The translations under genes were made by a program, and so were the position numbers. Shown here one piece after another: positions 1-64,000 of a stretch of 64,000 nucleotides of DNA. The DNA is taken from positions 124,001-188,000 of the forward strand of contig NZ_JAMWMR010000004.1 of the NCBI RefSeq assembly GCF_023887685.1, in the 5' to 3' direction. The DNA is from Streptomyces macrolidinus. GTDB lineage: Bacteria > Actinomycetota > Actinomycetes > Streptomycetales > Streptomycetaceae. The notes under the pieces are model-generated. The model did no database searches. It worked only from the letters and a program-made list of their open reading frames with translations, and was not told the origin of the DNA. The number at the start of each line of letters is the position of its first letter. Within the stretch, counting starts at the first letter, position 1.

Positions 1-1
1 G

Positions 2-523
2 GTGACCGCGCTGGCCCTGGCACCGACCGCCGCCGCACAGCGGCCGGTCGAGGCGCCCGCGGCGGCAACCACGGCGACCGCGCTGGTCTTCGACAAGAAC
101 CAGCACGACCCCACCGACTCACGGCTCTCCGTCTACCGGGGCAAGAAGCTGTGGGCCGTCTACCGGGCCGGGTCGGGCATCGGCGTCAAGAACGACTGCG
201 CGCGCGGCAAGGGCTGGCTGCCGAACGGCAGTTGGGGGATCAGGCGCAAGACCCGTACGTACGACGGTGAGTTGATCAAGGGGTACGCCGTCTACCTCCA
301 GGACATGAGGTGCTCCAAAGGCACGTTGACGCGTACGGAGATGTTCATCCACTCCGAGATGAACCGCGACGGCAGCCAAGGCCGCGGCAAGGCCCGCAAG
401 TGGGACGGCGACGTCGACTACCAGTCCAACGGATGTGTGAAGTTGACGCCTACCGACATCAAGAAGATGTTCCGGCTCCTGGACCGCATCGGCTGGCCGA
501 CGCACCTGCGCGTGGTGTCCTGA
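2..523 (+). CDS. L,D-transpeptidase (YkuD-type) family protein, 5'-truncated by window edge
   Basis: Secreted peptidoglycan-modifying enzyme of the L,D-transpeptidase catalytic fold, which would form 3-3 cross-links or attach proteins to peptidoglycan outside the membrane. The visible 173 residues begin inside what looks like the end of a signal peptide (ALALAPTAAA), so the true start lies left of the window. The catalytic signature is visible: IHSE with His117, then SNGCVKL with the nucleophile Cys145, which matches the HXn(S/T)xGC pattern of the family. No LysM or other wall-binding domain is seen in the visible part. Two hairpins follow the stop codon. The family call is good; the exact substrate is unknown. 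Confidence 0.78.
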   Translation: MTALALAPTAAAQRPVEAPAAATTATALVFDKNQHDPTDSRLSVYRGKKLWAVYRAGSGIGVKNDCARGKGWLPNGSWGIRRKTRTYDGELIKGYAVYLQDMRCSKGTLTRTEMFIHSEMNRDGSQGRGKARKWDGDVDYQSNGCVKLTPTDIKKMFRLLDRIGWPTHLRVVS

Positions 524-536
524 CGCACTGTCACCA

Positions 537-580
537 CAGGTACGGGACTCGGTGTACCTGCATCAACCGCCTTGAGGCGG
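537..580 (+). terminator. Two hairpins after the L,D-transpeptidase gene
   Basis: Fourteen bases after the stop comes a perfect 7-bp inverted repeat (CAGGTAC at 537-543, GTACCTG at 554-560). It is followed by a 6-bp stem CCGCCT/AGGCGG at 567-580. There is no T tract, as is usual in high-GC actinobacteria. The rest of the 524-787 gap shows no gene I can support. Confidence 0.45.
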
Positions 581-787
581 GCCCGACATGGCCAACAGCC
601 AGAAGTACTGGCCGCAACCTCGGGTGACGCGGCGTCGGGGTGACAAGTGCCACCACGCGTCACGTCGGCGCTTCCCGTCAACTCGGCTACCGCCGCGCAA
701 CACCACCGTCTGGTTCCCGTCGCCCACAGGAGTGAGCCGCCCCCGCGCCACCCGCCGCACGCTTGCCCCGCCGCGAAGACTGGCGCC

Positions 788-1387
788 ATGTCTGTGCCTT
801 CACTCACCGTGCGGCTGCTGCGGCGTGCCGCCCTGGTCGCGGCCACCGTTCTGGCGACCACCCTGTCCACCACGCTCGTCGCCGCGCCCGCCGCACAGTG
901 CGCGGAGTCCTGCGGCGGCTCCGTCGTCGTCGCCCCGCTGTCCCAGGAACCGCCCAGCACCGGCCCGTGCACGAGTCCGGAACCGGTGGTGTGCGAGATC
1001 CGCCGCTCCACCCCGGCGGAGCGAGTGGAGCAGCGGGAGATCCGTATGCGGTACCACCAGCTCATCGGTGACATGGACCGTGAGCGGTGCGCGATGCGTA
1101 CGGAAGGGCGCAGCCCGGAGGAGATCGCCCGCCGCCTGGTCGACATGCGCAATGACGCCAAGGAGATCACGCGGGCCGGGATGTCACCGGAGGACGTCCG
1201 GCTGCTCGAGGAGCGCAACCTGGCGAAGTACGGCAACCCGCTCGGCCCGACGGCCGACCAGCTCTACCTCAAGTACGGCTCCTGGGAGAAGGTCGCGGAC
1301 GCCGCCACCCGGACCAGCGGCGCGGTCGACGGCGAACTCGGCCTGGAGTACCGCCCGTGCCCCTGTGAACCGGCCCCCGCGGCCTGA
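788..1387 (+). CDS. Secreted hypothetical protein (199 aa)
   Basis: I do not recognise the family. The ATG at 788 begins a clear signal peptide: basic SVRLLRR-like start, a long hydrophobic alanine/valine/threonine stretch, then APAAQCAE near residue 38. The mature part is short, hydrophilic and helical-looking, with many Glu and Arg residues. Several cysteines occur (two close after the signal peptide, one in GPCTS, one in VVCE and a terminal CPC), suggesting disulphides in an exported protein. It carries a YLKYGSWEK segment and ends in a proline-rich tail. An upstream in-frame GTG exists at 647, but it would put 47 low-complexity residues ahead of the signal peptide. It converges on the VOC gene with only 3 bp between stops. 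Confidence 0.62.
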   Translation: MSVPSLTVRLLRRAALVAATVLATTLSTTLVAAPAAQCAESCGGSVVVAPLSQEPPSTGPCTSPEPVVCEIRRSTPAERVEQREIRMRYHQLIGDMDRERCAMRTEGRSPEEIARRLVDMRNDAKEITRAGMSPEDVRLLEERNLAKYGNPLGPTADQLYLKYGSWEKVADAATRTSGAVDGELGLEYRPCPCEPAPAA

Positions 1388-1390
1388 CGG

Positions 1391-2371
1391 TTACTGGTGA
1401 AGCTCGTCGCTGTCGGCGGCGTACGTGCTGATCTCGATCAGGTTGCCGTCGGGGTCCCGTAGATAGGTGCTGGTCATCGGGCCTAGGGCACCGGTGCGCG
1501 GTACCGGCCCCTCCTCCACCTCGACACCGCAAGCGGTCAGGTGCCGGTGGACCTGGCTCTGGGGCAGTTCGGTCACCAGGCACAGGTCGGCGCTTCCCGG
1601 TGTGGGGCGGGTGGCGCGCGGCATGAGTTCGCGGCCGACCTCATGCAGGTTGATCTTGCTGGTGCCGAAGGCGAGGGCGCGGCGCCCTTCCCCGAAGGTG
1701 ACCGGCCGCATACCGAGGACCCGTTGGTAGAAGTCGAGGGTCCGCTCGATGCTCGCGACGGTCAGCACCAGGTGGTCGATTCCCGTGATCTGTACGGGAG
1801 AAGCGAAGTGGCCGAGCTGCCGCGTGCAGGCCTCGCGGGCGGCGGTGGAGAGCAAGTCGCCCGAGCGGACGAACAGTTGATGCAGATCGGCTCCGTAGCG
1901 CGCGGCCAACTCGTCGTTGTGGGCCAGTACGTCGAGTTCATTGGCGGCGGTGATCTCGATGAACGCGCGCAAGTCGGCTTCGCTCGGCGTGTGTTCGGAA
2001 CCGGTGAAGCGATCACGGAAGACGATCGGCTCGGTGCCCCCGAACTGCGGGTAGACGACATCACGGTTGCAGCACGCGTACAGATGGACCAGAGCCTCGG
2101 CGCGGTCGCCGATCAGCTCGGCCAGCAAGGATCGATCGGTGACCGGATGCAGCCACTGGTCGAACCCGTCGGTCCCGTACGTCGCATGACACAGCCCCGC
2201 CACCTGGACCACGGGATCCGCTCCCCAGTCCGCCAGCAACTGCCGTACGCGACACAGGTGTTGCAGGAGAGTGCCGCCGGGGTGGGGCATGTCGGCGGCG
2301 CCTCGGTCGCGGAGGAAGGTCTCGACACGAGACCACGAGGGTATGGGCGCGGAGCCATCAGCCATAGCCAT
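1391..2371 (-). CDS. Two-domain protein: DUF6817-like helical domain plus VOC (glyoxalase) domain
   Basis: The N-terminal ~180 residues resemble the DUF6817/HD-like helical domain (PHPGGTLLQHL, GLCHATYGTD, a His-rich helical core), a possible metal-binding phosphohydrolase-like fold. The C-terminal ~120 residues are a vicinal-oxygen-chelate domain: GIDHLVL, LDFYQRVLG and a closing YLRDPDGNLIEIS, in which the DH and IE positions supply the usual metal ligands. Substrate is unknown; VOC members include dioxygenases, isomerases and drug-binding proteins. ATG 2371 is preferred because a TATAAC -10 (2385-2380, minus strand) lies just upstream and would give a near-leaderless mRNA. GTG 2377 and ATG 2365 are alternatives. 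The gene diverges from the CGNR regulator and shares its promoter core. Confidence 0.75.
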   Translation of the reverse strand: MAMADGSAPIPSWSRVETFLRDRGAADMPHPGGTLLQHLCRVRQLLADWGADPVVQVAGLCHATYGTDGFDQWLHPVTDRSLLAELIGDRAEALVHLYACCNRDVVYPQFGGTEPIVFRDRFTGSEHTPSEADLRAFIEITAANELDVLAHNDELAARYGADLHQLFVRSGDLLSTAAREACTRQLGHFASPVQITGIDHLVLTVASIERTLDFYQRVLGMRPVTFGEGRRALAFGTSKINLHEVGRELMPRATRPTPGSADLCLVTELPQSQVHRHLTACGVEVEEGPVPRTGALGPMTSTYLRDPDGNLIEISTYAADSDELHQ

Positions 2372-2379
2372 GGTCACGA

Positions 2380-2387
2380 GTTATAGT
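2380..2387. promoter_or_regulatory. Overlapping, near-symmetrical -10 elements for two divergent leaderless genes
   Basis: GTTATAGT holds a TATAGT -10 on the plus strand (2382-2387) and a TATAAC -10 on the minus strand (2385-2380). The plus-strand GTG at 2394 and the minus-strand ATG at 2371 each lie about one -10-to-start distance away, so both messages would be nearly leaderless and compete for one RNA polymerase site. Confidence 0.5.
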
Positions 2388-2393
2388 CGTGAC

Positions 2394-3014
2394 GTGACCA
2401 TCCAGGCAAGCCCATCGGGCGAGGTACCCGCGGAGGAACTCGCGTTCAACTTCCGCTCCGGACGCCTCTGTCTCGCGTTCGTGGCCACGGTGGGCGAACG
2501 CTGGCGTGGCCGGTACGAACGTCTGCGCCGACCGTCCGATCTCACACGGTGGTGCCGGGAGGCGGGCCTCCTGGACGCGTCCGTGCGGGTCACCTCCCGC
2601 GAACTCGACGAAGCGCGTGAGCTGCGCGAGGCGATCTACCGCCAGGCGCGGACAGTGATCAGCGGTCGCCCGGCGGCCCGCCAGGACGAGGCGTTGATCA
2701 ACGCGGCTGCCGCGGCCCCGCCGCTCGTTCCCGTCCTGCGCGCCGGACACGTCCGGCTGACGCTCCCGTCCGACGGAGCCGCGCAGGCCGTACTCAGTAC
2801 GCTCGCCCGTGACGCGATCGACCTGCTCGGTGGCAGCGCCCGTGGCCGCGTCCGGGAGTGCGCCGGCGCCGAGTGCGGACTGCTCTTCGTCGATACGAGC
2901 CGACCTGGCCGACGGCGCTGGTGCTCCAGTACCGCCTGTGGAGGCAAGGAGCGGGCCGCCGCCTACCGTCGCCGCAAGCGCGAGGAGTCGGAGAGCGGCG
3001 GCGACCCTGAGTGA
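2394..3014 (+). CDS. ABATE-domain/CGNR zinc-finger regulator
   Basis: A 206-aa actinobacterial putative stress regulator. The N-terminal ~130 residues match the ABATE layout: hydrophobic FRSGRLCLAFVAT start, LRRPSDLTRWC, then a helical ELREAIYR region. The C-terminus carries the CGNR-type zinc finger, with CAGAECG and later WCSSTACGGKERAAAYR, so the Cys4 set is present although the classic CGNR string reads CGGK. The basic tail RRRKR suits nucleic-acid binding. The GTG at 2394 is chosen because a TATAGT -10 ends seven bases upstream. It faces the VOC gene and may regulate it. It stops 18 bp from the convergent hydrolase gene. Confidence 0.8.
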   Translation: MTIQASPSGEVPAEELAFNFRSGRLCLAFVATVGERWRGRYERLRRPSDLTRWCREAGLLDASVRVTSRELDEARELREAIYRQARTVISGRPAARQDEALINAAAAAPPLVPVLRAGHVRLTLPSDGAAQAVLSTLARDAIDLLGGSARGRVRECAGAECGLLFVDTSRPGRRRWCSSTACGGKERAAAYRRRKREESESGGDPE

Positions 3015-3032
3015 ACTGGTGGCGATCCGGGG

Positions 3033-4319
3033 CTACTTGCGCAGGATCATGCCGAGGTCGATGGTGTCGGCCATCACCTGGTAGCCGAGGTCGCCCGGGT
3101 GGAGGTGGTCGCCCGAGTCGTAGGCCGGGAGCATGTACGCGGGGTCGGCGGGGTCACGGAGGGCCTTGTCGAAGTCGATGACACCGTCGAAGGCATGGCT
3201 GGTACGGATCCACTCGTTGGCGGCCTGGCGCTGCTGCTCACCGTAGGCGGAGCCGTACTCACCGCCGAACCTGCCGTTGGAGCCCATGAAGGGCACCAGC
3301 GTGCCCCCGTAGACCTTCAGGCCACGGGCGTGGGCCCGTGCGATGACCTCCTGGTAGCCGGAGACGAGGTCCGATGCCTTGGCACCGGCGGCGCCGATGT
3401 CGTTGATGCCCTCCAGCAGGATCACGGACGTGACGCCGCTCTGGTTCAGTACGTCGCGGTCCAGCCGGTGCAGCGCGCTGATGCCGAAGTACACCGGGAC
3501 GCGGTCGACGAGTACTTCGTTGCTGCTGATCGACGCGTTGGCCACTGCCGGTACCGCGCCGGGCAGTCGGCTGAGGCGCCGTACGAGATAGTCGGGCCAG
3601 CAGTGGTCGGCGTTCATGGTGGAGGCGGCGCCGTCGGTGATGGAGTCGCCCAGGGTGACGAGGGTGCCGTCGGCGCCGTGACCGCGTACCACGTCGACGC
3701 CGTCGACCAGCATCATGCAGGTGGTGGTCGTCGGGTAGTCGGTGCCCCCGTCGGCCGCGGCGTGGTCACCGGCCGACGAGATGAAGCTGTTCTGCATACC
3801 GAGGTTGTGGTGGGTGACCGGCCCGGTGCTCCCCGGTACGTACACACTCACCGACAGACGCGACAGCCCTCTCACACTCAGGTTCACCGGGTCGCTGAAC
3901 AGCTCCGCCCCGGCCGGTATGTCGGCGGACTTCCGCCCGGAGAAGGTGAGTTCGCGCAGGGTGCCGCTCTCAAGGGAGGCGCCGGAGCCTTGGCGGGCGA
4001 CGGTGGCGTGGCCTACGTGGAGGGTGCTCGTCCCGAACGAGTTGGTCAGCCGGACGCGGATACGCCGCCCCGCGGCCCCGGTGGTGACGACGTTACGGAC
4101 GGTCTGATGGGACAGCCCCTCGGCGCTGGGACAGGCGGCGGACGAGGTGCTCCCCTCCACCGGACTCCCGGCCCAGGCCGTGGCCCAGGGCCCGGCGCCG
4201 GGTCGCGGAGCTGCCGATGAAGGGGTTGCCGACGACGGGGTTGCCGCGATGAGCGAAGCGCCTGCGGCGAGAACGGTGGAGAGAGCGAGGGCGGCGGTAC
4301 GTAGCCTCGGGCTGGCCAT
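3033..4319 (-). CDS. Secreted SGNH/GDSL-family hydrolase (428 aa)
   Basis: Exported esterase/lipase-type hydrolase. The ATG at 4319 has an AGGAGA ribosome site and starts a Sec signal peptide (residues ~1-30, ending near ATPSSATPSSA). A beta-rich N-terminal half contains SSAACPSAEGLSHQTVRN and precedes the SGNH catalytic domain. The nucleophile is Ser226 in TLGDSITDG, block III is LLEGINDIG, and the catalytic Asp/His pair is in DHLHPGDLGY near the C-terminus. Upstream in-frame codons to 4367 lack a ribosome site and precede the signal peptide, so they are excluded. Family members act on esters of lipids or polysaccharides; the substrate here cannot be read. Confidence 0.87.
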   Translation of the reverse strand: MASPRLRTAALALSTVLAAGASLIAATPSSATPSSAAPRPGAGPWATAWAGSPVEGSTSSAACPSAEGLSHQTVRNVVTTGAAGRRIRVRLTNSFGTSTLHVGHATVARQGSGASLESGTLRELTFSGRKSADIPAGAELFSDPVNLSVRGLSRLSVSVYVPGSTGPVTHHNLGMQNSFISSAGDHAAADGGTDYPTTTTCMMLVDGVDVVRGHGADGTLVTLGDSITDGAASTMNADHCWPDYLVRRLSRLPGAVPAVANASISSNEVLVDRVPVYFGISALHRLDRDVLNQSGVTSVILLEGINDIGAAGAKASDLVSGYQEVIARAHARGLKVYGGTLVPFMGSNGRFGGEYGSAYGEQQRQAANEWIRTSHAFDGVIDFDKALRDPADPAYMLPAYDSGDHLHPGDLGYQVMADTIDLGMILRK

Positions 4320-4563
4320 GTAAGTCTCCTGATCTGATGCCTGCGTTGGTGCTCTGCGATGGCGCACGTGCGGCGGCGGAGAGAGTCGGTGTGGCCGGTG
4401 ATGTGACGTCAGTCACCTGATGAGCGCGGGATCGAGTGTGCGATCACGGGGGACTCGGGTCAACCCCGCGCAGGGGCGTGCGAAGGATGTGACCGGAGTT
4501 CACCACCGTCGACCCGAAGATCTTCACGAAGTGCTGGTTCCTGTGCTCAGCGGCTCCTGTGCT

Positions 4564-5220
4564 TCAGCGGCTCGCCTGTCGGTCGGCTCGGGCCTGGATT
4601 CCGTCCAGCACCATGTCGAGCATCCGGTTGAACTCGGTCATGGACCCGAAGTCGGTCATCAGAGGTGCGAGGGCGGACATCGTCGGGTGTGTCTCGGTGT
4701 CGAACTCGGGGACAGGGCTGGGTCCGTCGGGCCCTTCACCCGTGCGTGCCAGCAGATGTCCGTTGAGGAAGCCGAACAGCACCATGGGTGCGTCCGCGAC
4801 CACTTGGTCGGGCAGTCCGGCTTCGCGCATCGCGGTGAGCAGGCGTTCCAGGGCGGTGAGGGCCACCGGTGAGGTCTGGGCGCGGGTGGCCAGGAGCGGG
4901 AACACCCGGGGGTGGCGGTAGGCCATGTCCCGGTAGAGGTGCGCCGTGTGGCGGGCGATCTCCCGCCAGTCGTCGCCGTTGTGTGCCGCGTCGTCGGCGC
5001 CCGGCGGCATCTCGGCGAGCACGGCCTCGGAGACCGCGTCCAGCAGCGCCGCCTTGCCCTTGATGTGGTGGTAGATCGACATCGGGTCGACCCCGAGGTC
5101 CTCCGCGAGCCGCCGGACCCCGAAGCGCTCCAGGCCGTCGCGGTCGACGAGTGCGACGGCGGTGGCGGCGATGCGCTCGCGGTCGAGCCCCGCCGAGGTG
5201 CCCCGTGTGCGTCTGGCCAC
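4564..5220 (-). CDS. TetR-family transcriptional regulator
   Basis: A 218-aa repressor with an N-terminal TetR helix-turn-helix (LDRERIAATAVALVDRDG, then VRRLAEDLGVDPMSIYHHIKGK) and a C-terminal ligand domain of the TetR/Mta type rich in His and Arg (HTAHLYRDMAYRHPRVFPLLATR). The GTG at 5220 is preferred over an ATG at 5256 because a GAGGGAG ribosome site sits six bases before it. It is transcribed away from the esterase operon, and a perfect 9-bp inverted repeat with a second imperfect copy occupies the space between. I infer that it represses itself and the esterase/membrane-protein pair. Confidence 0.87.
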   Translation of the reverse strand: MARRTRGTSAGLDRERIAATAVALVDRDGLERFGVRRLAEDLGVDPMSIYHHIKGKAALLDAVSEAVLAEMPPGADDAAHNGDDWREIARHTAHLYRDMAYRHPRVFPLLATRAQTSPVALTALERLLTAMREAGLPDQVVADAPMVLFGFLNGHLLARTGEGPDGPSPVPEFDTETHPTMSALAPLMTDFGSMTEFNRMLDMVLDGIQARADRQASR

Positions 5221-5254
5221 GTCCAACTCCCTCTGTTTCTCCCTCTGTTTGCAC

Positions 5255-5306
5255 AACCTACACCGTAGAAAGTACCTTGCTGAGCGAAACCTACGGCGTA
5301 GGTTTC
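5255..5306. promoter_or_regulatory. Two TetR-type operators between TetR gene and esterase operon
   Basis: The perfect dyad GAAACCTAC (5286-5294) / GTAGGTTTC (5298-5306) has a 3-bp spacer. A second, weaker copy at 5255-5270 has the same cores: AACCTAC, 3 bp, GTAG. The two centres lie 33 bp apart, about three helical turns, which would allow two dimers on one face. Confidence 0.72.
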
Positions 5307-5340
5307 GGCCATGCGGGCCATCTGAACTCCAGGAGGAGAC

Positions 5341-6372
5341 ATGAGCGAGAAGGCCATCGGAACGGACCGCCCCTCGGTGGACGACGGGTTACGGCGGCAG
5401 GCCACGGGAGGTGCGCCGGACTGGTCGGCGATGACGGCCGACGAACTGGCCGCGTACCGCGACGCGGAGAACCGACGGCGTGCGTCTCCCGACATGCGTG
5501 CCATCACCGGGCACCCGGACCCGGGCGCCGCGATCGACTGGCAAGAGGTGGCATTGCCCGGCCGTGACCTCCCGGTCCGGGTGCACCGGCCGACAGAGCG
5601 CGACAGCGGCAGCGGCGGTGACGGCGCGGGCCGGGGCGAGTTGCCCCTCGTACTCCACGTGCACGGCGGCGGGTTCGTCGGTACGGCGGTGCAGTGCGAC
5701 TGGGTGACCAGCCACCTCGCCGCCCGACTGCCCGCACTCGTCGTCTCGGTCGAGCACCGCCTCATCGCCCCGGACACCCCACTGGCGGCGGCCGTCGACG
5801 ACGGCTGGGACGTGCTTCGGCATGTGAGGGAGAACGCCGCGACCTGGGGTATCGACCCCTCGCGCATCGCCGTCTTCGGTGAGAGCTGCGGCGCGTTGAT
5901 CAGCGCGCTGACGGCGATCCGGGCCCGGGAGGCCGGTCTACGGCTGCGAGCGCAGGTGCTGGTCAACCCCGCTGTCGACGTGACCGCGACGATGCTCGAC
6001 CACGCCTCGGTCGCCGAGCACGCCGACAGCCCGACGCTCACCGTGCCCCAACTGCGCCTGATGCGACGGCTGGCCGTCCCGCCGGGCACGGACTCTCGCG
6101 CGCTGTCACCGCTGTACGCCGACAACCTGGGCGGCTTGCCCCCGGCGCTCGTGGTGGTGCCGACCCGCGACCCGCTGGCCGATCACGGCCGCCGCTACGC
6201 CGAACGACTGCGAGCGGCCGGGACGCCCGCGCGACTGACCGAACACCCCGAAGCGGGGCACGCGTTCCTCAGCATGCCGGGCGTGGTGCGGCAGGCCGAG
6301 GCCGCGCGTGCGGAGATCTTCGAGTTCCTCCAGGACTCTCTCGCCGCGCCGCACGGAAGGACGACGCTCTGA
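5341..6372 (+). CDS. Alpha/beta-hydrolase fold esterase, HSL (hormone-sensitive lipase) type
   Basis: A 343-aa cytoplasmic carboxylesterase. The HSL oxyanion motif HGGGF (around residue 108), the nucleophile Ser182 in GESCGA, an acidic residue in TRDPLADHG and the catalytic His in GHAFLS give a complete triad. The first ~85 residues form a cap that begins with a hydrophilic segment, MTADELAAYRDAE. A strong ribosome site (aggagga) precedes the ATG. Residue 17 is encoded by TTA (5389-5391), so translation should depend on the developmental bldA tRNA. It overlaps the next gene by ATGA and is probably controlled by the divergent TetR protein. Confidence 0.88.
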   Translation: MSEKAIGTDRPSVDDGLRRQATGGAPDWSAMTADELAAYRDAENRRRASPDMRAITGHPDPGAAIDWQEVALPGRDLPVRVHRPTERDSGSGGDGAGRGELPLVLHVHGGGFVGTAVQCDWVTSHLAARLPALVVSVEHRLIAPDTPLAAAVDDGWDVLRHVRENAATWGIDPSRIAVFGESCGALISALTAIRAREAGLRLRAQVLVNPAVDVTATMLDHASVAEHADSPTLTVPQLRLMRRLAVPPGTDSRALSPLYADNLGGLPPALVVVPTRDPLADHGRRYAERLRAAGTPARLTEHPEAGHAFLSMPGVVRQAEAARAEIFEFLQDSLAAPHGRTTL

Positions 6373-6827
6373 TGACGAAGACACAGCGTGAGAGATGGGT
6401 AACCACGGTTATGTGTACGGGACTTGGGCTCACCGTCCTCGCGGCGATCGTCCCGTACACCGACCGTTCCACCACTCACCTGATGGCCCATCACATCCGT
6501 GACGCCTACCCCACGTACACCCCCACGCGCATCGACTCCGCCGTCACCACCTACCTGGTCCTGTCCTCCGTCATCGGAGCGCTCGGTGTGCTCACCTGGC
6601 TCGGGACGATATGGGCGGTCAGGGCGGGCAAGCGGTGGGCCCGCCCCGCCGCGACCGTGGCGTTCGTGCTCGGGGTGAGCGTGGGGCTGGCCGGGCTGCT
6701 CACCAAGGACACCTCCAGCGAGACCGGTCTGCCGCCGGTGCTGGGCTGGGTCGGGATGGCGCCCTGTCTGGCGGGGCTGCTGGTGGTCGTCCTGCTGTGG
6801 AGGCGACCGCCGCCCCGTAGAGGGTGA
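6372..6827 (+). CDS. Four-helix integral membrane protein, unknown function
   Basis: A 151-aa membrane protein with four predicted helices: VTTVMCTGLGLTVLAAIVPY, YLVLSSVIGALGVLTWLGTI, AATVAFVLGVSVGLAGLL and VGMAPCLAGLLVVVLLW. A 30-residue external loop rich in His/Tyr/Thr (HLMAHHIRDAYPTYTP) follows helix 1. I recognise no named family. Its start codon overlaps the esterase stop (ATGA), which points to translational coupling and shared control by the TetR operator. A role next to a hydrolase (for example substrate or product handling, or membrane stress) is only an inference. Confidence 0.7.
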   Translation: MTKTQRERWVTTVMCTGLGLTVLAAIVPYTDRSTTHLMAHHIRDAYPTYTPTRIDSAVTTYLVLSSVIGALGVLTWLGTIWAVRAGKRWARPAATVAFVLGVSVGLAGLLTKDTSSETGLPPVLGWVGMAPCLAGLLVVVLLWRRPPPRRG

Positions 6828-6845
6828 CTTCCGGACACCGCGTAG

Positions 6846-6863
6846 GCTAAGGCAAGCCTTAGC
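6846..6863. promoter_or_regulatory. Iron box (DmdR/IdeR-type operator)
   Basis: A perfect inverted repeat GCTAAGGC/GCCTTAGC with an AA centre, inside TAGGCTAAGGCAAGCCTTA, fits the actinobacterial iron box consensus with its TTAGGnTAG-type arms. It lies 22 bp before the first permease gene and should repress the importer when iron is plentiful. Confidence 0.82.
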
Positions 6864-6885
6864 TAAGCGATGCCGGGAAGGGTTC

Positions 6886-7887
6886 ATGTCAGGAGTCGTA
6901 GGACGCCGCCTCGGGTGGCTGGTCGCCGCCCTTCTCCTCCTGCTGCTTGCGGTCCTGCTCAGCCTCGCGGTGGGCAGCCGGGCGATCGCGCCCTCCGTGG
7001 TGTGGGACGCCCTGCTGCACGGCGGTAACAGCGCCGACGCGCAGGTCGTACGGTCGTTGCGGGTGCCGCGGACGGTCATCGGGGTGATGGTCGGGGCCGC
7101 ACTCGCCGTCGCCGGAACCGTCTTGCAGGGGATCACCCGGAACCCCATCGCGGAGCCCGGCATCCTGGGCATCAGCCAGGGGGCGTCGATGGGCGTCGTC
7201 TGCGCCATCGCCTTCCTCGGCGTGCACAGCCTGAACGGCTATGTCTGGTACGCCTTCCTGGGCGCGGGCGTCGCGGCGGTCCTGATCTACGCCGTCGCCA
7301 GCAGCGGACGAGGCGGGGCCTCGCCGGTCAAACTGGCGCTGGCGGGCGCCGCGATGAACGCGTTCCTCGCCTCGCTGATCTCGGCCGTCCTCACCACCGA
7401 CGCACGCGCCCTGGACGAGTTCCGGTTCTGGGACGTCGGTTCGATCAGCGGCAGGGACGCCGCGATCGCCGGTCAGGTCTGGCCGTTCCTCCTCGCCGGT
7501 CTGCTGCTGGTCCTCGCCATGGCCCGCGGCCTCGACGCACTCGCGCTGGGCGACGACATCGCCCGAGGGCTCGGCCGCAACGTCGCCCTGCTGCGCGCGA
7601 CCGGCGCCCTGGGCGCGACCGTCCTGACCGGTGCCGCCGTCGCCGCCGCCGGTCCCATCACCTTCATCGGTCTCGCCGTACCGCACATGGCCCGCGCCCT
7701 CGTCGGGCCGGGCCACCGCTGGCTGCTGCCCGTGGCCGCACTGCTCGGGCCCGTGATGCTGCTGCTCGCCGACGTGCTCGGACGGGTCGTCGTACGGCCC
7801 GCGGAGGTGCCCGTGGCCGTGATGACCGCGCTGGCCGGGGTGCCCTTCCTGGTCGTACTGGTCCGACGGAAGACGGTGGCGGCATGA
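6886..7887 (+). CDS. FecCD-family ABC permease, ferric-siderophore import
   Basis: A 333-aa inner-membrane permease with about nine or ten hydrophobic helices. FecCD hallmarks are visible: SLRVPRTVIGVMVGAALAVAG, LQGITRNPIAEPGILGI, and the ATPase-coupling region GLGRNVALLRATGAL. The C-terminal GPITFIGLAVPHMARAL block is diagnostic of the BtuC/FecCD group. It is the first gene of a tight operon with a second permease and an ATPase, joined by ATGA overlaps, and starts just downstream of an iron box. Together with the downstream lipoprotein it should import a ferric siderophore; which one cannot be read. Confidence 0.93.
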   Translation: MSGVVGRRLGWLVAALLLLLLAVLLSLAVGSRAIAPSVVWDALLHGGNSADAQVVRSLRVPRTVIGVMVGAALAVAGTVLQGITRNPIAEPGILGISQGASMGVVCAIAFLGVHSLNGYVWYAFLGAGVAAVLIYAVASSGRGGASPVKLALAGAAMNAFLASLISAVLTTDARALDEFRFWDVGSISGRDAAIAGQVWPFLLAGLLLVLAMARGLDALALGDDIARGLGRNVALLRATGALGATVLTGAAVAAAGPITFIGLAVPHMARALVGPGHRWLLPVAALLGPVMLLLADVLGRVVVRPAEVPVAVMTALAGVPFLVVLVRRKTVAA

Positions 7888-8984
7888 CGCGCGGCGGAGC
7901 AGTCGGAGACATCAGCGGCGTCGGGGGCGTGGGAGGCGGTCGGCCCGCCGGGCATGTCGTCCTACGAGCCGGGCAAGGCAGCTTCCTCGTGCACCGCAGA
8001 GCCCTGGTGGTGGGTGCCGTCCTCACCGTGCTGCTCGCCGGTGCGGGGGTGACGTCGCTGTGCGTCGGTGAGTCCTTCGTCGCGCCGAGCGAGGTGGTCC
8101 GCGTCCTCCTCGGCATGCCCAGCCCCGATCAACTCGTCGTCGGCACGCTGCGGTTGCCGCGCCTCGTGACCGGACTGCTGGTGGGCGCCGCCTTCGGTAT
8201 GTCCGGCGCGCTGATCCAGACCATGGCCCGCAACCCGCTCGCCAGCCCCGACGTCATCGGCGTCACGCACGGCGCGGGCGCGGCCACGGTCGCCGCGATG
8301 ACGTTCGGCCTCACCTCCTACACCGTTCTGCCGTACGTGTCCGTGGCGGGCGGACTGCTCGCCGCGCTGCTCGTCTATCTCTTCGCCTGGCGGGGCGGGT
8401 TGACGGCCTCCCGCTTCGTCCTGATCGGCATCGGCATCTCGGTGGCACTCGGTTCGCTGACCCGTCTGCTGGTGACCAAGGGCGACTATCTGGTCGCCCA
8501 GCAGGCCAAGACCTGGCTCACCGGATCGCTCAACGGCCGCGGTTACGACCAGGCGGCGCCGCTCGCCACGGTCCTGCTCCTGATGGTGCCGTTCCTGCTG
8601 TGGGCGGCCCGTGCGCAGCGCGGCGCGGCGTTCGACGACGACACGGCCACCGCCCTCGGTATCCGGCTCGGCCGGGTCCGGGTCGGACTCAGCGTCCTCG
8701 GTGTCGTCCTGGCGTCCGTCGCGACCGGGGCGGCGGGGCCCGTCGACTTCGTAGCACTGCTCGCCCCGCAGATCGCCCGTCGGCTCACCCGTACCCCGCA
8801 TGTCCCGCTGGTGTGCTCGGCGCTGACGGGCGCGCTGATCGTAGTCGTCGCGGATCTGCTGGCCCGCAGGCTTCTCTCGCCGCTGGAGCTTCCGGTCGGC
8901 GTGTTCACCGCCCTGGTGGGCGCCCCCTATCTCATGTGGCTGATCGTCCGCACCCGTAGCAGCCGTTCCGGAGGAAACGCGTGA
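7884..8984 (+). CDS. FecCD-family ABC permease, second subunit
   Basis: A 366-aa partner of the preceding permease, starting at an ATGA overlap. A ~35-residue glycine-rich cytoplasmic N-terminus precedes the first helix. Family landmarks are [41 protein letters not shown], and the [18 protein letters not shown] block. About ten membrane helices are expected, forming a heterodimeric channel with the first permease. Coupling with the upstream gene and the ATPase downstream (again ATGA) supports stoichiometric synthesis under iron-box control. Confidence 0.93.
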
Positions 8985-9883
8985 CCGGCAACCCTTCCAG
9001 CGCCCCGAGGCCTTCCCGTCTCACCGCACGGGATCTCACCCTCGCCTACGAGGACCGTACGGTCGTCGAGGAGTTGGACCTCGACATCCCGGACGGCAAG
9101 GTCACCGTCATCGTGGGCCCCAACGCCTGTGGCAAGTCCACCCTGTTGCGTGCCCTCGGCCGACTGCTGAAGCCGCGGCGCGGGGCCGTCCTGCTGGACG
9201 GAACCGAACTGGCCCGCCTGCCCACCAAGCGGATCGCCCAGGTGATCGGGCTGCTGCCGCAGACCCCGGTGCCACCGGAGGGCATCACGGTGGGGGATCT
9301 GATCGCGCGTGGGCGCCAGCCGCACCAGAAGTGGTGGCAGCAGTGGTCGGAGGCGGACGAGGCGTCCGTCTCGGCGGCGATGGAACGGACCGGGACCGCC
9401 GAACTGGCCGAGCGTCCGGTGGACGAACTGTCCGGTGGCCAGCGTCAACGGGTCTGGATCGCCATGGCACTTGCCCAGGACACCGATCTGCTGCTGCTCG
9501 ACGAGCCGACGACGTACCTCGACATCGCGCACCAGGTGGAGGTCCTGGACCTGGTGCGCCAACTCAACCGGGAACGCGGCCGGACGGTTGTGGCGGTCCT
9601 GCACGATCTGAACCAGGCGGCGCGCTACGCGGACCATCTGATCGCCATGCGGGCGGGGCGGATCGTCGCACAGGGAGCGCCTGTTGACGTCGTCAAGGCC
9701 GAACTGGTCGAGGAGGTGTTCGGGCTCGCGTCGGTCGTGGTGCCGGACCCGGTGACGGGTGGACCCATGGTCGTACCCGGGCCTCCGCGGTCGACGGACG
9801 GTACGAGCGAGAGCGAGGGCGTGCTCGGGGACGCCGACGGCGGTGGCGCGACGGTCCCGGCCGCGCGGGAGGCCGCACGGTGA
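8981..9883 (+). CDS. ABC transporter ATPase for ferric siderophore (FepC/FecE type)
   Basis: A 300-aa cytoplasmic ATPase powering the two FecCD permeases. Walker A is GPNACGKST (residues 46-54), the Q-loop is in [14 protein letters not shown], the signature is [15 protein letters not shown] (from ~149), Walker B is LLLLDEP with TTYLDIAHQ, and the H-loop is in [15 protein letters not shown]. The C-terminal ~30 residues are a low-complexity Gly/Ser/Asp tail beyond the usual family end. The start overlaps the permease stop by ATGA. Transcription probably ends or weakens before the separate iron box at 9973. Confidence 0.94.
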
Positions 9884-9972
9884 GCCCCGTAACGACCCGA
9901 CGGAGCAAACCGATTCACGGGCATGTGACCGGAAGCACAGATTCCGAGTATGCCAGAGGCGCGGACTTCTCA

Positions 9973-9991
9973 TAAGGTAAGCCTTACCTAA
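9973..9991. promoter_or_regulatory. Second iron box, upstream of the siderophore-binding lipoprotein
   Basis: The 19-bp element TAAGGTAAGCCTTACCTAA contains the perfect dyad AGGTAAG/CTTACCT. This is a close match to actinobacterial DmdR/IdeR boxes and gives the binding-protein gene its own iron-repressed promoter. Confidence 0.85.
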
Positions 9992-10071
9992 ACATCGCGG
10001 GCTGCTTGCGCGTTGCGGTGCCGCCTTGTTCCCCTCGCCCCCTCGATCCCCTTACGACAGGAGCCCTCCCC

Positions 10072-11127
10072 ATGTCTGTCGGACGCCGTGGCACCGCCGC
10101 CGCAGCCCTCACCCTCGCCGCTGCGCTCGCCCTGACGGCCTGTGGTGGTTCCAGTGCCTCGGACGAGGGTGCGAGCGGCAAGTCCTCGGCGGAGGCCGGT
10201 GCGGGCGGCAAGAAGTCCGTCGCCCAGGGCGGGAAGGAGTTCGCGGACGCGGCGAAGAAGACCGCGGCGATGGGCACCGACGCGGCACCGGGCGAGTGGC
10301 CCCGCACCGTCACCCACGCCATGGGCAAGACCGAGTTGAAGGCCCAGCCCCAGCGTGTGGTGGTCCTCGACGTCGGTGAACTCGACAACGTCGTGTCCCT
10401 GGGCATCAAGCCGGTCGGTCTCGCGCCCACCGAGGGATCCCCCGAACTCCCCTCGTACCTGAAGAAGGGCGCGGGCAGCCCGAAGAACGTCGGCACGATC
10501 AACAACCTCAACCTGGAGGCGATCGCCGCCCTCAAACCCGACCTCATCCTGGGCAGCCAGCTCCGCGCCGCCGACAAGTACGACGAGCTGTCGCAGATCG
10601 CGCCGACCGTCTTCTCTCTCCGTCCCGGGTTCACCTGGAAGGAGAACTACCTGCTCAACGCCGCCGCGCTCGACAAGACCGCGCAGGCGAAGCAGAAGCT
10701 CGCGGCCTACGAGAGCAAGGCCGAGGAACTCGGCGAGAAGCTCGGCGCGGACAAGCCGACCGTCTCGATGGTCCGTTACCTGCCCGATGGCGTCATCCGT
10801 CTGTACGCCAACGCCTCGTTCATCGGCACGATCCTGAAGGACGCCGGGATCCCCCGGCCGAAGAACCAGGACATCGACGACCTCGCCGCCGAGATCAGCG
10901 CCGAGAACATCGACAAGGCCGACGCCGACTACATCTTCACGGGTGTCTACGGCGACCCGAAGGCCACCGACCGCTCCAAGGCGCAGAACAACCCGCTCTG
11001 GAAGAACCTCGGCGCCGTGAAGGCGGGGCACGCCTACAACGTCCCCGACGAGACCTGGTACCTCGGCCTCGGCGTGACGGCCGCCGACGAAGTCCTCGCG
11101 GACCTGGAGAAGCACCTCACCAAGTAG
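10072..11127 (+). CDS. Iron-siderophore ABC transporter substrate-binding lipoprotein
   Basis: A 351-aa exported, lipid-anchored binding protein. The ATG at 10072 follows AGGAG and starts a lipoprotein signal ending in the lipobox LTAC (lipidated Cys ~24), then a Gly/Ser/Lys-rich linker. The FecB/TroA-like domain shows PQRVVVLDVGELDNVVSLGI, IAALKPDLILGSQ and a C-terminal AADEVLADLEKHL. It would capture a ferric siderophore at the membrane surface and deliver it to the permeases encoded upstream. Its own iron box allows binding protein to be made in excess of the permeases. An upstream in-frame ATG-like start at 10006 precedes the signal peptide and is rejected. Confidence 0.93.
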   Translation: MSVGRRGTAAAALTLAAALALTACGGSSASDEGASGKSSAEAGAGGKKSVAQGGKEFADAAKKTAAMGTDAAPGEWPRTVTHAMGKTELKAQPQRVVVLDVGELDNVVSLGIKPVGLAPTEGSPELPSYLKKGAGSPKNVGTINNLNLEAIAALKPDLILGSQLRAADKYDELSQIAPTVFSLRPGFTWKENYLLNAAALDKTAQAKQKLAAYESKAEELGEKLGADKPTVSMVRYLPDGVIRLYANASFIGTILKDAGIPRPKNQDIDDLAAEISAENIDKADADYIFTGVYGDPKATDRSKAQNNPLWKNLGAVKAGHAYNVPDETWYLGLGVTAADEVLADLEKHLTK

Positions 11128-11196
11128 GCCGCGACGCAGGGGATGTGGGCGATGCGGGTACCTCAGGCGTCCCTTCGCCCACAGCCCGGTCGTCGG

Positions 11197-11235
11197 CAGT
11201 GCCCCGGCGGGCATACAGTGCCCGCCGGGGCACTG
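11197..11235. terminator. 17-bp perfect hairpin, bidirectional terminator
   Basis: CAGTGCCCCGGCGGGCA (11197-11213) and its exact complement (11219-11235) flank a TACAG loop. It sits between the converging binding-protein and TetR genes, so it likely ends both transcripts. Confidence 0.85.
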
Positions 11236-11240
11236 ATGCG

Positions 11241-11957
11241 TCAGCGGGCCCGCTGATCGATGAGTACGGCCAAGCCGTCCAGGATGCGCCGCAGGCCGAA
11301 CTCCCAAGCCTGGTCGTGGCCGTTGGACCGGGCGGCTGACGCGAGGGCCGCGGTGAGCGCGGGGAATCGCTTGCCGTGTTCCCGCATCAGATCACCGAGA
11401 ACGGAACCCAGTTGGGCCTCGGGATCGCCCGTCGGCCCTGCCGCACGGGCCTGTTGCGTGATCCCGCGGACATGCCCCACCAGCAGAACGGCCGCGTCCA
11501 TCCGCTCGGCGCCGTCCAGCCCCGTACCGTCCAGGGCCGAGACCGCACGCTCCATCCAGGACAGCTCACCGGGCCCTAGGACGCGTGGCCCGACCGTGGC
11601 TTCCAGCGCCCAAGGGTGCTGACGGAAGACGGTGAACAACTGACGGGCCCATTCCTCCAGTTGGTCACGCCAGCCATCGCGTCGCGCCTTCCGCTCCGGG
11701 TGCGGGCCGATCGCGGCATCCACCATCAGGGCGACCAACTCGGCCTTGCCCGGCACGTATCGGTACAACGCCATCTTGGTCACGCCCAGATGCGCTGCGA
11801 CGCGCTGCATGGATGCTTCGGCCAGCCCGTCCGCGTCGGCGATCTCGATCCCGGCTCGCGCGATGCGGTCCAGGTCGAGCGTCGGCTTCGGGCCCCGCGT
11901 GGGCTTGGCGTGCGGACCCCACAGCAGCCGTACGACCTCGGCCTGTTCACCACTCAT
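11241..11957 (-). CDS. TetR/AcrR-family regulator paired with an FAD monooxygenase
   Basis: A 238-aa repressor. A basic N-terminal arm (TRGPKPTLDLDRIARAG) leads into the helix-turn-helix SMQRVAAHLGVTKMALYRYVPGKAELV, followed by a C-terminal ligand domain that looks like the TetR_C_33 group (LEEWARQLFTVFRQHPWAL). ATG 11957 is chosen; codons up to 12032 run into the intergenic operator region. It diverges from the monooxygenase gene, the common arrangement for regulators that sense the substrate of the neighbouring oxygenase. A small dyad (ACAGT/ACTGT) lies between the two. Confidence 0.86.
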   Translation of the reverse strand: MSGEQAEVVRLLWGPHAKPTRGPKPTLDLDRIARAGIEIADADGLAEASMQRVAAHLGVTKMALYRYVPGKAELVALMVDAAIGPHPERKARRDGWRDQLEEWARQLFTVFRQHPWALEATVGPRVLGPGELSWMERAVSALDGTGLDGAERMDAAVLLVGHVRGITQQARAAGPTGDPEAQLGSVLGDLMREHGKRFPALTAALASAARSNGHDQAWEFGLRRILDGLAVLIDQRAR

Positions 11958-12021
11958 GCCCACCACGCCTTCTGTCTTGGCCTTGCCCTTGACCTTGCCG
12001 AACCGACCGTGTCCACGGTAC

Positions 12022-12036
12022 ACAGTAAGCAACTGT
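12022..12036. promoter_or_regulatory. Candidate operator between TetR and monooxygenase genes
   Basis: ACAGT (12022-12026) and ACTGT (12032-12036) form a short dyad with a 5-bp spacer. A further GACACAGT half-like sequence follows at 12045-12052. The position fits TetR control of both divergent genes, but the arms are short. Confidence 0.4.
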
Positions 12037-12071
12037 ATCTATGGGACACAGTTCTGGTGTGGAGGGAATCC

Positions 12072-13310
12072 ATGAACAAGAACGTCCTCATCTCCGGCGC
12101 GAGCATCGCCGGTCCCGCGCTGGCCTACTGGCTGGGGCGCCACGGCTTCCGGCCCACCGTCGTGGAATTGGCGCCGGCCTTCCGCGAGGGCGGTCAGGCC
12201 GTCGACTTCCGCGGTGAGACGCATCTGACGGTGCTGGAACGCATGGGACTGCTGCCTGAGTTGCGCCGTCTCCAGACCGGCGGCAGCCCGATGCGCTTCG
12301 TCGACGAAGACGGCCGCACGCTGCTGCGGCTGCCCGCCGAGTTCGCGGGCGGCGAGGTGGAGGTGCTCCGCGGGGACCTGTCCCGCGTGCTGTACGAGCA
12401 CAGCCTCGCCCACACCGAGTACCTCTTCGGCGACTCGATCGAGTGCCTCACCGAGACGTCCTCCGGGGTGCGGGTCGAATTCCGCAGCGGCGTCTCACGG
12501 GAGTTCGGCCTGGTCATCGGTGCGGACGGCTTGCACTCCACCGTCCGCCGCCTCGCCTTCGGCCCGGAGGAGGACTATGTGACCCACCTCGGCTACTACG
12601 CCGCCACCTGGCAACTACCGGGCGACGGCCCGGGAGTGGACAAGGGCTCGGTCGGCTACAACGTGCCAGGACGGCTCGCCTCCTTCGGCGCCGACCCCCG
12701 GGACCCGGCGCGGGCAGGGGCGTTCTTCGTGTTCGCCGCGCCGGAACTGTCGTACGACCGCCATGACCTCGCACAGCAGAAGCAACTGATCGACGACGTG
12801 TTCTCGGGCCTCGGTTGGGAAGTGCCCCGCCTGCTCGCCACCTTGCACGAAGCCCCCGACCTGTACTTCGACTCGATCAGCCGGGCGGACGTGGACAGTT
12901 GGTCCAAGGGGCGGGTGTGCCTCGTCGGTGATGCCGCCTGTGGGGCCACCATCGGCGGCATGGGCACAGGGACCGCGGTGGTCGCCGCGTATGTGCTGGC
13001 CGGCGAACTCGCGCGAGCGCGGGACGACCACCGAACGGCCTTCACCCGGTACGAGGACAGGCTCCGCAAGTTCGCGACGCGCTGCCAGACAGGCGGCGAC
13101 CGCACCGGGAAGTTCCTCGCCCCCGGCACCGCGACCGGCATCCGCATCCGCAACACCCTGCTGTCCCGCCCGCTGTTCCTGAACGGAATGCTCAAACTGG
13201 GCGAGAAGATCAGCAGCACGGTGGTCCTGCCCGACTACCCCACCGCCCTCGGCAGTTCTCAGAGGTCCCGCGGAGACAACCCGTCGAGTCCCGTGCCGCG
13301 CATGATGTAG
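12072..13310 (+). CDS. FAD-dependent monooxygenase (PHBH/UbiH/TetX-like)
   Basis: A 412-aa single-component class A flavin monooxygenase that would hydroxylate an aromatic or polyketide-like substrate using NAD(P)H and O2. The N-terminal Rossmann fingerprint is ISGASIAGPALAYWLGRHG with the acidic strand end VVELAP. The second FAD motif is LVIGADGLHSTVRR (the DG motif) and the third is CLVGDAACGATIGGMGTGTAV. GGAGGG precedes the ATG. It diverges from a TetR gene that probably senses the substrate, an arrangement often linked to drug inactivation. Its 3' end overlaps the antisense kinase gene by 52 bp. Confidence 0.9.
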   Translation: MNKNVLISGASIAGPALAYWLGRHGFRPTVVELAPAFREGGQAVDFRGETHLTVLERMGLLPELRRLQTGGSPMRFVDEDGRTLLRLPAEFAGGEVEVLRGDLSRVLYEHSLAHTEYLFGDSIECLTETSSGVRVEFRSGVSREFGLVIGADGLHSTVRRLAFGPEEDYVTHLGYYAATWQLPGDGPGVDKGSVGYNVPGRLASFGADPRDPARAGAFFVFAAPELSYDRHDLAQQKQLIDDVFSGLGWEVPRLLATLHEAPDLYFDSISRADVDSWSKGRVCLVGDAACGATIGGMGTGTAVVAAYVLAGELARARDDHRTAFTRYEDRLRKFATRCQTGGDRTGKFLAPGTATGIRIRNTLLSRPLFLNGMLKLGEKISSTVVLPDYPTALGSSQRSRGDNPSSPVPRMM

Positions 13311-13804
13311 TCGATCGTGTCCTCAAGAGAGCTGTTGGCACCGATGACGTCCTCGACACCGCTGGGCAGCAGGTCTCGGGCGCGATACCAGTCACGCAAC
13401 TCGCGCTCGGTGACCTGCGCCGGCAACTCCGGATCGGGCTTGGTCGAATGCCGCACCAAGGTCTCCGCGAGCGACACGTCGAGGTAGTAGCAACGAGAGA
13501 CGCCACGGTGATCGCGGACGAGAGCCTCCAACATGTCCCCGTACCGGTCCGCGTACAGGATCCCCTCCACGACCACGTGGTATCCGGCATCGAGCGCGTA
13601 GCGCGCGACCGTGGAGATCAGGCCGATATTGGACGCGCCGGGCCGATCCCGCTCGCGCAGCACCACGCGCCGGAGGTTGTCCTGCCCGACCAGGGCAAGC
13701 CCCCGGCCGAACCGGCCCCGGATCCCCGCCGCCACGGAGGACTTGCCCGACGCCGAGTTCCCCCGGATCACCACGAGCCGACTCTCTTCGCTTCCCACGG
13801 TCAC
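13259..13804 (-). CDS. P-loop kinase (zeta-toxin/chloramphenicol-phosphotransferase-like)
   Basis: A ~181-aa cytoplasmic P-loop NTPase of the small-kinase type. Walker A is GNSASGKSS, followed by IRGRFG, a VGQDNLRR strand-helix, a central GYHVVVEGIL segment and a C-terminal lid with Arg residues (WYRARDLLP). Proteins of this look phosphorylate small metabolites or antibiotics, or are zeta-like toxins. No antitoxin gene is adjacent, so a toxin role is not supported. GTG 13804 is the likeliest start, since codons upstream encode non-conserved sequence; GTG 13798 is possible. It converges on and overlaps the monooxygenase gene by 52 bp. Confidence 0.78.
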   Translation of the reverse strand: MTVGSEESRLVVIRGNSASGKSSVAAGIRGRFGRGLALVGQDNLRRVVLRERDRPGASNIGLISTVARYALDAGYHVVVEGILYADRYGDMLEALVRDHRGVSRCYYLDVSLAETLVRHSTKPDPELPAQVTERELRDWYRARDLLPSGVEDVIGANSSLEDTIDYIMRGTGLDGLSPRDL

Positions 13805-13998
13805 CTTGAGCACAGTACTGGCAGCCACCGCCCGGCAGACACATGTCCGTTCGGGATGCGGTTTTCCGCAGGGTGGGGGTGCGGAAGACCGCATGGGACT
13901 GGACGGCAATCCTCATACCGCCGTTGACCTGTGATTTCTAGCGTGGAAGGCACTCGGGCACCTGCCCGGTCGATCGCCTTGCCAGCTTGGAGACTCAC

Positions 13999-14661
13999 AT
14001 GCACGTCATGTCCTCGGCCCTGCCTCACGAGCCCGCGGGCGGTATCGCGGGCTGGGCAGCCGGTCTCGTCGACACCCTGGGTGGTCCCGGAGCCGGCCTG
14101 GCCATCGCTCTGGAGAACCTCTTCCCGCCGCTGCCGAGCGAGGTGATCCTGCCGCTGACCGGGTTCGCCGCCGGGCAGGGAGTTCTCAGCCTGGCCTCGG
14201 CGCTGTTCTGGACCACGCTCGGCTCGGTCGCGGGAGCCGTGGTCCTCTACTGGATCGGCCTGCTCTTCGGCCGTGAACGCATGCACGCGGTCTGGGCGAA
14301 GCTGCCGCTGGTGAAGGCTTCCGACCTGGCGCGCACCGAGCGGTGGTTCGCGAAGCACGGCACCAAGGCGGTCTTCCTCGGCCGTATGGTGCCGATCTTC
14401 CGCAGCCTCATCTCCGTCCCCGCCGGAGTGGAGCGTATGCCGCTGCCCGTGTTCGTGATGCTGACCACGCTCGGCAGCCTGGTCTGGAACGCGGTGCTGG
14501 TGACGGCCGGTTACTGGCTGGGCGACCAGTGGGAGACGGTGGGGACGTACGTCGGTGTCCTCTCCAAGGCCGTACTGGTTCTGGTGGTCGCCGCCCTCGC
14601 GGCATACGTGGCCGTACGGCTGCGCGGTCGTAACCAGGCCCGGCATCGCCGTAGTTCATGA
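13999..14661 (+). CDS. DedA-family membrane protein
   Basis: A 220-aa polytopic protein of the DedA (SNARE-associated/VTT) superfamily, whose members act as lipid scramblases or undecaprenyl-phosphate flippases. Motifs seen: ENLFPPLPSEVILPLTGF, GSVAGAVVLYWIGLLFG, and the conserved loop FLGRMVPIFRSLISVPAGVERM. A GGAG ribosome site precedes the ATG at 13999. About five hydrophobic segments are visible. It stands alone between the P-loop kinase and the sensor kinase genes. Confidence 0.92.
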   Translation: MHVMSSALPHEPAGGIAGWAAGLVDTLGGPGAGLAIALENLFPPLPSEVILPLTGFAAGQGVLSLASALFWTTLGSVAGAVVLYWIGLLFGRERMHAVWAKLPLVKASDLARTERWFAKHGTKAVFLGRMVPIFRSLISVPAGVERMPLPVFVMLTTLGSLVWNAVLVTAGYWLGDQWETVGTYVGVLSKAVLVLVVAALAAYVAVRLRGRNQARHRRSS

Positions 14662-14750
14662 CCCGCCACGGCCCCCGCACCGAAGTGCTGCCCGGTGCGC
14701 GCCCTGAGCGATCTTGTCCCGACCGTGCGACCGCACTAGGCTCATCCCCC

Positions 14751-15687
14751 GTGCAGGGGGATTCGGCGGGCGCCATGGCTCACTGCCCGCCGGACTCAAG
14801 AGGCCAGGCCGACTCCGTCGAGGGCGATGCCGCAGCACCACGGCCCGCCTCCTGGCCACGTCGCTGCGCCGGTACGCTCCTCGGCTGTGTCACGGCCGTG
14901 TTCGACCTCCTCTACTTCCTCGTCGTCGGCGCGGCCCTCGGCCCCTTCTTGCTGTGGCCCTCCACCCGCACCAGCGCCCTGAGTTCAGGGGCTCCACTCA
15001 CTCACCGCCCTGGACGCACGCGTCGCCCGCGAGTGTTTCGGCCCTTCGGAACGCGAACTGCTGCGGCGACGCATCCATGAACTGGCCACCAGCCGGGCAG
15101 CGGTCGTGCAGGCGATCGACACCGAACGCAGACGGATCGAGCGGGACCTCCACGACGGGATCCAGCAGCGCCTGGTGGCACTGGGCATGCTGCTCGGCCG
15201 GGTACGCAGGGGACGCAGTCCCGAGCAAGCGGACGCCTTGCTGCGCCAAGCACACCAGGAGGCCCAGGACATGCTCGCGGAACTACGCGAGGTGACCTGG
15301 CGCATCTATCCCTCGGCACTGGACAGTCTGGGACTGAAGGAAGCGCTGGCCGGCGTGTCCGAGCGGAGCGGCATCCCCGTCCGTACGGAGTTCGAAGCCG
15401 ATGCGGAACTGCCCCAACCGGTCAAGGTCGCCGCGTACTTCATGGTGTCGGAGTCGGTGACCAACGCGGTCAAGCACTCCCGCGCCACGGCTGTCTTCGT
15501 ACGGGTGGTGCTTCGCGGCGGCATGCTCGCTGTGCGCGTCCAGGACAACGGCCGGGGCGGCGCCGATCCTTCGGGCAGCGGGCTGAGCGGATTGCGCAGC
15601 CGGGTGGCCGCGCTCGACGGCGCGCTGCACGTCGACAGCCCCGACGGGGGACCCACCACTGTCACCGCGGAACTGCCATGCGCCTGA
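14751..15687 (+). pseudogene. Sensor histidine kinase (NarL/LiaS class) split by an apparent 1-nt frameshift
   Basis: The membrane part is read in one frame from GTG 14751 (TVAFDLLYF-like segment, TAVFDLLYFLVVGAALGPF), and the transmitter part in another (LTALDARVARECFGP, then RIERDLHDGIQQRLVALG with the phospho-acceptor His codon at 15151, and a GHKL ATPase with DNGRGG). Removing one G from the GGGG run at 14988-14991 joins the frames into SALSSGLHSLTALDARV, the expected family sequence. A TAGGCT -10 at 14737-14742 suggests a leaderless GTG start. As written, only a soluble kinase core from GTG 15106 (193 aa) could be made. Possible causes are a sequencing error, a true mutation or +1 slippage. 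It overlaps the response regulator by 10 bp. Confidence 0.75.
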
Positions 15688-16322
15688 TGATCGCCGAGGA
15701 CTCGACCCTGCTGCGCGAGGGGCTGGTGCGGCTCCTCGTCGAGGAGGGACACGAGGTCCTGGGCGCGTTCGGTGACGCCGATGCCCTGCTGGCGGAGATG
15801 GTCCTCGGGCGACCCGACGTCGTCGTCCTGGACATCCGGATGCCGCCGACGCACACGGACGAGGGGCTGCGCGCGGCGCTGGAGATCCGCGAGCGATGGC
15901 CGGCGGTCGGCGTACTGGTGCTGTCTCAGCACATCGAATGCAACTACGCGGCGCAGTTGTTGGCCGCGAACGCGGAACGCGTGGGATACGTCCTCAAGGA
16001 TCGGGTCGCCCAAGTCGAGGAGTTCCTCGGCGCGTTGGAACGCGTCAAGGCAGGCGGTGCTGTCATCGACCCCGAAGTCGTACGGCAGTTGGTGATCCGT
16101 TCGACCCACGGGGATCCGCTGGGCCGCCTCACACCCCGCGAACGCAGTGTCCTCGAGGCCCTGGCGCAGGGGCACACCAACACGGCGATCGCGCAGAAGC
16201 TGCACATCTCCTTGAGTTCGGTGGAGAAGAACCTCAACGCGATCTTCGACAAGCTGGAACTGTTGCACACCACCGGTTACAGCCGGCGCATCCTGGCGGT
16301 CCTGAGGTATCTGGAGTCCTGA
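15678..16322 (+). CDS. NarL/FixJ-family response regulator
   Basis: A 214-aa two-component regulator. The receiver domain has the acidic pair in IAEDST (Glu6, Asp7 region), phospho-acceptor Asp52 in VVVLDIRMP and conserved Lys107 in YVLKDRV. The C-terminal LuxR-type helix-turn-helix (LTPRERSVLEALAQGHTNTAIAQKL, SSVEKNLNAIFDKL) binds DNA. It overlaps the kinase gene by 10 bp, so it is translationally coupled and is the cognate partner. If the kinase frameshift is real, the regulator may receive phosphate only from the soluble core or from cross-talk. Confidence 0.93.
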   Translation: MRLMIAEDSTLLREGLVRLLVEEGHEVLGAFGDADALLAEMVLGRPDVVVLDIRMPPTHTDEGLRAALEIRERWPAVGVLVLSQHIECNYAAQLLAANAERVGYVLKDRVAQVEEFLGALERVKAGGAVIDPEVVRQLVIRSTHGDPLGRLTPRERSVLEALAQGHTNTAIAQKLHISLSSVEKNLNAIFDKLELLHTTGYSRRILAVLRYLES

Positions 16323-16461
16323 CGCGGCACCAGGGTCGGTCGCACCCGGTCGGGCGACCTCCGTACGAGCGGTCGTGACATCGACACCTTCGGACCGACA
16401 ACAGCGAACGAGTGTACGGAAGTTGAGCGCTCCCGCAGCCGTTCTGTGCCATCCTTCGATC

Positions 16462-17265
16462 ATGAGTGACCGAGGCGACCAGGACAGCAGGCTGCAGACC
16501 GACCGACCCCACTCGGCGCGTGTGTGGGACTACCTGCTCGGGGGGAAGAACCACTACCCGGTGGACAGTCAGGCCGGTGAGCTGATCCTCCGGAACTTCC
16601 CCGAGTTCGCGGCCATCGCCCGCCTGCAACGGGGCTTCCTGGTGCGGTCGGTGCGGTTCCTGACGCGGGAGGCGGGGATCCGGCAGTTCCTCGACATCGG
16701 TACCGGGCTGCCCACGACCAACAACACCCACGAGGTCGCCCAGTCCATCGCGCCCGAGAGCAAGATCGTCTACGTCGACAACGACCCCATCGTGCTGGCC
16801 CATGCCGATGCCTTGCTGCGCAGCGCGCCCGAGGGGGAGTGCGCCTACCTCGACGCCGATGTGCGTGATCCGCAGAAGATCCTCGCCCAGGCGGCTCATA
16901 CGCTCGACTTCGACCAGCCCATCGGGCTCATGTTGCTCAACATCATGGGTCAGGTCTCGGACGCGGAGCAGCCGGAGCGCATCGTGGCCGAGCTGGTCGA
17001 CGCTCTGCCGCGCGGCAGCTACGTGGCGTTGAGCGATGGCACGGCCACCAATGACCAGCTCAAGGTGGCCGTCGAGGCGTACAACGCGGAGTCGGTCAAC
17101 ACGTACCACCTGCGCTCGCCCGAGCACATCGGGAGCTTCATGCGGGGGCTGCGTCTGGTCGAGCCGGGCCTGGTCAGGTCCGCCGACTGGCGCCCGGACC
17201 CCGGCGCCGCGGAGGTCACTCGGGAACAGGGGAACGCGGTCGGGGCGGTGGGTCTCAAGGAGTAG
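16462..17265 (+). CDS. SAM-dependent methyltransferase, DUF574 (Methyltransf_19) family
   Basis: A 267-aa protein of the actinobacterial DUF574 group. The family N-terminus is clear (RPHSARVWDYLLGGKNHYPVD), as is the glycine-rich SAM loop LDIGTGLPTTNNTHEVAQ, and the acidic VYVDNDPIVLAHADALL that ends strand 2. Streptomyces carry many paralogues, and their substrates are mostly unknown. ATG 16462 fits the conserved N-terminus; upstream codons to 16375 are not conserved-looking. It ends before a terminator hairpin at 17283. Confidence 0.9.
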   Translation: MSDRGDQDSRLQTDRPHSARVWDYLLGGKNHYPVDSQAGELILRNFPEFAAIARLQRGFLVRSVRFLTREAGIRQFLDIGTGLPTTNNTHEVAQSIAPESKIVYVDNDPIVLAHADALLRSAPEGECAYLDADVRDPQKILAQAAHTLDFDQPIGLMLLNIMGQVSDAEQPERIVAELVDALPRGSYVALSDGTATNDQLKVAVEAYNAESVNTYHLRSPEHIGSFMRGLRLVEPGLVRSADWRPDPGAAEVTREQGNAVGAVGLKE

Positions 17266-17282
17266 AGGTCACGGAGGTGTGG

Positions 17283-17319
17283 TGTCCTGTGTCCGCCGTC
17301 CATGGCATGACACAGGACA
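17283..17319. terminator. 11-bp perfect hairpin between converging genes
   Basis: TGTCCTGTGTC (17283-17293) pairs exactly with GACACAGGACA (17309-17319). A run of GGGTC repeats (17326-17346) follows. It lies between the methyltransferase and the converging hypothetical gene and probably serves both. Confidence 0.75.
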
Positions 17320-17346
17320 TGGGCCGGGTCGGGTCGGGTCGTCGGG

Positions 17347-17706
17347 TCAGGCAGGGTCTTCCTCCGCCTCCGCCTCCGCCGCCGCTGCCATGAGCGCGGT
17401 CTCGTACAGGTCGACGACCTGCTCCACGGTGCGGTCGGTGTACTTCGCGAGATCGGAGATCGCCGCGACGGCCCAGTTCGCCAACGACAGGGCGAAGGCC
17501 AGCAGTTCGTCATCGCCACGAGCGCGTTTGACCCCCAGCAGATAGGCCAGGTTCAGATAGGGCACCAGGTCGGGCTGCGAGACCTGCTCCGCGCTCTTCC
17601 TCACCATCTCGATCGTGGTCCGCGTCGCCTCACCGCGCAGCGGCAGCAACCGCTCCCGCTCGGCCTGGACTTCGGCGATCAGCCACGTGCGCTCGTGCTT
17701 GTCCAC
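17347..17706 (-). CDS. Hypothetical helical protein (119 aa)
   Basis: I do not recognise a named family. The protein is all-helical in appearance: a basic Glu/Arg-rich start (IAEVQAERERLLPLRGEATR), a central hydrophobic helix PYLNLAYLLGV, then LAFALSLANWAVAAISDLA and an Ala/Glu-rich end. There is no signal peptide or membrane anchor. ATG 17706 is the only sensible start. It stands alone, diverging from the flavohemoglobin gene 228 bp away, and ends at a shared terminator. Confidence 0.6.
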   Translation of the reverse strand: MDKHERTWLIAEVQAERERLLPLRGEATRTTIEMVRKSAEQVSQPDLVPYLNLAYLLGVKRARGDDELLAFALSLANWAVAAISDLAKYTDRTVEQVVDLYETALMAAAAEAEAEEDPA

Positions 17707-17934
17707 GCTGTACCTCCCGAACGATGTCCCCGTCCAATGTCGCGGACAGAGCGCGGTATTACCTCCGGTTCGGCAGAACTACGCACGTTGTGGGGGTATT
17801 TGCTGGCTCTCTGCGCGCCTCCCGCTCGATCGGCTACGGAGACGGCGGTAGACGGAGGTGGCGGACACCCCTCGTGACGCGGACCGCATATCAAGGGACA
17901 GTGGGGGACACCTACGGCCTCTGGAGGTAGCACC

Positions 17935-19146
17935 GTGCTCTCGCAGAAGTCCCGTCCCGTCGTCATCGCGACCCTTCCGGTCGTCGCCGACCACATCGGT
18001 GAGATCGCCCAGCGCTTCTACCAGCACATGTTCGCCGAGCAACCAGAGCTCCTCGACGGCGTGTTCAACCGCGGCAACCAGACGCAAGGCCACCAACAGC
18101 AGGCGCTGGCAGGCTCGGTGGCCGCCTTCGCGAGCGCGTTGGTGGAGACACCGGAGCGGCTGCCCGAGCATCTGCTCCGGCGTATCGCGCACAAGCACGC
18201 GTCGCTCGGCATCCGCCCGGACCAGTACCAGATCGTCCACGACCATCTGATGTGGGCGATCGTCGACGTCCTGGGCGACGCGGTCACCCCGGACGTCGCG
18301 GCGGCCTGGGACGAGGTCTACTGGCTCATGGCCGACACCCTCATCAACCAGGAACGCGGCCTGTACAGCGCGCGCGGGGTCCGGGCGGACACGGTGTGGC
18401 GGGACTGGCGCGTGGTGCGGAAGACCAAGGAGGCCGAGGAGGCGGTCACCTTCCTGGTCAGGCGGATCGACGACTGCTTGGTGAAGGCGTCACTGCCGGG
18501 CCAGTACGTCACCGTACGGATACGCATGCCCGACGGGACTCTCCAGCCGCGCCAGTACAGCCTGACCCGGGCCGACGACGGGGAGCACTGCCAGTTCACG
18601 GTCAAGCGGGTGCGCGGCGAGGACGGCGATCCGGACGGCGAGATGTCGGCGGTGCTGCACGACACGGTGGGCGTGGGCGATGTCCTGTCCCTGTCGGTGC
18701 CGTACGGCGACGTGGTGCTGGACGACTCGGGGCGCCCGGTGGTGCTCGTGAGCGCGGGTATCGGCGTCGCTCCCATGGCGGGCATGCTCTCGCACCTGGC
18801 GGCGGCCGAGTCAGGGCTGCCGGTCACGCTGCTCCACGCCGACCTGGACGAAGCGTCCTTCCCGCTGCGCCGCCAGGTCGTCAACGACATCCTGGCGCTG
18901 AAGAACGCGCGTATGTACCTGTGGTACGAGCGGGGTGCGCACAGTCAGGAACCCGTGGACGGCGTGTTCGAGGGCTTGCTGGACCTCACGGCCGTCGACC
19001 TGGCCGAGGACGCCCTGTACTACCTGTGCGGTCCACTGCCGTTCATGCGGGACGTACGGAGCCGGCTGATCGACCGCGGGGTGGCCCCGCGTGACATCCG
19101 GTACGAGGTCTTCGGCCCCGATCTGTGGCAGGCCGACCGCGATTGA
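17935..19146 (+). CDS. hmp: Flavohemoglobin / nitric oxide dioxygenase
   Basis: A 403-aa cytoplasmic enzyme that converts NO to nitrate with O2 and NAD(P)H. The globin domain (residues 1-135) has distal Tyr29 (FYQHMF), Phe44 (GVFNRG) and proximal His88 in IAHKHASLGI. The FAD domain carries the RQYSLT motif near 206, and the NAD domain has VLVSAGIGVAPMAGM and YYLCGPLPFM. Length and order match the Hmp family. GTG 17935 follows GGAGG at a good distance. I looked for an NsrR-type palindrome upstream and did not find a convincing one, so the NO sensor is open. Confidence 0.95.
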   Translation: MLSQKSRPVVIATLPVVADHIGEIAQRFYQHMFAEQPELLDGVFNRGNQTQGHQQQALAGSVAAFASALVETPERLPEHLLRRIAHKHASLGIRPDQYQIVHDHLMWAIVDVLGDAVTPDVAAAWDEVYWLMADTLINQERGLYSARGVRADTVWRDWRVVRKTKEAEEAVTFLVRRIDDCLVKASLPGQYVTVRIRMPDGTLQPRQYSLTRADDGEHCQFTVKRVRGEDGDPDGEMSAVLHDTVGVGDVLSLSVPYGDVVLDDSGRPVVLVSAGIGVAPMAGMLSHLAAAESGLPVTLLHADLDEASFPLRRQVVNDILALKNARMYLWYERGAHSQEPVDGVFEGLLDLTAVDLAEDALYYLCGPLPFMRDVRSRLIDRGVAPRDIRYEVFGPDLWQADRD

Positions 19147-19426
19147 GACGGCTCGACCCTGGTGGCGCGGCCGACGTCCGGCGCTGATTCGGCCGGTACC
19201 ACCGCCCAGTACTCCAGAGCACGCGCCGGGGAGCGCGGCCCGCAGCGAAGCTGCCGCTTCACCGACCGGAGTGGTTTGGCCGTTCCCGGCGAGTGACGGC
19301 CCCGGGGTGACCATGGCCTGTCGCGAGGAGCCTTGGTGCACTCGTACCGCACTCGTCCGCCTGCCCGGCACCCCCAGGCAGGCGGATGAGTCCAGGCACC
19401 TCGGCAACCCACATCTGGAGGACTGG

Positions 19427-19771
19427 ATGACGACACGCAGAGGCTGGACGGCGGCAGGCCGATGGGCCGCGGCCACGGCGGCGGCGCTGGCGCTGGTCGG
19501 CGCGGCATCGGCGACCGCGACTGCCGACCCGGCACACGAGCACGAGCCCACCTACCGGTGTGTGCTGCTGGAGACCCATGAACTCCCCTTCGCGGTAGGC
19601 CGGTTCTGCGAGGCCCACCACGGGGCGCCGCACGAGGGGCCCATCTTCGGGCACTTCCGCATCGAGAGCCCCCGAGGAGCCGTGCGCTGCGAGGTCTTCC
19701 GCCCGTTCTCCGGCTTCGCACAACTCCCGGAGCGGGTCGAGGGGCGGTTCTGTCACCACATCGTGAGGTGA
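19427..19771 (+). CDS. Small secreted cysteine-containing protein (114 aa)
   Basis: Unknown family. ATG 19427 follows GGAG and starts a Sec signal peptide (RRGWTAAGRW, then an Ala/Leu-rich core ending ATATADPA near residue 35). The ~80-residue mature part has four cysteines (YRCVLL, GRFCEAHH, VRCEVF, GRFCHH) and several histidines, consistent with two disulphides in a small extracellular domain. No partner gene is adjacent. Followed immediately by a degenerate TGACCGG tandem repeat. The 19147-19426 gap upstream shows no gene. Confidence 0.6.
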   Translation: MTTRRGWTAAGRWAAATAAALALVGAASATATADPAHEHEPTYRCVLLETHELPFAVGRFCEAHHGAPHEGPIFGHFRIESPRGAVRCEVFRPFSGFAQLPERVEGRFCHHIVR

Positions 19772-19845
19772 CCGGCCGACGTGACCGGCTGACGGTGACC
19801 GGTTGACCGGTTGACTGGTTGACCGGCCGACGGTGACCGGCTGAT
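19768..19845. repeat. Degenerate tandem repeat of TGACCGG(C/T)(C/T)GAC units
   Basis: About seven head-to-tail copies of a 9-13 bp unit built on TGACCGG fill the space after the small secreted gene. The copies differ at one or two bases. This looks like slippage-generated DNA; no function can be assigned. Confidence 0.6.
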
Positions 19846-19983
19846 ACGGAGCGGCGAGCGGAGCGCCCTGGGCAGCAGCCCGAGGTGTCCTCCGCTCGCC
19901 GTTCCGTACGCGTCTCCACTGACAGCTCCACTGACAGCCCTCTCCTGCGTGCGGTGAGGCGTTCCGGGCGGGAGGCTGGAGCC

Positions 19984-20202
19984 ATGGCTGAGCGTCGTGT
20001 GATCGTGGACCGGCCCGGAGAGGGCGGCGGTCGGCGTGTCCAGGTGGATGGTGAGTCGCTGGGCATGGCGTACAACCTGCACGATCTGTCGGTGTTCCTG
20101 GAACGCGCGGGCCTCGAGGGGCTGGACGAGCTGGACGTGGCCATGTCGCCGCTGATCGAGTGGCACGGCGGCGGGCCCGAGGTGTGGCCGGCGACGGACT
20201 GA
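19984..20202 (+). CDS. Small conserved-looking hypothetical protein (72 aa)
   Basis: A short acidic protein with RVIVDRPGEGGG, RVQVDGESLGMAYNL, then LSVFLERAGLEGLDELDV and a Trp-containing end IEWHGGGPEVWPA. The strand-strand-helix order suggests a small folded domain. ATG 19984 has GGAGGCTGGAG directly upstream, and codon use is typical of the host. I do not recognise a function. It lies tail-to-tail with the FAD oxidoreductase gene, 35 bp apart. Confidence 0.6.
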   Translation: MAERRVIVDRPGEGGGRRVQVDGESLGMAYNLHDLSVFLERAGLEGLDELDVAMSPLIEWHGGGPEVWPATD

Positions 20203-20237
20203 CGCCACGCCACGACCGGTGGCCCCACATCGATGGC

Positions 20238-21566
20238 TCACATGTCAACGGCGAGCACGCGCCGCGCCGCGATCCGGGCCGAGCGGACAGCCGCCTCGCT
20301 GTTGGGCCGCAGCATCACCCAGTCACCGGCGTAGTCCACACGGCGCCGGGGCCGCTCCATGAACTCCGACCGCAGGCGCAGCGCGGCCGGAGTCGCCTCG
20401 GGCAGCCCGTTCGGCCACCGCACCACGAACTCCGTACGCGTCGCCCCGGTCAGACCCGGCAGATACCGCTCGGCGCGTGCGCGGAGCACGGACGCGATCT
20501 CGTCGTCGGATCGCGCCATCAGGTCCGGTGACGCGTACGGCGAGACGAACAGGCTGACCAGTCCCCGGCCGGGCGGGACCCGGTCGGGTGCCTTGAGATG
20601 GTCGAGGATGGCCCCGGCGAGCAGCGGGTCGGCCGCGGCCGGGACGGCCAGGGCGTACGACGGGTGCCGGGTCGGGCTCGGCAGCGGGCGGTCCAGCAGA
20701 CACAGCACCTTCAGCATCGGACTGTAGGTGCTCGCCGCGAGGTAGGGACGCTCGTCGTCCGGCGGATCGGCGTGGAGCGTGAGCGCCACGGGTGCGGGCA
20801 CCGCCAGGACGGCGCATCGCGCGGTCACCGACGCGCCGCCGGTCAGGTCGATGCGTACCGTACGCGGTCCCGGCTTGACCGCGACGGCCGCGGTGCCGGT
20901 GACGACGTCCGACCGGTCCGCCAGCGCCCTGGCCAGCGCGTCCATACCGTCCCGGTAGGCGCACCAGCGGGCCGCCGCACCTCCCACGGCGAGCAGCAGC
21001 GCGGCCATCGGGCCGATCGCCGAACGCTCCGGTCGCCAGCCGAAGAAGCCACCGGCCATCGGCTGCAACAGACAGTCGTACAGGTCGCGATGGTAGTGCC
21101 GGGCGAATTCCGCGACGGTCGCGTGGCCGAGGGGAGTGGCCTCGGGACGGTCCTGGTCGAAGCGGTCGCGGTGCCGCATGAGCGCGCCGGTGAACCGCAG
21201 CCAGTCCAGCCGCCCGCGCCATGACATCCCGGCCCCGGTCAGCAGTCCGGCCGGATGACCGAGGTTGGTGTGGGCGCGGCCGTCGCGCCAGAGCGCGATC
21301 CGGCCGCCGACCGGCATCACGGCGTCGTCGCCCAGGCCGACCGCCCGCACCAGCCGCCAGGTGTCCTCGTAGCCCCGGACCGCCAGGTGCTCCGCGCCCT
21401 CGTCCAGCACATAGCCGTCGTGGCGGCGGGTGACCATCCGCCCGCCCACCTTGTCGAGTGCCTCGAACACCCGCACGGATCGGCCGGCTCGGGCCAGATG
21501 GAAGGCGGTGGCCAGGCCGGAGATCCCGGCTCCCACCACGGCGATGTCGACGTCGGTCTCGGTCAT
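20238..21566 (-). CDS. FAD-dependent amine-oxidase-family oxidoreductase (protoporphyrinogen-oxidase-like)
   Basis: A 442-aa flavoprotein, last gene of a five-gene minus-strand set. The FAD fingerprint is VVGAGISGLATAFHLARAG (GAGISG 12-17) with the acidic VFEALDKVGGRM. Further family features are DEGAEHLAV, a central substrate domain (LLQPMAGGFFGWRPE), a second FAD contact CAVLAVPAPVAL and a C-terminal YAGDWV. Such enzymes desaturate or oxidatively cyclise amines, porphyrinogens, carotenoids or prenylated aromatics. Next to a UbiA prenyltransferase and two cyclase-like folds, oxidation of a prenyl-aromatic intermediate is a reasonable inference, not a demonstrated fact. Confidence 0.85.
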   Translation of the reverse strand: MTETDVDIAVVGAGISGLATAFHLARAGRSVRVFEALDKVGGRMVTRRHDGYVLDEGAEHLAVRGYEDTWRLVRAVGLGDDAVMPVGGRIALWRDGRAHTNLGHPAGLLTGAGMSWRGRLDWLRFTGALMRHRDRFDQDRPEATPLGHATVAEFARHYHRDLYDCLLQPMAGGFFGWRPERSAIGPMAALLLAVGGAAARWCAYRDGMDALARALADRSDVVTGTAAVAVKPGPRTVRIDLTGGASVTARCAVLAVPAPVALTLHADPPDDERPYLAASTYSPMLKVLCLLDRPLPSPTRHPSYALAVPAAADPLLAGAILDHLKAPDRVPPGRGLVSLFVSPYASPDLMARSDDEIASVLRARAERYLPGLTGATRTEFVVRWPNGLPEATPAALRLRSEFMERPRRRVDYAGDWVMLRPNSEAAVRSARIAARRVLAVDM

Positions 21567-21579
21567 GGGTGGTTCGCCC

Positions 21580-21613
21580 CTCGTGAAGGTGTCGCGTGCT
21601 CGTGAAGGTGTCG
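21580..21613. repeat. 15-bp direct repeat in the operon gap
   Basis: CTCGTGAAGGTGTCG occurs at 21580-21594 and again at 21599-21613, between the AMP-ligase and FAD oxidoreductase genes. It makes up much of the 81-bp spacer. Confidence 0.7.
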
Positions 21614-21647
21614 ATACGGATGTGCCAGGGCGTGGACGCGGCCGGGA

Positions 21648-23243
21648 TCAGGTCCAGTGCCCGGTGCCGTACGGTTCCGCCCCGTCGAGCAGCCGGTCCC
21701 GCAGCTCCTGTCTGCGGACCTTGCCGGTCGCGGTGAGCGGAAGCCGACCGTCCGGCACCAGCACCGGCTCGGCGAGCGGCGGGAGATCGGCCATGGCCCG
21801 GCGCCACGCGGCCCGGTCCAGCGTGCCGTCGCGGGTCACCAGGACCGGCAGCGGCCGTCCGCTCGCGCGACCGAGCACCACCGCCTCGACCACCTCCGGC
21901 AGCCGGTCGTGGATCACGTCCTCGATCTCCACACAACTGCCGTCCCGGACCGTGTCCACCTCGCGGTCGAGCAGGAGCAGCCGCCCGGACCGGGTGCGGA
22001 TCCCGAGATCCCCGGTGGCGAACCAGCCGTCGGTGACCTTGGCCCGCAGCCGCTCCGTCTCGCCGATGTACCCGGCGCACAGCGTCCTCGTACGGGCCAG
22101 CACCAGACCGGGCCGACCACGCCCCACCGGCCGCAGCGTCTGCGGATCCACCACGCGCAGACGTGTCTTGCCGGGAACCGGGCGGCCCAGGTCGCGGGTC
22201 GTGGGGTGGCGTCGCCCCACGGCGCGCACCGAGCGCCGGGTGAGGCAGCGGAAGGTGAGCGGCCCGGTCTCGGACTGCCCCCAGACCTGCACCCACAGCG
22301 GCAGACGGCGGCGGGTGGCGCCGAGGAACGCCCGTACGGTCGGCGGGTGAACGGCGTCGAAGGTGTTGACGTAGAGCCGTACGTCGCGGAACGGGTGGTC
22401 CGGTGACGCGGCGAGCGACTGCCAGCGTACGAAGGCCGCGGGCGCCGCCTCCACGACGGTCGGCGGATGGGCGCGCAGGACCGGTTCGGCGCGCCGGGGG
22501 TCGTAGCTGTCCAGGATCACCGCCTCGCGCGGGGCGAGCCAGAGCACACTGACCGTCCAGGTGAGAGCCCGGCCGTGGGCGTACGAGGTGGCCTGGACGA
22601 CGGTGTCGTCACCCCGGGGCGACACGAGGGGCAGGCGCCGTGCCTCGGCTGCGGCGATCCGGTGGATCAGGGTCTCACTCGTGTGGGCGACCAGCTTGGG
22701 GAGCCCGGTGGTGCCCGAGGTGTGCATGACGGCCAACGGCGCGCCGTCCGGGCGGCGTCGGGGCGGTGGCGGGCGGTGTCCGCGTACGTCCTCCAGCGGG
22801 ACGGCGCCACGTGCGGGGCCGTCGAGCGTCAGGGTGCGACGCGTGAACGCGCTCAGATCCGTGCCCGCGGCATCGGCGCTCGCCAGGGTGTCCGCGGTGG
22901 TGACCAGCGCGGGGGCGTCCAGCCGCTTGAGCAGCAGTTGGAGCGTCTCGGCCGGGAGGCGGTCGGAGAGCAGCGCGGGCACGGCGCCGATGCGGGCGGC
23001 GGCGCAGGCGAGCAGGACGTGGTCCCAGTGGTTCGGTTTGACCACGGCGACCCGGTCGCCACGCTCCACGCCCAGCGCGTCGAGCCAGCCCGCGGCCCGC
23101 GCGACGAGTTCGGCAAGGCCTTCGATCCCGTACGTCGTCGGGCCGTTCGGCGCGATGTCCAGGGCCCGGCCCAGCCGGACGAGGGTCGGGGTGCCGCGCT
23201 CGGCGAGAACGTCGAAGAACGGGCCGGGGTCGAGAGGGGGCAT
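21648..23243 (-). CDS. AMP-dependent acyl/aryl-CoA or amide ligase (ANL superfamily)
   Basis: A 531-aa adenylate-forming enzyme that would activate a carboxylic acid as its adenylate and pass it to CoA or an amine. The P-loop is HTSGTTGLPK (residues 175-183), the motif near the active site is WGQSETGPLTF, the hinge region is GWFATGDLGIR and RLLLLDREVDTV, and the C-terminal catalytic Lys is in PLTATGKVRRQ. It contains an A5-like block and ends normally. Position between UbiA and the FAD enzyme suggests it activates an aromatic or prenylated acid in the same pathway. The start ATG 23243 lies after a repeat-rich 93-bp spacer. Confidence 0.87.
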   Translation of the reverse strand: MPPLDPGPFFDVLAERGTPTLVRLGRALDIAPNGPTTYGIEGLAELVARAAGWLDALGVERGDRVAVVKPNHWDHVLLACAAARIGAVPALLSDRLPAETLQLLLKRLDAPALVTTADTLASADAAGTDLSAFTRRTLTLDGPARGAVPLEDVRGHRPPPPRRRPDGAPLAVMHTSGTTGLPKLVAHTSETLIHRIAAAEARRLPLVSPRGDDTVVQATSYAHGRALTWTVSVLWLAPREAVILDSYDPRRAEPVLRAHPPTVVEAAPAAFVRWQSLAASPDHPFRDVRLYVNTFDAVHPPTVRAFLGATRRRLPLWVQVWGQSETGPLTFRCLTRRSVRAVGRRHPTTRDLGRPVPGKTRLRVVDPQTLRPVGRGRPGLVLARTRTLCAGYIGETERLRAKVTDGWFATGDLGIRTRSGRLLLLDREVDTVRDGSCVEIEDVIHDRLPEVVEAVVLGRASGRPLPVLVTRDGTLDRAAWRRAMADLPPLAEPVLVPDGRLPLTATGKVRRQELRDRLLDGAEPYGTGHWT

Positions 23244-23254
23244 CGTGTCGCTGC

Positions 23255-23340
23255 CTTCTGGATCAGGCTTCTGGATCAGGCTTGCGGGTCGGGCTTCCGG
23301 GGGGATCGGGCTTCCGGGGGGGATCGGGCTTCTGGATCAG
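23255..23340. repeat. Tandem/interspersed repeat in the ligase-UbiA gap
   Basis: TTCTGGATCAGGC is repeated in tandem at the ligase end and again at the UbiA end. Between them are two copies of a GATCGGGCTTCCGGGGG-type unit. The whole 93-bp spacer is repeat, so it may have grown by slippage. Confidence 0.7.
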
Positions 23341-24341
23341 GCGGTGCGGGCGCTCAGCAGATTCGCCGTCACCAGCGCGGCGACCAGGAGCCGGTGGGCG
23401 TGGATACCGATCAACCGGCCCCGCAGGACATCGCCGCGCACCATGCCGATCGTGAACTGCCCGACGCGGGCCGCCGTCACCGGCAGCAGGACCAGTGGGA
23501 ACCACCACGGCACGACCCCCAGGAGCGCCGCCGCGACGACCACCGCGGTCTCCAGTACGGAGAGCGCGCCGATGAACGCGGTGTTGCCGCGCGGCGACAG
23601 CAGACACGCGACGGTGGGCCGGCCCACGGCCCGGTCACCGGAGATGTCGTTCGTGTTCGAGTACACGCCGAACAGAAGCGGCCCCAGACCGAAGAGGAAC
23701 GCCTCCACGACGGCCGGACCGGTGGCCTTCCCGGTGAGCAGGCCGTGGAGCGGCAGCACGAAGGCCCAGCCGACGGCCGCGAGGAACACCTCCTGCACAC
23801 CCCGGTGGCCCAGCCGCAGGCCCCACGAGTACTGCGGGACCACGAGCCCGGCGCTCACCACACCGAGCACCGCCCACAGCGGCCGGTGGGGCGCGACCAC
23901 CAGCGCGACCGCCCAGCACAGACCGCCGCCGACGAGCGCTCCCCAGGCGAAGCGCAGCGCGTCCGCCTCGGTCAGCGTGCCGGCCAGCAGGGGCTTGCGG
24001 GCGAGTCTGCGGACCGGCGCGTCCGCCCCGTAGTTGACGGCGTCGCTTCCGTCCCGGTAACCGGCGACGTCGTCGAACGCGACCGCCGCGCCGACCAGGC
24101 ACACCTCGCCGAGGAGGAACGCGAGCAGCGTCACCCCTGTCGACAGGCCCTCGCCCGGCCGTTCCCGCAAGAGAAGGAGCGACCCGACGACGAACAGGCT
24201 GAGGTAGTAGTCGACCATGCCGAGCTTGGCCAGCCGGACATAGGCGGCCAGCCGGACCCAGGCGGGCAGCCGCGCCCATGGGTGTCCGCCGGGGCGGCCC
24301 GAAGTCGCGGCGGTGGCGGCCGGGTTGAGCTCAGCGGCCAT
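23337..24341 (-). CDS. UbiA-family prenyltransferase
   Basis: A 334-aa integral membrane prenyltransferase with eight or nine helices that moves a prenyl group from a diphosphate to an acceptor, usually aromatic. Both Asp-rich motifs are present: FDDVAGYRDGSD (residues 89-100) and NDISGDRAVG (231-240), which bind the Mg-diphosphate. The second resembles MenA-type NDxxDxxGD sequences, but the first (AFDD) departs from NDxxD. Acceptor and chain length are unknown. It sits between the AOC-barrel and ligase genes of the minus-strand set. No prenyl-diphosphate synthase or chorismate lyase gene is in the window, so precursors must come from elsewhere. Confidence 0.88.
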   Translation of the reverse strand: MAAELNPAATAATSGRPGGHPWARLPAWVRLAAYVRLAKLGMVDYYLSLFVVGSLLLLRERPGEGLSTGVTLLAFLLGEVCLVGAAVAFDDVAGYRDGSDAVNYGADAPVRRLARKPLLAGTLTEADALRFAWGALVGGGLCWAVALVVAPHRPLWAVLGVVSAGLVVPQYSWGLRLGHRGVQEVFLAAVGWAFVLPLHGLLTGKATGPAVVEAFLFGLGPLLFGVYSNTNDISGDRAVGRPTVACLLSPRGNTAFIGALSVLETAVVVAAALLGVVPWWFPLVLLPVTAARVGQFTIGMVRGDVLRGRLIGIHAHRLLVAALVTANLLSARTA

Positions 24342-24425
24342 GAACGCTCCCTGCTGTCGTGCCCAGTTGTTCGAGAAGAGGGAGCCGCCGAATGTCTCGG
24401 CGGCTCCCCTTGCCTGCTCGGGCCC

Positions 24426-24914
24426 TTACTTGAAGTTGACGACGACCTCGTAGACACGGGGCCGGTGGGCGATGATCGTCGCCTGGCCCTGCGCGCCGTC
24501 GTACATCCCGGTGCCGCCCTGCACCACGCCCTGGAACGTGTACGGGTAGTCGCGCGGGTTCACGTCGATCGGGGCCTGGGTGCTCAGGTCCAGCTCGCTG
24601 CCGTTGGCGAACTTGACGTACACCGTGCAGATGACGTCCGCCGTCGTGGCGTTCTCGACGCCGTCCACGGCGCAGGTGTCGTAGGCCGTGCCGATCTGGT
24701 TGCCGTCGGAGTCGATCACCGGGCCGTTCCCGGCGAAGCCCGCGCCCAGCGTCGGAACCTGCGGGAACGAGGTCTTCGAGAAGTCGACGGTGAAGTTCAG
24801 GGGGTCGGGACTTGCCGCGTGGGCCTGCACCGAGCCGGTCAGGCCGAGGGCACCGGCGAGGGACGCGGTGGCGAGGGCGGCGGCGATCCGCCTGCCCACA
24901 GCGAGTTTGCGCAT
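24426..24914 (-). CDS. Secreted allene-oxide-cyclase-like barrel (AOC/dirigent fold) protein
   Basis: A 162-aa exported protein. ATG 24914 with AGGAGA starts a signal peptide (RKLAVGRRIAAAL, then an Ala/Leu core ending HAASPDP near residue 35). The mature domain shows the AOC/dirigent pattern: DSDGNQIGTAYDTC, a run of alternating strands (VICTVYVKF) and the loop GGTGMYDGAQGQATI. Plant and bacterial relatives guide cyclisation or coupling of reactive intermediates without a cofactor. Its place between SnoaL-like and UbiA genes makes a cyclase or dirigent role plausible, although secretion of a pathway enzyme would be unusual. Confidence 0.75.
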   Translation of the reverse strand: MRKLAVGRRIAAALATASLAGALGLTGSVQAHAASPDPLNFTVDFSKTSFPQVPTLGAGFAGNGPVIDSDGNQIGTAYDTCAVDGVENATTADVICTVYVKFANGSELDLSTQAPIDVNPRDYPYTFQGVVQGGTGMYDGAQGQATIIAHRPRVYEVVVNFK

Positions 24915-24989
24915 GAAGTCTCCTTGGACATCTCGGGCCCGTTGCCCGACGACCGACACAGTGGACCACAACGGGCAACCGTGAAACTA

Positions 24990-25433
24990 CTAAGCGTGAT
25001 CGTGGCGCGTCACGTGTCCGTGGTCCGGCACCGCGCCGATCTGACGCAGGACCGAGAGCGAGTCGAAGTACTCCCGCTCGCGGTAGATGAGCCGGTCGCG
25101 GACCTCGATGACATGGCAGGCGTGCGACATGACCGTCTCGCCGGTCGGCTGGATGTCCCCGAGCGGGCCGAGGTGGGTGCCGCGGCACACCACCTCCACG
25201 AAGGAGACGGCGTCGGACTCGCCGGAGTGGAAGGCCCGGTAGGAGAACCGCAGATCCGGGAACGCGGTGTGCACACGGCGCATCATGGCGACCGGGGTGT
25301 CGGTCTCCGAGAACTGGCGCCCGGTGTTGTCGGTGTAGACGTACTCCGGGTGGTACAGCGCTCTCATCCCCTCCCAGTCGTGGTTCTCCACGGCCTCCCA
25401 CTGCCGCCGGTGGATCTCGGTCGCCAGCATCAT
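24990..25433 (-). CDS. SnoaL-like / ester-cyclase-family protein (NTF2-like fold)
   Basis: A 147-aa NTF2-like protein: helix-rich start RQWEAVENHDWEGMRALYHPEYVYTD, then VHTAFPDLRFSYRAF, FVEVVCRGTHLGPLGD and a closing HVIEVRDRLIYREREYFD. SnoaL relatives catalyse intramolecular aldol or pyran cyclisation, while others are simple ligand-binding proteins. ATG 25433 follows GGGAG; ATG 25430 is equally possible. First gene of the five-gene set, reading away from the lytic transglycosylase gene, with a palindromic element 35 bp upstream. Confidence 0.8.
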   Translation of the reverse strand: MMLATEIHRRQWEAVENHDWEGMRALYHPEYVYTDNTGRQFSETDTPVAMMRRVHTAFPDLRFSYRAFHSGESDAVSFVEVVCRGTHLGPLGDIQPTGETVMSHACHVIEVRDRLIYREREYFDSLSVLRQIGAVPDHGHVTRHDHA

Positions 25434-25467
25434 GCGCGCTCCCGTAGTCAGTCGATCGTCCAGTCGG

Positions 25468-25488
25468 TGATCATCGCGATGGTGATCA
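25468..25488. promoter_or_regulatory. Near-palindrome at the promoter of the SnoaL-UbiA set
   Basis: TGATCA (25468) and TGATCA (25483) flank the palindrome CATCGCGATG, with one extra base on the right. A TAGCGT-like minus-strand -10 lies just beyond it at about 25496-25491. This is a good position for a repressor of the five-gene set, but no regulator gene is adjacent. Confidence 0.45.
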
Positions 25489-25674
25489 GTACGCTAGGAG
25501 CGCCCGGGGCGGTGAACCATCACGCATCCGGGTTGACTTCGCGGGACGGACGGCCGACGCGGCAGCGGCGTGCCGCGTCGGGACCGTGCCCGCGGCCGGG
25601 AGTTCGACGGCCCGGTGTCCGATGTCCGGCACGGGTCGTAGGGTGCCTGCTGTCGGGCGAGGGAAGGGTGGGAG

Positions 25675-26340
25675 ATGGGCGAACCTCGGGCAGGGCGGTC
25701 GTGGCGGTGGCTCGGCGTGGTGGTCTTCGCACTGGCCCTCTACGTCATCGTCCGCGCCGCCAACTCCCCACAGGCCGACACCCCGCCCGCGCCGGGCGCC
25801 CCCGCCTCCCCGTCGGCCTCGCCGACCGGACCCTCCGCCTCGGCGACCCCCTCCGCGTACGACCCCGCCGACCACGCCTCCCAGGTCCGTACCCGAGCCC
25901 GGCAGACCGGCGTCAGCGCCCAACTGCTCATGGCGATCCTCTACAACGAGTCCTACAAGCCGCACGATCCGGACCTGGAGCGAGCCTGGCAGCGGTACAA
26001 GTCGGACTCCGCCTTCGGGATCGCGAACATGCACCGCGCCGCCTTCGACGAGGTCAAGCAGGGCCGCGACTTCGCGAACCGGAGCTGGGAGGAACTGCCC
26101 GACGACCGCGATCTGGCGATCGAGGCCGAGGCCTGGTATCTGCACGACCTGTCGGCCCAGCTCCCCGCCCAGTGGCCGGCCGCCTACAGCCGGGACGAGC
26201 TGCTCGCCCTCGGCTACAACACGGGCGCGGGCAACATGCTCGCCTTCGCCCGCGGCGCGACCCCCGGCAGCCAGGCGCAGTCGTATCTCGACAAGCTGCA
26301 CGCCAACTGGGCCAAGGCGGGCAAGGCGGTCGCTCCGTGA
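25675..26340 (+). CDS. Membrane-anchored lytic-transglycosylase-like protein
   Basis: A 221-aa protein with one N-terminal membrane helix (WRWLGVVVFALALYVIV), a Pro/Ala/Ser-rich linker (residues ~35-62) and an external lysozyme-like domain. The SLT landmarks are LLMAILYNESY with catalytic-type Glu92, SAFGIANMH (115-120 region) and LALGYNTGAGNM. It would cleave peptidoglycan glycan strands outside the membrane. The ATG at 25675 is preceded by GGGTGGGAG. It stands alone between the SnoaL-like gene (divergent) and the SseB gene. Confidence 0.83.
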   Translation: MGEPRAGRSWRWLGVVVFALALYVIVRAANSPQADTPPAPGAPASPSASPTGPSASATPSAYDPADHASQVRTRARQTGVSAQLLMAILYNESYKPHDPDLERAWQRYKSDSAFGIANMHRAAFDEVKQGRDFANRSWEELPDDRDLAIEAEAWYLHDLSAQLPAQWPAAYSRDELLALGYNTGAGNMLAFARGATPGSQAQSYLDKLHANWAKAGKAVAP

Positions 26341-26480
26341 CCGACAGCCGGGCCTGCCCGCTCTGGTGATTCCGGGCAGCGGCCTCAGGCATGCCCCCGC
26401 TCCCGGCGGGTACCCGTGCCGGAGTGCGTCCGGAGGGGATGGTTCCGGCGCGCCCGACCGTCACTATCTGGGGATCTGCC

Positions 26481-26888
26481 ATGGACATACCTGACAAGAA
26501 CCAGCATCCGACCGCGGCACAGGAAGCGCTGGACACCCTCGTGGTGCACTCCGAGGACACACAGGCGCTGGACACGCTGGCCGGGAGTGATGTGCTCGTC
26601 CCGGTACCGGACGACGCCACCGAGGCCGAGGCGGCCAACCCCAACACCGTGGCCCTGCCCGTCCTCCAGCAGCCGGACGGCGAGCAGACGGTGCCCGTGT
26701 TCACCTCGGAGACGGAGATGGCCGATCTGCTGCCGTTCGTCTCGCGCTACCGGCTCGTGCCGCTCGGCGCGCTGGCCTCGCAGTGGCCCACCGGCGAGCT
26801 GACGCTCACCATCGACGCGGCCTCACCGCACGGACTGACGCTCAACTCCGACGGCGTCCGCACCCTGCTGGCCCGGCCGCACGGGTGA
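26481..26888 (+). CDS. SseB-family protein
   Basis: A 135-aa cytoplasmic protein matching the SseB N-terminal domain: DTLAGSDVLVPVPDD, VALPVLQQPDGEQTVPVFTSETEMADLLP and a closing ELTLTIDAASPHGLTL. Family members occur beside or within type VII secretion and stress loci but lack a known biochemical role. ATG 26481 fits the domain start; codons upstream to 26391 look non-coding. The C-terminal SseB extension found in some family members is absent. Confidence 0.82.
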   Translation: MDIPDKNQHPTAAQEALDTLVVHSEDTQALDTLAGSDVLVPVPDDATEAEAANPNTVALPVLQQPDGEQTVPVFTSETEMADLLPFVSRYRLVPLGALASQWPTGELTLTIDAASPHGLTLNSDGVRTLLARPHG

Positions 26889-26967
26889 GGCGGCGGGGCG
26901 CGCCCCGCGGGCCTGCCCCTTCGTGTGCGCCCCGCGCCCCTACCCCTTCAGCGCGCACCCCGCGCCC

Positions 26968-27357
26968 CTACCTCTTCAGCGTGCGGGCCAGTGCCTCGCG
27001 CTGGAGCGGCAGCACCTCGGCGTGCAGCGCGCGGCCCTTCTCGGTCAGCGCGACCCACACGCCGCGCCGGTCCTCCTCGCACACGGACCGTCGCACCAGG
27101 CCCTCCTTCTCCAGGCGGCCGATCAGCCGGGACAGGGCGCTCTGGCTGAGATGCACGCGTCCGGCGATGTTCTGCACACGGCAGTGGTCGCCGGGGGCGG
27201 ACATCTCGGCGGCGAGGAGGTCGAGCACCTCGAAGTCACTGGCGCCGAGGCCGTACGGATGGAGCACGCGGTCGATCTCGCAGAGCGTGCGCGCGTGGAC
27301 GCACAGGATCTCCCGCCACTGTTCCGCCAGCCGGGAACCGGCCAAATCCGCTGCCAT
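26968..27357 (-). CDS. MarR-family transcriptional regulator
   Basis: A 129-aa winged-helix regulator. Visible: dimer helices around HARTLCEIDRVLHPYGLGASDFEVL, recognition helix VHLSQSALSRLIGRLEKEGLV and the wing VRRSVCEEDRRGVWVALTEKG with the conserved DxR. A Cys lies in the wing region (SVCEEDRR) and another near the N-terminus (EILCVHA), which may allow thiol sensing. ATG 27357 is chosen. A dyad TTGCA/TGCAA lies 26 bp upstream and should be its own operator. A TGCAACTA half-site recurs in the palindrome at 37631. Confidence 0.88.
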   Translation of the reverse strand: MAADLAGSRLAEQWREILCVHARTLCEIDRVLHPYGLGASDFEVLDLLAAEMSAPGDHCRVQNIAGRVHLSQSALSRLIGRLEKEGLVRRSVCEEDRRGVWVALTEKGRALHAEVLPLQREALARTLKR

Positions 27358-27380
27358 GGGGGCACGGTAACAGAGACGGC

Positions 27381-27406
27381 GCATTGCATTTACGTGCAAC
27401 TAATGC
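27381..27406. promoter_or_regulatory. MarR-type operator
   Basis: TTGCA (27384-27388) and TGCAA (27395-27399) flank TTTACG. An outer pair GCATT (27381) / AATGC (27402) extends the symmetry. The element is AT-richer than its surroundings and lies between the MarR gene and the fluoride operon. Confidence 0.65.
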
Positions 27407-27513
27407 GTCTGCAGCAAGCTGGGCGCCGAACGAGCTGGGCACCCCAGGAGTCCCAGCGGTACGGGCCGACCGGTGTGCGCGACGTCCGCGCTCGCGGTTA
27501 CCCTGTTTCCCGG

Positions 27514-27532
27514 CCGCGAACCTCTCTCGCGG
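27514..27532 (+). promoter_or_regulatory. Hairpin preceding the fluoride-riboswitch candidate
   Basis: CCGCGA (27514-27519) and TCGCGG (27527-27532) form a perfect 6-bp stem with a 7-base loop at the 5' side of the riboswitch-like fold. It may belong to the same leader RNA. Confidence 0.4.
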
Positions 27533-27534
27533 CG

Positions 27535-27620
27535 CGGCGGTGGGGCCCGCCGTATCCGAACCGCGGCACTGCGCCGCCAACGGTCCCTACTTGCGAGCGA
27601 GCAGGCCCCTTCCCGGGGCC
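27535..27620 (+). promoter_or_regulatory. Candidate fluoride (crcB-motif) riboswitch with downstream hairpin
   Basis: The leader of the crcB operon folds like the known fluoride riboswitch. P1 is CGGCG/CGCCG (27535-27539, 27548-27552) with an 8-base loop GTGGGGCC, then AACC, a second stem GCGGC/GCCGC (27563-27567, 27573-27577), four bases, and GGTCCCTACTTG. The loop GGGGCC can pair with GGTCCC (27582-27587) to form the diagnostic pseudoknot, with one G-U pair. A GGCCCC/GGGGCC hairpin (27604-27620) just before the ribosome site could be the expression platform. Some consensus bases differ (GGTG for GATG, CAAC for TGAT). Confidence 0.72.
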
Positions 27621-27637
27621 CGGCGAGTAGGAGACGT

Positions 27638-28120
27638 ATGCCCATGAGAGTTCCGCAACCCCAGAGCGCCGACGCGGCCGGGGCCGCCGGGGCCGAGTCC
27701 GCCCGGCAGCCCTCGCCCTGGCGCGGCCAGGGGCCCGTGGTGGCGGTGGTCGCCCTCGGCGGCGGCATCGGCGCCGGCGCCCGGTACGGCGCCTCGCTGC
27801 TGTGGCCGACGCCGACCGACGGCTTCCCCTGGACCGTCTTCGCGGTCAACCTGGTCGGCTGCGCCGTCATCGGCGTCTTCATGGTCGTGATCACCGACGT
27901 CTGGGCGGCCCACCGGCTGGTACGGCCCTTCTTCGGCACCGGTGTGCTCGGCGGCTTCACCACCTTCTCGACGTACGCCGTCGGCGTCCAGGAACTCGTC
28001 GGCGCGGGCCACCCGCGCACCGCGCTCGCCTATCTGTTCGCGACGCCCCTCGGCGCGCTCGCGTCCGTGTGGCTCGCGGTGGCGGGCGCCCGCCGTGTGC
28101 TGGCATGGCGGCAGCGATGA
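27638..28120 (+). CDS. crcB: Fluoride efflux channel CrcB/Fluc, first subunit
   Basis: A 160-aa four-helix membrane protein of the Fluc/CrcB family, which exports fluoride as a dual-topology dimer. Motifs: [17 protein letters not shown], the conserved Asn in [14 protein letters not shown], and [16 protein letters not shown] with the Phe-rich and Thr/Ser track. A ~40-residue hydrophilic N-terminus precedes helix 1. ATG 27638 with TAGGAG sits just after the riboswitch-like leader. It overlaps the DUF190 gene by ATGA. A second CrcB gene lies two genes on, consistent with a heterodimeric channel. Confidence 0.93.
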
Positions 28121-28515
28121 ACGACACGGCGGAGGCGGCGATGACACGACTGACCGGCAGGGCCCTGCGGCTGACCGTCCTCATCGGTGAGAACGACCGA
28201 TGGCACCACAAGCCCCTCTACGCGGAGATCGTGCACCGCGCGCACGGCGCGGGCCTCGCCGGAGCGAGCGTCTTCCGCGGCGTCGAGGGCTTCGGCGCCT
28301 CCTCGCTCATCCACACCTCGCGGCTGCTGTCGCTGAGCGAGGACCTGCCGGTGGCCGTCGTCATCGTCGACACCGAGGAACGCGTCCGCGCCTTCCTGCC
28401 CCAGCTCGACGAACTCGTCGCCGAGGGTCTGGTCACCCTGGACGAGTGCGAGGTCATCCGGTACGCGGGGCGCCAGGACACGCCCGCGGACGGAGAAGGT
28501 GAGAACTCGTTGTGA
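28117..28515 (+). CDS. DUF190 family protein of the fluoride operon
   Basis: A ~132-aa PII-like ferredoxin-fold protein of the DUF190 group, commonly found with crcB. Family core: [40 protein letters not shown], then [22 protein letters not shown] and LDECEVIRY. It is cytoplasmic and may sense or modulate fluoride export; the mechanism is not known. ATG 28117 overlaps the crcB stop; ATG 28141 has a stronger GGAGG and may be the real start. Its stop overlaps the second crcB start. Confidence 0.9.
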
Positions 28516-28886
28516 ACTGGCTGCTGGTCATCGGCGGTGCCATGGTCGGTGCGCCGCTGCGCTATCTCACCGACCGGGCGGTGCAGCTCCGCCACGACAC
28601 CGTCTTCCCCTGGGGCACCCTCGTCGTCAACGTCATGGGCTCCGTGGTCCTCGGCGCGCTGACCGGCGCGATCGCGGCCGGACACGCCTCGCCGCACCTG
28701 CAACTCCTGATCGGAACGGGCCTGTGCGGGGGCCTGACCACGTACTCGACGTTCTCCTACGAGACGTTGCGGCTGACCCAGACCGGGGCGGGGTTCTACG
28801 CCGTCGTGAACGCCGTCGCGAGCGTGGCGGCGGGGCTCGGCGCGGCCTTCGTTGGCGCGGCGTTCGCCCAGGCGCTGTGGCGCTGA
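28512..28886 (+). CDS. crcB: Fluoride efflux channel CrcB/Fluc, second subunit
   Basis: A 124-aa four-helix CrcB protein without the long N-terminus of its partner. Motifs: [20 protein letters not shown], the Asn in [15 protein letters not shown], and [22 protein letters not shown] 28512 overlaps the DUF190 stop (GTGA), so all three genes are translationally coupled. Two unequal CrcB subunits in one operon normally make a heterodimer in which opposite orientations are fixed. Confidence 0.93.
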
Positions 28887-28942
28887 CCCTGGAACGTCAT
28901 CCGCGCGTAGTAGAAACGTCTTCACTGCCGGGGCCGAAGACA

Positions 28943-28987
28943 CCGCCGGCAACTCCTCGGAAACTCCGCCGGCAACTCCTCGGAAAC
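28943..28987. repeat. Two tandem 22-bp direct repeats before uppP
   Basis: An exact 22-bp unit beginning CCGCCGGCAACTCC occupies 28943-28964 and 28966-28987, separated by one T. The second copy supplies the GGAAACGGA region just ahead of the uppP start, so the duplication sits in the 5' leader. Confidence 0.85.
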
Positions 28988-28994
28988 GGAACGC

Positions 28995-29828
28995 ATGAGC
29001 GCCATCAACGTCGGTCAGGCCGTCATCCTCGGCGTCGTCGAGGGGGTGACCGAATTCCTCCCCGTGTCCTCGACCGGCCATCTCAAGCTGACCGAGGGGC
29101 TCATGGGGATCCCCGTCGACGACAAGTCCGTCGTCGGCTTCTCGGCCGTCATCCAGGTCGGCGCCATCGCGGCCGTCCTGCTGTACTTCTTCAAGGACAT
29201 CGTGCGGATCGTCTCCGCCTGGTTCCGCGGCTTCACCGACCGCGAGGTACGGCAGCACCACGACTACAAGTTCGCCTGGTGGGTCATCTTCGCCACCCTC
29301 CCGATCGTGGTCGTGGGCCTGGCCGCCAAGCCGTTCATCGACGGCCCGCTCGGCTCGCTCTGGGTCGTCGCGGGCTCACTGATCGTCGGGTCCGGCGCGA
29401 TGTGGGCGGCCGACCAGATGGGCCGGCACAAGCGCGGCGAGGACGACACCTCGTTCAAGGACGCGATGCTGGTGGGCAGTTCGCAGATCCTCGCTCTGCT
29501 CTTCCCCGGGTTCTCCCGCTCGGGCGCCACGATGTCGACCGCGCTCGTCCTCGACCTCGACCGGGTCGCCGCCACCCGCCTCTCGTTCTTCCTCGGCATC
29601 CCGGCCCTCACCGGAGCGGGCCTGTACGAGCTGAAGGACGCCCTCGGCGCGGGCGTGGGCGCCACCCCGCTCGTGGTCGGTACGGTCGTCTCCTTCGTCG
29701 TCGCGTACGCCTCGATCGCCTGGCTGCTGAAGTTCGTCGCCCGGCACTCCTTCAACGCGTTCGTGATCTACCGGATCATCGTCGGCGTCCTGCTCCTCGG
29801 CCTGCTCTCGACCGGCGTGATCGGCTGA
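28995..29828 (+). CDS. uppP: Undecaprenyl-diphosphate phosphatase (UppP/BacA)
   Basis: A 277-aa membrane enzyme that recycles the undecaprenyl carrier of peptidoglycan synthesis by removing one phosphate; overexpression of the family gives bacitracin resistance. Catalytic motifs: GVVEGVTEFLPVSSTGHL near the N-terminus and LFPGFSRSGATMSTAL in the middle. Around eight hydrophobic helices and normal length. The weak GGAA ribosome site lies in a 22-bp duplicated leader. Converges with the carboxypeptidase gene across a terminator hairpin. Confidence 0.95.
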   Translation: MSAINVGQAVILGVVEGVTEFLPVSSTGHLKLTEGLMGIPVDDKSVVGFSAVIQVGAIAAVLLYFFKDIVRIVSAWFRGFTDREVRQHHDYKFAWWVIFATLPIVVVGLAAKPFIDGPLGSLWVVAGSLIVGSGAMWAADQMGRHKRGEDDTSFKDAMLVGSSQILALLFPGFSRSGATMSTALVLDLDRVAATRLSFFLGIPALTGAGLYELKDALGAGVGATPLVVGTVVSFVVAYASIAWLLKFVARHSFNAFVIYRIIVGVLLLGLLSTGVIG

Positions 29829-29860
29829 CCGGCGCGATCGGCTGACCTGGCGCGGATCGT

Positions 29861-29883
29861 CCGGCCGCCGCCCGCGCGGCCGG
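29861..29883. terminator. 8-bp hairpin between uppP and the carboxypeptidase gene
   Basis: CCGGCCGC (29861-29868) pairs perfectly with GCGGCCGG (29876-29883) around a 7-base loop in the 59-bp gap between converging genes. Confidence 0.65.
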
Positions 29884-29887
29884 GCGG

Positions 29888-31048
29888 TCAGCCGCGCGAC
29901 GTCCGGCCGCCCCACCGCCGCAGCGCCACCACCGCCGCGCCCGTGCCCACGCCGACCGCGCCCGCGAGCGCCCCCGCCCCGAGCCAGTCGTCGTCCGGCT
30001 TCGCGGCGTGCACCGCGACGGGAGTGGACCGCGGCACGGGCTGCCGGGGCGGCAGGAGCGAGCCGACCGGCGCGATACGACCGGACGTGGCGAACCCCCA
30101 GTCGAGCAGGCGGCGCGCCTCCTCGTAGACCGCGAAGCCGCCGTAACGGGGGTGCATCACCGTCACCACGAGGGTGCGCCCGCCGCGGCGGGCGGCGGCC
30201 ACCAGGGTGTTGCCCGCGCCGCTGGTGTAGCCGTTCTTGACGCCGATCAGCCCCGAGTACGCCGTCACGCCGTCGCGGCCGGTCAGCAGCCGGTTGGTGT
30301 TCGCGATCTCGTAGGGCGCGCCGTCGCCGGGGAAGCTCGACTCGGTCGTGGCGCAGTAGCGGGCGAAGTCGGCGTTGCGCAGCCCGGCCCGTCCGAACAC
30401 GGCGAGGTCGTACGCCGACGACACCTGACCGGGAGCGTCGTAGCCGTCGGGCGAGACGACGCGGGTGTCCAGGGCGCCCAGCGTGCGGGCCTTGGCCTGC
30501 ATCTGGCGGGCCGTTGTCCGCCAGCCGCCGTTGAGCGAGGCCAGCACATGGACGGCGTCGTTGCCGGAGTGCAGGAAGACGCCCTTCCACAGATCGCTCA
30601 CCTGGTAGGTGAGGCCCGCCTTGACGCCGACGAGGCTGCTGCCGGGGCCGATGCCCGCCAAGTCCTGTCCGGTGACGGTGTGCCGGGTGCCGCCGGGCAG
30701 CGCGGGCAGGACCGTGAGCGCGAACAGCGTCTTCAGGGTGCTCGCGGGCGGCAGCGGGCGGTGGGCGTCGTACCCGGCCAGCACCTCACCGGTGTCCGCG
30801 TCGGCCACCAGCCAGGACAGCGCCGTCACCTCCGGGACCTCCGGGAGCCCGGGACGCCAGTGGACCTGGGTGCCGGACCGGTACAGCAGCCGCTGCGAGG
30901 AGTCCGTCGACGACGCGCCGGCGGCGTCGGTGCGCGTCCGGGCGGCGGCCGGGTGCGGGGCGAGGGCCAGCACCCCGACCGCGCAGAGGGCGCAGCAGGA
31001 GACGGCGATGCGGCGCGGAGAAATGCGGTACGGAAATGCGACGGTCAT
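29888..31048 (-). CDS. D-alanyl-D-alanine carboxypeptidase (class C low-mass PBP, DacA/DacC-like)
   Basis: A 386-aa exported penicillin-binding protein that trims the terminal D-Ala of peptidoglycan stem peptides. An N-terminal signal/anchor (RRIAVSCCALCAVGVLALAP) is followed by the active site Ser103-x-x-Lys106 (PASTLK), SGN at 161-163 and KNG at 272-274 in place of KTG, plus a C-terminal membrane helix (GALAGAVGVGTGAAVVAL). All three motifs are intact. ATG 31048 is chosen ahead of the signal peptide. It lies 105 bp downstream of rho on the same strand. Confidence 0.92.
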   Translation of the reverse strand: MTVAFPYRISPRRIAVSCCALCAVGVLALAPHPAAARTRTDAAGASSTDSSQRLLYRSGTQVHWRPGLPEVPEVTALSWLVADADTGEVLAGYDAHRPLPPASTLKTLFALTVLPALPGGTRHTVTGQDLAGIGPGSSLVGVKAGLTYQVSDLWKGVFLHSGNDAVHVLASLNGGWRTTARQMQAKARTLGALDTRVVSPDGYDAPGQVSSAYDLAVFGRAGLRNADFARYCATTESSFPGDGAPYEIANTNRLLTGRDGVTAYSGLIGVKNGYTSGAGNTLVAAARRGGRTLVVTVMHPRYGGFAVYEEARRLLDWGFATSGRIAPVGSLLPPRQPVPRSTPVAVHAAKPDDDWLGAGALAGAVGVGTGAAVVALRRWGGRTSRG

Positions 31049-31153
31049 AGCGAACACCGTAGGAACGGAGAGCGCCTGAGCCCTGATCACTTGAGCCGAG
31101 TGGGGGGACCGTACACCCGGATGCGGGACGCGGGGGCCTTACGGCCGGGCAGG

Positions 31154-32302
<1,149 letters not shown>

Positions 32303-32760
32303 GGAAGCCCTTTCACGGACGGAAGGCAGGAGGAAGGGGGGAGAGGGGGGCGGCCGTGAAGGCGGTGTGTGAGCACGCCCTGACACGGCGGGGGAAGGTC
32401 ACCTCGGGTGCGGCAGAGAGAAGCACTGCTCGCGAGGTGATACCGGAAGCCGCTGCCGACCGGAGACGACGGGTCGGCGGGCTGGGGAGGAACAAGCACC
32501 GGCGCCCGAGAAGGGGCGTACACAGGTGCTGACGGCACTGTACCACTCGAGGCGCAAGTGTGAAGGGTGAGCGCAGTCGAACGTCAACGTGCAGTTGAAG
32601 GCGGGGAGTTGGGGAAGACGCGGAGTAACGCCCCTCGCCAGTTCGGACGTTGTCCCGGAAGCGGGCCGGTAGAGGCGTAGGCGTCGGTCAGCGGGTGGGC
32701 CCGTGCCGCCTCGACGGCCCGGACTCCGTTACGCGGTGTGCCGCACCGGACCCGCCGCCG
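32303..32760 (-). promoter_or_regulatory. Long C-rich rho leader with hairpins (no gene)
   Basis: The 458-bp gap upstream of rho holds no supported gene. Read as rho mRNA, the last ~45 bases before the start (32353-32312) are almost free of G and very rich in C and T, the character of a Rho-utilisation site. Further upstream are two inverted repeats: TCACCTCG/CGAGGTGA (32399-32406, 32433-32440) and GCCGACC/GGTCGGC (32455-32461, 32472-32478). This fits autoregulation by premature termination, as known for rho genes in other bacteria. Confidence 0.5.
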
Positions 32761-33345
32761 TCACGCGGTGTGCCGCCGCCACTCCGGACCCGTACGGGCC
32801 CACTCGGCCTCCCACTCGGCCATGCGGTGCCGCTCGGCGACCCGGCGGATCACGGCGCGGGACAGCAGCACGGTTCCCGCGACGCCGCCCGCCGCCCAGA
32901 CGCCGGCCGACACGGAGTGCTGCCACACCGCGGCGTCGCTCACCGGCGGCGCCACGCCGTGGCCGCGCGCGTCCAGCCACACCTCGGTCCGCTCGCCCTG
33001 CCGGGAGCCCGCCGGGACCTGGGCGTAGGCGGTGTGGGTGCCCTTCCCGGGGTCGGTCCAGTGCACCTTCACGCGGTACAGGGGCTGGTTGCCGTTCTGG
33101 GTCGAGGGCGCGGCGGCCGGGGCGTCCTCGACCAGGACCGCCGGTACCTCATGGCGCTGGGCACGCTGGGTCACCTGGGTCGCGTGCACCGTGCCGTACG
33201 CCCACAGGCCCGCGACCACGCCCGCGAGCGGGGCGCCGACGCAGAGCAGAAGCGCGAGGATCAGTGCCGTCCACGCCTCTATGACATCCGACCTGCGGCG
33301 CAGCGGATTGCGCCGCCAACGCCAGCCGCGCACCCGGGTTCGCAT
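32761..33345 (-). CDS. Rv1733c-like membrane protein
   Basis: A 194-aa protein with the Rv1733c layout: basic N-terminus (RRNPLRRRSDVIEAW), membrane helix ALILALLLCVGAPLAGVVAGLW, an external domain of ~90 residues (AVLVEDAPAAAPS, VHWTDPGKGTHTAYAQVPAGSRQGERTEVWLD), and a second helix SAGVWAAGGVAGTVLL before a cytoplasmic basic tail. Function is unknown; the mycobacterial relative is a dormancy-regulon membrane antigen. AGGAGG precedes the ATG by ten bases. It stands alone. Confidence 0.85.
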   Translation of the reverse strand: MRTRVRGWRWRRNPLRRRSDVIEAWTALILALLLCVGAPLAGVVAGLWAYGTVHATQVTQRAQRHEVPAVLVEDAPAAAPSTQNGNQPLYRVKVHWTDPGKGTHTAYAQVPAGSRQGERTEVWLDARGHGVAPPVSDAAVWQHSVSAGVWAAGGVAGTVLLSRAVIRRVAERHRMAEWEAEWARTGPEWRRHTA

Positions 33346-33696
33346 CTCGACGACCTCCTAGCCGCCGCGTCCCGCCCGTGGCGAGCCCGGTCCGCCTTCC
33401 CGGCGTACCGTGCCCGACGCGAGCGTTCCGGCGTCGACTCCATGCCCGTGCGACCACCCCCGGGTCGGACGGCGGCCGCTCGGTGGGGCACCGCGTGGCA
33501 GCGCCTGCGGCGCGTCCGAACCCCTCGCCTCTCGGCGGGCCGTTCCGGCACATCACCGCGTTCGGGAGGCTCCCGGATCGCAACGGCATGTCGAACGGCT
33601 TTTCATACCGATTGTCCTCCCGACGCAGGTTCCCGGCCATACGGTCCCGAAACGCCGTACGGGCACGCCGTGCGGGCACGCCGTACGGTGCGCGGC
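33346..33696. other. 351-bp gap without a supported gene; 13-bp tandem repeat near its end
   Basis: No gene is supported here; long open frames are shadows with poor codon use. At 33652-33688 three copies of a 13-bp unit related to GCACGCCGTGCGG lie head to tail and are self-complementary (CGCCGTACGG-like), so they may form a hairpin after the ferredoxin-reductase gene. The rest shows nothing I can name. Confidence 0.5.
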
Positions 33697-34462
33697 TCAG
33701 CCGAAGCGTTCGATCCGGATGCGGTCCACCGGCTGCCCCGCCGCGACCAGCAGGCGCGAGGCGTGTTCCGCGAACCCGTTGGAGCCGCACACATAGGCCT
33801 CCCACCCACCAGGAGGGGCGTCGGCCAGGAGCGGCGCCACATGGGCCGCCGACATACGGCCCACGGGCACACCCTCGGGCGCGCCGCGCGTGAAGACCGG
33901 CGTGGTCTCCGCGCCGTACTCGTCCGCGTAGATCAGCTCCCGCGGCCCGCGCGCCGACACCAGCAGCCGCAGCGGCACGTCCAGGCCGCGCGCCCGGTGG
34001 TGGCGCACCATCGACATCAGCGGGACGACCCCCGACCCGGCACCGAGCAGCAGCGCGGGCCGGTCGCCGGGCCAGGCGAAGAAGCCGCTCAGCGGCCCAC
34101 GGACCCGCACCTCGTCACCGGGCCTGGCCACCGTGTGGAACCAGCCGGAGACCTCGCCGCCCTCGACATGGTCCAAGGTCAGCTCGATGTGCCCGGCGTC
34201 GTCCGGCGGTGACGCGATCGAGTAGTGCCGCTGCGCCACGTAACCGTCGCGCGCGGTCAGCCGCAGCATCAGATGCTGGCCGGGCAGATGGCCCGCCCAG
34301 TCCGGCACCGCGAACCGGAACGTCGCCGCACGCGGCGTCTCGCGGCGGATCTCGGTCAGCGTCGCGGTCTGCCACACGCTCGCCGTGCCCTCGCCGACGG
34401 CGATGCGCCCCGGCACGGCGAAGCGCGTGGGCGGGACGAAGGGCTGGGAGGTCACAGTCGTC

Positions 34463-34470
<8 letters not shown>
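33697..34470 (-). CDS. FAD/NAD(P)-binding ferredoxin-reductase-like oxidoreductase
   Basis: A 257-aa FNR-family electron-transfer flavoprotein without a fused ferredoxin domain. Motifs: the FAD-binding RHYSIAS, the GEVSGWFHT and GDEVRVRGPLSGFF region, the NAD site LLLGAGSGVVPLMSMVRHH, and the end YVCGSNGFAEHASRLLVAAG. GTG 34470 overlaps the stop of the molybdopterin oxidoreductase gene by 8 bp, so the two are coupled and probably form one redox system with this protein moving electrons from or to NAD(P)H. Frames continuing to 34800 are antisense-like extension and are excluded. Confidence 0.88.
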
Positions 34471-35068
<598 letters not shown>

Positions 35069-35449
35069 GGCGGTGGTGCCTCCAGGCCGTCCTGCGGGGA
35101 CGACCGGTCGTGCGTGAGCAGTGCGTACGCGTTCAACGGTACGTGCCCGCGGGGTGTGCTCCCGTCGGGGGCTGCCGGGGCTGCCGGGGCTGCCGGGTGC
35201 GGCCCGGTGTGCGCCGACTCGCGATGCGGGCGCCCGGCCGGTGGACGTGCGCAAGAGCCCGTCGGGGCGGTGGCGCTGCTGCTAGGGTGATCGTCCCGGC
35301 TGTGGAGCGTCCCGGCCGGTTCGTGATCGAGGAGGTGAGACCCATTTCCGCCGTGTCGGCTCGGGTGCTCTCCTCTCCCAACAGCGCGGATCTCCGCCGC
35401 AGTTGATCGCGAGAGCGCCCTTCGGTCCACCGAAAGGCTTCTTGGCTTC
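35069..35449 (+). promoter_or_regulatory. 381-bp gap: 9-bp tandem repeat, promoter, leader ORF and hairpin
   Basis: Three tandem GGGGCTGCC units lie at 35168-35194. A TAGGGT -10 (35283-35288) should start a transcript towards the methyltransferase gene. Its leader has AGGAGG at 35330, eight bases before a possible ATT start (35344) of a 20-codon ORF ending TGA 35404-35406, rich in Ser (six codons) with two adjacent CGC Arg codons near its end. A 10-bp stem with one mismatch (GCCCTTCGGT/ACCGAAAGGC, 35417-35438) then covers the AAAGG ribosome site. The arrangement resembles translational attenuation. Confidence 0.45.
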
Positions 35450-36226
35450 ATGCCATCGCTGTCGTATCCCACCATCATCTCCCTGCTGCGCTCCGCCGGT
35501 TGTGTCTTCGCCGAGGACGAGGCGCGGTTGATCCTCTCCACCGCCCGTACGCCCGAGGAAGCCGCCGCCATGGCCGACCGGCGGGCCGCCGGGCTTCCTC
35601 TGGAACAGGTCCTCGGCTGGGCGGAGTTCCACGGTCTGCGGGTGACCGTGGAACCGGGCGTCTTCGTGCCCCGCCGCCGCACCGAGTTCCTGGTCGACCA
35701 GGCCCTCGCTCTCGGGACGGACGCCACCGTCGTGGTGGATCTGTGCTGCGGCTCGGGTGCGGTGGGCGCCGCCCTCGCCGCGGCGCTCGACGCGCCCGAA
35801 CTGCACGCCGCCGACATCCATCCGGCCGCGGTGCGCTGTGCCCGCGGCAATGTGGCGGCGTACGGCGGGCGCGTCCACGAGGGCGATCTGTTCGCCGCGC
35901 TTCCGGACCAACTGCGCGGCCGGGTCGATCTGTTGGCCGCCAACGTGCCCTATGTCCCCACGGGAGAGGTCGCGTTGCTGCCCTCCGAGGCCCGCGACCA
36001 TGAACCCCTGGTCGCCCTCGACGGCGGCGCGGACGGACTGGACGTCCTGCGCCGCGTCACCGCCGAGGCGGCGCGGTGGCTGTCACCCGGCGGCGCACTG
36101 CTGGTCGAAACCAGTGAACGCCAAGTCCCGCTGGCGATCGAGGCGTTCGGCCGGGGCGGCCTGGACGTCCGGCTTGCGGTGTCGGAGGAGCTGTACGCCA
36201 ACGTCCTGATCGGCACCGCGCGTTAG
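35450..36226 (+). CDS. PrmC/HemK-like putative protein N5-glutamine methyltransferase
   Basis: A 258-aa SAM-dependent methyltransferase. An N-terminal helical domain (SLLRSAGCVFAEDEARLIL) is followed by the PrmC-like LEQVLGWAEFHGL and GVFVPRRRTEFL. The SAM loop is VVVDLCCGSGAVGAAL, and the glutamine-binding motif is NVPYVPTG (Asn165), a change from the usual NPPY. It would methylate a Gln side chain, as release factors are methylated by PrmC, but it is probably not the housekeeping PrmC. A leader with an attenuator-like structure precedes it. Confidence 0.85.
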   Translation: MPSLSYPTIISLLRSAGCVFAEDEARLILSTARTPEEAAAMADRRAAGLPLEQVLGWAEFHGLRVTVEPGVFVPRRRTEFLVDQALALGTDATVVVDLCCGSGAVGAALAAALDAPELHAADIHPAAVRCARGNVAAYGGRVHEGDLFAALPDQLRGRVDLLAANVPYVPTGEVALLPSEARDHEPLVALDGGADGLDVLRRVTAEAARWLSPGGALLVETSERQVPLAIEAFGRGGLDVRLAVSEELYANVLIGTAR

Positions 36227-36235
36227 CCGCCCTGG

Positions 36236-37072
36236 TCAGGAGTCCAGTAAGTGCAGGAACTCCTGGACGATCGTGTTGAAGGCGTCGGGCCGCTCCATGT
36301 TGGGGTAGTGTGCGGCGCCTTCGATCGTCGCGGTCCGGCCGCCCGGGACGGTGTGGGCGAGGCGTTCCGCCATACCGATGAGGTCGGGCGCGTCGACGCC
36401 GCCGTTGACGGCCAGCAGCGGCAGGTCGATCGTCGCGGCGCGGGCCCAGGTGTCGGTGACGGGGACGGACCAGTCCGGTTCGTCCGGGGTGTGCTTGCTG
36501 ATCGTGCTCCGCGCCATCTCCCGTACCCGGCGGTCGACTTCGGGGCCCACGTCCTCGGCGGTGCGGTGCGGGCCGTAGGTGAACAGTGAGAACGCGTCCA
36601 GGAAGCCGTCGATGTCACCGGCGCCGAGCGCCTGCCAGTACGCGGACTCGCTGCGCGTGGTCCAGGGGTCCTGGAAGTCGGGCTCGCTGGTCCCGGCGCC
36701 GCTGACGACCAGGGCGCGCACGAGGGCGGGGTGTTCCAGCGCGGTGTCGACGGCGATCGCCCCGCCCATGGACAGGCCGACCAGGATCGCGGGCCCGGCG
36801 CCGAGGTGGCGCAGCAGCGCGGCGAGGTCGTCGGTGTGGCGGAACGGCCGGGTCGCGTTCGAGGAGGCTCCGTGCCCCCGGGCGTCCAGGGCGATCACCC
36901 GGTGGGTCCGCGCGAACACGGGAATCTGGTCGTCCCACATCCGGTGGTCGACGAAGCCGCCGTGCAGCAGCGCCAGCAGGGGGCCGGCGCCCTCGTCGCG
37001 GTAGGCGAGACAGCCGTCTTCGGTCTCGAACGTCCGGGTCTGTGAGGTCTGCGGAGTCTGCGGGGTGCGCAT
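36236..37072 (-). CDS. Alpha/beta-hydrolase (haloperoxidase/ester-hydrolase type)
   Basis: A 278-aa cytoplasmic hydrolase with LLALLHGGFVDHRMWDDQIP (oxyanion region), VIALDARGHGAS, the nucleophile elbow GLSMGGAIA, an acidic LPLLAVNGGVDAPD and the catalytic His in EGAAHYPNME. All triad positions are intact. Two adjacent ATG codons (37075, 37072) are possible starts. It diverges from a MarR gene across TGTCA-type operator repeats and so is likely controlled by it. The substrate is unknown. Confidence 0.88.
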   Translation of the reverse strand: MRTPQTPQTSQTRTFETEDGCLAYRDEGAGPLLALLHGGFVDHRMWDDQIPVFARTHRVIALDARGHGASSNATRPFRHTDDLAALLRHLGAGPAILVGLSMGGAIAVDTALEHPALVRALVVSGAGTSEPDFQDPWTTRSESAYWQALGAGDIDGFLDAFSLFTYGPHRTAEDVGPEVDRRVREMARSTISKHTPDEPDWSVPVTDTWARAATIDLPLLAVNGGVDAPDLIGMAERLAHTVPGGRTATIEGAAHYPNMERPDAFNTIVQEFLHLLDS

Positions 37073-37086
37073 CATGACAACCAAGG

Positions 37087-37122
37087 TGTCAAAGTGTCCC
37101 GCACTTGACAACCCGGGTGTCA
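37087..37122. promoter_or_regulatory. MarR-type operator: TGTCA half-sites
   Basis: TGTCAAAGTG (37087-37096) and CACTTGACA (37102-37110) form an inverted repeat with one bulged A. A third TGTCA lies at 37118-37122. The element fills the 61-bp space between the divergent hydrolase and MarR genes. Confidence 0.6.
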
Positions 37123-37133
37123 TAATTGCCGCC

Positions 37134-37607
37134 ATGACCGACGAGAACGCACCACACACCCCCGAGGGTCTCGCCCCTCATCTCATGGAGGTCTTCGCCC
37201 TGGTGGGCCCGCTGTACCGGCGGGTGCTGCGCAAGGTCGAGCAGGCCGAGTCGATCGAGGGGATCTCCGTCGGCGTGCGGGCCGTCCTCGATCTGCTGCG
37301 GGGGAGCGGGCCGCTGACCGTTCCGCAGATGGGCCGGGCGCAGGCGCTCAGCAGGCAGTTCGTCCAGCGGATGGTCAATGACGCGGCGGCGCGCGGGCTG
37401 GTCGAGAGCATCCCCAACCCGGCCCACAAGCGGTCCTCCCTGATCCGGCTGACGGACGACGGCCGGGCGGCCATCGACGCCGTCACCGCCCGCGAGTACG
37501 CCCTGCTCGCCCAGGTCCGCGGCGACCTGACCGAGGCCGACGTACGGACCTGTCAGCGAGTGCTCGCCGGAATGCTCGAACTGTTCGACGATGTGGATGT
37601 GAACTGA
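37134..37607 (+). CDS. MarR-family transcriptional regulator
   Basis: A 157-aa winged-helix regulator with GVRAVLDLLRGSGPLTVPQMGRAQALSRQ as the recognition region, FVQRMVNDAAARGLVESIPN, the wing AHKRSSLIRLTDDGR and a C-terminal dimer helix. ATG 37134 is chosen because upstream codons lie in the operator. It diverges from the alpha/beta-hydrolase and precedes the Fe-S flavoenzyme gene by 96 bp, with a perfect palindrome in that gap, so it could control one or both neighbours. Confidence 0.86.
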   Translation: MTDENAPHTPEGLAPHLMEVFALVGPLYRRVLRKVEQAESIEGISVGVRAVLDLLRGSGPLTVPQMGRAQALSRQFVQRMVNDAAARGLVESIPNPAHKRSSLIRLTDDGRAAIDAVTAREYALLAQVRGDLTEADVRTCQRVLAGMLELFDDVDVN

Positions 37608-39719
<2,112 letters not shown>

Positions 39720-39769
39720 AGCGTTCCTGTGGCGACCTCGTGCCACCGGCGCATCCCTAGGATGACCTC

Positions 39770-40324
39770 ATGTCACTCCCGCACGCGATCCTGACCGCCC
39801 TGCTGGAGAAGCCGTCGTCGGGGCTCGAACTGACCCGTCGCTTCGACCGGTCGATCGGCTACTTCTGGTCGGCTACCCACCAGCAGATCTATCGCGAGCT
39901 GGGGCGGCTGGAGCGCGACGGGCTGATCCGCGCCCTCCCCTGCGAGCAACCGGTCCGCGGGCAGAAGAAGTCGTACGAGGTGCTGCCCGCGGGCCGTGCC
40001 GAACTCGCCCGCTGGACCGCCGCGTCCCAGGACCCGAGGCCCGTGCGCGACGTCCTGCTGCTGCGGCTGCGCGCCGCCGCGGTCGTGGGCACCGAGGGCA
40101 TCGAAGCGGACCTTCGCCGCCATCTCGCCCTGCACCAAAGGCAGTTGGCCGAGTACCAGGAGATCGAGGCACGCGACTTCGGACCCGGCAAGGACACGGC
40201 GCAGGACCGCCTCCAGCATCTCGTGCTGCGGGGCGGGATCGACCTGGAGACCTTCTGGATCCAGTGGCTGACCCACGCACTGGAGGAGTTCGGGGAGTTG
40301 CCCCGACCGGCGGATCCGGCATAG
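39770..40324 (+). CDS. PadR-family transcriptional regulator
   Basis: A 184-aa regulator: winged helix MSLPHAILTALLEKPSSGLELTRRFD, the PadR hallmark FWSATHQQIYRELGRLERDGLI, wing KSYEVLPAGRAELARW and a C-terminal dimer domain of the Vir-like type with long helices (HLALHQRQLAEYQEIEARDF). It follows the Fe-S flavoenzyme gene by 50 bp on the same strand and may act on that gene. PadR proteins often answer to phenolic acids. Confidence 0.9.
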   Translation: MSLPHAILTALLEKPSSGLELTRRFDRSIGYFWSATHQQIYRELGRLERDGLIRALPCEQPVRGQKKSYEVLPAGRAELARWTAASQDPRPVRDVLLLRLRAAAVVGTEGIEADLRRHLALHQRQLAEYQEIEARDFGPGKDTAQDRLQHLVLRGGIDLETFWIQWLTHALEEFGELPRPADPA

Positions 40325-40489
40325 GTCCGCGCGGGTCCGGTCCGGTGAAGCCGACCCGGGCGTTGGCCGGATGGCGCGCAGGCTACGTATGCTGGGCCTG
40401 ACGCGGCGTGAACTCGCTTGCCTTTGAGGGTAGTTCGTGCCGACGGCGCGGTCCGCTGTCGTCGCTGATCCCGCGCCGACGAGCGCGGG

Positions 40490-40523
40490 CGGGTGGCCGG
40501 GCCGCTACCGGCCCCGCCACCCG
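40490..40523. terminator. 15-bp hairpin between the padR and dhaM genes
   Basis: CGGGTGGCCGGGCCG (40490-40504) pairs with 40509-40523 with a single mismatch and a CTAC loop. This strong GC stem lies between converging genes. It could also end a short transcript that begins near a TATGCT -10-like box at 40388. Confidence 0.75.
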
Positions 40524-40603
40524 ACCGCACACCTGTCCGACGGCCGGACACCACTCACCGCACCACTCACTGTCCGGACGCGGCTCCGCTGTCCGGACAC
40601 CGC

Positions 40604-41020
40604 TCACTCCTTGCGGTACGTGTACGCCTCCTTGGCCGCCGCCTCCACCGCCGCCAGATCGGCGCCCGCGGAGGCCGTGACCACCGCCGCGACCGCGCCC
40701 TCGACGAAGGGCGCGTCGATCAGCCGCGCGTTCGCGGGGAGTTCGTCGCCCGCCGCGAGCAGCGTCTTCACGGTGAGGACCGCACTGCCCAGATCCATGA
40801 GCAGGGCCACACCCGCGCCCTGGTCCACGGCGAAGGCCGCCTCGGAGATCAGCTCGGCGCTCGTGCCGAGCCCGCCGTCGGGCGTGCCGCCCGCCGCCGC
40901 GACGGGCGCGGTCGCGCCGCCGCCCGCCAGCCCCTTCGCGAGTTCCGCGACCGACTCGGCCACGGCGGCGCTGTGCGAGACGAGGACGACGCCGACCATC
41001 TTCTGCGCGCTCTCACTCAC
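40604..41020 (-). CDS. dhaM: PTS-dependent dihydroxyacetone kinase phosphotransferase subunit DhaM
   Basis: A 138-aa EIIA-mannose-type protein that passes phosphate from the PTS (HPr) to DhaL-ADP. The phospho-His is His16 in VVLVSHSAAVAESVAEL; DLGSAVLTVKTLL and DAPFVEGAVAAVV are family segments. It consists of the EIIA domain only, as in other actinobacteria, without fused HPr or EI domains. GTG 41020 overlaps the dhaL stop by 8 bp. Last gene of a KLM operon. Confidence 0.93.
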   Translation of the reverse strand: MSESAQKMVGVVLVSHSAAVAESVAELAKGLAGGGATAPVAAAGGTPDGGLGTSAELISEAAFAVDQGAGVALLMDLGSAVLTVKTLLAAGDELPANARLIDAPFVEGAVAAVVTASAGADLAAVEAAAKEAYTYRKE

Positions 41021-41651
41021 CGGCGGCCTCCGCGAGCGCGGCGAACAACAGGGCCGAGGAGGTGGCACCGGGGTCCTGATGCCCGATGCTGCGCTCGCCC
41101 AGATAGCTGGCCCGGCCCTTGCGGGCCTGCAACGGTGTCGTCGCGGCGGCGCCCTTGTCGGCGGCGGCGCTCGCCGCGGCGAACGAGGTGCCGAGCGCCT
41201 CCACCGCGGGCACCAGGGCATCGATCATGGTCTTGTCGCCGGGCGCGGCCCCGCCCAGCGCCGTCACCGCCTCCACGCCCGTCCGCAGCGCCTCGGTGAG
41301 CTGCTCCTCGGTGACCTCGGCGGCGTCCCCGAGAGCCTTGCCGGCACGGCGGAACAGGGTGCCGTACAGCGGCCCCGACGCGCCCCCGACCGACGAGATG
41401 AGCCGGCGGCCCGCCACCTGGAGGATCGCGCCGGGCGTGGCGGGCTCCTCCGTCTCCAGCACGGTACGGACCGCGCGGAACCCGCGCTGCATATTGCTGC
41501 CGTGGTCGGCGTCGCCGATCGGCGAGTCGAGCGCGGTCAACCGCTCCGCCTCGCGGTCGACGGATGCGGCTGCCGCCGTCATCCAGCGGCGGAAGAAGTC
41601 GGCGTCGAGCAACTGGATCTCCTTGATCGAAACGGACGTTGACTCACTCAC
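41013..41651 (-). CDS. dhaL: Dihydroxyacetone kinase ADP-binding subunit DhaL
   Basis: A 212-aa helical-barrel subunit that holds ADP as a cofactor, accepts phosphate from DhaM and gives it to dihydroxyacetone in DhaK. The Mg-ligand motif is SPIGDADHGSNM (Asp42, Asp47, Asp49 region), followed by the nucleotide loop SSVGGASGPLYGTLF and GDKTMIDALVP, with the end DPGATSSALLF. GTG 41651 overlaps the dhaK stop (GTGA), so translation is coupled. Confidence 0.95.
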   Translation of the reverse strand: MSESTSVSIKEIQLLDADFFRRWMTAAAASVDREAERLTALDSPIGDADHGSNMQRGFRAVRTVLETEEPATPGAILQVAGRRLISSVGGASGPLYGTLFRRAGKALGDAAEVTEEQLTEALRTGVEAVTALGGAAPGDKTMIDALVPAVEALGTSFAAASAAADKGAAATTPLQARKGRASYLGERSIGHQDPGATSSALLFAALAEAAGE

Positions 41652-42640
41652 CTGCCCCAGCGCAGCCCCGGTGTGCTGACCGGCGCGTCCCACAGCCGCA
41701 ACAGTTCCTCGTCGACCTGGCAGAGGGTGACCGAGGCACCCGCCATGTCGAGGGAGGTGACGTAGTTGCCGACCAGGGAGCGGGCCACGGCGACACCCCG
41801 CTCGGCCAGCACCCGCTGGACCTCGGCGTGATAGCCGTACAGCTCCAGGAGCGGGGTGGCACCCATCCCGTTGACCAGGACGAGCACCGGGTTGTGCGGC
41901 TCCAGATCGTCCAGGACGGCATGCACCGAGACATCGGCGATCTCGCGTGCCGTCATCATCGGGCGCCGCTCGCGCCCCGGCTCGCCGTGGATGCCGATAC
42001 CCAACTCCAGTTCACCTTCGGGAAGATCGAAGGTGGGGGTGCCCTTGGCAGGCGTGGTACAGGCACTGAGGGCGACACCGAAGCTGCGCGAGTTCTCATT
42101 GACCTGCCGGGCGAGGGACTGGACGCGTTCCAGCGGCTGTCCCTCCTCCGCCGCCGCTCCCGCGATCTTCTCCACGAACAGGGTGGCGCCGGTGCCGCGC
42201 CGCCCGGCCGTGAAGGTGCTGTCGGTGACGGCCACGTCGTCGTCGACCAGCACCTTGGCGACCTGGATGCCCTCGTCCTCGGCGAGTTCCGCCGCCATGT
42301 CGAAGTTCAGTACGTCACCCGTGTAGTTCTTCACGACGAACAGCACACCCGCCCCGCTGTCCACGGCCGCGGCGGCGCGCACCATCTGGTCGGGCACCGG
42401 CGAGGTGAACACCTCACCGGGACAGGCCGCCGACAGCATCCCCGGACCGACGAAGCCGCCGTGCAGCGGCTCGTGCCCGGAGCCACCCCCGGAGACGAGC
42501 GCGACCTTGCCGGCCACCGGGGCGTCATGCCGCACGATCAGCCGGTTCTCCACGTCGATGACCAGTTCGGGATGCGCTGCTGCCATGCCCCGCAGCGCGT
42601 CCGCGACCACCGTTTCCGGGACGTTGATCAACATCTTCAA
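41648..42640 (-). CDS. dhaK: Dihydroxyacetone kinase substrate-binding subunit DhaK
   Basis: A 330-aa subunit that binds dihydroxyacetone covalently through His218 (GIGIHGEP), the same position as in E. coli DhaK. Other landmarks: LVSGGGSGHEPLHGGFVG, VVKNYTGDVLNFDMA, RGTGATLFVEKIAG. Start is TTG 42640 (five bases after AGGAGG) or ATG 42634; the former keeps the common MKMLINV N-terminus. First gene of dhaKLM, which channels dihydroxyacetone into glycolysis using PEP. A divergent NDH-2 gene lies 340 bp away. No DhaR or DhaS regulator gene is beside it. Confidence 0.95.
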   Translation of the reverse strand: MKMLINVPETVVADALRGMAAAHPELVIDVENRLIVRHDAPVAGKVALVSGGGSGHEPLHGGFVGPGMLSAACPGEVFTSPVPDQMVRAAAAVDSGAGVLFVVKNYTGDVLNFDMAAELAEDEGIQVAKVLVDDDVAVTDSTFTAGRRGTGATLFVEKIAGAAAEEGQPLERVQSLARQVNENSRSFGVALSACTTPAKGTPTFDLPEGELELGIGIHGEPGRERRPMMTAREIADVSVHAVLDDLEPHNPVLVLVNGMGATPLLELYGYHAEVQRVLAERGVAVARSLVGNYVTSLDMAGASVTLCQVDEELLRLWDAPVSTPGLRWGR

Positions 42641-42980
42641 GGGAGCCTCCTGGTGAGCCCGGCAGCCGAGCCCCCCGACCTGTGCCCTGTCCAGGCCGGA
42701 GGGAACGGCGACAGTTTCTGATCTCAGTGGTCCGTAATGTGTGGTGGTTCGCTCACCGCAGTATCGGACTTGACAGCGCGATGGTCACGTGTGCGGACGA
42801 TTGTGGGCGCGTACGAGTCTTGGGCGCGCTCGGGTGACCCACCGTGCCCAGGGGCGCGAGAGCGGTGGCGACGGCCTGTGCGGAAGGGTGATTGCGCAGG
42901 TGAGAGGCGTTACGGATGCGGACTCGGGCTCGGTTCCCTAGCGTGGCAGGCATCGGCGTCTCCGTCAGGAGGGACCTCTC
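42641..42980. other. 340-bp divergent promoter region between dhaK and NDH-2
   Basis: There is no gene here. A TAGCGT -10-like box at 42939-42944 would serve the NDH-2 gene, with the AGGAGGG ribosome site at 42968-42974. The dhaK side has AGGAGG close to the start. I see no clear operator or riboswitch. Confidence 0.45.
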
Positions 42981-44336
42981 ATGGCCGTGCCCCGGATCGT
43001 GATCGTCGGTGGCGGATTCGCCGGGATGGAGACCGCGCGCAGACTCGAGCGGACCCTCAAGCCCGCCGAGGCCACGCTGCGGCTCGTCACGCCCTACGCC
43101 TACCAGCTCTATCTGCCCCTGCTGCCCCATGTCGCCTCGGGGATCCTCACCCCGCAGTCGGTCGCGGTCCCGCTGCGCCGGCTGCTGCACCGCACGGTCA
43201 TCGTGCCCGGTGGGGCGGTCGGCATCGACCCCGGCGCCAAGGCCGTGGTCGTCCGCAAGATCAACGGGGAGACGAGCGTCGAGCACTACGACTACCTGGT
43301 GCTGGCGCCGGGCAGTGTGACGCGGCAGTTCGACATCCCCGGGGTGGACCAGCACGCGGTGGGCATGAAGACGCTCGCCGAGGCGGCCTGGGTCCGCGAC
43401 CACGTCATCTCCCAGCTCGACCTCGCGTCGGCCAGCTCCGACCCCTTCGAACGCGAGACCAGGCTCCAGTTCGTGGTCGTCGGCGGCGGCTACGCCGGGA
43501 CCGAGACCGCCGCCTATCTGCACCATCTGACCACCGCCGCGGTCCGGCGCTATCCGGGCCTGGACCCGGCGCTCATCAAGTGGCACCTGATCGACATCGC
43601 CCCCCGGCTCATGCCCGAACTCGGTGAGCGGCTCGGCGCGAAGGCCCTCGCCATCCTGGAGCGGCAAGGTCTGAACATCTCCCTCGGGGTCTCCGTCGCG
43701 GAGGTCACCCGCAACACCGTCACCTTCACCGACGGCCGCACGCTGCCCTGCCACACCCTGATCTGGACGGCGGGCGTCGCGCCCAGCCCGCTGATCGCCA
43801 CCCTGGACGCCGAGACCGACCGGGGCCGTCTGATCGTCCGGCCGGACTTCACCGTGCCGGGCCTGGACGGGGTCTTCGCCCTCGGGGACGCCGCCGCGGT
43901 ACCCGACCTCGCCAAGGGCGACGGCGCGATCTGCCCGCCGACCGCCCAGCACGCCATGCGCCAGGGCTGGACCGCCGCGAAGAACGTGGCGGCGTCGCTG
44001 CGCGGCGCGCCCCTGACCGAGTACCGGCACAAGGACCTCGGACTGGTCGTGGACCTCGGTGGCGTCCAGGCCGTCTCCAAGCCGCTCGGCCTGGAACTGA
44101 CCGGCGCGCCCGCCCAGGCCGTCGCCCGCGGCTACCACCTGGGAGCCCTGCGCACGGTCCCGGCGCGGCTGCGCACCCTGACGAACTGGACGCTCAACGC
44201 CCTCGCCAGCTTCGATTTCGTCCGCATCGGCTTCCAGGCGGGCCGCCCCGCCACGCTCAAGGACTTCGAGCGCCCCGACGCCTATCTGACGCCCGACCTG
44301 ATCCTCTCGCACACGGCGCAGAAGTCGTTGAGCTGA
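42981..44336 (+). CDS. Type II NADH dehydrogenase-like FAD oxidoreductase
   Basis: A 451-aa membrane-associated flavoprotein that would pass electrons from NADH to menaquinone without proton pumping. FAD motif RIVIVGGGFAGMETARRLE, NAD motif QFVVVGGGYAGTETAAYL, FAD-phosphate motif GVFALGDAAAV and the TAQHAMRQGW region are all present. The C-terminal ~60 residues contain a hydrophobic/amphipathic stretch that could bind the membrane. It diverges from the dha operon. Precise quinone specificity is inferred from the family. Confidence 0.88.
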   Translation: MAVPRIVIVGGGFAGMETARRLERTLKPAEATLRLVTPYAYQLYLPLLPHVASGILTPQSVAVPLRRLLHRTVIVPGGAVGIDPGAKAVVVRKINGETSVEHYDYLVLAPGSVTRQFDIPGVDQHAVGMKTLAEAAWVRDHVISQLDLASASSDPFERETRLQFVVVGGGYAGTETAAYLHHLTTAAVRRYPGLDPALIKWHLIDIAPRLMPELGERLGAKALAILERQGLNISLGVSVAEVTRNTVTFTDGRTLPCHTLIWTAGVAPSPLIATLDAETDRGRLIVRPDFTVPGLDGVFALGDAAAVPDLAKGDGAICPPTAQHAMRQGWTAAKNVAASLRGAPLTEYRHKDLGLVVDLGGVQAVSKPLGLELTGAPAQAVARGYHLGALRTVPARLRTLTNWTLNALASFDFVRIGFQAGRPATLKDFERPDAYLTPDLILSHTAQKSLS

Positions 44337-44392
44337 GCCGGGCACAATGGCCGTGGAGGTTGCGCTGCGGATCACGGGGGCGGAGGTCAGTG

Positions 44393-45484
44393 GTGGGGCT
44401 GCGGAGTCGGATCGCCGACGAGCTGAAGGCGACCGTGCACGGCGGGGATCTCGCGCTGGAACGGTACGAGGGTCCGGCCGGTGATCCCGGGCTGCTCGGG
44501 ATCACCCCCGGCGATCCCGCCTGGCGGGTGCACGGACATCTCACCGGCATGCTCACCGGCGGGTTCGCGGCGCTGATGCTCCAGTCCCTGCACCCGCTGG
44601 CCATGGCCGGGGTCGACCAGTACTCGGACTTCCGCTCCGACCCGGCCGCCCGGTTCGTCGGCACCGCGCGTTTCGTCGTCACGACGACCTTCGGCTCCAC
44701 CTCGGCCGCGCACGAGGCGCTCGCCGTGGTGCGCGGGATCCACACCCGCGTGCGCGGCACGGCCCCGGACGGCACGCCCTACCGCGCGGACGACCCCGAG
44801 CTGCTGACCTGGGTGCACACCGCGGAGGTACGCAGCTTCCCTAGGGCCTGTCGTCACATTCCCGTCTGCCCGGCGACGCCCGGCACGCCCTCTCGCCGCA
44901 CCGGGCGAAAGCCCACGTACGTCCAGTACGAGGGCTTCCGCCCGTCACTCCCCCAAGCTCTTCGAGCAGGGGGTGCCCCCAGAGCACGCACCGGACGCCG
45001 CCGGGCCGCCCTGCGGGCGACGACGGGAATGTGACGACAGGCCCTAGCGGGCTACCAGACGTACGCGCCGCGCCGGTTCCGGCTCACGCCCGCCCAGTGC
45101 GACACGTACTACCGCCAAGTCGCCCCGGTCGCCGAGCTGTTGGGCGCGCAGAAGGTGCCCCGCAGTGTGCGCGAGGTCGAGCGGTACCTGGACCGCGTAC
45201 GGCCCCGACTCCGCGCCACCCCGGCCGCGTCGGACTGCGTACGGTTCCTGCGCGGCTTCGGCCGGAGCGGGCGGGAGCGGCTGGGCATACGCGTGTTGAT
45301 GAACGCGTCGGTCGGACTCCTCCCCGACTGGGCGCGAGCCGAACTCGACATCCACCGTCCGGCGGTGGTCCGCTCCTGCTGGGACCGTCCGGTGGCGACC
45401 CTGCTCGGCCGCACGATGGAGTGGGCGCGCGGCCCGTCCGAGATCCAGGCCGCCGCGCGACGGCGGACGGCCACGCGCCCCTGA
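44393..45484 (+). pseudogene. MpaB-family oxygenase (DUF2236) gene interrupted by a MITE
   Basis: The 5' part (GTG 44393 after GGAGG) encodes the family N-terminus: GHLTGMLTGGFAALMLQSLHPLAMAGV with the conserved His, RFVGTARFVVTTTFGS, and WVHTAEVRSF. The 3' part resumes after the insertion as AGYQTYAPRRFRLTPAQ and runs to the normal end (EIQAAARRRT). Between them lies a 207-bp inverted-repeat element. It is a multiple of three long, but carries an in-frame TGA at 45032 within its right repeat, so the product ends after ~213 residues with an element-encoded tail. Without the element the gene would encode about 295 residues. Confidence 0.88.
44841..45047. mobile_element. MITE with perfect 26-bp terminal inverted repeats
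   Basis: The left end (44841-44866), starting CTAGGGCCTGTCGTCACA, is the exact reverse complement of the right end (45022-45047). The ends meet at CTAG on each side, consistent with a TA or CTAG target. The ~207-bp interior encodes no transposase. It contains a CCCCC...GGGGG-TG-CCCCC self-complementary stretch (44951-44980), common in Streptomyces dispersed repeats. A full-length IS with the same ends must have moved it. There is one base more than a simple CTAG duplication predicts. Confidence 0.88.
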
Positions 45485-45539
45485 GCCACCCCGGCCCGAC
45501 CCTGGCCGACCGGGATCACCGCGTGCTACGAAGAACCCC

Positions 45540-47096
45540 ATGCCTGCACACGACGGATACGACGCCGTGGTCGTCGGCGGCGGCCACAACGGTCTGGTCG
45601 CCGCGGCCTACCTCGCGCGGGCCGGACGGTCCGTACTGGTCCTCGAACGCCTCGACCGCACCGGGGGCGCCGCCGTCTCCACCCGGCCGTTCGCCGGGCT
45701 CGACGCACGGCTGTCGCGGTACTCCTACCTGGTCAGCCTGTTACCCCCGAAGATCGTGCGCGACCTGGAGCTGGACTTCCGCGTACGGGCGCGCACGGTG
45801 TCCTCGTACACCCCGGTCGAGCGCGCCGGGCGTCCCACCGGGCTGCTCGTCGGCGGCGGCGAGCAGCGCACCCGGGAGGCGTTCGCCCGGCTCACCGGAT
45901 CCGACCGGGAGTACACGGCCTGGCAGCGCTTCTACGGGATGACGGCGGGCGTCGCCCGACGGGTCTTCCCCACGCTCACCGAACCCCTGCCCACCCGGGG
46001 CGAGTTGCGCCGCCGCATCGACGACGAGGAGGCCTGGCGGGCGCTGTTCGAGGAGCCCCTCGGTGTCGCCGTCGAACGGTACTTCGCCGACGACCTGGTC
46101 CGCGGTGTCGTCCTCACCGACGCGCTCATCGGCACCTTCGCGGACGCCCATGACCCCTCGCTGGCGCACAACCGCTGCTTCCTCTACCACGTCATCGGCG
46201 GCGGCACCGGAGCCTGGGACGTCCCGGTGGGCGGCATGGGCGCGCTCACCGACGCGCTGGCGACGGCCGCGCGCGCCGCGGGAGCGGTGATCGCCACCGG
46301 GCGGGAGGCCGTACGGATCGAGACCGACGGACACACCGCCGAGGTCACGTATCGCGGCGCGGACGGCGAAGGCGTCGTCGCGGCCCGGCACGTCCTGGTC
46401 AACGCCTCCCCGCAGGAGCTGGCCCGGCTCACCGGCGACACCCCGCCCGCCCCGGCCGAAGGCGCCCAGCTCAAGGTGAACATGCTGCTCACCCGGCTCC
46501 CGGCGCTGCGCGACACCGCCGTGGACCCGCGCGAGGCGTTCTCCGGGACCTTCCACATCGCCGAGGGCTACGGCCAACTGGCCGCCGCCCACGCCCGGTC
46601 GGCCGCGGGCGAACTGCCCACCGCGCCGCCCTCGGAGATCTACTGCCACTCGCTCACCGACCCGACCGTCCTCGGCCCCGACCTCGTGGAGCGCGGCTAC
46701 CAGACCCTCACCCTCTTCGGCCTCCACACCCCCGCGCGCCTGTTCGCGGGCGACAACGACCGGGTACGGGAGGAGTTGCTGAAGTCGACGCTGGCACAGC
46801 TCGACGCCCATCTGGCCGAGCCCGTCGAGAGCTGCCTGGCCACCGACGCGGACGGGCGCCCCTGTATCGAGGCGAAGACCCCGCTCGACCTGGAGCGCGA
46901 ACTGCGGCTGCCCGGCGGCAACATCTTCCACCGCGAGCTGGCCTGGCCGTACGCCCAGGAGGGCACGGGCCGTTGGGGCGTGGAGACCCGGCACGCGAAC
47001 GTCCTGCTGTGCGGCGCGGGCGCGGTGCGCGGCGGCGGGGTGAGCGGGGTGCCGGGGCACAACGCGGCGATGGCGGTGCTGGAGCGGTGCCTGTGA
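45540..47096 (+). CDS. Phytoene-dehydrogenase/PYROXD2-like FAD oxidoreductase
   Basis: A 518-aa flavoprotein: VVVGGGHNGLVAAAYLARAG with acidic VLERLDRTGGAA (FAD site), GGTGAWDVPVGGMGALTDALA in the middle and the C-terminal FAD contact LLCGAGAVRGGGVSGVPGHNAA. This matches the pyridine nucleotide-disulphide oxidoreductase-domain-2 group; substrates in bacteria are unknown. A TTA codon (45741-45743, residue 68) makes it a likely bldA target, so it should be translated mainly late in growth. It lies just downstream of the MITE-broken oxygenase and ends at a 13-bp hairpin. Confidence 0.87.
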   Translation: MPAHDGYDAVVVGGGHNGLVAAAYLARAGRSVLVLERLDRTGGAAVSTRPFAGLDARLSRYSYLVSLLPPKIVRDLELDFRVRARTVSSYTPVERAGRPTGLLVGGGEQRTREAFARLTGSDREYTAWQRFYGMTAGVARRVFPTLTEPLPTRGELRRRIDDEEAWRALFEEPLGVAVERYFADDLVRGVVLTDALIGTFADAHDPSLAHNRCFLYHVIGGGTGAWDVPVGGMGALTDALATAARAAGAVIATGREAVRIETDGHTAEVTYRGADGEGVVAARHVLVNASPQELARLTGDTPPAPAEGAQLKVNMLLTRLPALRDTAVDPREAFSGTFHIAEGYGQLAAAHARSAAGELPTAPPSEIYCHSLTDPTVLGPDLVERGYQTLTLFGLHTPARLFAGDNDRVREELLKSTLAQLDAHLAEPVESCLATDADGRPCIEAKTPLDLERELRLPGGNIFHRELAWPYAQEGTGRWGVETRHANVLLCGAGAVRGGGVSGVPGHNAAMAVLERCL

Positions 47097-47128
47097 CCCA
47101 CCGATCGGCTGCCCGGCCGATCGGTGGG
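47097..47128. terminator. 13-bp perfect hairpin terminator
   Basis: CCCACCGATCGGC (47097-47109) and its exact complement (47116-47128) flank TGCCCG and begin right after the stop of the upstream gene. It also serves the converging serine hydrolase gene. Confidence 0.85.
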
Positions 47129-47165
47129 ATGCCGAGGACCTACGGCCATCCGGTGTCAGTCGGTG

Positions 47166-48971
47166 TCAGTCGGTAGACGCGGTCCAGCCCTTCGCCTCGA
47201 TCCGCGTCGCGTCCGCCGGTCGCATGCCGTCGAACACGACCCGCCCACCGGCCTCGACCTTCAGCCCGTCCACGTACACGCCCCGTCCCACGTACAGCGT
47301 GTCGGTCGCGTACCGCCACCGCAGGGTGAGCCGCGCCGTCGTCGGCAGAGGCGCGCTGAGCTGGTGCCACACCCGCCCCGACCAGCCGGTGACCGAGCCG
47401 GACGGATGCTCCTCGGAGTCCCGGCCGCCGCGCACCGTGGTGAACGGCACTGCCTCCCAGGTCGCGCCGCCGTCGCCGGAGGCCTCCAGGAAGGCCGCGT
47501 CCGAGGCCGGTTCGGTGTCCCACCACAGGTCGCACCGGAGCCGGGCGTCACCGCCGCGGGTGTCCAGCGCGGGCAGCGTGAGCGTCGCCGAGGTGGAGCC
47601 CGCCATGCCGGAGAACCACGCCGTACGTCCACGCGTCGGCCGGACGGCCACCGCCCGCGCCAGGTTGTTCCCCGCGGCCACCCGGGGCGCCGAACCGGAG
47701 CGCCAATTGCGTACGGGATGCACGGAGTTGCCGAGCACCACGAGGAACGTGTCGGTGCTCGGATCGAGGACGAGGCAGGTGCCCGTGAAGCCGGTGTGCC
47801 CCGCCGTGCGCGGCGTGGCCATCGCGCCCATGTACCAGTGCTGGTAGAGCTCGAAGCCCAGCCCGTGGTTCTGGCCCGGGAAGGCGGTGTTGAAGTCGGT
47901 GAACATCAGGTCCACGGACGCGGGTTCCAGGATGCGCGCGCTGCCGTACGCGCCGCCGTTCAGCAGGGTCCGGCCGAGCACCGCGAGGTCCCACGCGCTG
48001 GAGAACACCCCCGCGTGCCCCGCGACACCGCCGAGGCTGTACGCGTTCTCGTCGTGCACCTCTCCCCAGACGAGCCCGCGGTCGAGCCCGGACCAGGGCT
48101 TGCGGGCGTCCTCGGTCGCCGCGATCCGCGGCTTCCAGGAGGCGGGCGGGTTGTAGCGGGTGCTGCTCATGCCGAGGGGAGCGGTGATCTCCTCGCGCAG
48201 CAGGGCGTCCAGCGGCTGACCGGTGATCGCCTCCAGGACGAGCTGGAGGGAGATCAGGTTCAGGTCCGAGTAGAGATAGGCCGTGCCGGGCGGGTTCAGC
48301 GGCGCCTCGTCCCAGATGAGGCGGAGCTTGCCCTCGCGGGTGGGGGCGTCGTAGAGAGGGATCCAGGCGCGGAACCCCGAGGTGTGGGTGAGGAGTTGGC
48401 GGATCGTGATGTCCTGCTTGCCCGCGCCGCCGAACTCCGGCAGGTAGGAGGCGACCTTGGCCTCCAACTCCAGTGTGCCGCGTTCCAGTTGCTGGACGGC
48501 GAGGATCGAGGTGAACAGTTTGGAGACGGACGCGAGATCGAAGACCGTGTCCCGGGTCATGGGGATCTGCTGGTCGGCGGGCAGCTCGACGCCGGTGTCG
48601 GTCTTCTCGTCGTACGCCGAGTAGCGCACCGCCGATCCGATCGGCTCGTGCAGGGCCACCGTGGCGCCCCGCCCGGCGAGCAGCACGGCGCCCGCGTACC
48701 AGGGGTGCCTGGGGGAGGGGCCGAGGTAGGTCTTCGCGTCGGTGACCAGGCGCCGCAACTGCTCGGGGAGCAGATCCGCCTGCTGGGCGGAGCCGCGCCG
48801 CAGCACGGGGCGGCCGGACTTCTCGGGCGCGGCCGTGGTCGCGTCCGCGTCCGTGTCCGCCGCCGCGGCCGGGGCGGCGCCGAGCGGGGCAAGGATCAGC
48901 GCACCACCCAAGGCCGCTGTGACACCGCCGAGTTGACGTCTTGTCAGTCCGCTGTCCGCTCTGTCTGCCAT
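47166..48971 (-). CDS. Secreted serine hydrolase, beta-lactamase class C / PBP4*-like, with C-terminal beta domain
   Basis: A 601-aa exported protein. The N-terminus is a Tat-type signal (LTRRQLGGVTAALGGALILAP). The catalytic domain has Ser148-x-x-Lys151 (SVSK), YSDLN as the second motif and GHTGF replacing KTG. Residues ~420-600 form a beta-rich domain (SATLTLPALDT, LRCDLWWDTEP, GRVWHQLSAPLP) like carbohydrate-binding or immune-inhibitor-A-type modules. It likely cleaves D-amino-acyl esters or peptides at the cell surface. The gene stands alone, with no wall operon around it. Confidence 0.88.
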   Translation of the reverse strand: MADRADSGLTRRQLGGVTAALGGALILAPLGAAPAAAADTDADATTAAPEKSGRPVLRRGSAQQADLLPEQLRRLVTDAKTYLGPSPRHPWYAGAVLLAGRGATVALHEPIGSAVRYSAYDEKTDTGVELPADQQIPMTRDTVFDLASVSKLFTSILAVQQLERGTLELEAKVASYLPEFGGAGKQDITIRQLLTHTSGFRAWIPLYDAPTREGKLRLIWDEAPLNPPGTAYLYSDLNLISLQLVLEAITGQPLDALLREEITAPLGMSSTRYNPPASWKPRIAATEDARKPWSGLDRGLVWGEVHDENAYSLGGVAGHAGVFSSAWDLAVLGRTLLNGGAYGSARILEPASVDLMFTDFNTAFPGQNHGLGFELYQHWYMGAMATPRTAGHTGFTGTCLVLDPSTDTFLVVLGNSVHPVRNWRSGSAPRVAAGNNLARAVAVRPTRGRTAWFSGMAGSTSATLTLPALDTRGGDARLRCDLWWDTEPASDAAFLEASGDGGATWEAVPFTTVRGGRDSEEHPSGSVTGWSGRVWHQLSAPLPTTARLTLRWRYATDTLYVGRGVYVDGLKVEAGGRVVFDGMRPADATRIEAKGWTASTD

Positions 48972-49200
48972 GTGAGGTCTCCTGCCGCGTCGCCTGAAAG
49001 AAACTTTCTGGAATCGCTGTGCAGAGTGAAAGATTCATGTCAGCGGGAGGGTGTGTCAAGAAGTCGGCGCCCCGCGTGGGCCGGTCCCACCCATCAGGGG
49101 GGAACGCCCGCCTGCCCGGCCCTTGACCTTCCGCGCGGGACGCCGCAAGGATCACGTCAGGGTCCGGGCGAACCGAGCCCACCTCACGGAGGAGCACGGC

Positions 49201-50700
49201 ATGACGGCGGGACGAAGTGTCACGGTCGACAGCATGCTGCGGCGCAGCGCCCGGCGTACCCCGGAGCGCGTCGCGGTCCGCTACCGCGAACGGACCTGGA
49301 CCTACGCGGCACTTGACGACGCGGTGTCCCGCGCCGCGCGCGTCCTGCGCGAGACCGGTCTCGCCCCCGGCGACCGGGTCGGCGCCTTCGGGCACAACTC
49401 CGACGCGTATCTGCTCGGCTTCCTGGCCTGTGCCCGCGCCGGGTTGGTGCACGTACCGGTCAACCAGAACCTGACCGGCGACGACTTGGCGTACATCATC
49501 GAGCAGTCCGGCTGCTCCCTCGTCCTCGCGGACCCGGACCTCACCCACCAACTGGGCGAGGACGTAAGGGTGTTGCCACTGCGCGACGCGGGCGACTCGC
49601 TGCTCGCGCGACTGGCCGCGGCAGAGGCGTACGACGGCGCGGAGCCGCGCGGCGAGGACCTGGTCCAACTCCTCTACACCTCCGGTACGACCGCCCTGCC
49701 CAAGGGCGCGATGATGACCCACGGCGCGCTGGTGCACGAGTACCTCAGCGCGATCGCGGCCCTCGATCTGCGCGCGGACGACCGGCCGGTGCATTCGCTG
49801 CCGCTCTACCACTCCGCGCAGATGCATGTCTTCCTGATGCCCTGCCTCGCCGTCGGCGCGGAGAACACCATCCTGGACGCGCCCGACGGGGACCAGCTCT
49901 TCGACCTGATCGAGACGGGCCGCGCGGACAGCCTGTTCGCGCCGCCCACCGTGTGGATCGGCCTCGCGGGCCGCCCCGACTTCACCACCCGCGACCTGAG
50001 CGGACTGCGCAAGGCCTACTACGGCGCCTCGATCATGCCCGTGGCCGTCCTGGAACGGCTGACGGAACGTCTGCCCGACCTCGCCTTCTACAACTGCTTC
50101 GGACAGAGCGAGATCGGCCCGCTGGCCATGGTCCTCGGCCCGAAGGAGCACACCGGGCGCATGGACTCCTGCGGACGCCCGGTGCTGTTCGTGGAGGCGA
50201 GGCTCGTCGACGAGTCGGGCGAGGGCGTGCGGGACGGGGAGCGGGGCGAGATCGTCTACCGCTCACCGCAGTTGTGCGACGGCTACTGGGACAGACCCGA
50301 GGAGAGCGCCGACGCCTTCCGCGGCGGCTGGTTCCACTCCGGCGACCTCGCCGTCAAGGACGCCGACGGCTACTTCACCATCGTGGACCGGGTCAAGGAC
50401 GTCATCAACTCCGGTGGCGTACTGGTCGCTTCACGCCAGGTCGAGGAGGCCCTCTACACCCACGAACGGGTGGGGGAGGCCGCGGTGATCGGGCTGCCCG
50501 ACGAGCGCTGGATCGAAGCGGTCACCGCGGTCGTCGTCCCGCGCGGCGAGGTGACCGAGGCCGAACTCCTCGCCCACGCACGCGAGAAGCTCGCCCCCTT
50601 CAAGGCACCCAAGCGGGTGCTGTTCGTGGACGAGCTGCCGCGCAACGCGAGCGGGAAGATCCTCAAGCGGGAACTGCGGAACCGGTTCGCGGAGGGCTGA
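49201..50700 (+). CDS. Acyl-CoA synthetase (FadD-like, ANL superfamily)
   Basis: A 499-aa adenylate-forming ligase that would make acyl-CoA from a fatty or aryl acid. P-loop YTSGTTALPKGAMMTH (from ~157), A5-like YNCFGQSEIGPL, hinge GWFHSGDLAVKDADGYFTIVDRVKDVINSGG and catalytic Lys in PRNASGKILKREL are all intact. ATG 49201 has GGAGGAG at a good distance. It converges on paaK with only 2 bp between stops; the two ligases may serve related acid catabolism, but no beta-oxidation or paa genes are adjacent. Confidence 0.92.
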   Translation: MTAGRSVTVDSMLRRSARRTPERVAVRYRERTWTYAALDDAVSRAARVLRETGLAPGDRVGAFGHNSDAYLLGFLACARAGLVHVPVNQNLTGDDLAYIIEQSGCSLVLADPDLTHQLGEDVRVLPLRDAGDSLLARLAAAEAYDGAEPRGEDLVQLLYTSGTTALPKGAMMTHGALVHEYLSAIAALDLRADDRPVHSLPLYHSAQMHVFLMPCLAVGAENTILDAPDGDQLFDLIETGRADSLFAPPTVWIGLAGRPDFTTRDLSGLRKAYYGASIMPVAVLERLTERLPDLAFYNCFGQSEIGPLAMVLGPKEHTGRMDSCGRPVLFVEARLVDESGEGVRDGERGEIVYRSPQLCDGYWDRPEESADAFRGGWFHSGDLAVKDADGYFTIVDRVKDVINSGGVLVASRQVEEALYTHERVGEAAVIGLPDERWIEAVTAVVVPRGEVTEAELLAHAREKLAPFKAPKRVLFVDELPRNASGKILKRELRNRFAEG

Positions 50701-50702
50701 GC

Positions 50703-51998
50703 TCAGCGCGGGCGCTGGTCCACGATGCGCCTGATCTTGCCCACCGACCGCTCCAGCGACTCCGGTTCGACGATCTCGACGCCGACGGAGACCCCGATCC
50801 CGTCCTTCACGGCCGCGGTGATGGCCCGCGCCGCCGCCTCGCGCTGCTCGGGCGTGGCTCCCGCCCTCGCCTCGGCCCGCACCGTCAGGGCGTCGAGCCG
50901 GCCCTCACGCGTGAGCCGGAGCTGGAAGTGCGGCGCCACACCCGGGGTGCGCAGCACGATCTCCTCGATCTGTGTGGGGAAGAGGTTCACGCCGCGCAGG
51001 ATGACCATGTCGTCGCTGCGGCCGGTGACCTTCTCCATCCGCCGGAACACACGGGCCGTGCCCGGCAGCAGACGGGTCAGATCCCGGGTGCGGTAGCGGA
51101 TCACGGGCATGGCCTCCTTGGTCAGGGAGGTGAAGACCAGCTCGCCCTCCTCGCCGTCGGGCAGTACCTCGCCGGTGATCGGGTCGACGACCTCGGGGTA
51201 GAAGTGGTCCTCCCACACATGCAGACCGTCCTTGGTCTCCACGCACTCCTGCGCCACGCCCGGACCGACGACCTCCGAGAGGCCGTAGATGTCGACCGCG
51301 TCGATCGCGAACCGCTCCTCGATCTCGCGCCGCATCTCCCCGGTCCACGGCTCGGCGCCGAAGATCCCCACGCGCAGGGAGGTGCCGCGCGGGTCGATGC
51401 CCTGGCGCTCGAACTCGTCGAGGAGGGTGAGCATGTACGAGGGGGTCACCATGATGATGTCGGGCTTCAGGTCCTGGATGAGCCGGACCTGACGGGCCGT
51501 CATGCCACCGGAGGCGGGGATCACGGTGCAGCCGAGGCGTTCGGCGCCGTAGTGGGCGCCGAGGCCGCCGGTGAACAGGCCGTAGCCGTACGCCACATGC
51601 ACCGTGTCACCGGGCCGACCGCCCGCCGCGCGGATCGAACGGGCCACCATGTCCGACCACATGGACAGGTCGTTGTCGGTGTAGCCGACGACCGTGGGGT
51701 GTCCGGTGGTACCGCTGGAGGCGTGGAGCCGCCGTATCCGCTCGCGGGGGACGGCGAACATCCCGTACGGGTAGTTGTCCCGCAGATCGGCCTTCACCGT
51801 GAAGGGGAACCGGGCCAGATCGGCGAGTGTGCGGCAGTCGTCCGGGTGGACCCCGGCCTTGTCGAAGGAGTCCCGGTAGAACGGCACCTGGGTGTACGCG
51901 TGCCGCAGTGTGGCCCGCAACCGCTCCAACTGCACGGCCCGTAGCTCCTCGGCGCCGAGTCGTTCCCCGTCGTCCAGCAGGTCTCGCGTATCCGCCAT
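50703..51998 (-). CDS. paaK: Phenylacetate-CoA ligase
   Basis: A 431-aa ligase activating phenylacetate to phenylacetyl-CoA in the cytoplasm. PaaK hallmarks: ASSGTTGHPTVVGYT, DTVHVAYGYGLFTGGLGAHYG, the YGLSEVVGPG motif, PVIRYRTRDLT and the C-terminal GVNLFPTQIEE. ATG 51998 with GGAGAC is chosen over an ATG at 52022. It normally feeds the PaaABCDE epoxidase, whose genes are not in this window, so it may be an unlinked copy or act on another aryl acid. Confidence 0.93.
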   Translation of the reverse strand: MADTRDLLDDGERLGAEELRAVQLERLRATLRHAYTQVPFYRDSFDKAGVHPDDCRTLADLARFPFTVKADLRDNYPYGMFAVPRERIRRLHASSGTTGHPTVVGYTDNDLSMWSDMVARSIRAAGGRPGDTVHVAYGYGLFTGGLGAHYGAERLGCTVIPASGGMTARQVRLIQDLKPDIIMVTPSYMLTLLDEFERQGIDPRGTSLRVGIFGAEPWTGEMRREIEERFAIDAVDIYGLSEVVGPGVAQECVETKDGLHVWEDHFYPEVVDPITGEVLPDGEEGELVFTSLTKEAMPVIRYRTRDLTRLLPGTARVFRRMEKVTGRSDDMVILRGVNLFPTQIEEIVLRTPGVAPHFQLRLTREGRLDALTVRAEARAGATPEQREAAARAITAAVKDGIGVSVGVEIVEPESLERSVGKIRRIVDQRPR

Positions 51999-52206
51999 GG
52001 GGACGTCTCCCTCGCCCATCACACTCGCCCATCACACCGATTTCGGACGACCGATCATTCGGTCGACTTGTTGGGGATCAGTAATCCAGCCAACCTGTCC
52101 CAAGGCAAGAGGTCGACGCGAAATTCTCCCCACGGACACCATCCGTGGCTGCCCTCGCGCGCAATCCCGTTGCCGTCGGCCCGTCCCGCTCGGGAGGATC
52201 GGCGCC

Positions 52207-53043
52207 ATGCCCGCTTACGACGCGTACGACGGAACCCGCCTCGCCTACCACCTGCGCGGAGAGGGGGAACCCCTGGTCGTCCTGCCCGGTGGGCCCATGC
52301 GGGCCGGAGCGTATCTCGGGGACCTGGGCGGGCTGGCCGCCCGGCGTCGGCTCGTCCTGCTCGACCTGCGGGGCACCGGGGACTCCGCTCTGCCTGCCGA
52401 CCCGGCCACGTACCGCTGCGACCGCCTCGTGGACGACGTGGAGGCGCTGCGCGAACACCTCGGCCTCGACCGCATGGACGTCCTCGCCCACTCGGCAGGC
52501 GGCAGCCTCGCCCTGCTGTACGCCGCCCGCCACCCGCAACGCATCGCGCGGCTCGCCCTGATCACCGCCACGCCCTGGGCCCTCGGCATGCCCGCGACCG
52601 CCGAGGACCGGCTCGCGGCGGCCCGGCTGCGCGAGGACGAGCCCTGGTTCGCGGACGCCTTCCCCGCGTTCGAGGCGTGGCTGACCGGGCGCGGCGACTT
52701 CGACCCCGCCTTCCTGCCCTTCTTCCACGGCCGCTGGGACGCGCGGGCACAGGCCCATGCGGACGCCGAGGAGGAACAGACCAACGAGGCCGCGGCCGAC
52801 GTCTACGGCTCCGAGGGCGCCTACGACCCGCCCGCCACGCGGGCGGCGCTCGCGCGACTCACCGCGCCCGTCCTCGTCCTCGCGGGCGGACTCGACGGCG
52901 GACCCCGCCCGGACCTCGCGCGCCGGGTCACCGAGGCCGTCCCGCACGCCGAGTTCGCAGTCCAGGAGGGCGCCGGCCACTACCCGTGGCTGGACGACCC
53001 CGACGGGTTCACGGCCCGCGTGGGCGACTTCTTCGCCAGGTGA
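52207..53043 (+). CDS. Alpha/beta-hydrolase, proline-iminopeptidase-like
   Basis: A 278-aa cytoplasmic hydrolase: LVVLPGGPMRAGAYLGDLG (GGP oxyanion region of the S33 group), LLDLRGTGDSALP, nucleophile elbow LAHSAGGSLAL (AHSAG in place of GQSWG), acidic VLAGGLDGGPRPD, and the catalytic His in GAGHYPWLD. The cap region is rich in Asp/Glu/Ala. ATG 52207 follows GGGAGG. It diverges from paaK. Peptidase or esterase activity cannot be told apart from sequence. Confidence 0.87.
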   Translation: MPAYDAYDGTRLAYHLRGEGEPLVVLPGGPMRAGAYLGDLGGLAARRRLVLLDLRGTGDSALPADPATYRCDRLVDDVEALREHLGLDRMDVLAHSAGGSLALLYAARHPQRIARLALITATPWALGMPATAEDRLAAARLREDEPWFADAFPAFEAWLTGRGDFDPAFLPFFHGRWDARAQAHADAEEEQTNEAAADVYGSEGAYDPPATRAALARLTAPVLVLAGGLDGGPRPDLARRVTEAVPHAEFAVQEGAGHYPWLDDPDGFTARVGDFFAR

Positions 53044-53173
53044 TCGGCCGATCGGGCTCCTGGCCACGGCTGTTCCCGGGACACGACCCGCGGCATCCCA
53101 CCGTGGTGGCCTGTCGGCTGTCGTACACGATCGCTAGGCTGGCCGCGGACGACGAATCGGGAGGAGCACGGAC

Positions 53174-53416
53174 GTGGCCGAGAGCACCACCCAGCAGCAG
53201 CCGTTCACCGGCTGGGACAAACCGGAGCTGGACCTCAGCAACGCCGACTGGCACTCCAGCAGCAGAGGGCTCGGAGATGTCGAGATCGCCTTCATCGAGG
53301 GCTTCATCGCCATGCGGAACAGTGGCCGTCCCGAGAGCCCTTCCTTGATCTTCACCCCCGCGGAATGGGGCGCCTTCGTGTCCGGGGCGCGGAAGGGGGA
53401 GTTCGACCTGACGTGA
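53174..53416 (+). CDS. DUF397 domain protein, unpaired
   Basis: An 80-aa protein of the DUF397 group, with NADWHSSSRGLGDVEIAFIEGFIAMRNSG and the typical end FTPAEWGAFVSGARKGEFD. In Streptomyces these small proteins usually sit beside an XRE-type regulator (BldB/AbaA-like or WhiJ-like pairs). No such regulator is adjacent here. GTG 53174 follows GGAGG. A TAGGCT -10-like box lies at 53135-53140. Confidence 0.85.
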   Translation: MAESTTQQQPFTGWDKPELDLSNADWHSSSRGLGDVEIAFIEGFIAMRNSGRPESPSLIFTPAEWGAFVSGARKGEFDLT

Positions 53417-53530
53417 GCCCGCACCGGGCGCGGAATTCGCGGACACGCGGCCGGTGACCCCGCTCCGGGGCCGTCGAGTACGTCAGGCTGGCCCCGGAAC
53501 GATCACCGTGTGTGCCGGAGGCGAGAATCC

Positions 53531-54448
53531 ATGAGCACCCTGCCGGTTGTCGCGGCCGTCGACGGATCGGACGACAGCCTGCGCGCCCTGGAGTGGGCCC
53601 TGAGCGCCGCACGGCTGCGCGAGGCGCCGCTGCGTGTGGTCCATGTGCGCCAGTACGCGTCCTGGGCGCAGCCCGACGTCCTCGTCGCCGGTCCGCCGGA
53701 TCCGGCCGAGGACCCGGTGCTCGACCAGGTACGGGCCCGGTTGGAGGGCCGGGCCGACCGCCCCGCCATGGAGTACCTGTCGCTGGCCGGAGCCGCGGCT
53801 GCCGTGCTGCCCGAACTGGGCGGCACCGCTCAGCTCATGGTGCTCGGCTCACGGGGCCGCGGCGGCTTCGCCAGCCTGCTGCTCGGCTCCAGCGGCGTGG
53901 CCGCCGCGCGCGACGCCGAGTGCCCGGTGGTCGTGGTGCCACGCCCGGGACGCGAGGTGCACTCGGGCCCGCCCGTCGCGCCGGGGCCGCGTGTCGTCGT
54001 CGGTCTCCAGGTCGACAGCCCCGCCGATGCCACCTTCGCCTTCGCCTTCACGGAGGCGGACCGCCGAGACGCCCGGCTCCAGGTGATCGCCGCCTACCCG
54101 TGGCCGCCGGCCCGCATCTGGACGGCGCCCGGCGAACTCGTCCCTCCGGGCGACGACGAGGACGCCGTGGAGGGCGAGGTCCGGACCCTGGCCGCGAGCC
54201 TCCTCGCGCTGCACCGGGAGCGGCATCCGCAGGTGCGGGTCGACCTCGTGACACCGCCCGGCGACGCCGCGGGCCACCTCGTCGCGGCCTCCAAGGACGC
54301 CGAACTGGTCGTCGTGGGCCGTCACCGCCGCCGCCTCCTCTCACCCGCCCGCATGATCGGCTCGGTGACCCAGGCCGTACTGCTCCACGCGGCGAGCCCC
54401 ATCGCGGTGATCCCCCCGACGACGGAACCCGCGCGCACCGACGAGTGA
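53531..54448 (+). CDS. Universal stress protein, two tandem USP domains
   Basis: A 305-aa tandem USP. Domain 1 begins PVVAAVDGSDDSLRALEWALS and has the ATP-binding GSRGRGGFASLLLGSSG with ECPVVVVPRP. Domain 2 (from ~residue 158, RVVVGLQVDSPADATFAFAF) ends VVGRHRRRLLSPARMIGSVTQAVL with SPIAVIPP; its glycine loop is degenerate, so only domain 1 may bind ATP. ATG 53531 has GGAGGCGAG. Actinobacterial relatives respond to hypoxia and dormancy. Confidence 0.92.
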   Translation: MSTLPVVAAVDGSDDSLRALEWALSAARLREAPLRVVHVRQYASWAQPDVLVAGPPDPAEDPVLDQVRARLEGRADRPAMEYLSLAGAAAAVLPELGGTAQLMVLGSRGRGGFASLLLGSSGVAAARDAECPVVVVPRPGREVHSGPPVAPGPRVVVGLQVDSPADATFAFAFTEADRRDARLQVIAAYPWPPARIWTAPGELVPPGDDEDAVEGEVRTLAASLLALHRERHPQVRVDLVTPPGDAAGHLVAASKDAELVVVGRHRRRLLSPARMIGSVTQAVLLHAASPIAVIPPTTEPARTDE

Positions 54449-54555
54449 GCCGGCTCCCGGCACGTGCGCCGAAGGTCCCGCTCGGCGGCCGTCGAGCGGC
54501 TCTCCGCGGGCCCACCCCAAGTCCCGTCGCCCGCTCGGCCACGTACCATTGCGGC

Positions 54556-55053
54556 ATGTCCTTCCTCCGCCGCCGCAGCGCCACTCCCGCAGGCCCCGAC
54601 TTCGACGTTCTGGCCATGGATCCGGGGGACTGGCCGGGCAACCTCGGTGCCGGTCTGCTGCCCGCTCCCGACGGCAGTTGCCAGGGTGTGTTCCTGCGCT
54701 ACGACCTGTTCGGCGGACGCGGACCCGCGATGATCATCGGCAATCTGCCGGAGGGCTCCCCGGCCCGTGAGGTCGCCGAGGGAGAGATCCCGTTCGAGGT
54801 GGCCCAGCTCCTCCTCGCGCTCGACAACGACGAGGAGGTCACCGTCGTCGGGAGCGAGGACATCCCGGTGATGCAGGGCGACAACCTCCTGATCGTGCGC
54901 CGCCTCAAGCTCTCCGAGGGCCGTATCTCCTGCGTCCAGTTCGACCGCAGCGACAACATCCTGGTGACCATCGCCGCCTGGGACCGCCCCATCACGGACG
55001 ACCTGTACGTCCTGCTGAAGCCGCTGCCCGCGGAACTGTTCCAGCAGGGCTGA
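54556..55053 (+). CDS. Hypothetical cytoplasmic protein (165 aa)
   Basis: I do not recognise the family. An alpha/beta protein with PDFDVLAMDPGDWPGNLGAGLLP, VFLRYDLFGGRGPAMIIGNLP, EVAQLLLALDNDEEVTVVG and a C-terminal VTIAAWDRPITDDLYVLLKPLP. It is acidic, without signal peptide or membrane segment. ATG 54556 follows a TACCAT -10-like box at 54544-54549 so closely that the mRNA is probably leaderless. It ends at a strong hairpin shared with the amidase gene. Confidence 0.65.
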   Translation: MSFLRRRSATPAGPDFDVLAMDPGDWPGNLGAGLLPAPDGSCQGVFLRYDLFGGRGPAMIIGNLPEGSPAREVAEGEIPFEVAQLLLALDNDEEVTVVGSEDIPVMQGDNLLIVRRLKLSEGRISCVQFDRSDNILVTIAAWDRPITDDLYVLLKPLPAELFQQG

Positions 55054-55070
55054 CCGCCCCGGCGTACCGA

Positions 55071-55107
55071 GAGGGCCGGGACCGTCGAGTGTCCCGGTCC
55101 GGCCCTC
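55071..55107. terminator. 13-bp hairpin between converging genes
   Basis: GAGGGCCGGGACCG (from 55071) pairs with CGGTCCGGCCCTC (to 55107) with one bulged G. It lies 18 bp after the upstream stop and 14 bp before the amidase stop. Confidence 0.8.
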
Positions 55108-55121
55108 CCGCCTCGCGCGTG

Positions 55122-57098
55122 CTACGACGCCGACGGCACCACGTCCACGTCCGCCGCCCGGACGAACGCCACCCGGTGGCCGAACTGGATCTCGTAGTAG
55201 CGGTCCTGGCCGGTCACGACCTTGTGCGAGTCCAGGTCGAAGGTGACCGAGTAGTAGTACTCACCCGCCAGCTCGTCACCGACGACGTACTTCTGGCCCG
55301 CCGGAAGCCGGTAGGACAGCGGCGAGACCGACTGCACGGGCACACCCGCCGGGTACGCCTCCTTCTCCGGGTACGCCCTGCCGTACACCGGGATGTCCGC
55401 GCGGCCGGACTTGGGCGTCACCACGAGCCCGGACGCGTGCACCGCCGTGGACTGCTTCGTCGGGTTCTTGAACCAGGCCTTCTGGCCCAGGTACCAGATC
55501 GCCGTCCAGTCCCCGGCCCGGTCGGCGACCGCGTACTGCTGTCCGGTGGAGACCCGCGAGGCCACGTCGTTCACGTCGATCGTGGAGTCCTCGCCGCCGG
55601 GCCGCAGCCCGATGTCCTTGATCAGCGGTGAGGTGTCGTCCGGCGCGCTGTACAGGCGTACCTCGCTGGAGCCGTGCGACGCGCACACTTCCCCGGACGC
55701 GGTGCAGCCGGTGTACTCGGGCCGGTTCTTCGCGTAGTCCGGCAGGATCGTCACCAGGCCGCCGCCGGGACCCGCCGTGGTGTGGAACGGCTTGCCGAGC
55801 AGCTCGAAGTAGTGCCGCCAGTCCCAGTACGGGCCCGGGTCCGTGTGCATGCCCGGGATCGAGGACGTCGTCGGGCCCGGCACGTTCTCGTGGCCCAGGA
55901 TGTGCTGCCGGTCCAGCGGGATGTCGTTCTTCGCGGCGAGGTACTTCACCAGCCGGGCCGACGAGCGGTACATCGCCTCGGTGTACCAGGTGTCGGGCGC
56001 GACCAGGAAGCCTTCGTGTTCGAGGCCGATCGAGCGGGCGTTGATGTCCCAGTTGCCCGCGTGCCACGCCACGTCCTTCGCCTTGACGTGCTGCGCGATG
56101 TGCCCGTCGGTCGAGCGCAGGGTGTAGTTCCAGGACACATAGGTCGGGTCCTTGATGAGGTTGAGGACGCCGTCCCATCCGCCTTCGGTGTCGTGGATGA
56201 CGATGTACTTGATCCGCTGCGACGCGGGCCGGTTCCCCAGGTCGTGGTTGCCGAAGTCACCGTCGCCGAACTCCTCGTACGGCGCCGGGATCCACTCGCA
56301 GGACACGCTCTTCGGGCACTCGGTCCCGGCCGCGCCCGCTGCGCGCAGTCCGGCGCGCTTCAACTGGGCGGTGTCGGGCGCCAGTCCGGGCTGAGCGGTC
56401 AGTGCGACGCGGTCACCCTTGTCCGTGGTGCGCCGCTCACCCTCGCGCATGACCTGGAACACGTCGTCGGCGTACGTGGCCGCCGTCGCGCGGTCGTCCG
56501 CGCCGGAGAACGTCGCCACCGCCCCGTACCACTCGGCCGGGTCGGCGGTCAGCGGCGCGCCGAGGCGCTTCTGGGCGTCGGCGAGCAGCGCGGCACCGCC
56601 CGCGATATTGGCCGCCGGGTCGGTACGCAACCGCTCCGCCGGGATGCCGGTCAGTGCGGCGGCCTTCGTCAACGTCTTCAGGCGGGCCGGGAGTCGGGAG
56701 TTCTCGGGGATCTTCGTCGTGGGCAGCAGCGCGGCGCGGGCCTGGTCGCCGCGGGCGTCCTCCGTGCCCTCGCTGTGGTGCGGGGTCTCGGCGAGTGCGG
56801 TGCGGGCATCGGTGAGGTGCATCGGGCCGTAGCCGCCGGTGACACTCGGCGCGCCCGCGTGCGCGTCCCAGCGGGACTGGAGGTAGGAGACACCGAGCAG
56901 CACGCTCTGCGGGACGTGGTACTCGGCCGCCGCGGCGGCGAAGGCGCCCTGGAGACCGGCCGAGGGGTGCCGCTCGGGGGCCGGGGCGGCGCCCGTCAGC
57001 GCGGGCAGCAACAACGCCGCCGAGACGACGGCGCCCGCCGCCGTGAGAGCGCGTCTGCGCCCGGCGGTGAGGTGGGGGACGGTGGCGGATCCTCGCAA
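55122..57098 (-). CDS. Secreted peptidoglycan hydrolase: lysozyme-like domain plus Amidase_2/PGRP domain
   Basis: A 658-aa cell-wall enzyme. The TTG at 57098 is the start: AGGAGG lies five bases before it and codons upstream precede the signal peptide (RRRALTAAGAVVSAALLLPAL). Residues ~45-220 resemble a lytic transglycosylase/lysozyme fold (PQSVLLGVSYLQSRWDAH, GGYGPMHLTD). The middle is a zinc amidase: KYIVIHDTEGGW, VAWHAGNWDINARSIGLEHEG and HILGHENVPG, with the His ligands intact. The last ~180 residues are SH3-like strands for wall binding. It would cleave the N-acetylmuramoyl-L-alanine bond and possibly glycan strands. Confidence 0.88.
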   Translation of the reverse strand: MRGSATVPHLTAGRRRALTAAGAVVSAALLLPALTGAAPAPERHPSAGLQGAFAAAAAEYHVPQSVLLGVSYLQSRWDAHAGAPSVTGGYGPMHLTDARTALAETPHHSEGTEDARGDQARAALLPTTKIPENSRLPARLKTLTKAAALTGIPAERLRTDPAANIAGGAALLADAQKRLGAPLTADPAEWYGAVATFSGADDRATAATYADDVFQVMREGERRTTDKGDRVALTAQPGLAPDTAQLKRAGLRAAGAAGTECPKSVSCEWIPAPYEEFGDGDFGNHDLGNRPASQRIKYIVIHDTEGGWDGVLNLIKDPTYVSWNYTLRSTDGHIAQHVKAKDVAWHAGNWDINARSIGLEHEGFLVAPDTWYTEAMYRSSARLVKYLAAKNDIPLDRQHILGHENVPGPTTSSIPGMHTDPGPYWDWRHYFELLGKPFHTTAGPGGGLVTILPDYAKNRPEYTGCTASGEVCASHGSSEVRLYSAPDDTSPLIKDIGLRPGGEDSTIDVNDVASRVSTGQQYAVADRAGDWTAIWYLGQKAWFKNPTKQSTAVHASGLVVTPKSGRADIPVYGRAYPEKEAYPAGVPVQSVSPLSYRLPAGQKYVVGDELAGEYYYSVTFDLDSHKVVTGQDRYYEIQFGHRVAFVRAADVDVVPSAS

Positions 57099-57331
57099 TG
57101 CAGCCTCCTGGGACGGTGGGCGCTCTGAGACGTGCGGGGCCGAACGTGCGTCAGTGGTATCGGCTCCCGGACGATCCGTCAATCACGCCCCGACACCAGA
57201 GATTTCCCATGTCAGCAGCAACGAAGACCAGTTTCGCGCCGACGCCGACGCGGCCTGCGGGGCGTCAGTGGAGTGGACCAATGACCTGCCCGAGCGCGGC
57301 TGGTTCCTGTTCGATCCGAGGACGAGACACG

Positions 57332-57820
57332 TCAGGGCGCTGAACCATGGAGAACGGCGTTGGCTTCCGCGACGAACGCATCGCAGGCCGCTTGGGCCAC
57401 GCGGCCACGCTGGAGCATGTCCGCTCGGTCGTCAGTCCGGATGATCGCGCTGGTCAGCTCCAGCACCACGCCGGCCTGATCGGCAAGTCGGTGAACGTCT
57501 TCCTGGCCGCTTATGAGCTTCAGACGGGAGGCACTGCTGCGTGTTTCCACGTAGAGCCGGTAGGCCTCGGCCCGTGCGGCCGTGGCCTCTTCACTCGTGG
57601 GATCGGCATCCCAGCGTGACCATCGGTCGTACTGCGCGCGGCGGTAGTCCTCGGCGAGGGAAATGAAGGCTGCGCAGTTGTCGAACAGGAGTTGTTGCTG
57701 TTGGTGGGAGTGGGCGCGAGCCTCTGCTCGACGGGCGGACTTCTCCTGGTAGTGGTGTGCTATGACGGAGCCCAACAAGGTGCCTACGACGGCCAGCGCA
57801 CCAGCGATGATGCCCTCCAC
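57332..57820 (-). CDS. Membrane-anchored helical hypothetical protein (162 aa)
   Basis: No family recognised. An N-terminal helix IIAGALAVVGTLLGSVIAH anchors it in the membrane; it is followed by a long charged helical region (QEKSARRAEARAHSHQQQQL, SLAEDYRRAQYDRW) and LELTSAIIRTDD, typical of small actinobacterial proteins seen near mobile or regulatory loci. ATG 57820 is the natural start. It overlaps the end of a coding-like fragment on the other strand at 57200-57345. Confidence 0.65.
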   Translation of the reverse strand: MEGIIAGALAVVGTLLGSVIAHHYQEKSARRAEARAHSHQQQQLLFDNCAAFISLAEDYRRAQYDRWSRWDADPTSEEATAARAEAYRLYVETRSSASRLKLISGQEDVHRLADQAGVVLELTSAIIRTDDRADMLQRGRVAQAACDAFVAEANAVLHGSAP

Positions 57821-57903
57821 CCCGGTAGGACATCACCGGAGAGTGCCCGCGTGTGAGCTGTCTTCCGGTCGATTCCATGGACGCGGGCCCTTGTCCCGTC
57901 CGC

Positions 57904-59034
57904 TCAGCGCGTGCCCACCGCCGCTCGTACGGCCCGGCGGGCCAGTTGGCAGTCGTCGTGCAACCGGCGTAGGAGCAGGCGCTGTTCCTCGCCGGAGGGC
58001 AGGGGGCCCTGCTGGGGGGTGCTCAACGGTGCCTCTTGCAGGGAGCGTTGTACCGCCGTTTCGTACCTGCGGATCTCGCGTGTGAGGACGAGCATCAGGT
58101 TCACCAGGAACGCGTCGCGTGAGGCCGGGCCCGCCGACTGGGCGATCTGGCTGATCTGGCGCCGGGCCGCCGGGGCGTTGCCGAGGACCGCCCACAGCGT
58201 CGCCAGGTCGTACCCGGGCAGATACCAGCCCGCGTGCTCCCAGTCCACGAGGACCGGGCCCGCCGGTGACAGCAGGAGGTTCGACAACAGCGCGTCCCCA
58301 TGGCAGAACTGGCCCATGCCCTGACGCCCCGCCGAGTAGGCGATGTCATGCAGCAGCTTCTGAAGGTCACCCATGTCCCGGTCGGTGAGCATGCCCAGTT
58401 CATGGAAGCGCGCGATCCGCTCCGCATAGTCCAGCGGCGCCTCGAACGTCCCCGCCGGGGGACGCCACGCGTTCAACCGGCAGATCGCGGCCAGCGCCGC
58501 CCGGAAGTCGCCGCGCGGCGGCGCCTCCGCCGGATGCCGCTGGAGCGCGGCCACCCGGCCCGGCGCCCGCTCGATCACCAACGTGCAACTGTCCGGGTCC
58601 GCCGCGATCAGCCGCGGCACGCGCACCGGCGGCCGATGCCGGACGAACGCCCGGTACGCCGCTATCTCGTGCCGCATGCGCTCCGACCAGATGGGGGAGT
58701 GGTCGAGCAGACACTTGGCGACCGCCGTGGCACGCCCCGTCGTACCGACGATGAGCACGGACCGCCCGCTGCGGCGCAGCACTTGCACCGGAGCGAACTC
58801 CGGGCAGATGCGGTGCACCGACATGATGGCGCTCCGCAGTTGCGCGCCCTGCGGGCCGGACAGGTCGATCCGCCCGCTGAGCGACGGGGCGCCGCCCGCC
58901 GGCATACGACGCGTCCGCGCGGTACCGAGCACGGGGGCCGCGGGACGCGCGGCGTCGAGTAAGGGGCCGCCGACGCCCGGACGGGAGCGCAGTGACCGGG
59001 GCGGGGCGGACACGGAGGACGATGCTGCGTACAT
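57904..59034 (-). CDS. Aminoglycoside-phosphotransferase-family kinase (APH fold)
   Basis: A 376-aa protein kinase-like enzyme. The first ~60 residues are Pro/Arg/Ala-rich and not part of the fold. The APH core has [20 protein letters not shown] (nucleotide Lys), [16 protein letters not shown], the Brenner-type loop [29 protein letters not shown] with catalytic Asp and the metal-binding DWE. Substrate may be a small molecule; resistance cannot be claimed. A start further in (for example near 58824) would remove the extension. It diverges from nsdA. Confidence 0.85.
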
Positions 59035-59267
59035 GAGGCGAGACAGATCCCTTCGTGTGCCTGCGAGTTCGGCGCCGCCCGCTCCGGCCGCCCAGGCGCA
59101 CCCTGGGGAATGTCCCTGCGGCGACCGGGTCGGGATGGCGCTTTCCTACCTGACACCCGATGCCCCGTGGCACACCATCTGGCGCACCCTGGCGAACCCT
59201 GGCGAATAGTCCCGATGCATCTGACAGAGGGCTACTGTCAACTCAGCCGAGAACCTGGGGGCTTGAC

Positions 59268-60767
59268 GTGAGCGGACAACCCAACACCCGCCTCTCGGAC
59301 CTGTTCGGCCTGGCCGGCTGGTCCAAGGGCGAACTCGCGAGGCTGGTCAACCGGCAGGCGGCGGCCATGGGCCACCCTCAGTTGGCGACCGACACCTCAC
59401 GGGTGCGGCGTTGGATCGACATGGGAGAGATCCCGCGCGATCCCGTACCACGGGTGCTGGCGGCGCTGTTCACCGAGCGACTCGGTCGTGTCGTGACCAT
59501 CGAGGACCTCGGTCTGGTCCGGCACGGGCGCCCGGGGAGACGGCGTGACGAAGGGCGTGCCCGGCACCCCGACGGCATTCCCTGGGCGCCCGAGCGGACT
59601 GCTGCGGTCCTCACCGAATTCACGGGAATGGACCTCATGCTCAACCGACGCGGCTTGGTGGGCGCGGGCGCCGCGCTCGCCGCAGGATCAGCACTCAGCA
59701 GCGCCATGCACGACTGGCTGCGCACCGACCCGGCCCTCGCGGCCGACGCTCCCCGCTTCGACGATCCGCTGCACGCCGACCTCGTGGGGTTCGACCGCTA
59801 CGAGGCCGCCCCCATCGGCTCGCAGGAGATCGAGGAACTGGAGCGCTCGGTCGAGGTGTTCCGGGCCTGGGACGCGACGCGTGGCGGCGGACTGCAACGC
59901 AAGGCTGTCGTGGGACAGCTCAACGAAGTGGGAGGCATGCTCTCCTACCGGCACCCCGACCATCTCCAGCGGCGTCTGTGGGGCGTCGCCGCCAACCTCG
60001 CCGTCCTCGCGGGCTGGATGTCGCACGACATCGGCCTGGAGCCCACGGCACAGAAGTACTTCGTCATCGCCGCGCACGCGGCCCGTGAGGGCGGCGACCG
60101 CCCCCGCGCCGGGGAGGCGCTCTCCCGCGCCGCCCGCCAGATGGTGCATCTCGGCAAGCCCGACGACGCACTCGACCTGATGCAGCTCGCCCGGTCCGGT
60201 TCCGGCGACCAGGTGCTGCCCCGTACCCAGGCCATGCTCAACACCATCGAGGCGTGGGCGCAGGCCTCGATGGGCAAGGGGCAGGCCATGCGGCGCATGC
60301 TCGGCGAGGCCGAGGAGCTGTTCGTCTCGGACAAGGCGGATGTGCCGCCGCCGAGTTGGATGCAGATGTTCGACGAGGCGGATCTGCACGGCATGCAGGC
60401 GCTGGCCTACCGCACGCTCGCCGAACACGAGCCGGACGCGGCCGTCGTCGCGCAGCGGCACGCGAAGGAGGCGCTGGAGCTGCGCGGGCCGGGCCGGGAC
60501 CGGTCGAAGATCTTCGACCACATCTCCCTCGCGTCCGCGTGCTTCATCGCCGACGACCCGGAACAGGCGGACCGGTACGCACGGCTGGCGCTGACGTCGA
60601 TGGGGGCCAACTCCTCCCACCGCACCTGGGATCGGCTGCGCGAGATGTACCGGCTCACCGCACAGTACGCCGGCTATCCGAAGATCAAGGACCTACGGGA
60701 GGAGATCGAACAGGCGCTGCCCAAGGGCCTGCCGAAGCCGAGAGGAAGCAACAACGCGCAGGCGTAG
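59268..60767 (+). CDS. nsdA: NsdA, negative regulator of antibiotic production and sporulation
   Basis: A 499-aa Streptomyces-specific regulator whose loss in S. coelicolor raises antibiotic production and sporulation. The N-terminal region NTRLSDLFGLAGWSKGELARLVNRQ with VRRWIDMGEIPRD is helix-turn-helix-like. The large C-terminal part is TPR-like (AREGGDRPRAGEALSRAARQMVHLG, ALAYRTLAEHEPDAAVVAQRHAKEAL). GTG 59268 with GGGGG gives the expected length; upstream codons to 59160 look non-coding. Recognition is from the conserved N-terminus, from memory of the family. Confidence 0.9.
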   Translation: MSGQPNTRLSDLFGLAGWSKGELARLVNRQAAAMGHPQLATDTSRVRRWIDMGEIPRDPVPRVLAALFTERLGRVVTIEDLGLVRHGRPGRRRDEGRARHPDGIPWAPERTAAVLTEFTGMDLMLNRRGLVGAGAALAAGSALSSAMHDWLRTDPALAADAPRFDDPLHADLVGFDRYEAAPIGSQEIEELERSVEVFRAWDATRGGGLQRKAVVGQLNEVGGMLSYRHPDHLQRRLWGVAANLAVLAGWMSHDIGLEPTAQKYFVIAAHAAREGGDRPRAGEALSRAARQMVHLGKPDDALDLMQLARSGSGDQVLPRTQAMLNTIEAWAQASMGKGQAMRRMLGEAEELFVSDKADVPPPSWMQMFDEADLHGMQALAYRTLAEHEPDAAVVAQRHAKEALELRGPGRDRSKIFDHISLASACFIADDPEQADRYARLALTSMGANSSHRTWDRLREMYRLTAQYAGYPKIKDLREEIEQALPKGLPKPRGSNNAQA

Positions 60768-60797
60768 GAGGTCTGAGGGTGCAGGGAGCCTTGAGGA

Positions 60798-60814
60798 GTT
60801 GACGTAGCGTCAAC
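60798..60814. terminator. 7-bp hairpin after nsdA
   Basis: GTTGACG/CGTCAAC with a TAG loop, flanked by an outer AGGGTG (60776-60781) and CACCCT pair (from 60814). It lies between converging nsdA and the phosphatase gene. Confidence 0.6.
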
Positions 60815-60820
60815 ACCCTG

Positions 60821-62221
60821 TCAGGAGACGACCCTGGCCACGAGTACGCAGGCCTCGTCCTCGCGATCGCTCTCGCCGAACTCTTCCACCACGGTCCGTA
60901 CGCAGTCCTGGGCTGTGCGGCTGTCGTTGAAGCGCGGGGCCAGGTCGAGCAGTCGGTGGACGGCCGCCGTGCCGCTGCCGCGGGGGAGGAGTCCTTCGGT
61001 GTGCAGGAGCAGCAGGTCGCCTTCGCGCAGGGTCTCTTCGGCCTGCCCGTAGACCGCTTTGGTGGTCGCCCCGAGCAGGACGCCCTCCGGTGGCGTCAGC
61101 ATGCGTCCCGTCCCGCCGCGGAACAGCAGTGGGGCGGGGTGTCCTGCCTGGGCCCACGTCAGAGTGCGCGTGTCGGGGCGGTAGCGGCAGCAGGCGGTGC
61201 TGCCCAGGGACGACTGGATGGAGGTGTTCAGCAACTGGTTGAGCAGAGCCATCAGTCGGCCCGGCTCGGTGCCCGCCACGGCCATGCCGCGCAGGGCGCC
61301 GATGAGCGTCGCCATGCTCGAAGTGACGGACACACCGCGTCCGGTGAGGTCACCGACGGCGAACAGTACGTCCGCGCCCGGCAGTTCGAGTGCGTCGTAC
61401 CAGTCGCCTATCGCCGTGCTCAGGGAGGAGGAGGGGAGGTGGCGGGCCGCCAGGTCGAGCGCTCCGGAGCCTTGGCGGGGCAGCCGCAGGGAGTCACGCC
61501 AGGGCGGCAGTACGGCCTCCCGTAACGCGACGGCTGCTTGATGTTCGGCCTGTGCCCGATGCCGCTGGCGCTGCAGCGCGTCATGGGACATGTGGACGGT
61601 CCGGCGTCGGCGGCGCAGTTCGCTGACGTCCCGCAGGACGGCCCACATGGAGGTGGTGGTGCCGTCGGCGTCGAGTACGGGTTCGCCGGTCATATGCACG
61701 GTGCGTGTTCCGCCGTCGGGGCGCAGGATCCGGAACTCCCCGTCTATGGGCTTGCCGTCGACCAGGCAGTCCGTGACCATCGCTGCCAGCAGCGGGCGGT
61801 CGTCCTCGTGTGCCAGGGCGGGGAGTTCGTCGAGGGTGAGCGCGGGGGTGGCGGGGGCGCGGCCAAGGATCTCGTACAGCTCCCTGGACCAACTCGCCTC
61901 GTCGGTCAGCAGGTTCCACTCCGCACTGCCGACCTGTCTGGGTGAGGAGCCCTCGGATGGGGTCGCGGGGTCGACGGTGAGGGCGGGCAGACCGTCCCGT
62001 AACTGCGCCAAGTGTCGATCCACATCGTTCAGTTGATGCAGCGTCAGGTCACACAGGGCGCGCTGCCAGCGGGTCGCCGGCTCCGATCCGTCCGTCAGCG
62101 CCTCGCGCCGTACCGCGTCCACGTCGCCGCGCAGCCGCCGCGTCTGCGAGATGAGCGCATCGACCGCGCCGCGCTGCGGCGGGCGGACGGATGAGCGATC
62201 CGCGGACAGATGGGGCGGCAT
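60821..62221 (-). CDS. PAS domain-PP2C (SpoIIE/RsbU-type) phosphatase
   Basis: A 466-aa signalling phosphatase that would dephosphorylate an anti-sigma-factor antagonist. A helical N-terminus (RRLRGDVDAVRREAL) is followed by a PAS domain (~100-200; LYEILGRAPATPAL, GEFRILRPDGGTRTVHMTGEPV) and the phosphatase domain from ~240 with the metal motifs IGDWYDALEL and VGDLTGRGV, then GHPAPLLFRGG and REGDLLLLHTEG. The Asp residues are intact except that the third motif is HTEGL rather than YTDGL. ATG 62221 is the natural start. No RsbV/RsbW gene is adjacent. Confidence 0.9.
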   Translation of the reverse strand: MPPHLSADRSSVRPPQRGAVDALISQTRRLRGDVDAVRREALTDGSEPATRWQRALCDLTLHQLNDVDRHLAQLRDGLPALTVDPATPSEGSSPRQVGSAEWNLLTDEASWSRELYEILGRAPATPALTLDELPALAHEDDRPLLAAMVTDCLVDGKPIDGEFRILRPDGGTRTVHMTGEPVLDADGTTTSMWAVLRDVSELRRRRRTVHMSHDALQRQRHRAQAEHQAAVALREAVLPPWRDSLRLPRQGSGALDLAARHLPSSSLSTAIGDWYDALELPGADVLFAVGDLTGRGVSVTSSMATLIGALRGMAVAGTEPGRLMALLNQLLNTSIQSSLGSTACCRYRPDTRTLTWAQAGHPAPLLFRGGTGRMLTPPEGVLLGATTKAVYGQAEETLREGDLLLLHTEGLLPRGSGTAAVHRLLDLAPRFNDSRTAQDCVRTVVEEFGESDREDEACVLVARVVS

Positions 62222-62373
62222 GACGCACTCCGATACGAGAACGGTTCACGAACACCGGCTGACGGAAGGGCCGCTAAGACTGTTGCACAGTCGGCGAAGC
62301 CCTGTAAGGCGTTTGGCAAGACACGATCCGGTGATGCCTTTGACATATGCCGCAGGCTCGCCGGGGTGTGACC

Positions 62374-62412
62374 GGCACCTTCGAGCGGTGCTTTCGAGCG
62401 GCACCTTCGAGC
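62374..62412. repeat. Three tandem copies of a 13-bp unit
   Basis: GGCACCTTCGAGC, GGTGCTTTCGAGC and GGCACCTTCGAGC follow head to tail in the gap between the phosphatase and baeRF genes. The middle copy differs at three positions. The rest of the 62222-62457 gap shows no gene. Confidence 0.8.
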
Positions 62413-62457
62413 GGCCTGTGCCCCAGTGGCCCGTGTCCGCTCTCCGTGGCTCGTGTC

Positions 62458-63555
62458 TCAGTAGCGCAGCACCCCGGCGATCCCCTGGGCGTCACCCAGC
62501 GTTCCGTCCGGGACGAAGCGGACCTCCGCGCCCGTGTCCAGACAGCGCTCCACGATCTCGTCCACGATGTCCTCGCGGGCGTCGAGATCGCCGCTCTCGG
62601 CCGGTACCAGATGGTCACCGGCGTCGTCGCGCACCGTCACTTGGTAGTTCTCCTCGACCGCGAGGAGCCGGATGCGGCCGTCGGAGGCGTTCTGCCAGAC
62701 CTCGTCGACCCCCGCGGCGAACGTCTTGCGGCCGCGTGCCGCCACCAGCTCGCGGCTGACCGTGTCGACCTCCTTGCGGTCCTGGGCCTCGATCACGGGC
62801 TGGATCGCCTGCCACACGGCGTCGGGGGTGCCGTGGGCGAGACCGCCGTGCGGCACATGGACGGCGTCCTTGGCGAGGGTGCCGACCTCGTCGAGGCAGG
62901 ACAGCGCCGCCGGTTCACCGGTGATGTACAGCGGACGCGGGTGCTCGCGCAGTACCGCGTGCATCGCGGTGTCGGCGTCCCGCAGGAAGTGGCGGGTGCC
63001 CTCGTCGCGGAAGGCGCTCGGCAGGTCGCCGATCTGCTCCTGACGCTCGGCGTCGAAGTTCTCGCGGCTCCGGGACATCGGGAAGGCGCCGATGCGGTCC
63101 TCGGTGACGCGTTCCGGGCCGCCGTTCCACAGCGTGACCCGGTCGGCCGAGACCGACAGCACCCAGAACGGCCGCTCGGCGGCCTGCGCGGAGACCAGGT
63201 TGCGGGTCAGGAAGGTGTCCGCGAGCACCACCCGCTCGGGCACCGTACGCGCCACCGACCACACCTGGTGCTCACCCGGCGCGGCGAAGATGACCAGGCC
63301 GTCCTCCGCGTGGGCCAGGTCCACCTCCGTGAGAGCCTGCTCGAGCTGCTTGACGACATCGGTGCGCCGCTCCCGGGTGACCGCGGGATCGGCCTCGAGC
63401 TGCTTCTTGGCCTCGGCCACCACATTGCGCAGCCGGACCGGATCCTGGGCGTTGTCGGGCTCGCGGCGGTGGGTCGGCGTCAGCACGGACACCGCGGGGT
63501 AGTTACGGGGCCGCCGCAGCTCGGCGAGGGTCGCGGGACTCAGATCGTGCTCCAT
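62458..63555 (-). CDS. baeRF3-type protein (archaeo-eukaryotic release-factor fold)
   Basis: A 365-aa protein of the bacterial eRF1-like (baeRF) group, predicted to act on ribosomes in rescue or translation control. Typical start ELRRPRNYPAVSVLTPTHRR, then LRNVVAEAKKQLEAD, VVLADTFLTRNLVSAQAAERPFW, and a C-terminal eL30-like half (YITGEPAALSCLDEVG, GRIRLLAVEENYQVTV). The eRF1 GGQ motif is not seen, as in many baeRF members. ATG 63555 fits; longer frames to 63852 are antisense to arginine deiminase. It diverges from arcA. Confidence 0.8.
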   Translation of the reverse strand: MEHDLSPATLAELRRPRNYPAVSVLTPTHRREPDNAQDPVRLRNVVAEAKKQLEADPAVTRERRTDVVKQLEQALTEVDLAHAEDGLVIFAAPGEHQVWSVARTVPERVVLADTFLTRNLVSAQAAERPFWVLSVSADRVTLWNGGPERVTEDRIGAFPMSRSRENFDAERQEQIGDLPSAFRDEGTRHFLRDADTAMHAVLREHPRPLYITGEPAALSCLDEVGTLAKDAVHVPHGGLAHGTPDAVWQAIQPVIEAQDRKEVDTVSRELVAARGRKTFAAGVDEVWQNASDGRIRLLAVEENYQVTVRDDAGDHLVPAESGDLDAREDIVDEIVERCLDTGAEVRFVPDGTLGDAQGIAGVLRY

Positions 63556-63595
63556 AGCAGCACGATAGGGCCGATTCACGGATAAGGCATTTGGG

Positions 63596-63633
63596 GCAAT
63601 GCAGCGCAATGCGGGACTGGTGAGATGCAATGC
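63596..63633. promoter_or_regulatory. Helically phased GCAATGC direct repeats at the arcA promoter
   Basis: GCAATGC occurs at 63596, 63606 and 63627, so starts are 10 and 21 bp apart, about one and two turns. They lie upstream of a TAGAGT -10 (63654-63659). This is a plausible operator for a protein binding one face of DNA. Confidence 0.5.
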
Positions 63634-63665
63634 GCGACTTTCGCAACAGCCCCTAGAGTCGAGAT

Positions 63666-64000
63666 GTGCGAGATGTGACCGAACGGGACACCCGCCCCGC
63701 GTACGGCGTCCACTCCGAGGTCGGCCGACTGCGCAAGGTGCTCGTCTGCGCGCCCGGTCTCGCCCATCGCAGGCTGACCCCCACCAACGCCGAGGAGCTG
63801 CTCTTCGACGACGTGATGTGGGTGGAGAACGCCCAGCGCGACCACGCCGCATTCGTCGGCGAGTTGCGTGGGCGCGGCGTCGAGGTGGTGGAGCTGCACG
63901 ACCTGCTCGCGCAGACCATGGCCGTCCCCGGAGCGCGGGACTGGCTGCTGGACCGGAAGATCACCGCCAACGAGGTCGGACTCGGACTGGTCGACACCAC
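63666..64000 (+). CDS. arcA: Arginine deiminase, 3' part beyond the window
   Basis: The first ~111 residues of arginine deiminase, which hydrolyses arginine to citrulline and ammonia. The family N-terminus is clear: [27 protein letters not shown], the substrate-binding [16 protein letters not shown] (Asp and His) and [15 protein letters not shown]. The catalytic Cys lies beyond the right edge. GTG 63666 is close to a TAGAGT -10 (63654-63659), so the mRNA is probably leaderless; GTG 63675 is an alternative. It diverges from the baeRF gene. Confidence 0.93.

What the first reader, a model, noticed from the sequence alone, without database searches (positions are those of the whole stretch)
20238..25433. 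Compact five-gene prenylation/cyclisation cluster of unknown product
SnoaL-like, AOC-barrel, UbiA prenyltransferase, AMP-ligase and FAD oxidoreductase genes follow one another on the minus strand with 75-93 bp spacers. The enzyme set parallels the logic of xiamenmycin-type benzopyran meroterpenoids (UbiA prenyltransferase, ligase, flavin oxygenase, SnoaL-like cyclase). It differs in having a secreted AOC/dirigent-type barrel, an amine-oxidase-type flavoenzyme and no chorismate lyase. UbiA has an unusual first Asp motif (FDDVAGYRDGSD). I know of no described pathway with exactly these five genes.
Basis: partly seen in the sequence, partly recalled or inferred. Interest (0 to 1): 0.75.

Follow-up and report, generated by a model that had tools for sequence, protein, structure and literature searches.

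The report
Pared-down prenylation cassette from larger pathway
These five neighbouring Streptomyces genes match, in the same order, the two ends and middle of a 19-gene cluster seen in a related species; they are likely what two deletions left of such a cluster, and would get their missing partners from a second copy of the pathway elsewhere in the genome.

Summary
The five genes are real, but a self-contained xiamenmycin-like pathway is not supported. In S. dysideae one contig carries 19 genes from SnoaL through DUF6917, Gfo/Idh, DegT x2, AOC, CaiB and others to UbiA, ligase and FAD oxidase. The window keeps SnoaL, AOC, UbiA, ligase and FAD in that order and orientation, with sharp junctions at 24982-25033 and 24363-24373. 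A second, AOC-less cluster on contig 35 of the own genome has nearly every missing gene. All five genomes with a compact AOC-UbiA locus carry DUF6917 and CaiB elsewhere; the four with a full AOC-type cluster have one UbiA and one DUF6917. In S. hygroscopicus the other cluster lost UbiA, FAD and most of the ligase (remnant), so the compact locus holds its only UbiA of this family. The tree implies two independent reductions. Against strict dependence: in S. misionensis the other cluster looks broken, and the window strain's other cluster has its own triad. Product and chemistry are inferred; the papers searched describe neither.

The parts
24990..25433 (-). SnoaL-like protein, 147 aa; leftmost gene of the matching S. 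dysideae cluster
   Evidence: PF07366 67.9 bits; 78% relative at the left end of the S. dysideae contig; dN/dS 0.29 between the two
24982..25033 (-). inferred junction of deletion 1; S. dysideae has about 9.7 kb here (AhpD-like by eye, DUF6917, Gfo/Idh, Ldh2, M20, TIM barrel, Gfo/Idh, DegT x2)
   Evidence: SnoaL-side homology stops at 25033, AOC-side homology starts at 24982 (S. colonosanans) or 24970 (S. dysideae)
24426..24914 (-). secreted AOC/dirigent-type beta-barrel protein, 162 aa; cysteines 81 and 96 invariant in 16 of 16 aligned sequences, a possible disulfide; signal peptide judged by eye
24379..24409 (-). 13-bp-stem terminator-like hairpin after the AOC stop codon
   Evidence: MFE z -2.64 for the gap; stem readable in 7 of 8 aligned loci, the eighth was cut by my coordinates; covariation not above shuffles
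24363..24373 (-). inferred junction of deletion 2; S. dysideae has about 6.15 kb here (small secreted protein, methyltransferase, CaiB, AMP ligase, FAD monooxygenase)
   Evidence: AOC-side homology to S. colonosanans ends at 24373, UbiA-side homology starts at 24363
23337..24341 (-). UbiA-family membrane prenyltransferase of a distinct DDxxGxxDGSD subfamily
21648..23243 (-). acyl/aryl adenylate-forming ligase, 531 aa
   Evidence: PF00501 168.6 bits; nearest solved sequences are fatty-acid, 4-chlorobenzoate and aryl-acid ligases
20238..21566 (-). FAD oxidoreductase of the amine-oxidase / HpnE / protoporphyrinogen-oxidase group
   Evidence: PF01593 153.8 bits; best NCBIfam hit HpnE 84.7 bits, far under its cut-off of 283

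Best explanation
The five genes appear to be what two internal deletions left of a cluster of about nineteen genes, and they likely work as a prenylation cassette that borrows its missing precursor genes from a second copy of the pathway (contig 35) in the same genome. Shown: gene content, shared order and orientation, junctions, and the second cluster. Inferred from the tree: that the full cluster is the older state and was reduced at least twice. Inferred from families: UbiA would move an isoprenyl group from its diphosphate onto an acceptor; the 531-aa ligase would adenylate a carboxylic acid for thioester or amide formation; the amine-oxidase-type flavoenzyme would oxidise or desaturate the prenylated intermediate; the exported AOC barrel would cyclise or bind the product outside the cell; SnoaL would be an accessory cyclase or a passenger. 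The contig-35 cluster would supply the acceptor through a nucleotide-sugar dehydrogenase, two Gfo/Idh dehydrogenases, two DegT aminotransferases, a TIM-barrel protein, a methyltransferase, CaiB and a second AMP ligase. Because contig 35 also has its own UbiA-FAD-ligase triad, the window cassette would be an alternative tail-end module that could give a second congener.
For: Order and orientation match the S. dysideae cluster from SnoaL through FAD; sharp junctions. All 5 genomes with a compact AOC-UbiA locus carry DUF6917 and CaiB elsewhere, against DUF6917 in 34 of 295 Streptomyces genomes. The 4 genomes with a full AOC-type cluster have one UbiA and one DUF6917 each, on one contig except S. 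colonosanans, which is split by contig ends. S. hygroscopicus lost the triad of its other cluster (ligase remnant, 332 bp, 88.6% to the S. malaysiense ligase, readable only in three pieces) and keeps its only UbiA of this family in the compact locus. UbiA and DUF6917 co-occur in 27 of 28 UbiA-bearing genomes versus 7 of 267 others (p 1e-30). At the thresholds used, they lie on different contigs or 0.18-0.86 Mb apart in 4 of the 27 (G003, G012, G047, G184; G003 carries the same record as the S. hygroscopicus locus). Two reductions: the window groups with full clusters of S. colonosanans and S. dysideae, the other four compact loci with full S. antnestii, each group at support 100. Window genes are under constraint: dN/dS 0.29-0.35 against S. 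colonosanans for UbiA, ligase, FAD and AOC. Isoprenoid context: polyprenyl synthase and DXS beside distant relatives, and DUF6917 fused to DXS.
Against: No expression, metabolite or genetic data. S. misionensis keeps a compact locus although its other cluster looks broken: the ligase keeps residues 169-518 only, behind a thiolase-like start, and M20, TIM, one Gfo/Idh, DegT x2, UbiA and FAD are absent from the two stretches read (draft with runs of N, so assembly error is possible). Dependence is therefore not strict. The five compact genomes represent only about two independent events, so 5 of 5 overstates the statistics, and the UbiA-DUF6917 association mostly reflects shared clusters. The own contig-35 cluster has its own triad, so the window cassette may be redundant; its ligase changes faster than that of S. 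colonosanans (40 v 20 and 36 v 20 unique changes, p 0.013 and 0.044); UbiA and FAD lean the same way without significance. Linkage in S. colonosanans is inferred across contig ends. S. malaysiense lacks the ligase in its compact locus and no FAD monooxygenase was found in S. antnestii. The node joining the two groups is weak (40).
Confidence: 0.6

Rival explanations
1. The five genes are a complete small pathway of their own (xiamenmycin-like logic): UbiA prenylates a housekeeping aromatic acid, the flavoenzyme and SnoaL/AOC close a ring, the ligase adds an amine.
For: All five ORFs intact and under constraint; S. misionensis keeps a compact locus with an apparently broken partner cluster; four of five compact loci keep AOC, UbiA, ligase and FAD after independent reductions.
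Against: The set matches a longer cluster with two gaps; SnoaL was not found beside the other compact loci; no epoxidase-type FAD enzyme or chorismate lyase among the ten window proteins scanned; partner genes present in trans in all five genomes.
Confidence: 0.2
2. The locus is a decaying relic of a duplicated cluster: the contig-35 cluster makes the product and the window genes are redundant leftovers on their way out.
For: Contig 35 carries its own triad; the ligase shows faster change in the window lineage; decay is visible elsewhere: a small-secreted-protein remnant in S. hygroscopicus, and UbiA plus ligase only in L009, whose genome gave no DUF6917, CaiB or AOC hit.
Against: All five window ORFs are intact with dN/dS about 0.3; independent reductions kept nearly the same genes; in S. 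hygroscopicus the compact locus has the only UbiA of this family left.
Confidence: 0.2

Closest known systems
xiamenmycin cluster (ximA-E, S. xiamenensis 318; PMC4053376, passages seen)
   Same: UbiA-family prenyltransferase, AMP-binding ligase, FAD enzyme and SnoaL-like protein in a five-gene set
   Different: XimD is described as a LasC-like epoxidase, XimC as a chorismate lyase, and five genes suffice in S. lividans; here the FAD enzyme is amine-oxidase type, no chorismate lyase was seen, a secreted AOC barrel is present, and the set matches part of a much longer cluster
UBIAD1 / MenA-type and archaeal UbiA prenyltransferases (PDB 8djk, 7bpu, 4od5)
   Different: first motif DDxxGxxDGSD; NCBIfam DHNA prenyltransferase cut-off missed (23.2 of 277 bits)
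AOC-barrel cyclases and related proteins (AbyU, PyrI4, PodA, plant allene oxide cyclase and dirigent proteins)
   Different: roughly 10-20% identity, signal-peptide-like N-terminus (by eye), two conserved cysteines; 15 relatives at E <= 1e-3 in the protein search, and in 150 Streptomyces genomes 10 with a match, of which only the own genome and one at 61% are close; catalytic residues not compared
pathways split over two gene clusters, such as the pyrrolamides of S. netropsis (recalled; my search, did not retrieve that paper)
   Same: genes for one pathway supplied from two loci
   Different: here inferred from genomes only, and the small locus looks like a reduced copy of the large one

Membership tests
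UbiA superfamily | Pfam UbiA above cut-off and UbiA fold | tested here: met
UbiA superfamily | two Asp-rich motifs | tested here: met
   second motif (NTNDISGDR in the window) with both Asp invariant in 64 sequences; first present as DDxxGxxDGSD instead of the usual NDxxD form, which is recalled
MenA (DHNA polyprenyltransferase) equivalog | NCBIfam curated cut-off | tested here: not met
   23.2 of 277 bits
hydroxysqualene dehydroxylase HpnE | NCBIfam curated cut-off | tested here: not met
   84.7 of 283 bits
AOC/dirigent barrel superfamily | eight-stranded AOC-type barrel | tested here: met
xiamenmycin-type clusters | LasC-like FAD epoxidase | tested here: not met
   window FAD protein is Amino_oxidase PF01593 with HpnE as best NCBIfam hit; XimD description
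xiamenmycin-type clusters | chorismate lyase in the cluster | tested here: not met
   none among the ten window proteins scanned; the rest of the genome was not searched
xiamenmycin-type clusters | gene-by-gene homology to XimA-E | not tested
   Xim sequences were not fetched

The most novel reading that the evidence does not exclude
An undescribed family of actinobacterial isoprenoid natural products joins a sugar-like amino building block (nucleotide-sugar dehydrogenase, Gfo/Idh, twin DegT) to a UbiA-transferred prenyl chain, with DUF6917 as a partner of DXS; in this family the tail-end cassette (AOC-UbiA-ligase-FAD) has been cut loose at least twice and now swaps in trans against the resident cassette of a sister cluster to diversify the product.
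Probability: 0.4. Interest if true: 0.75.

Novelty: new variant of a known kind. Interest (0 to 1): 0.58.

Why it matters
It replaces a guess about a five-gene pathway with a testable two-locus model: genome miners who annotate such compact sets as complete clusters would look for the wrong product. The series full cluster - compact locus - remnant, with S. hygroscopicus left with one split pathway, offers a natural test of whether biosynthetic cassettes can be exchanged in trans. The UbiA subfamily occurs in several actinomycete genera (record titles) and in 28 of 295 Streptomyces genomes sampled, and my paper searches turned up no product for its cluster.

Tried and rejected
Stand-alone xiamenmycin-like pathway: rejected as first choice for the reasons in the membership test. 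A unique UbiA motif: rejected, the motif marks a whole subfamily. A single five-gene operon: not favoured, because the AOC-hairpin unit also occurs with a different gene downstream (L004, L006, L008). Covariation of that hairpin: tested, not above shuffles; the consensus terminator scan did not list it and found only one chance-level site, inside UbiA, so 'terminator' is inferred. Solved-structure search with UbiA by sequence: no hit at E <= 1. Literature: searches returned no paper; others (5 of 2,156 papers listed) listed nothing on this gene set; led to PMC4053376 (passages only). A decay test by relative rates gave a mixed result. An earlier idea that CaiB is truncated in S. misionensis was an artefact of my gene caller at a run of N and was withdrawn. 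VIA rows: families not listed there are not excluded.

Dropped before counting: L001, L002 and L100 (duplicates of window, L051 and L017), 26 of the 66 loci were used. Gene calls in relatives come from my own GC-periodicity script, so starts and some short genes are approximate; it lost the FAD gene of L016 that tblastn shows. Host names of L132, L133, L174, L175, L176, L177, L178 and L182 rest on the tool's statement of which genome each named locus lies in.

Full report

RELATED LOCI. A scan of one genome per species gave 48 loci with this UbiA subfamily, and 17 further stretches were taken from Streptomyces genomes. Together with the window and the second cluster of its own genome (L051), after dropping duplicates, UbiA has both the ligase and the FAD gene within 6 kb in 52 of 66 loci. 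Of the other 14, five have only the ligase, three only the FAD gene (one of these with AOC), and six neither; some are cut by contig ends. AOC lies within 10 kb in 8 of 66, the window included. Many loci carry a larger set: DegT x2, methyltransferase, CaiB-type CoA transferase, a second AMP ligase, DUF6917, two Gfo/Idh proteins, Ldh2, an M20 hydrolase, a TIM-barrel protein, a nucleotide-sugar dehydrogenase and an EF-hand protein.

THE WINDOW LOCUS AS A REDUCED CLUSTER. In S. dysideae, SnoaL (78%) sits at the left end of one contig, followed by an AhpD-like gene (by eye), the DUF6917-Gfo-Ldh2-M20-TIM-Gfo operon, DegT x2, AOC, small secreted protein, methyltransferase, CaiB, AMP ligase, FAD monooxygenase, UbiA, ligase and FAD oxidase. 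The closest relative whose surroundings I could read, S. colonosanans (AOC 91%, UbiA 83%), has the same genes from Ldh2 to the AMP ligase, plus a nucleotide-sugar dehydrogenase, on one contig end and UbiA-ligase-FAD at the start of another; its DUF6917 lies on the first of these contigs. Aligned to these, the window jumps from SnoaL to the AOC leader at 25033-24982 and from the AOC hairpin to 22 bp before UbiA at 24373-24363. About 9.7 and 6.15 kb of S. dysideae sequence have no counterpart there. The five genes are therefore most simply the retained parts of a longer array.

PARTNERS IN TRANS. The own genome has a second cluster on contig 35 that carries the missing genes, except that I saw no AhpD-like gene and no FAD monooxygenase there, plus its own UbiA-FAD-ligase triad; AOC has no second copy in the genome. 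The four other genomes with a compact AOC-UbiA locus (S. malaysiense, S. griseofuscus, S. misionensis, S. hygroscopicus) also have one DUF6917 and a CaiB on another contig or about 0.4 Mb away. The four genomes with full AOC-type clusters (G295, G296, G298, G239) have one UbiA and one DUF6917 each. In S. hygroscopicus the other cluster runs from DegT x2 into methyltransferase-CaiB-AMP ligase; the 404-bp gap holds a ligase remnant (332 bp at 88.6%, in three broken pieces), and the only UbiA found in that genome lies in the compact locus. In 295 Streptomyces genomes UbiA (28, E <= 1e-40) and DUF6917 (34) share 27. S. misionensis is the exception: in its other cluster the ligase has lost its first third and seven genes are missing from the two stretches read, while CaiB, the methyltransferase and the AMP ligase are there; the draft has runs of N. 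L009's genome has UbiA and ligase but no FAD gene nearby, and gave no DUF6917, CaiB or AOC hit. In the Streptacidiphilus genome two UbiA copies lie 14 kb apart and DUF6917 on another contig.

TREE AND SELECTION. On UbiA+ligase+FAD (26 loci, 1307 columns) the window pairs with S. colonosanans and then S. dysideae, and the other four compact loci nest beside full S. antnestii; both groups have support 100, while the node joining them has 40. Two independent reductions are the simplest reading. Intermediate states exist: S. misionensis keeps the small secreted gene, S. hygroscopicus only a remnant of it (71% over 426 bp), and S. griseofuscus gave no match in the gap. dN/dS against S. colonosanans is 0.29-0.35 for the triad and AOC; among more distant pairs AOC rises to 0.67-1.10. 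Faster change in the window is significant for the ligase only.

MECHANISM. Shown: content, order, junctions, co-occurrence, remnant. Inferred: prenyl transfer by UbiA, acid activation by the ligase, oxidation by the HpnE-like flavoenzyme, an extracellular role for the AOC barrel. A polyprenyl synthase (L104) and DXS (L110) lie beside distant relatives, and on a Streptomyces plasmid DUF6917 is fused to DXS in one 775-aa protein; both point to isoprenoid metabolism. The acceptor is unknown; the dehydrogenase/aminotransferase set suggests an amino sugar or cyclitol, which is speculation. BenE, a benzoate-transporter family protein, near one relative (L104) would fit an aromatic acid instead.

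TRANSCRIPTION. The AOC-UbiA gap folds better than shuffles (z -2.64, 1 of 200 as good) and the stem is readable in 7 of 8 aligned loci, three of which have the small secreted gene rather than UbiA next (L004, L006, L008); covariation gives no extra support. The sequence before SnoaL is similar in S. dysideae (by eye), a possible promoter.

VERDICT. A real set, wrongly read as a self-contained pathway; most likely a reduced, possibly still cooperating cassette of a larger isoprenoid-type cluster family for which my searches found no description.

Noticed in passing
L189:17031-19358 (NZ_CP107870.1, Streptomyces sp. NBC_00490 plasmid): DUF6917 (residues 7-131) is fused to a complete DXS (148-753) in one 775-aa protein; in L110 the two are neighbouring genes. 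This suggests that DUF6917 works with DXS.
   Followed up: partly
L005:802-8438, L007:1130-9170, L017:493-8270: Beside three compact AOC loci lies a conserved set of two LanB-like proteins, an adenylation enzyme, a PLP enzyme and a carrier protein (all named by eye, untested).
   Followed up: no
window 24426-24914 and relatives: AOC evolves far faster than the triad beside it: pairwise dN/dS 0.67-1.10 among the more distant relatives against 0.25-0.42 for the triad.
   Followed up: partly
window 23255-23332 and 19767-19844: Short tandem repeats in the UbiA-ligase gap (13- and 18-bp units) and downstream of the FAD gene.
   Followed up: no
L176:11881-13167 (S. misionensis): An ORF joins a thiolase-like start (by eye) to residues 169-518 of the type-A ligase, so this cluster seems to have broken in the same gene as in S. 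hygroscopicus.
   Followed up: partly
L179 (G000:C73:1-19900): A further CaiB-like and AMP-ligase pair (48-49% identity to cluster members) lies in the own genome without UbiA nearby.
   Followed up: no
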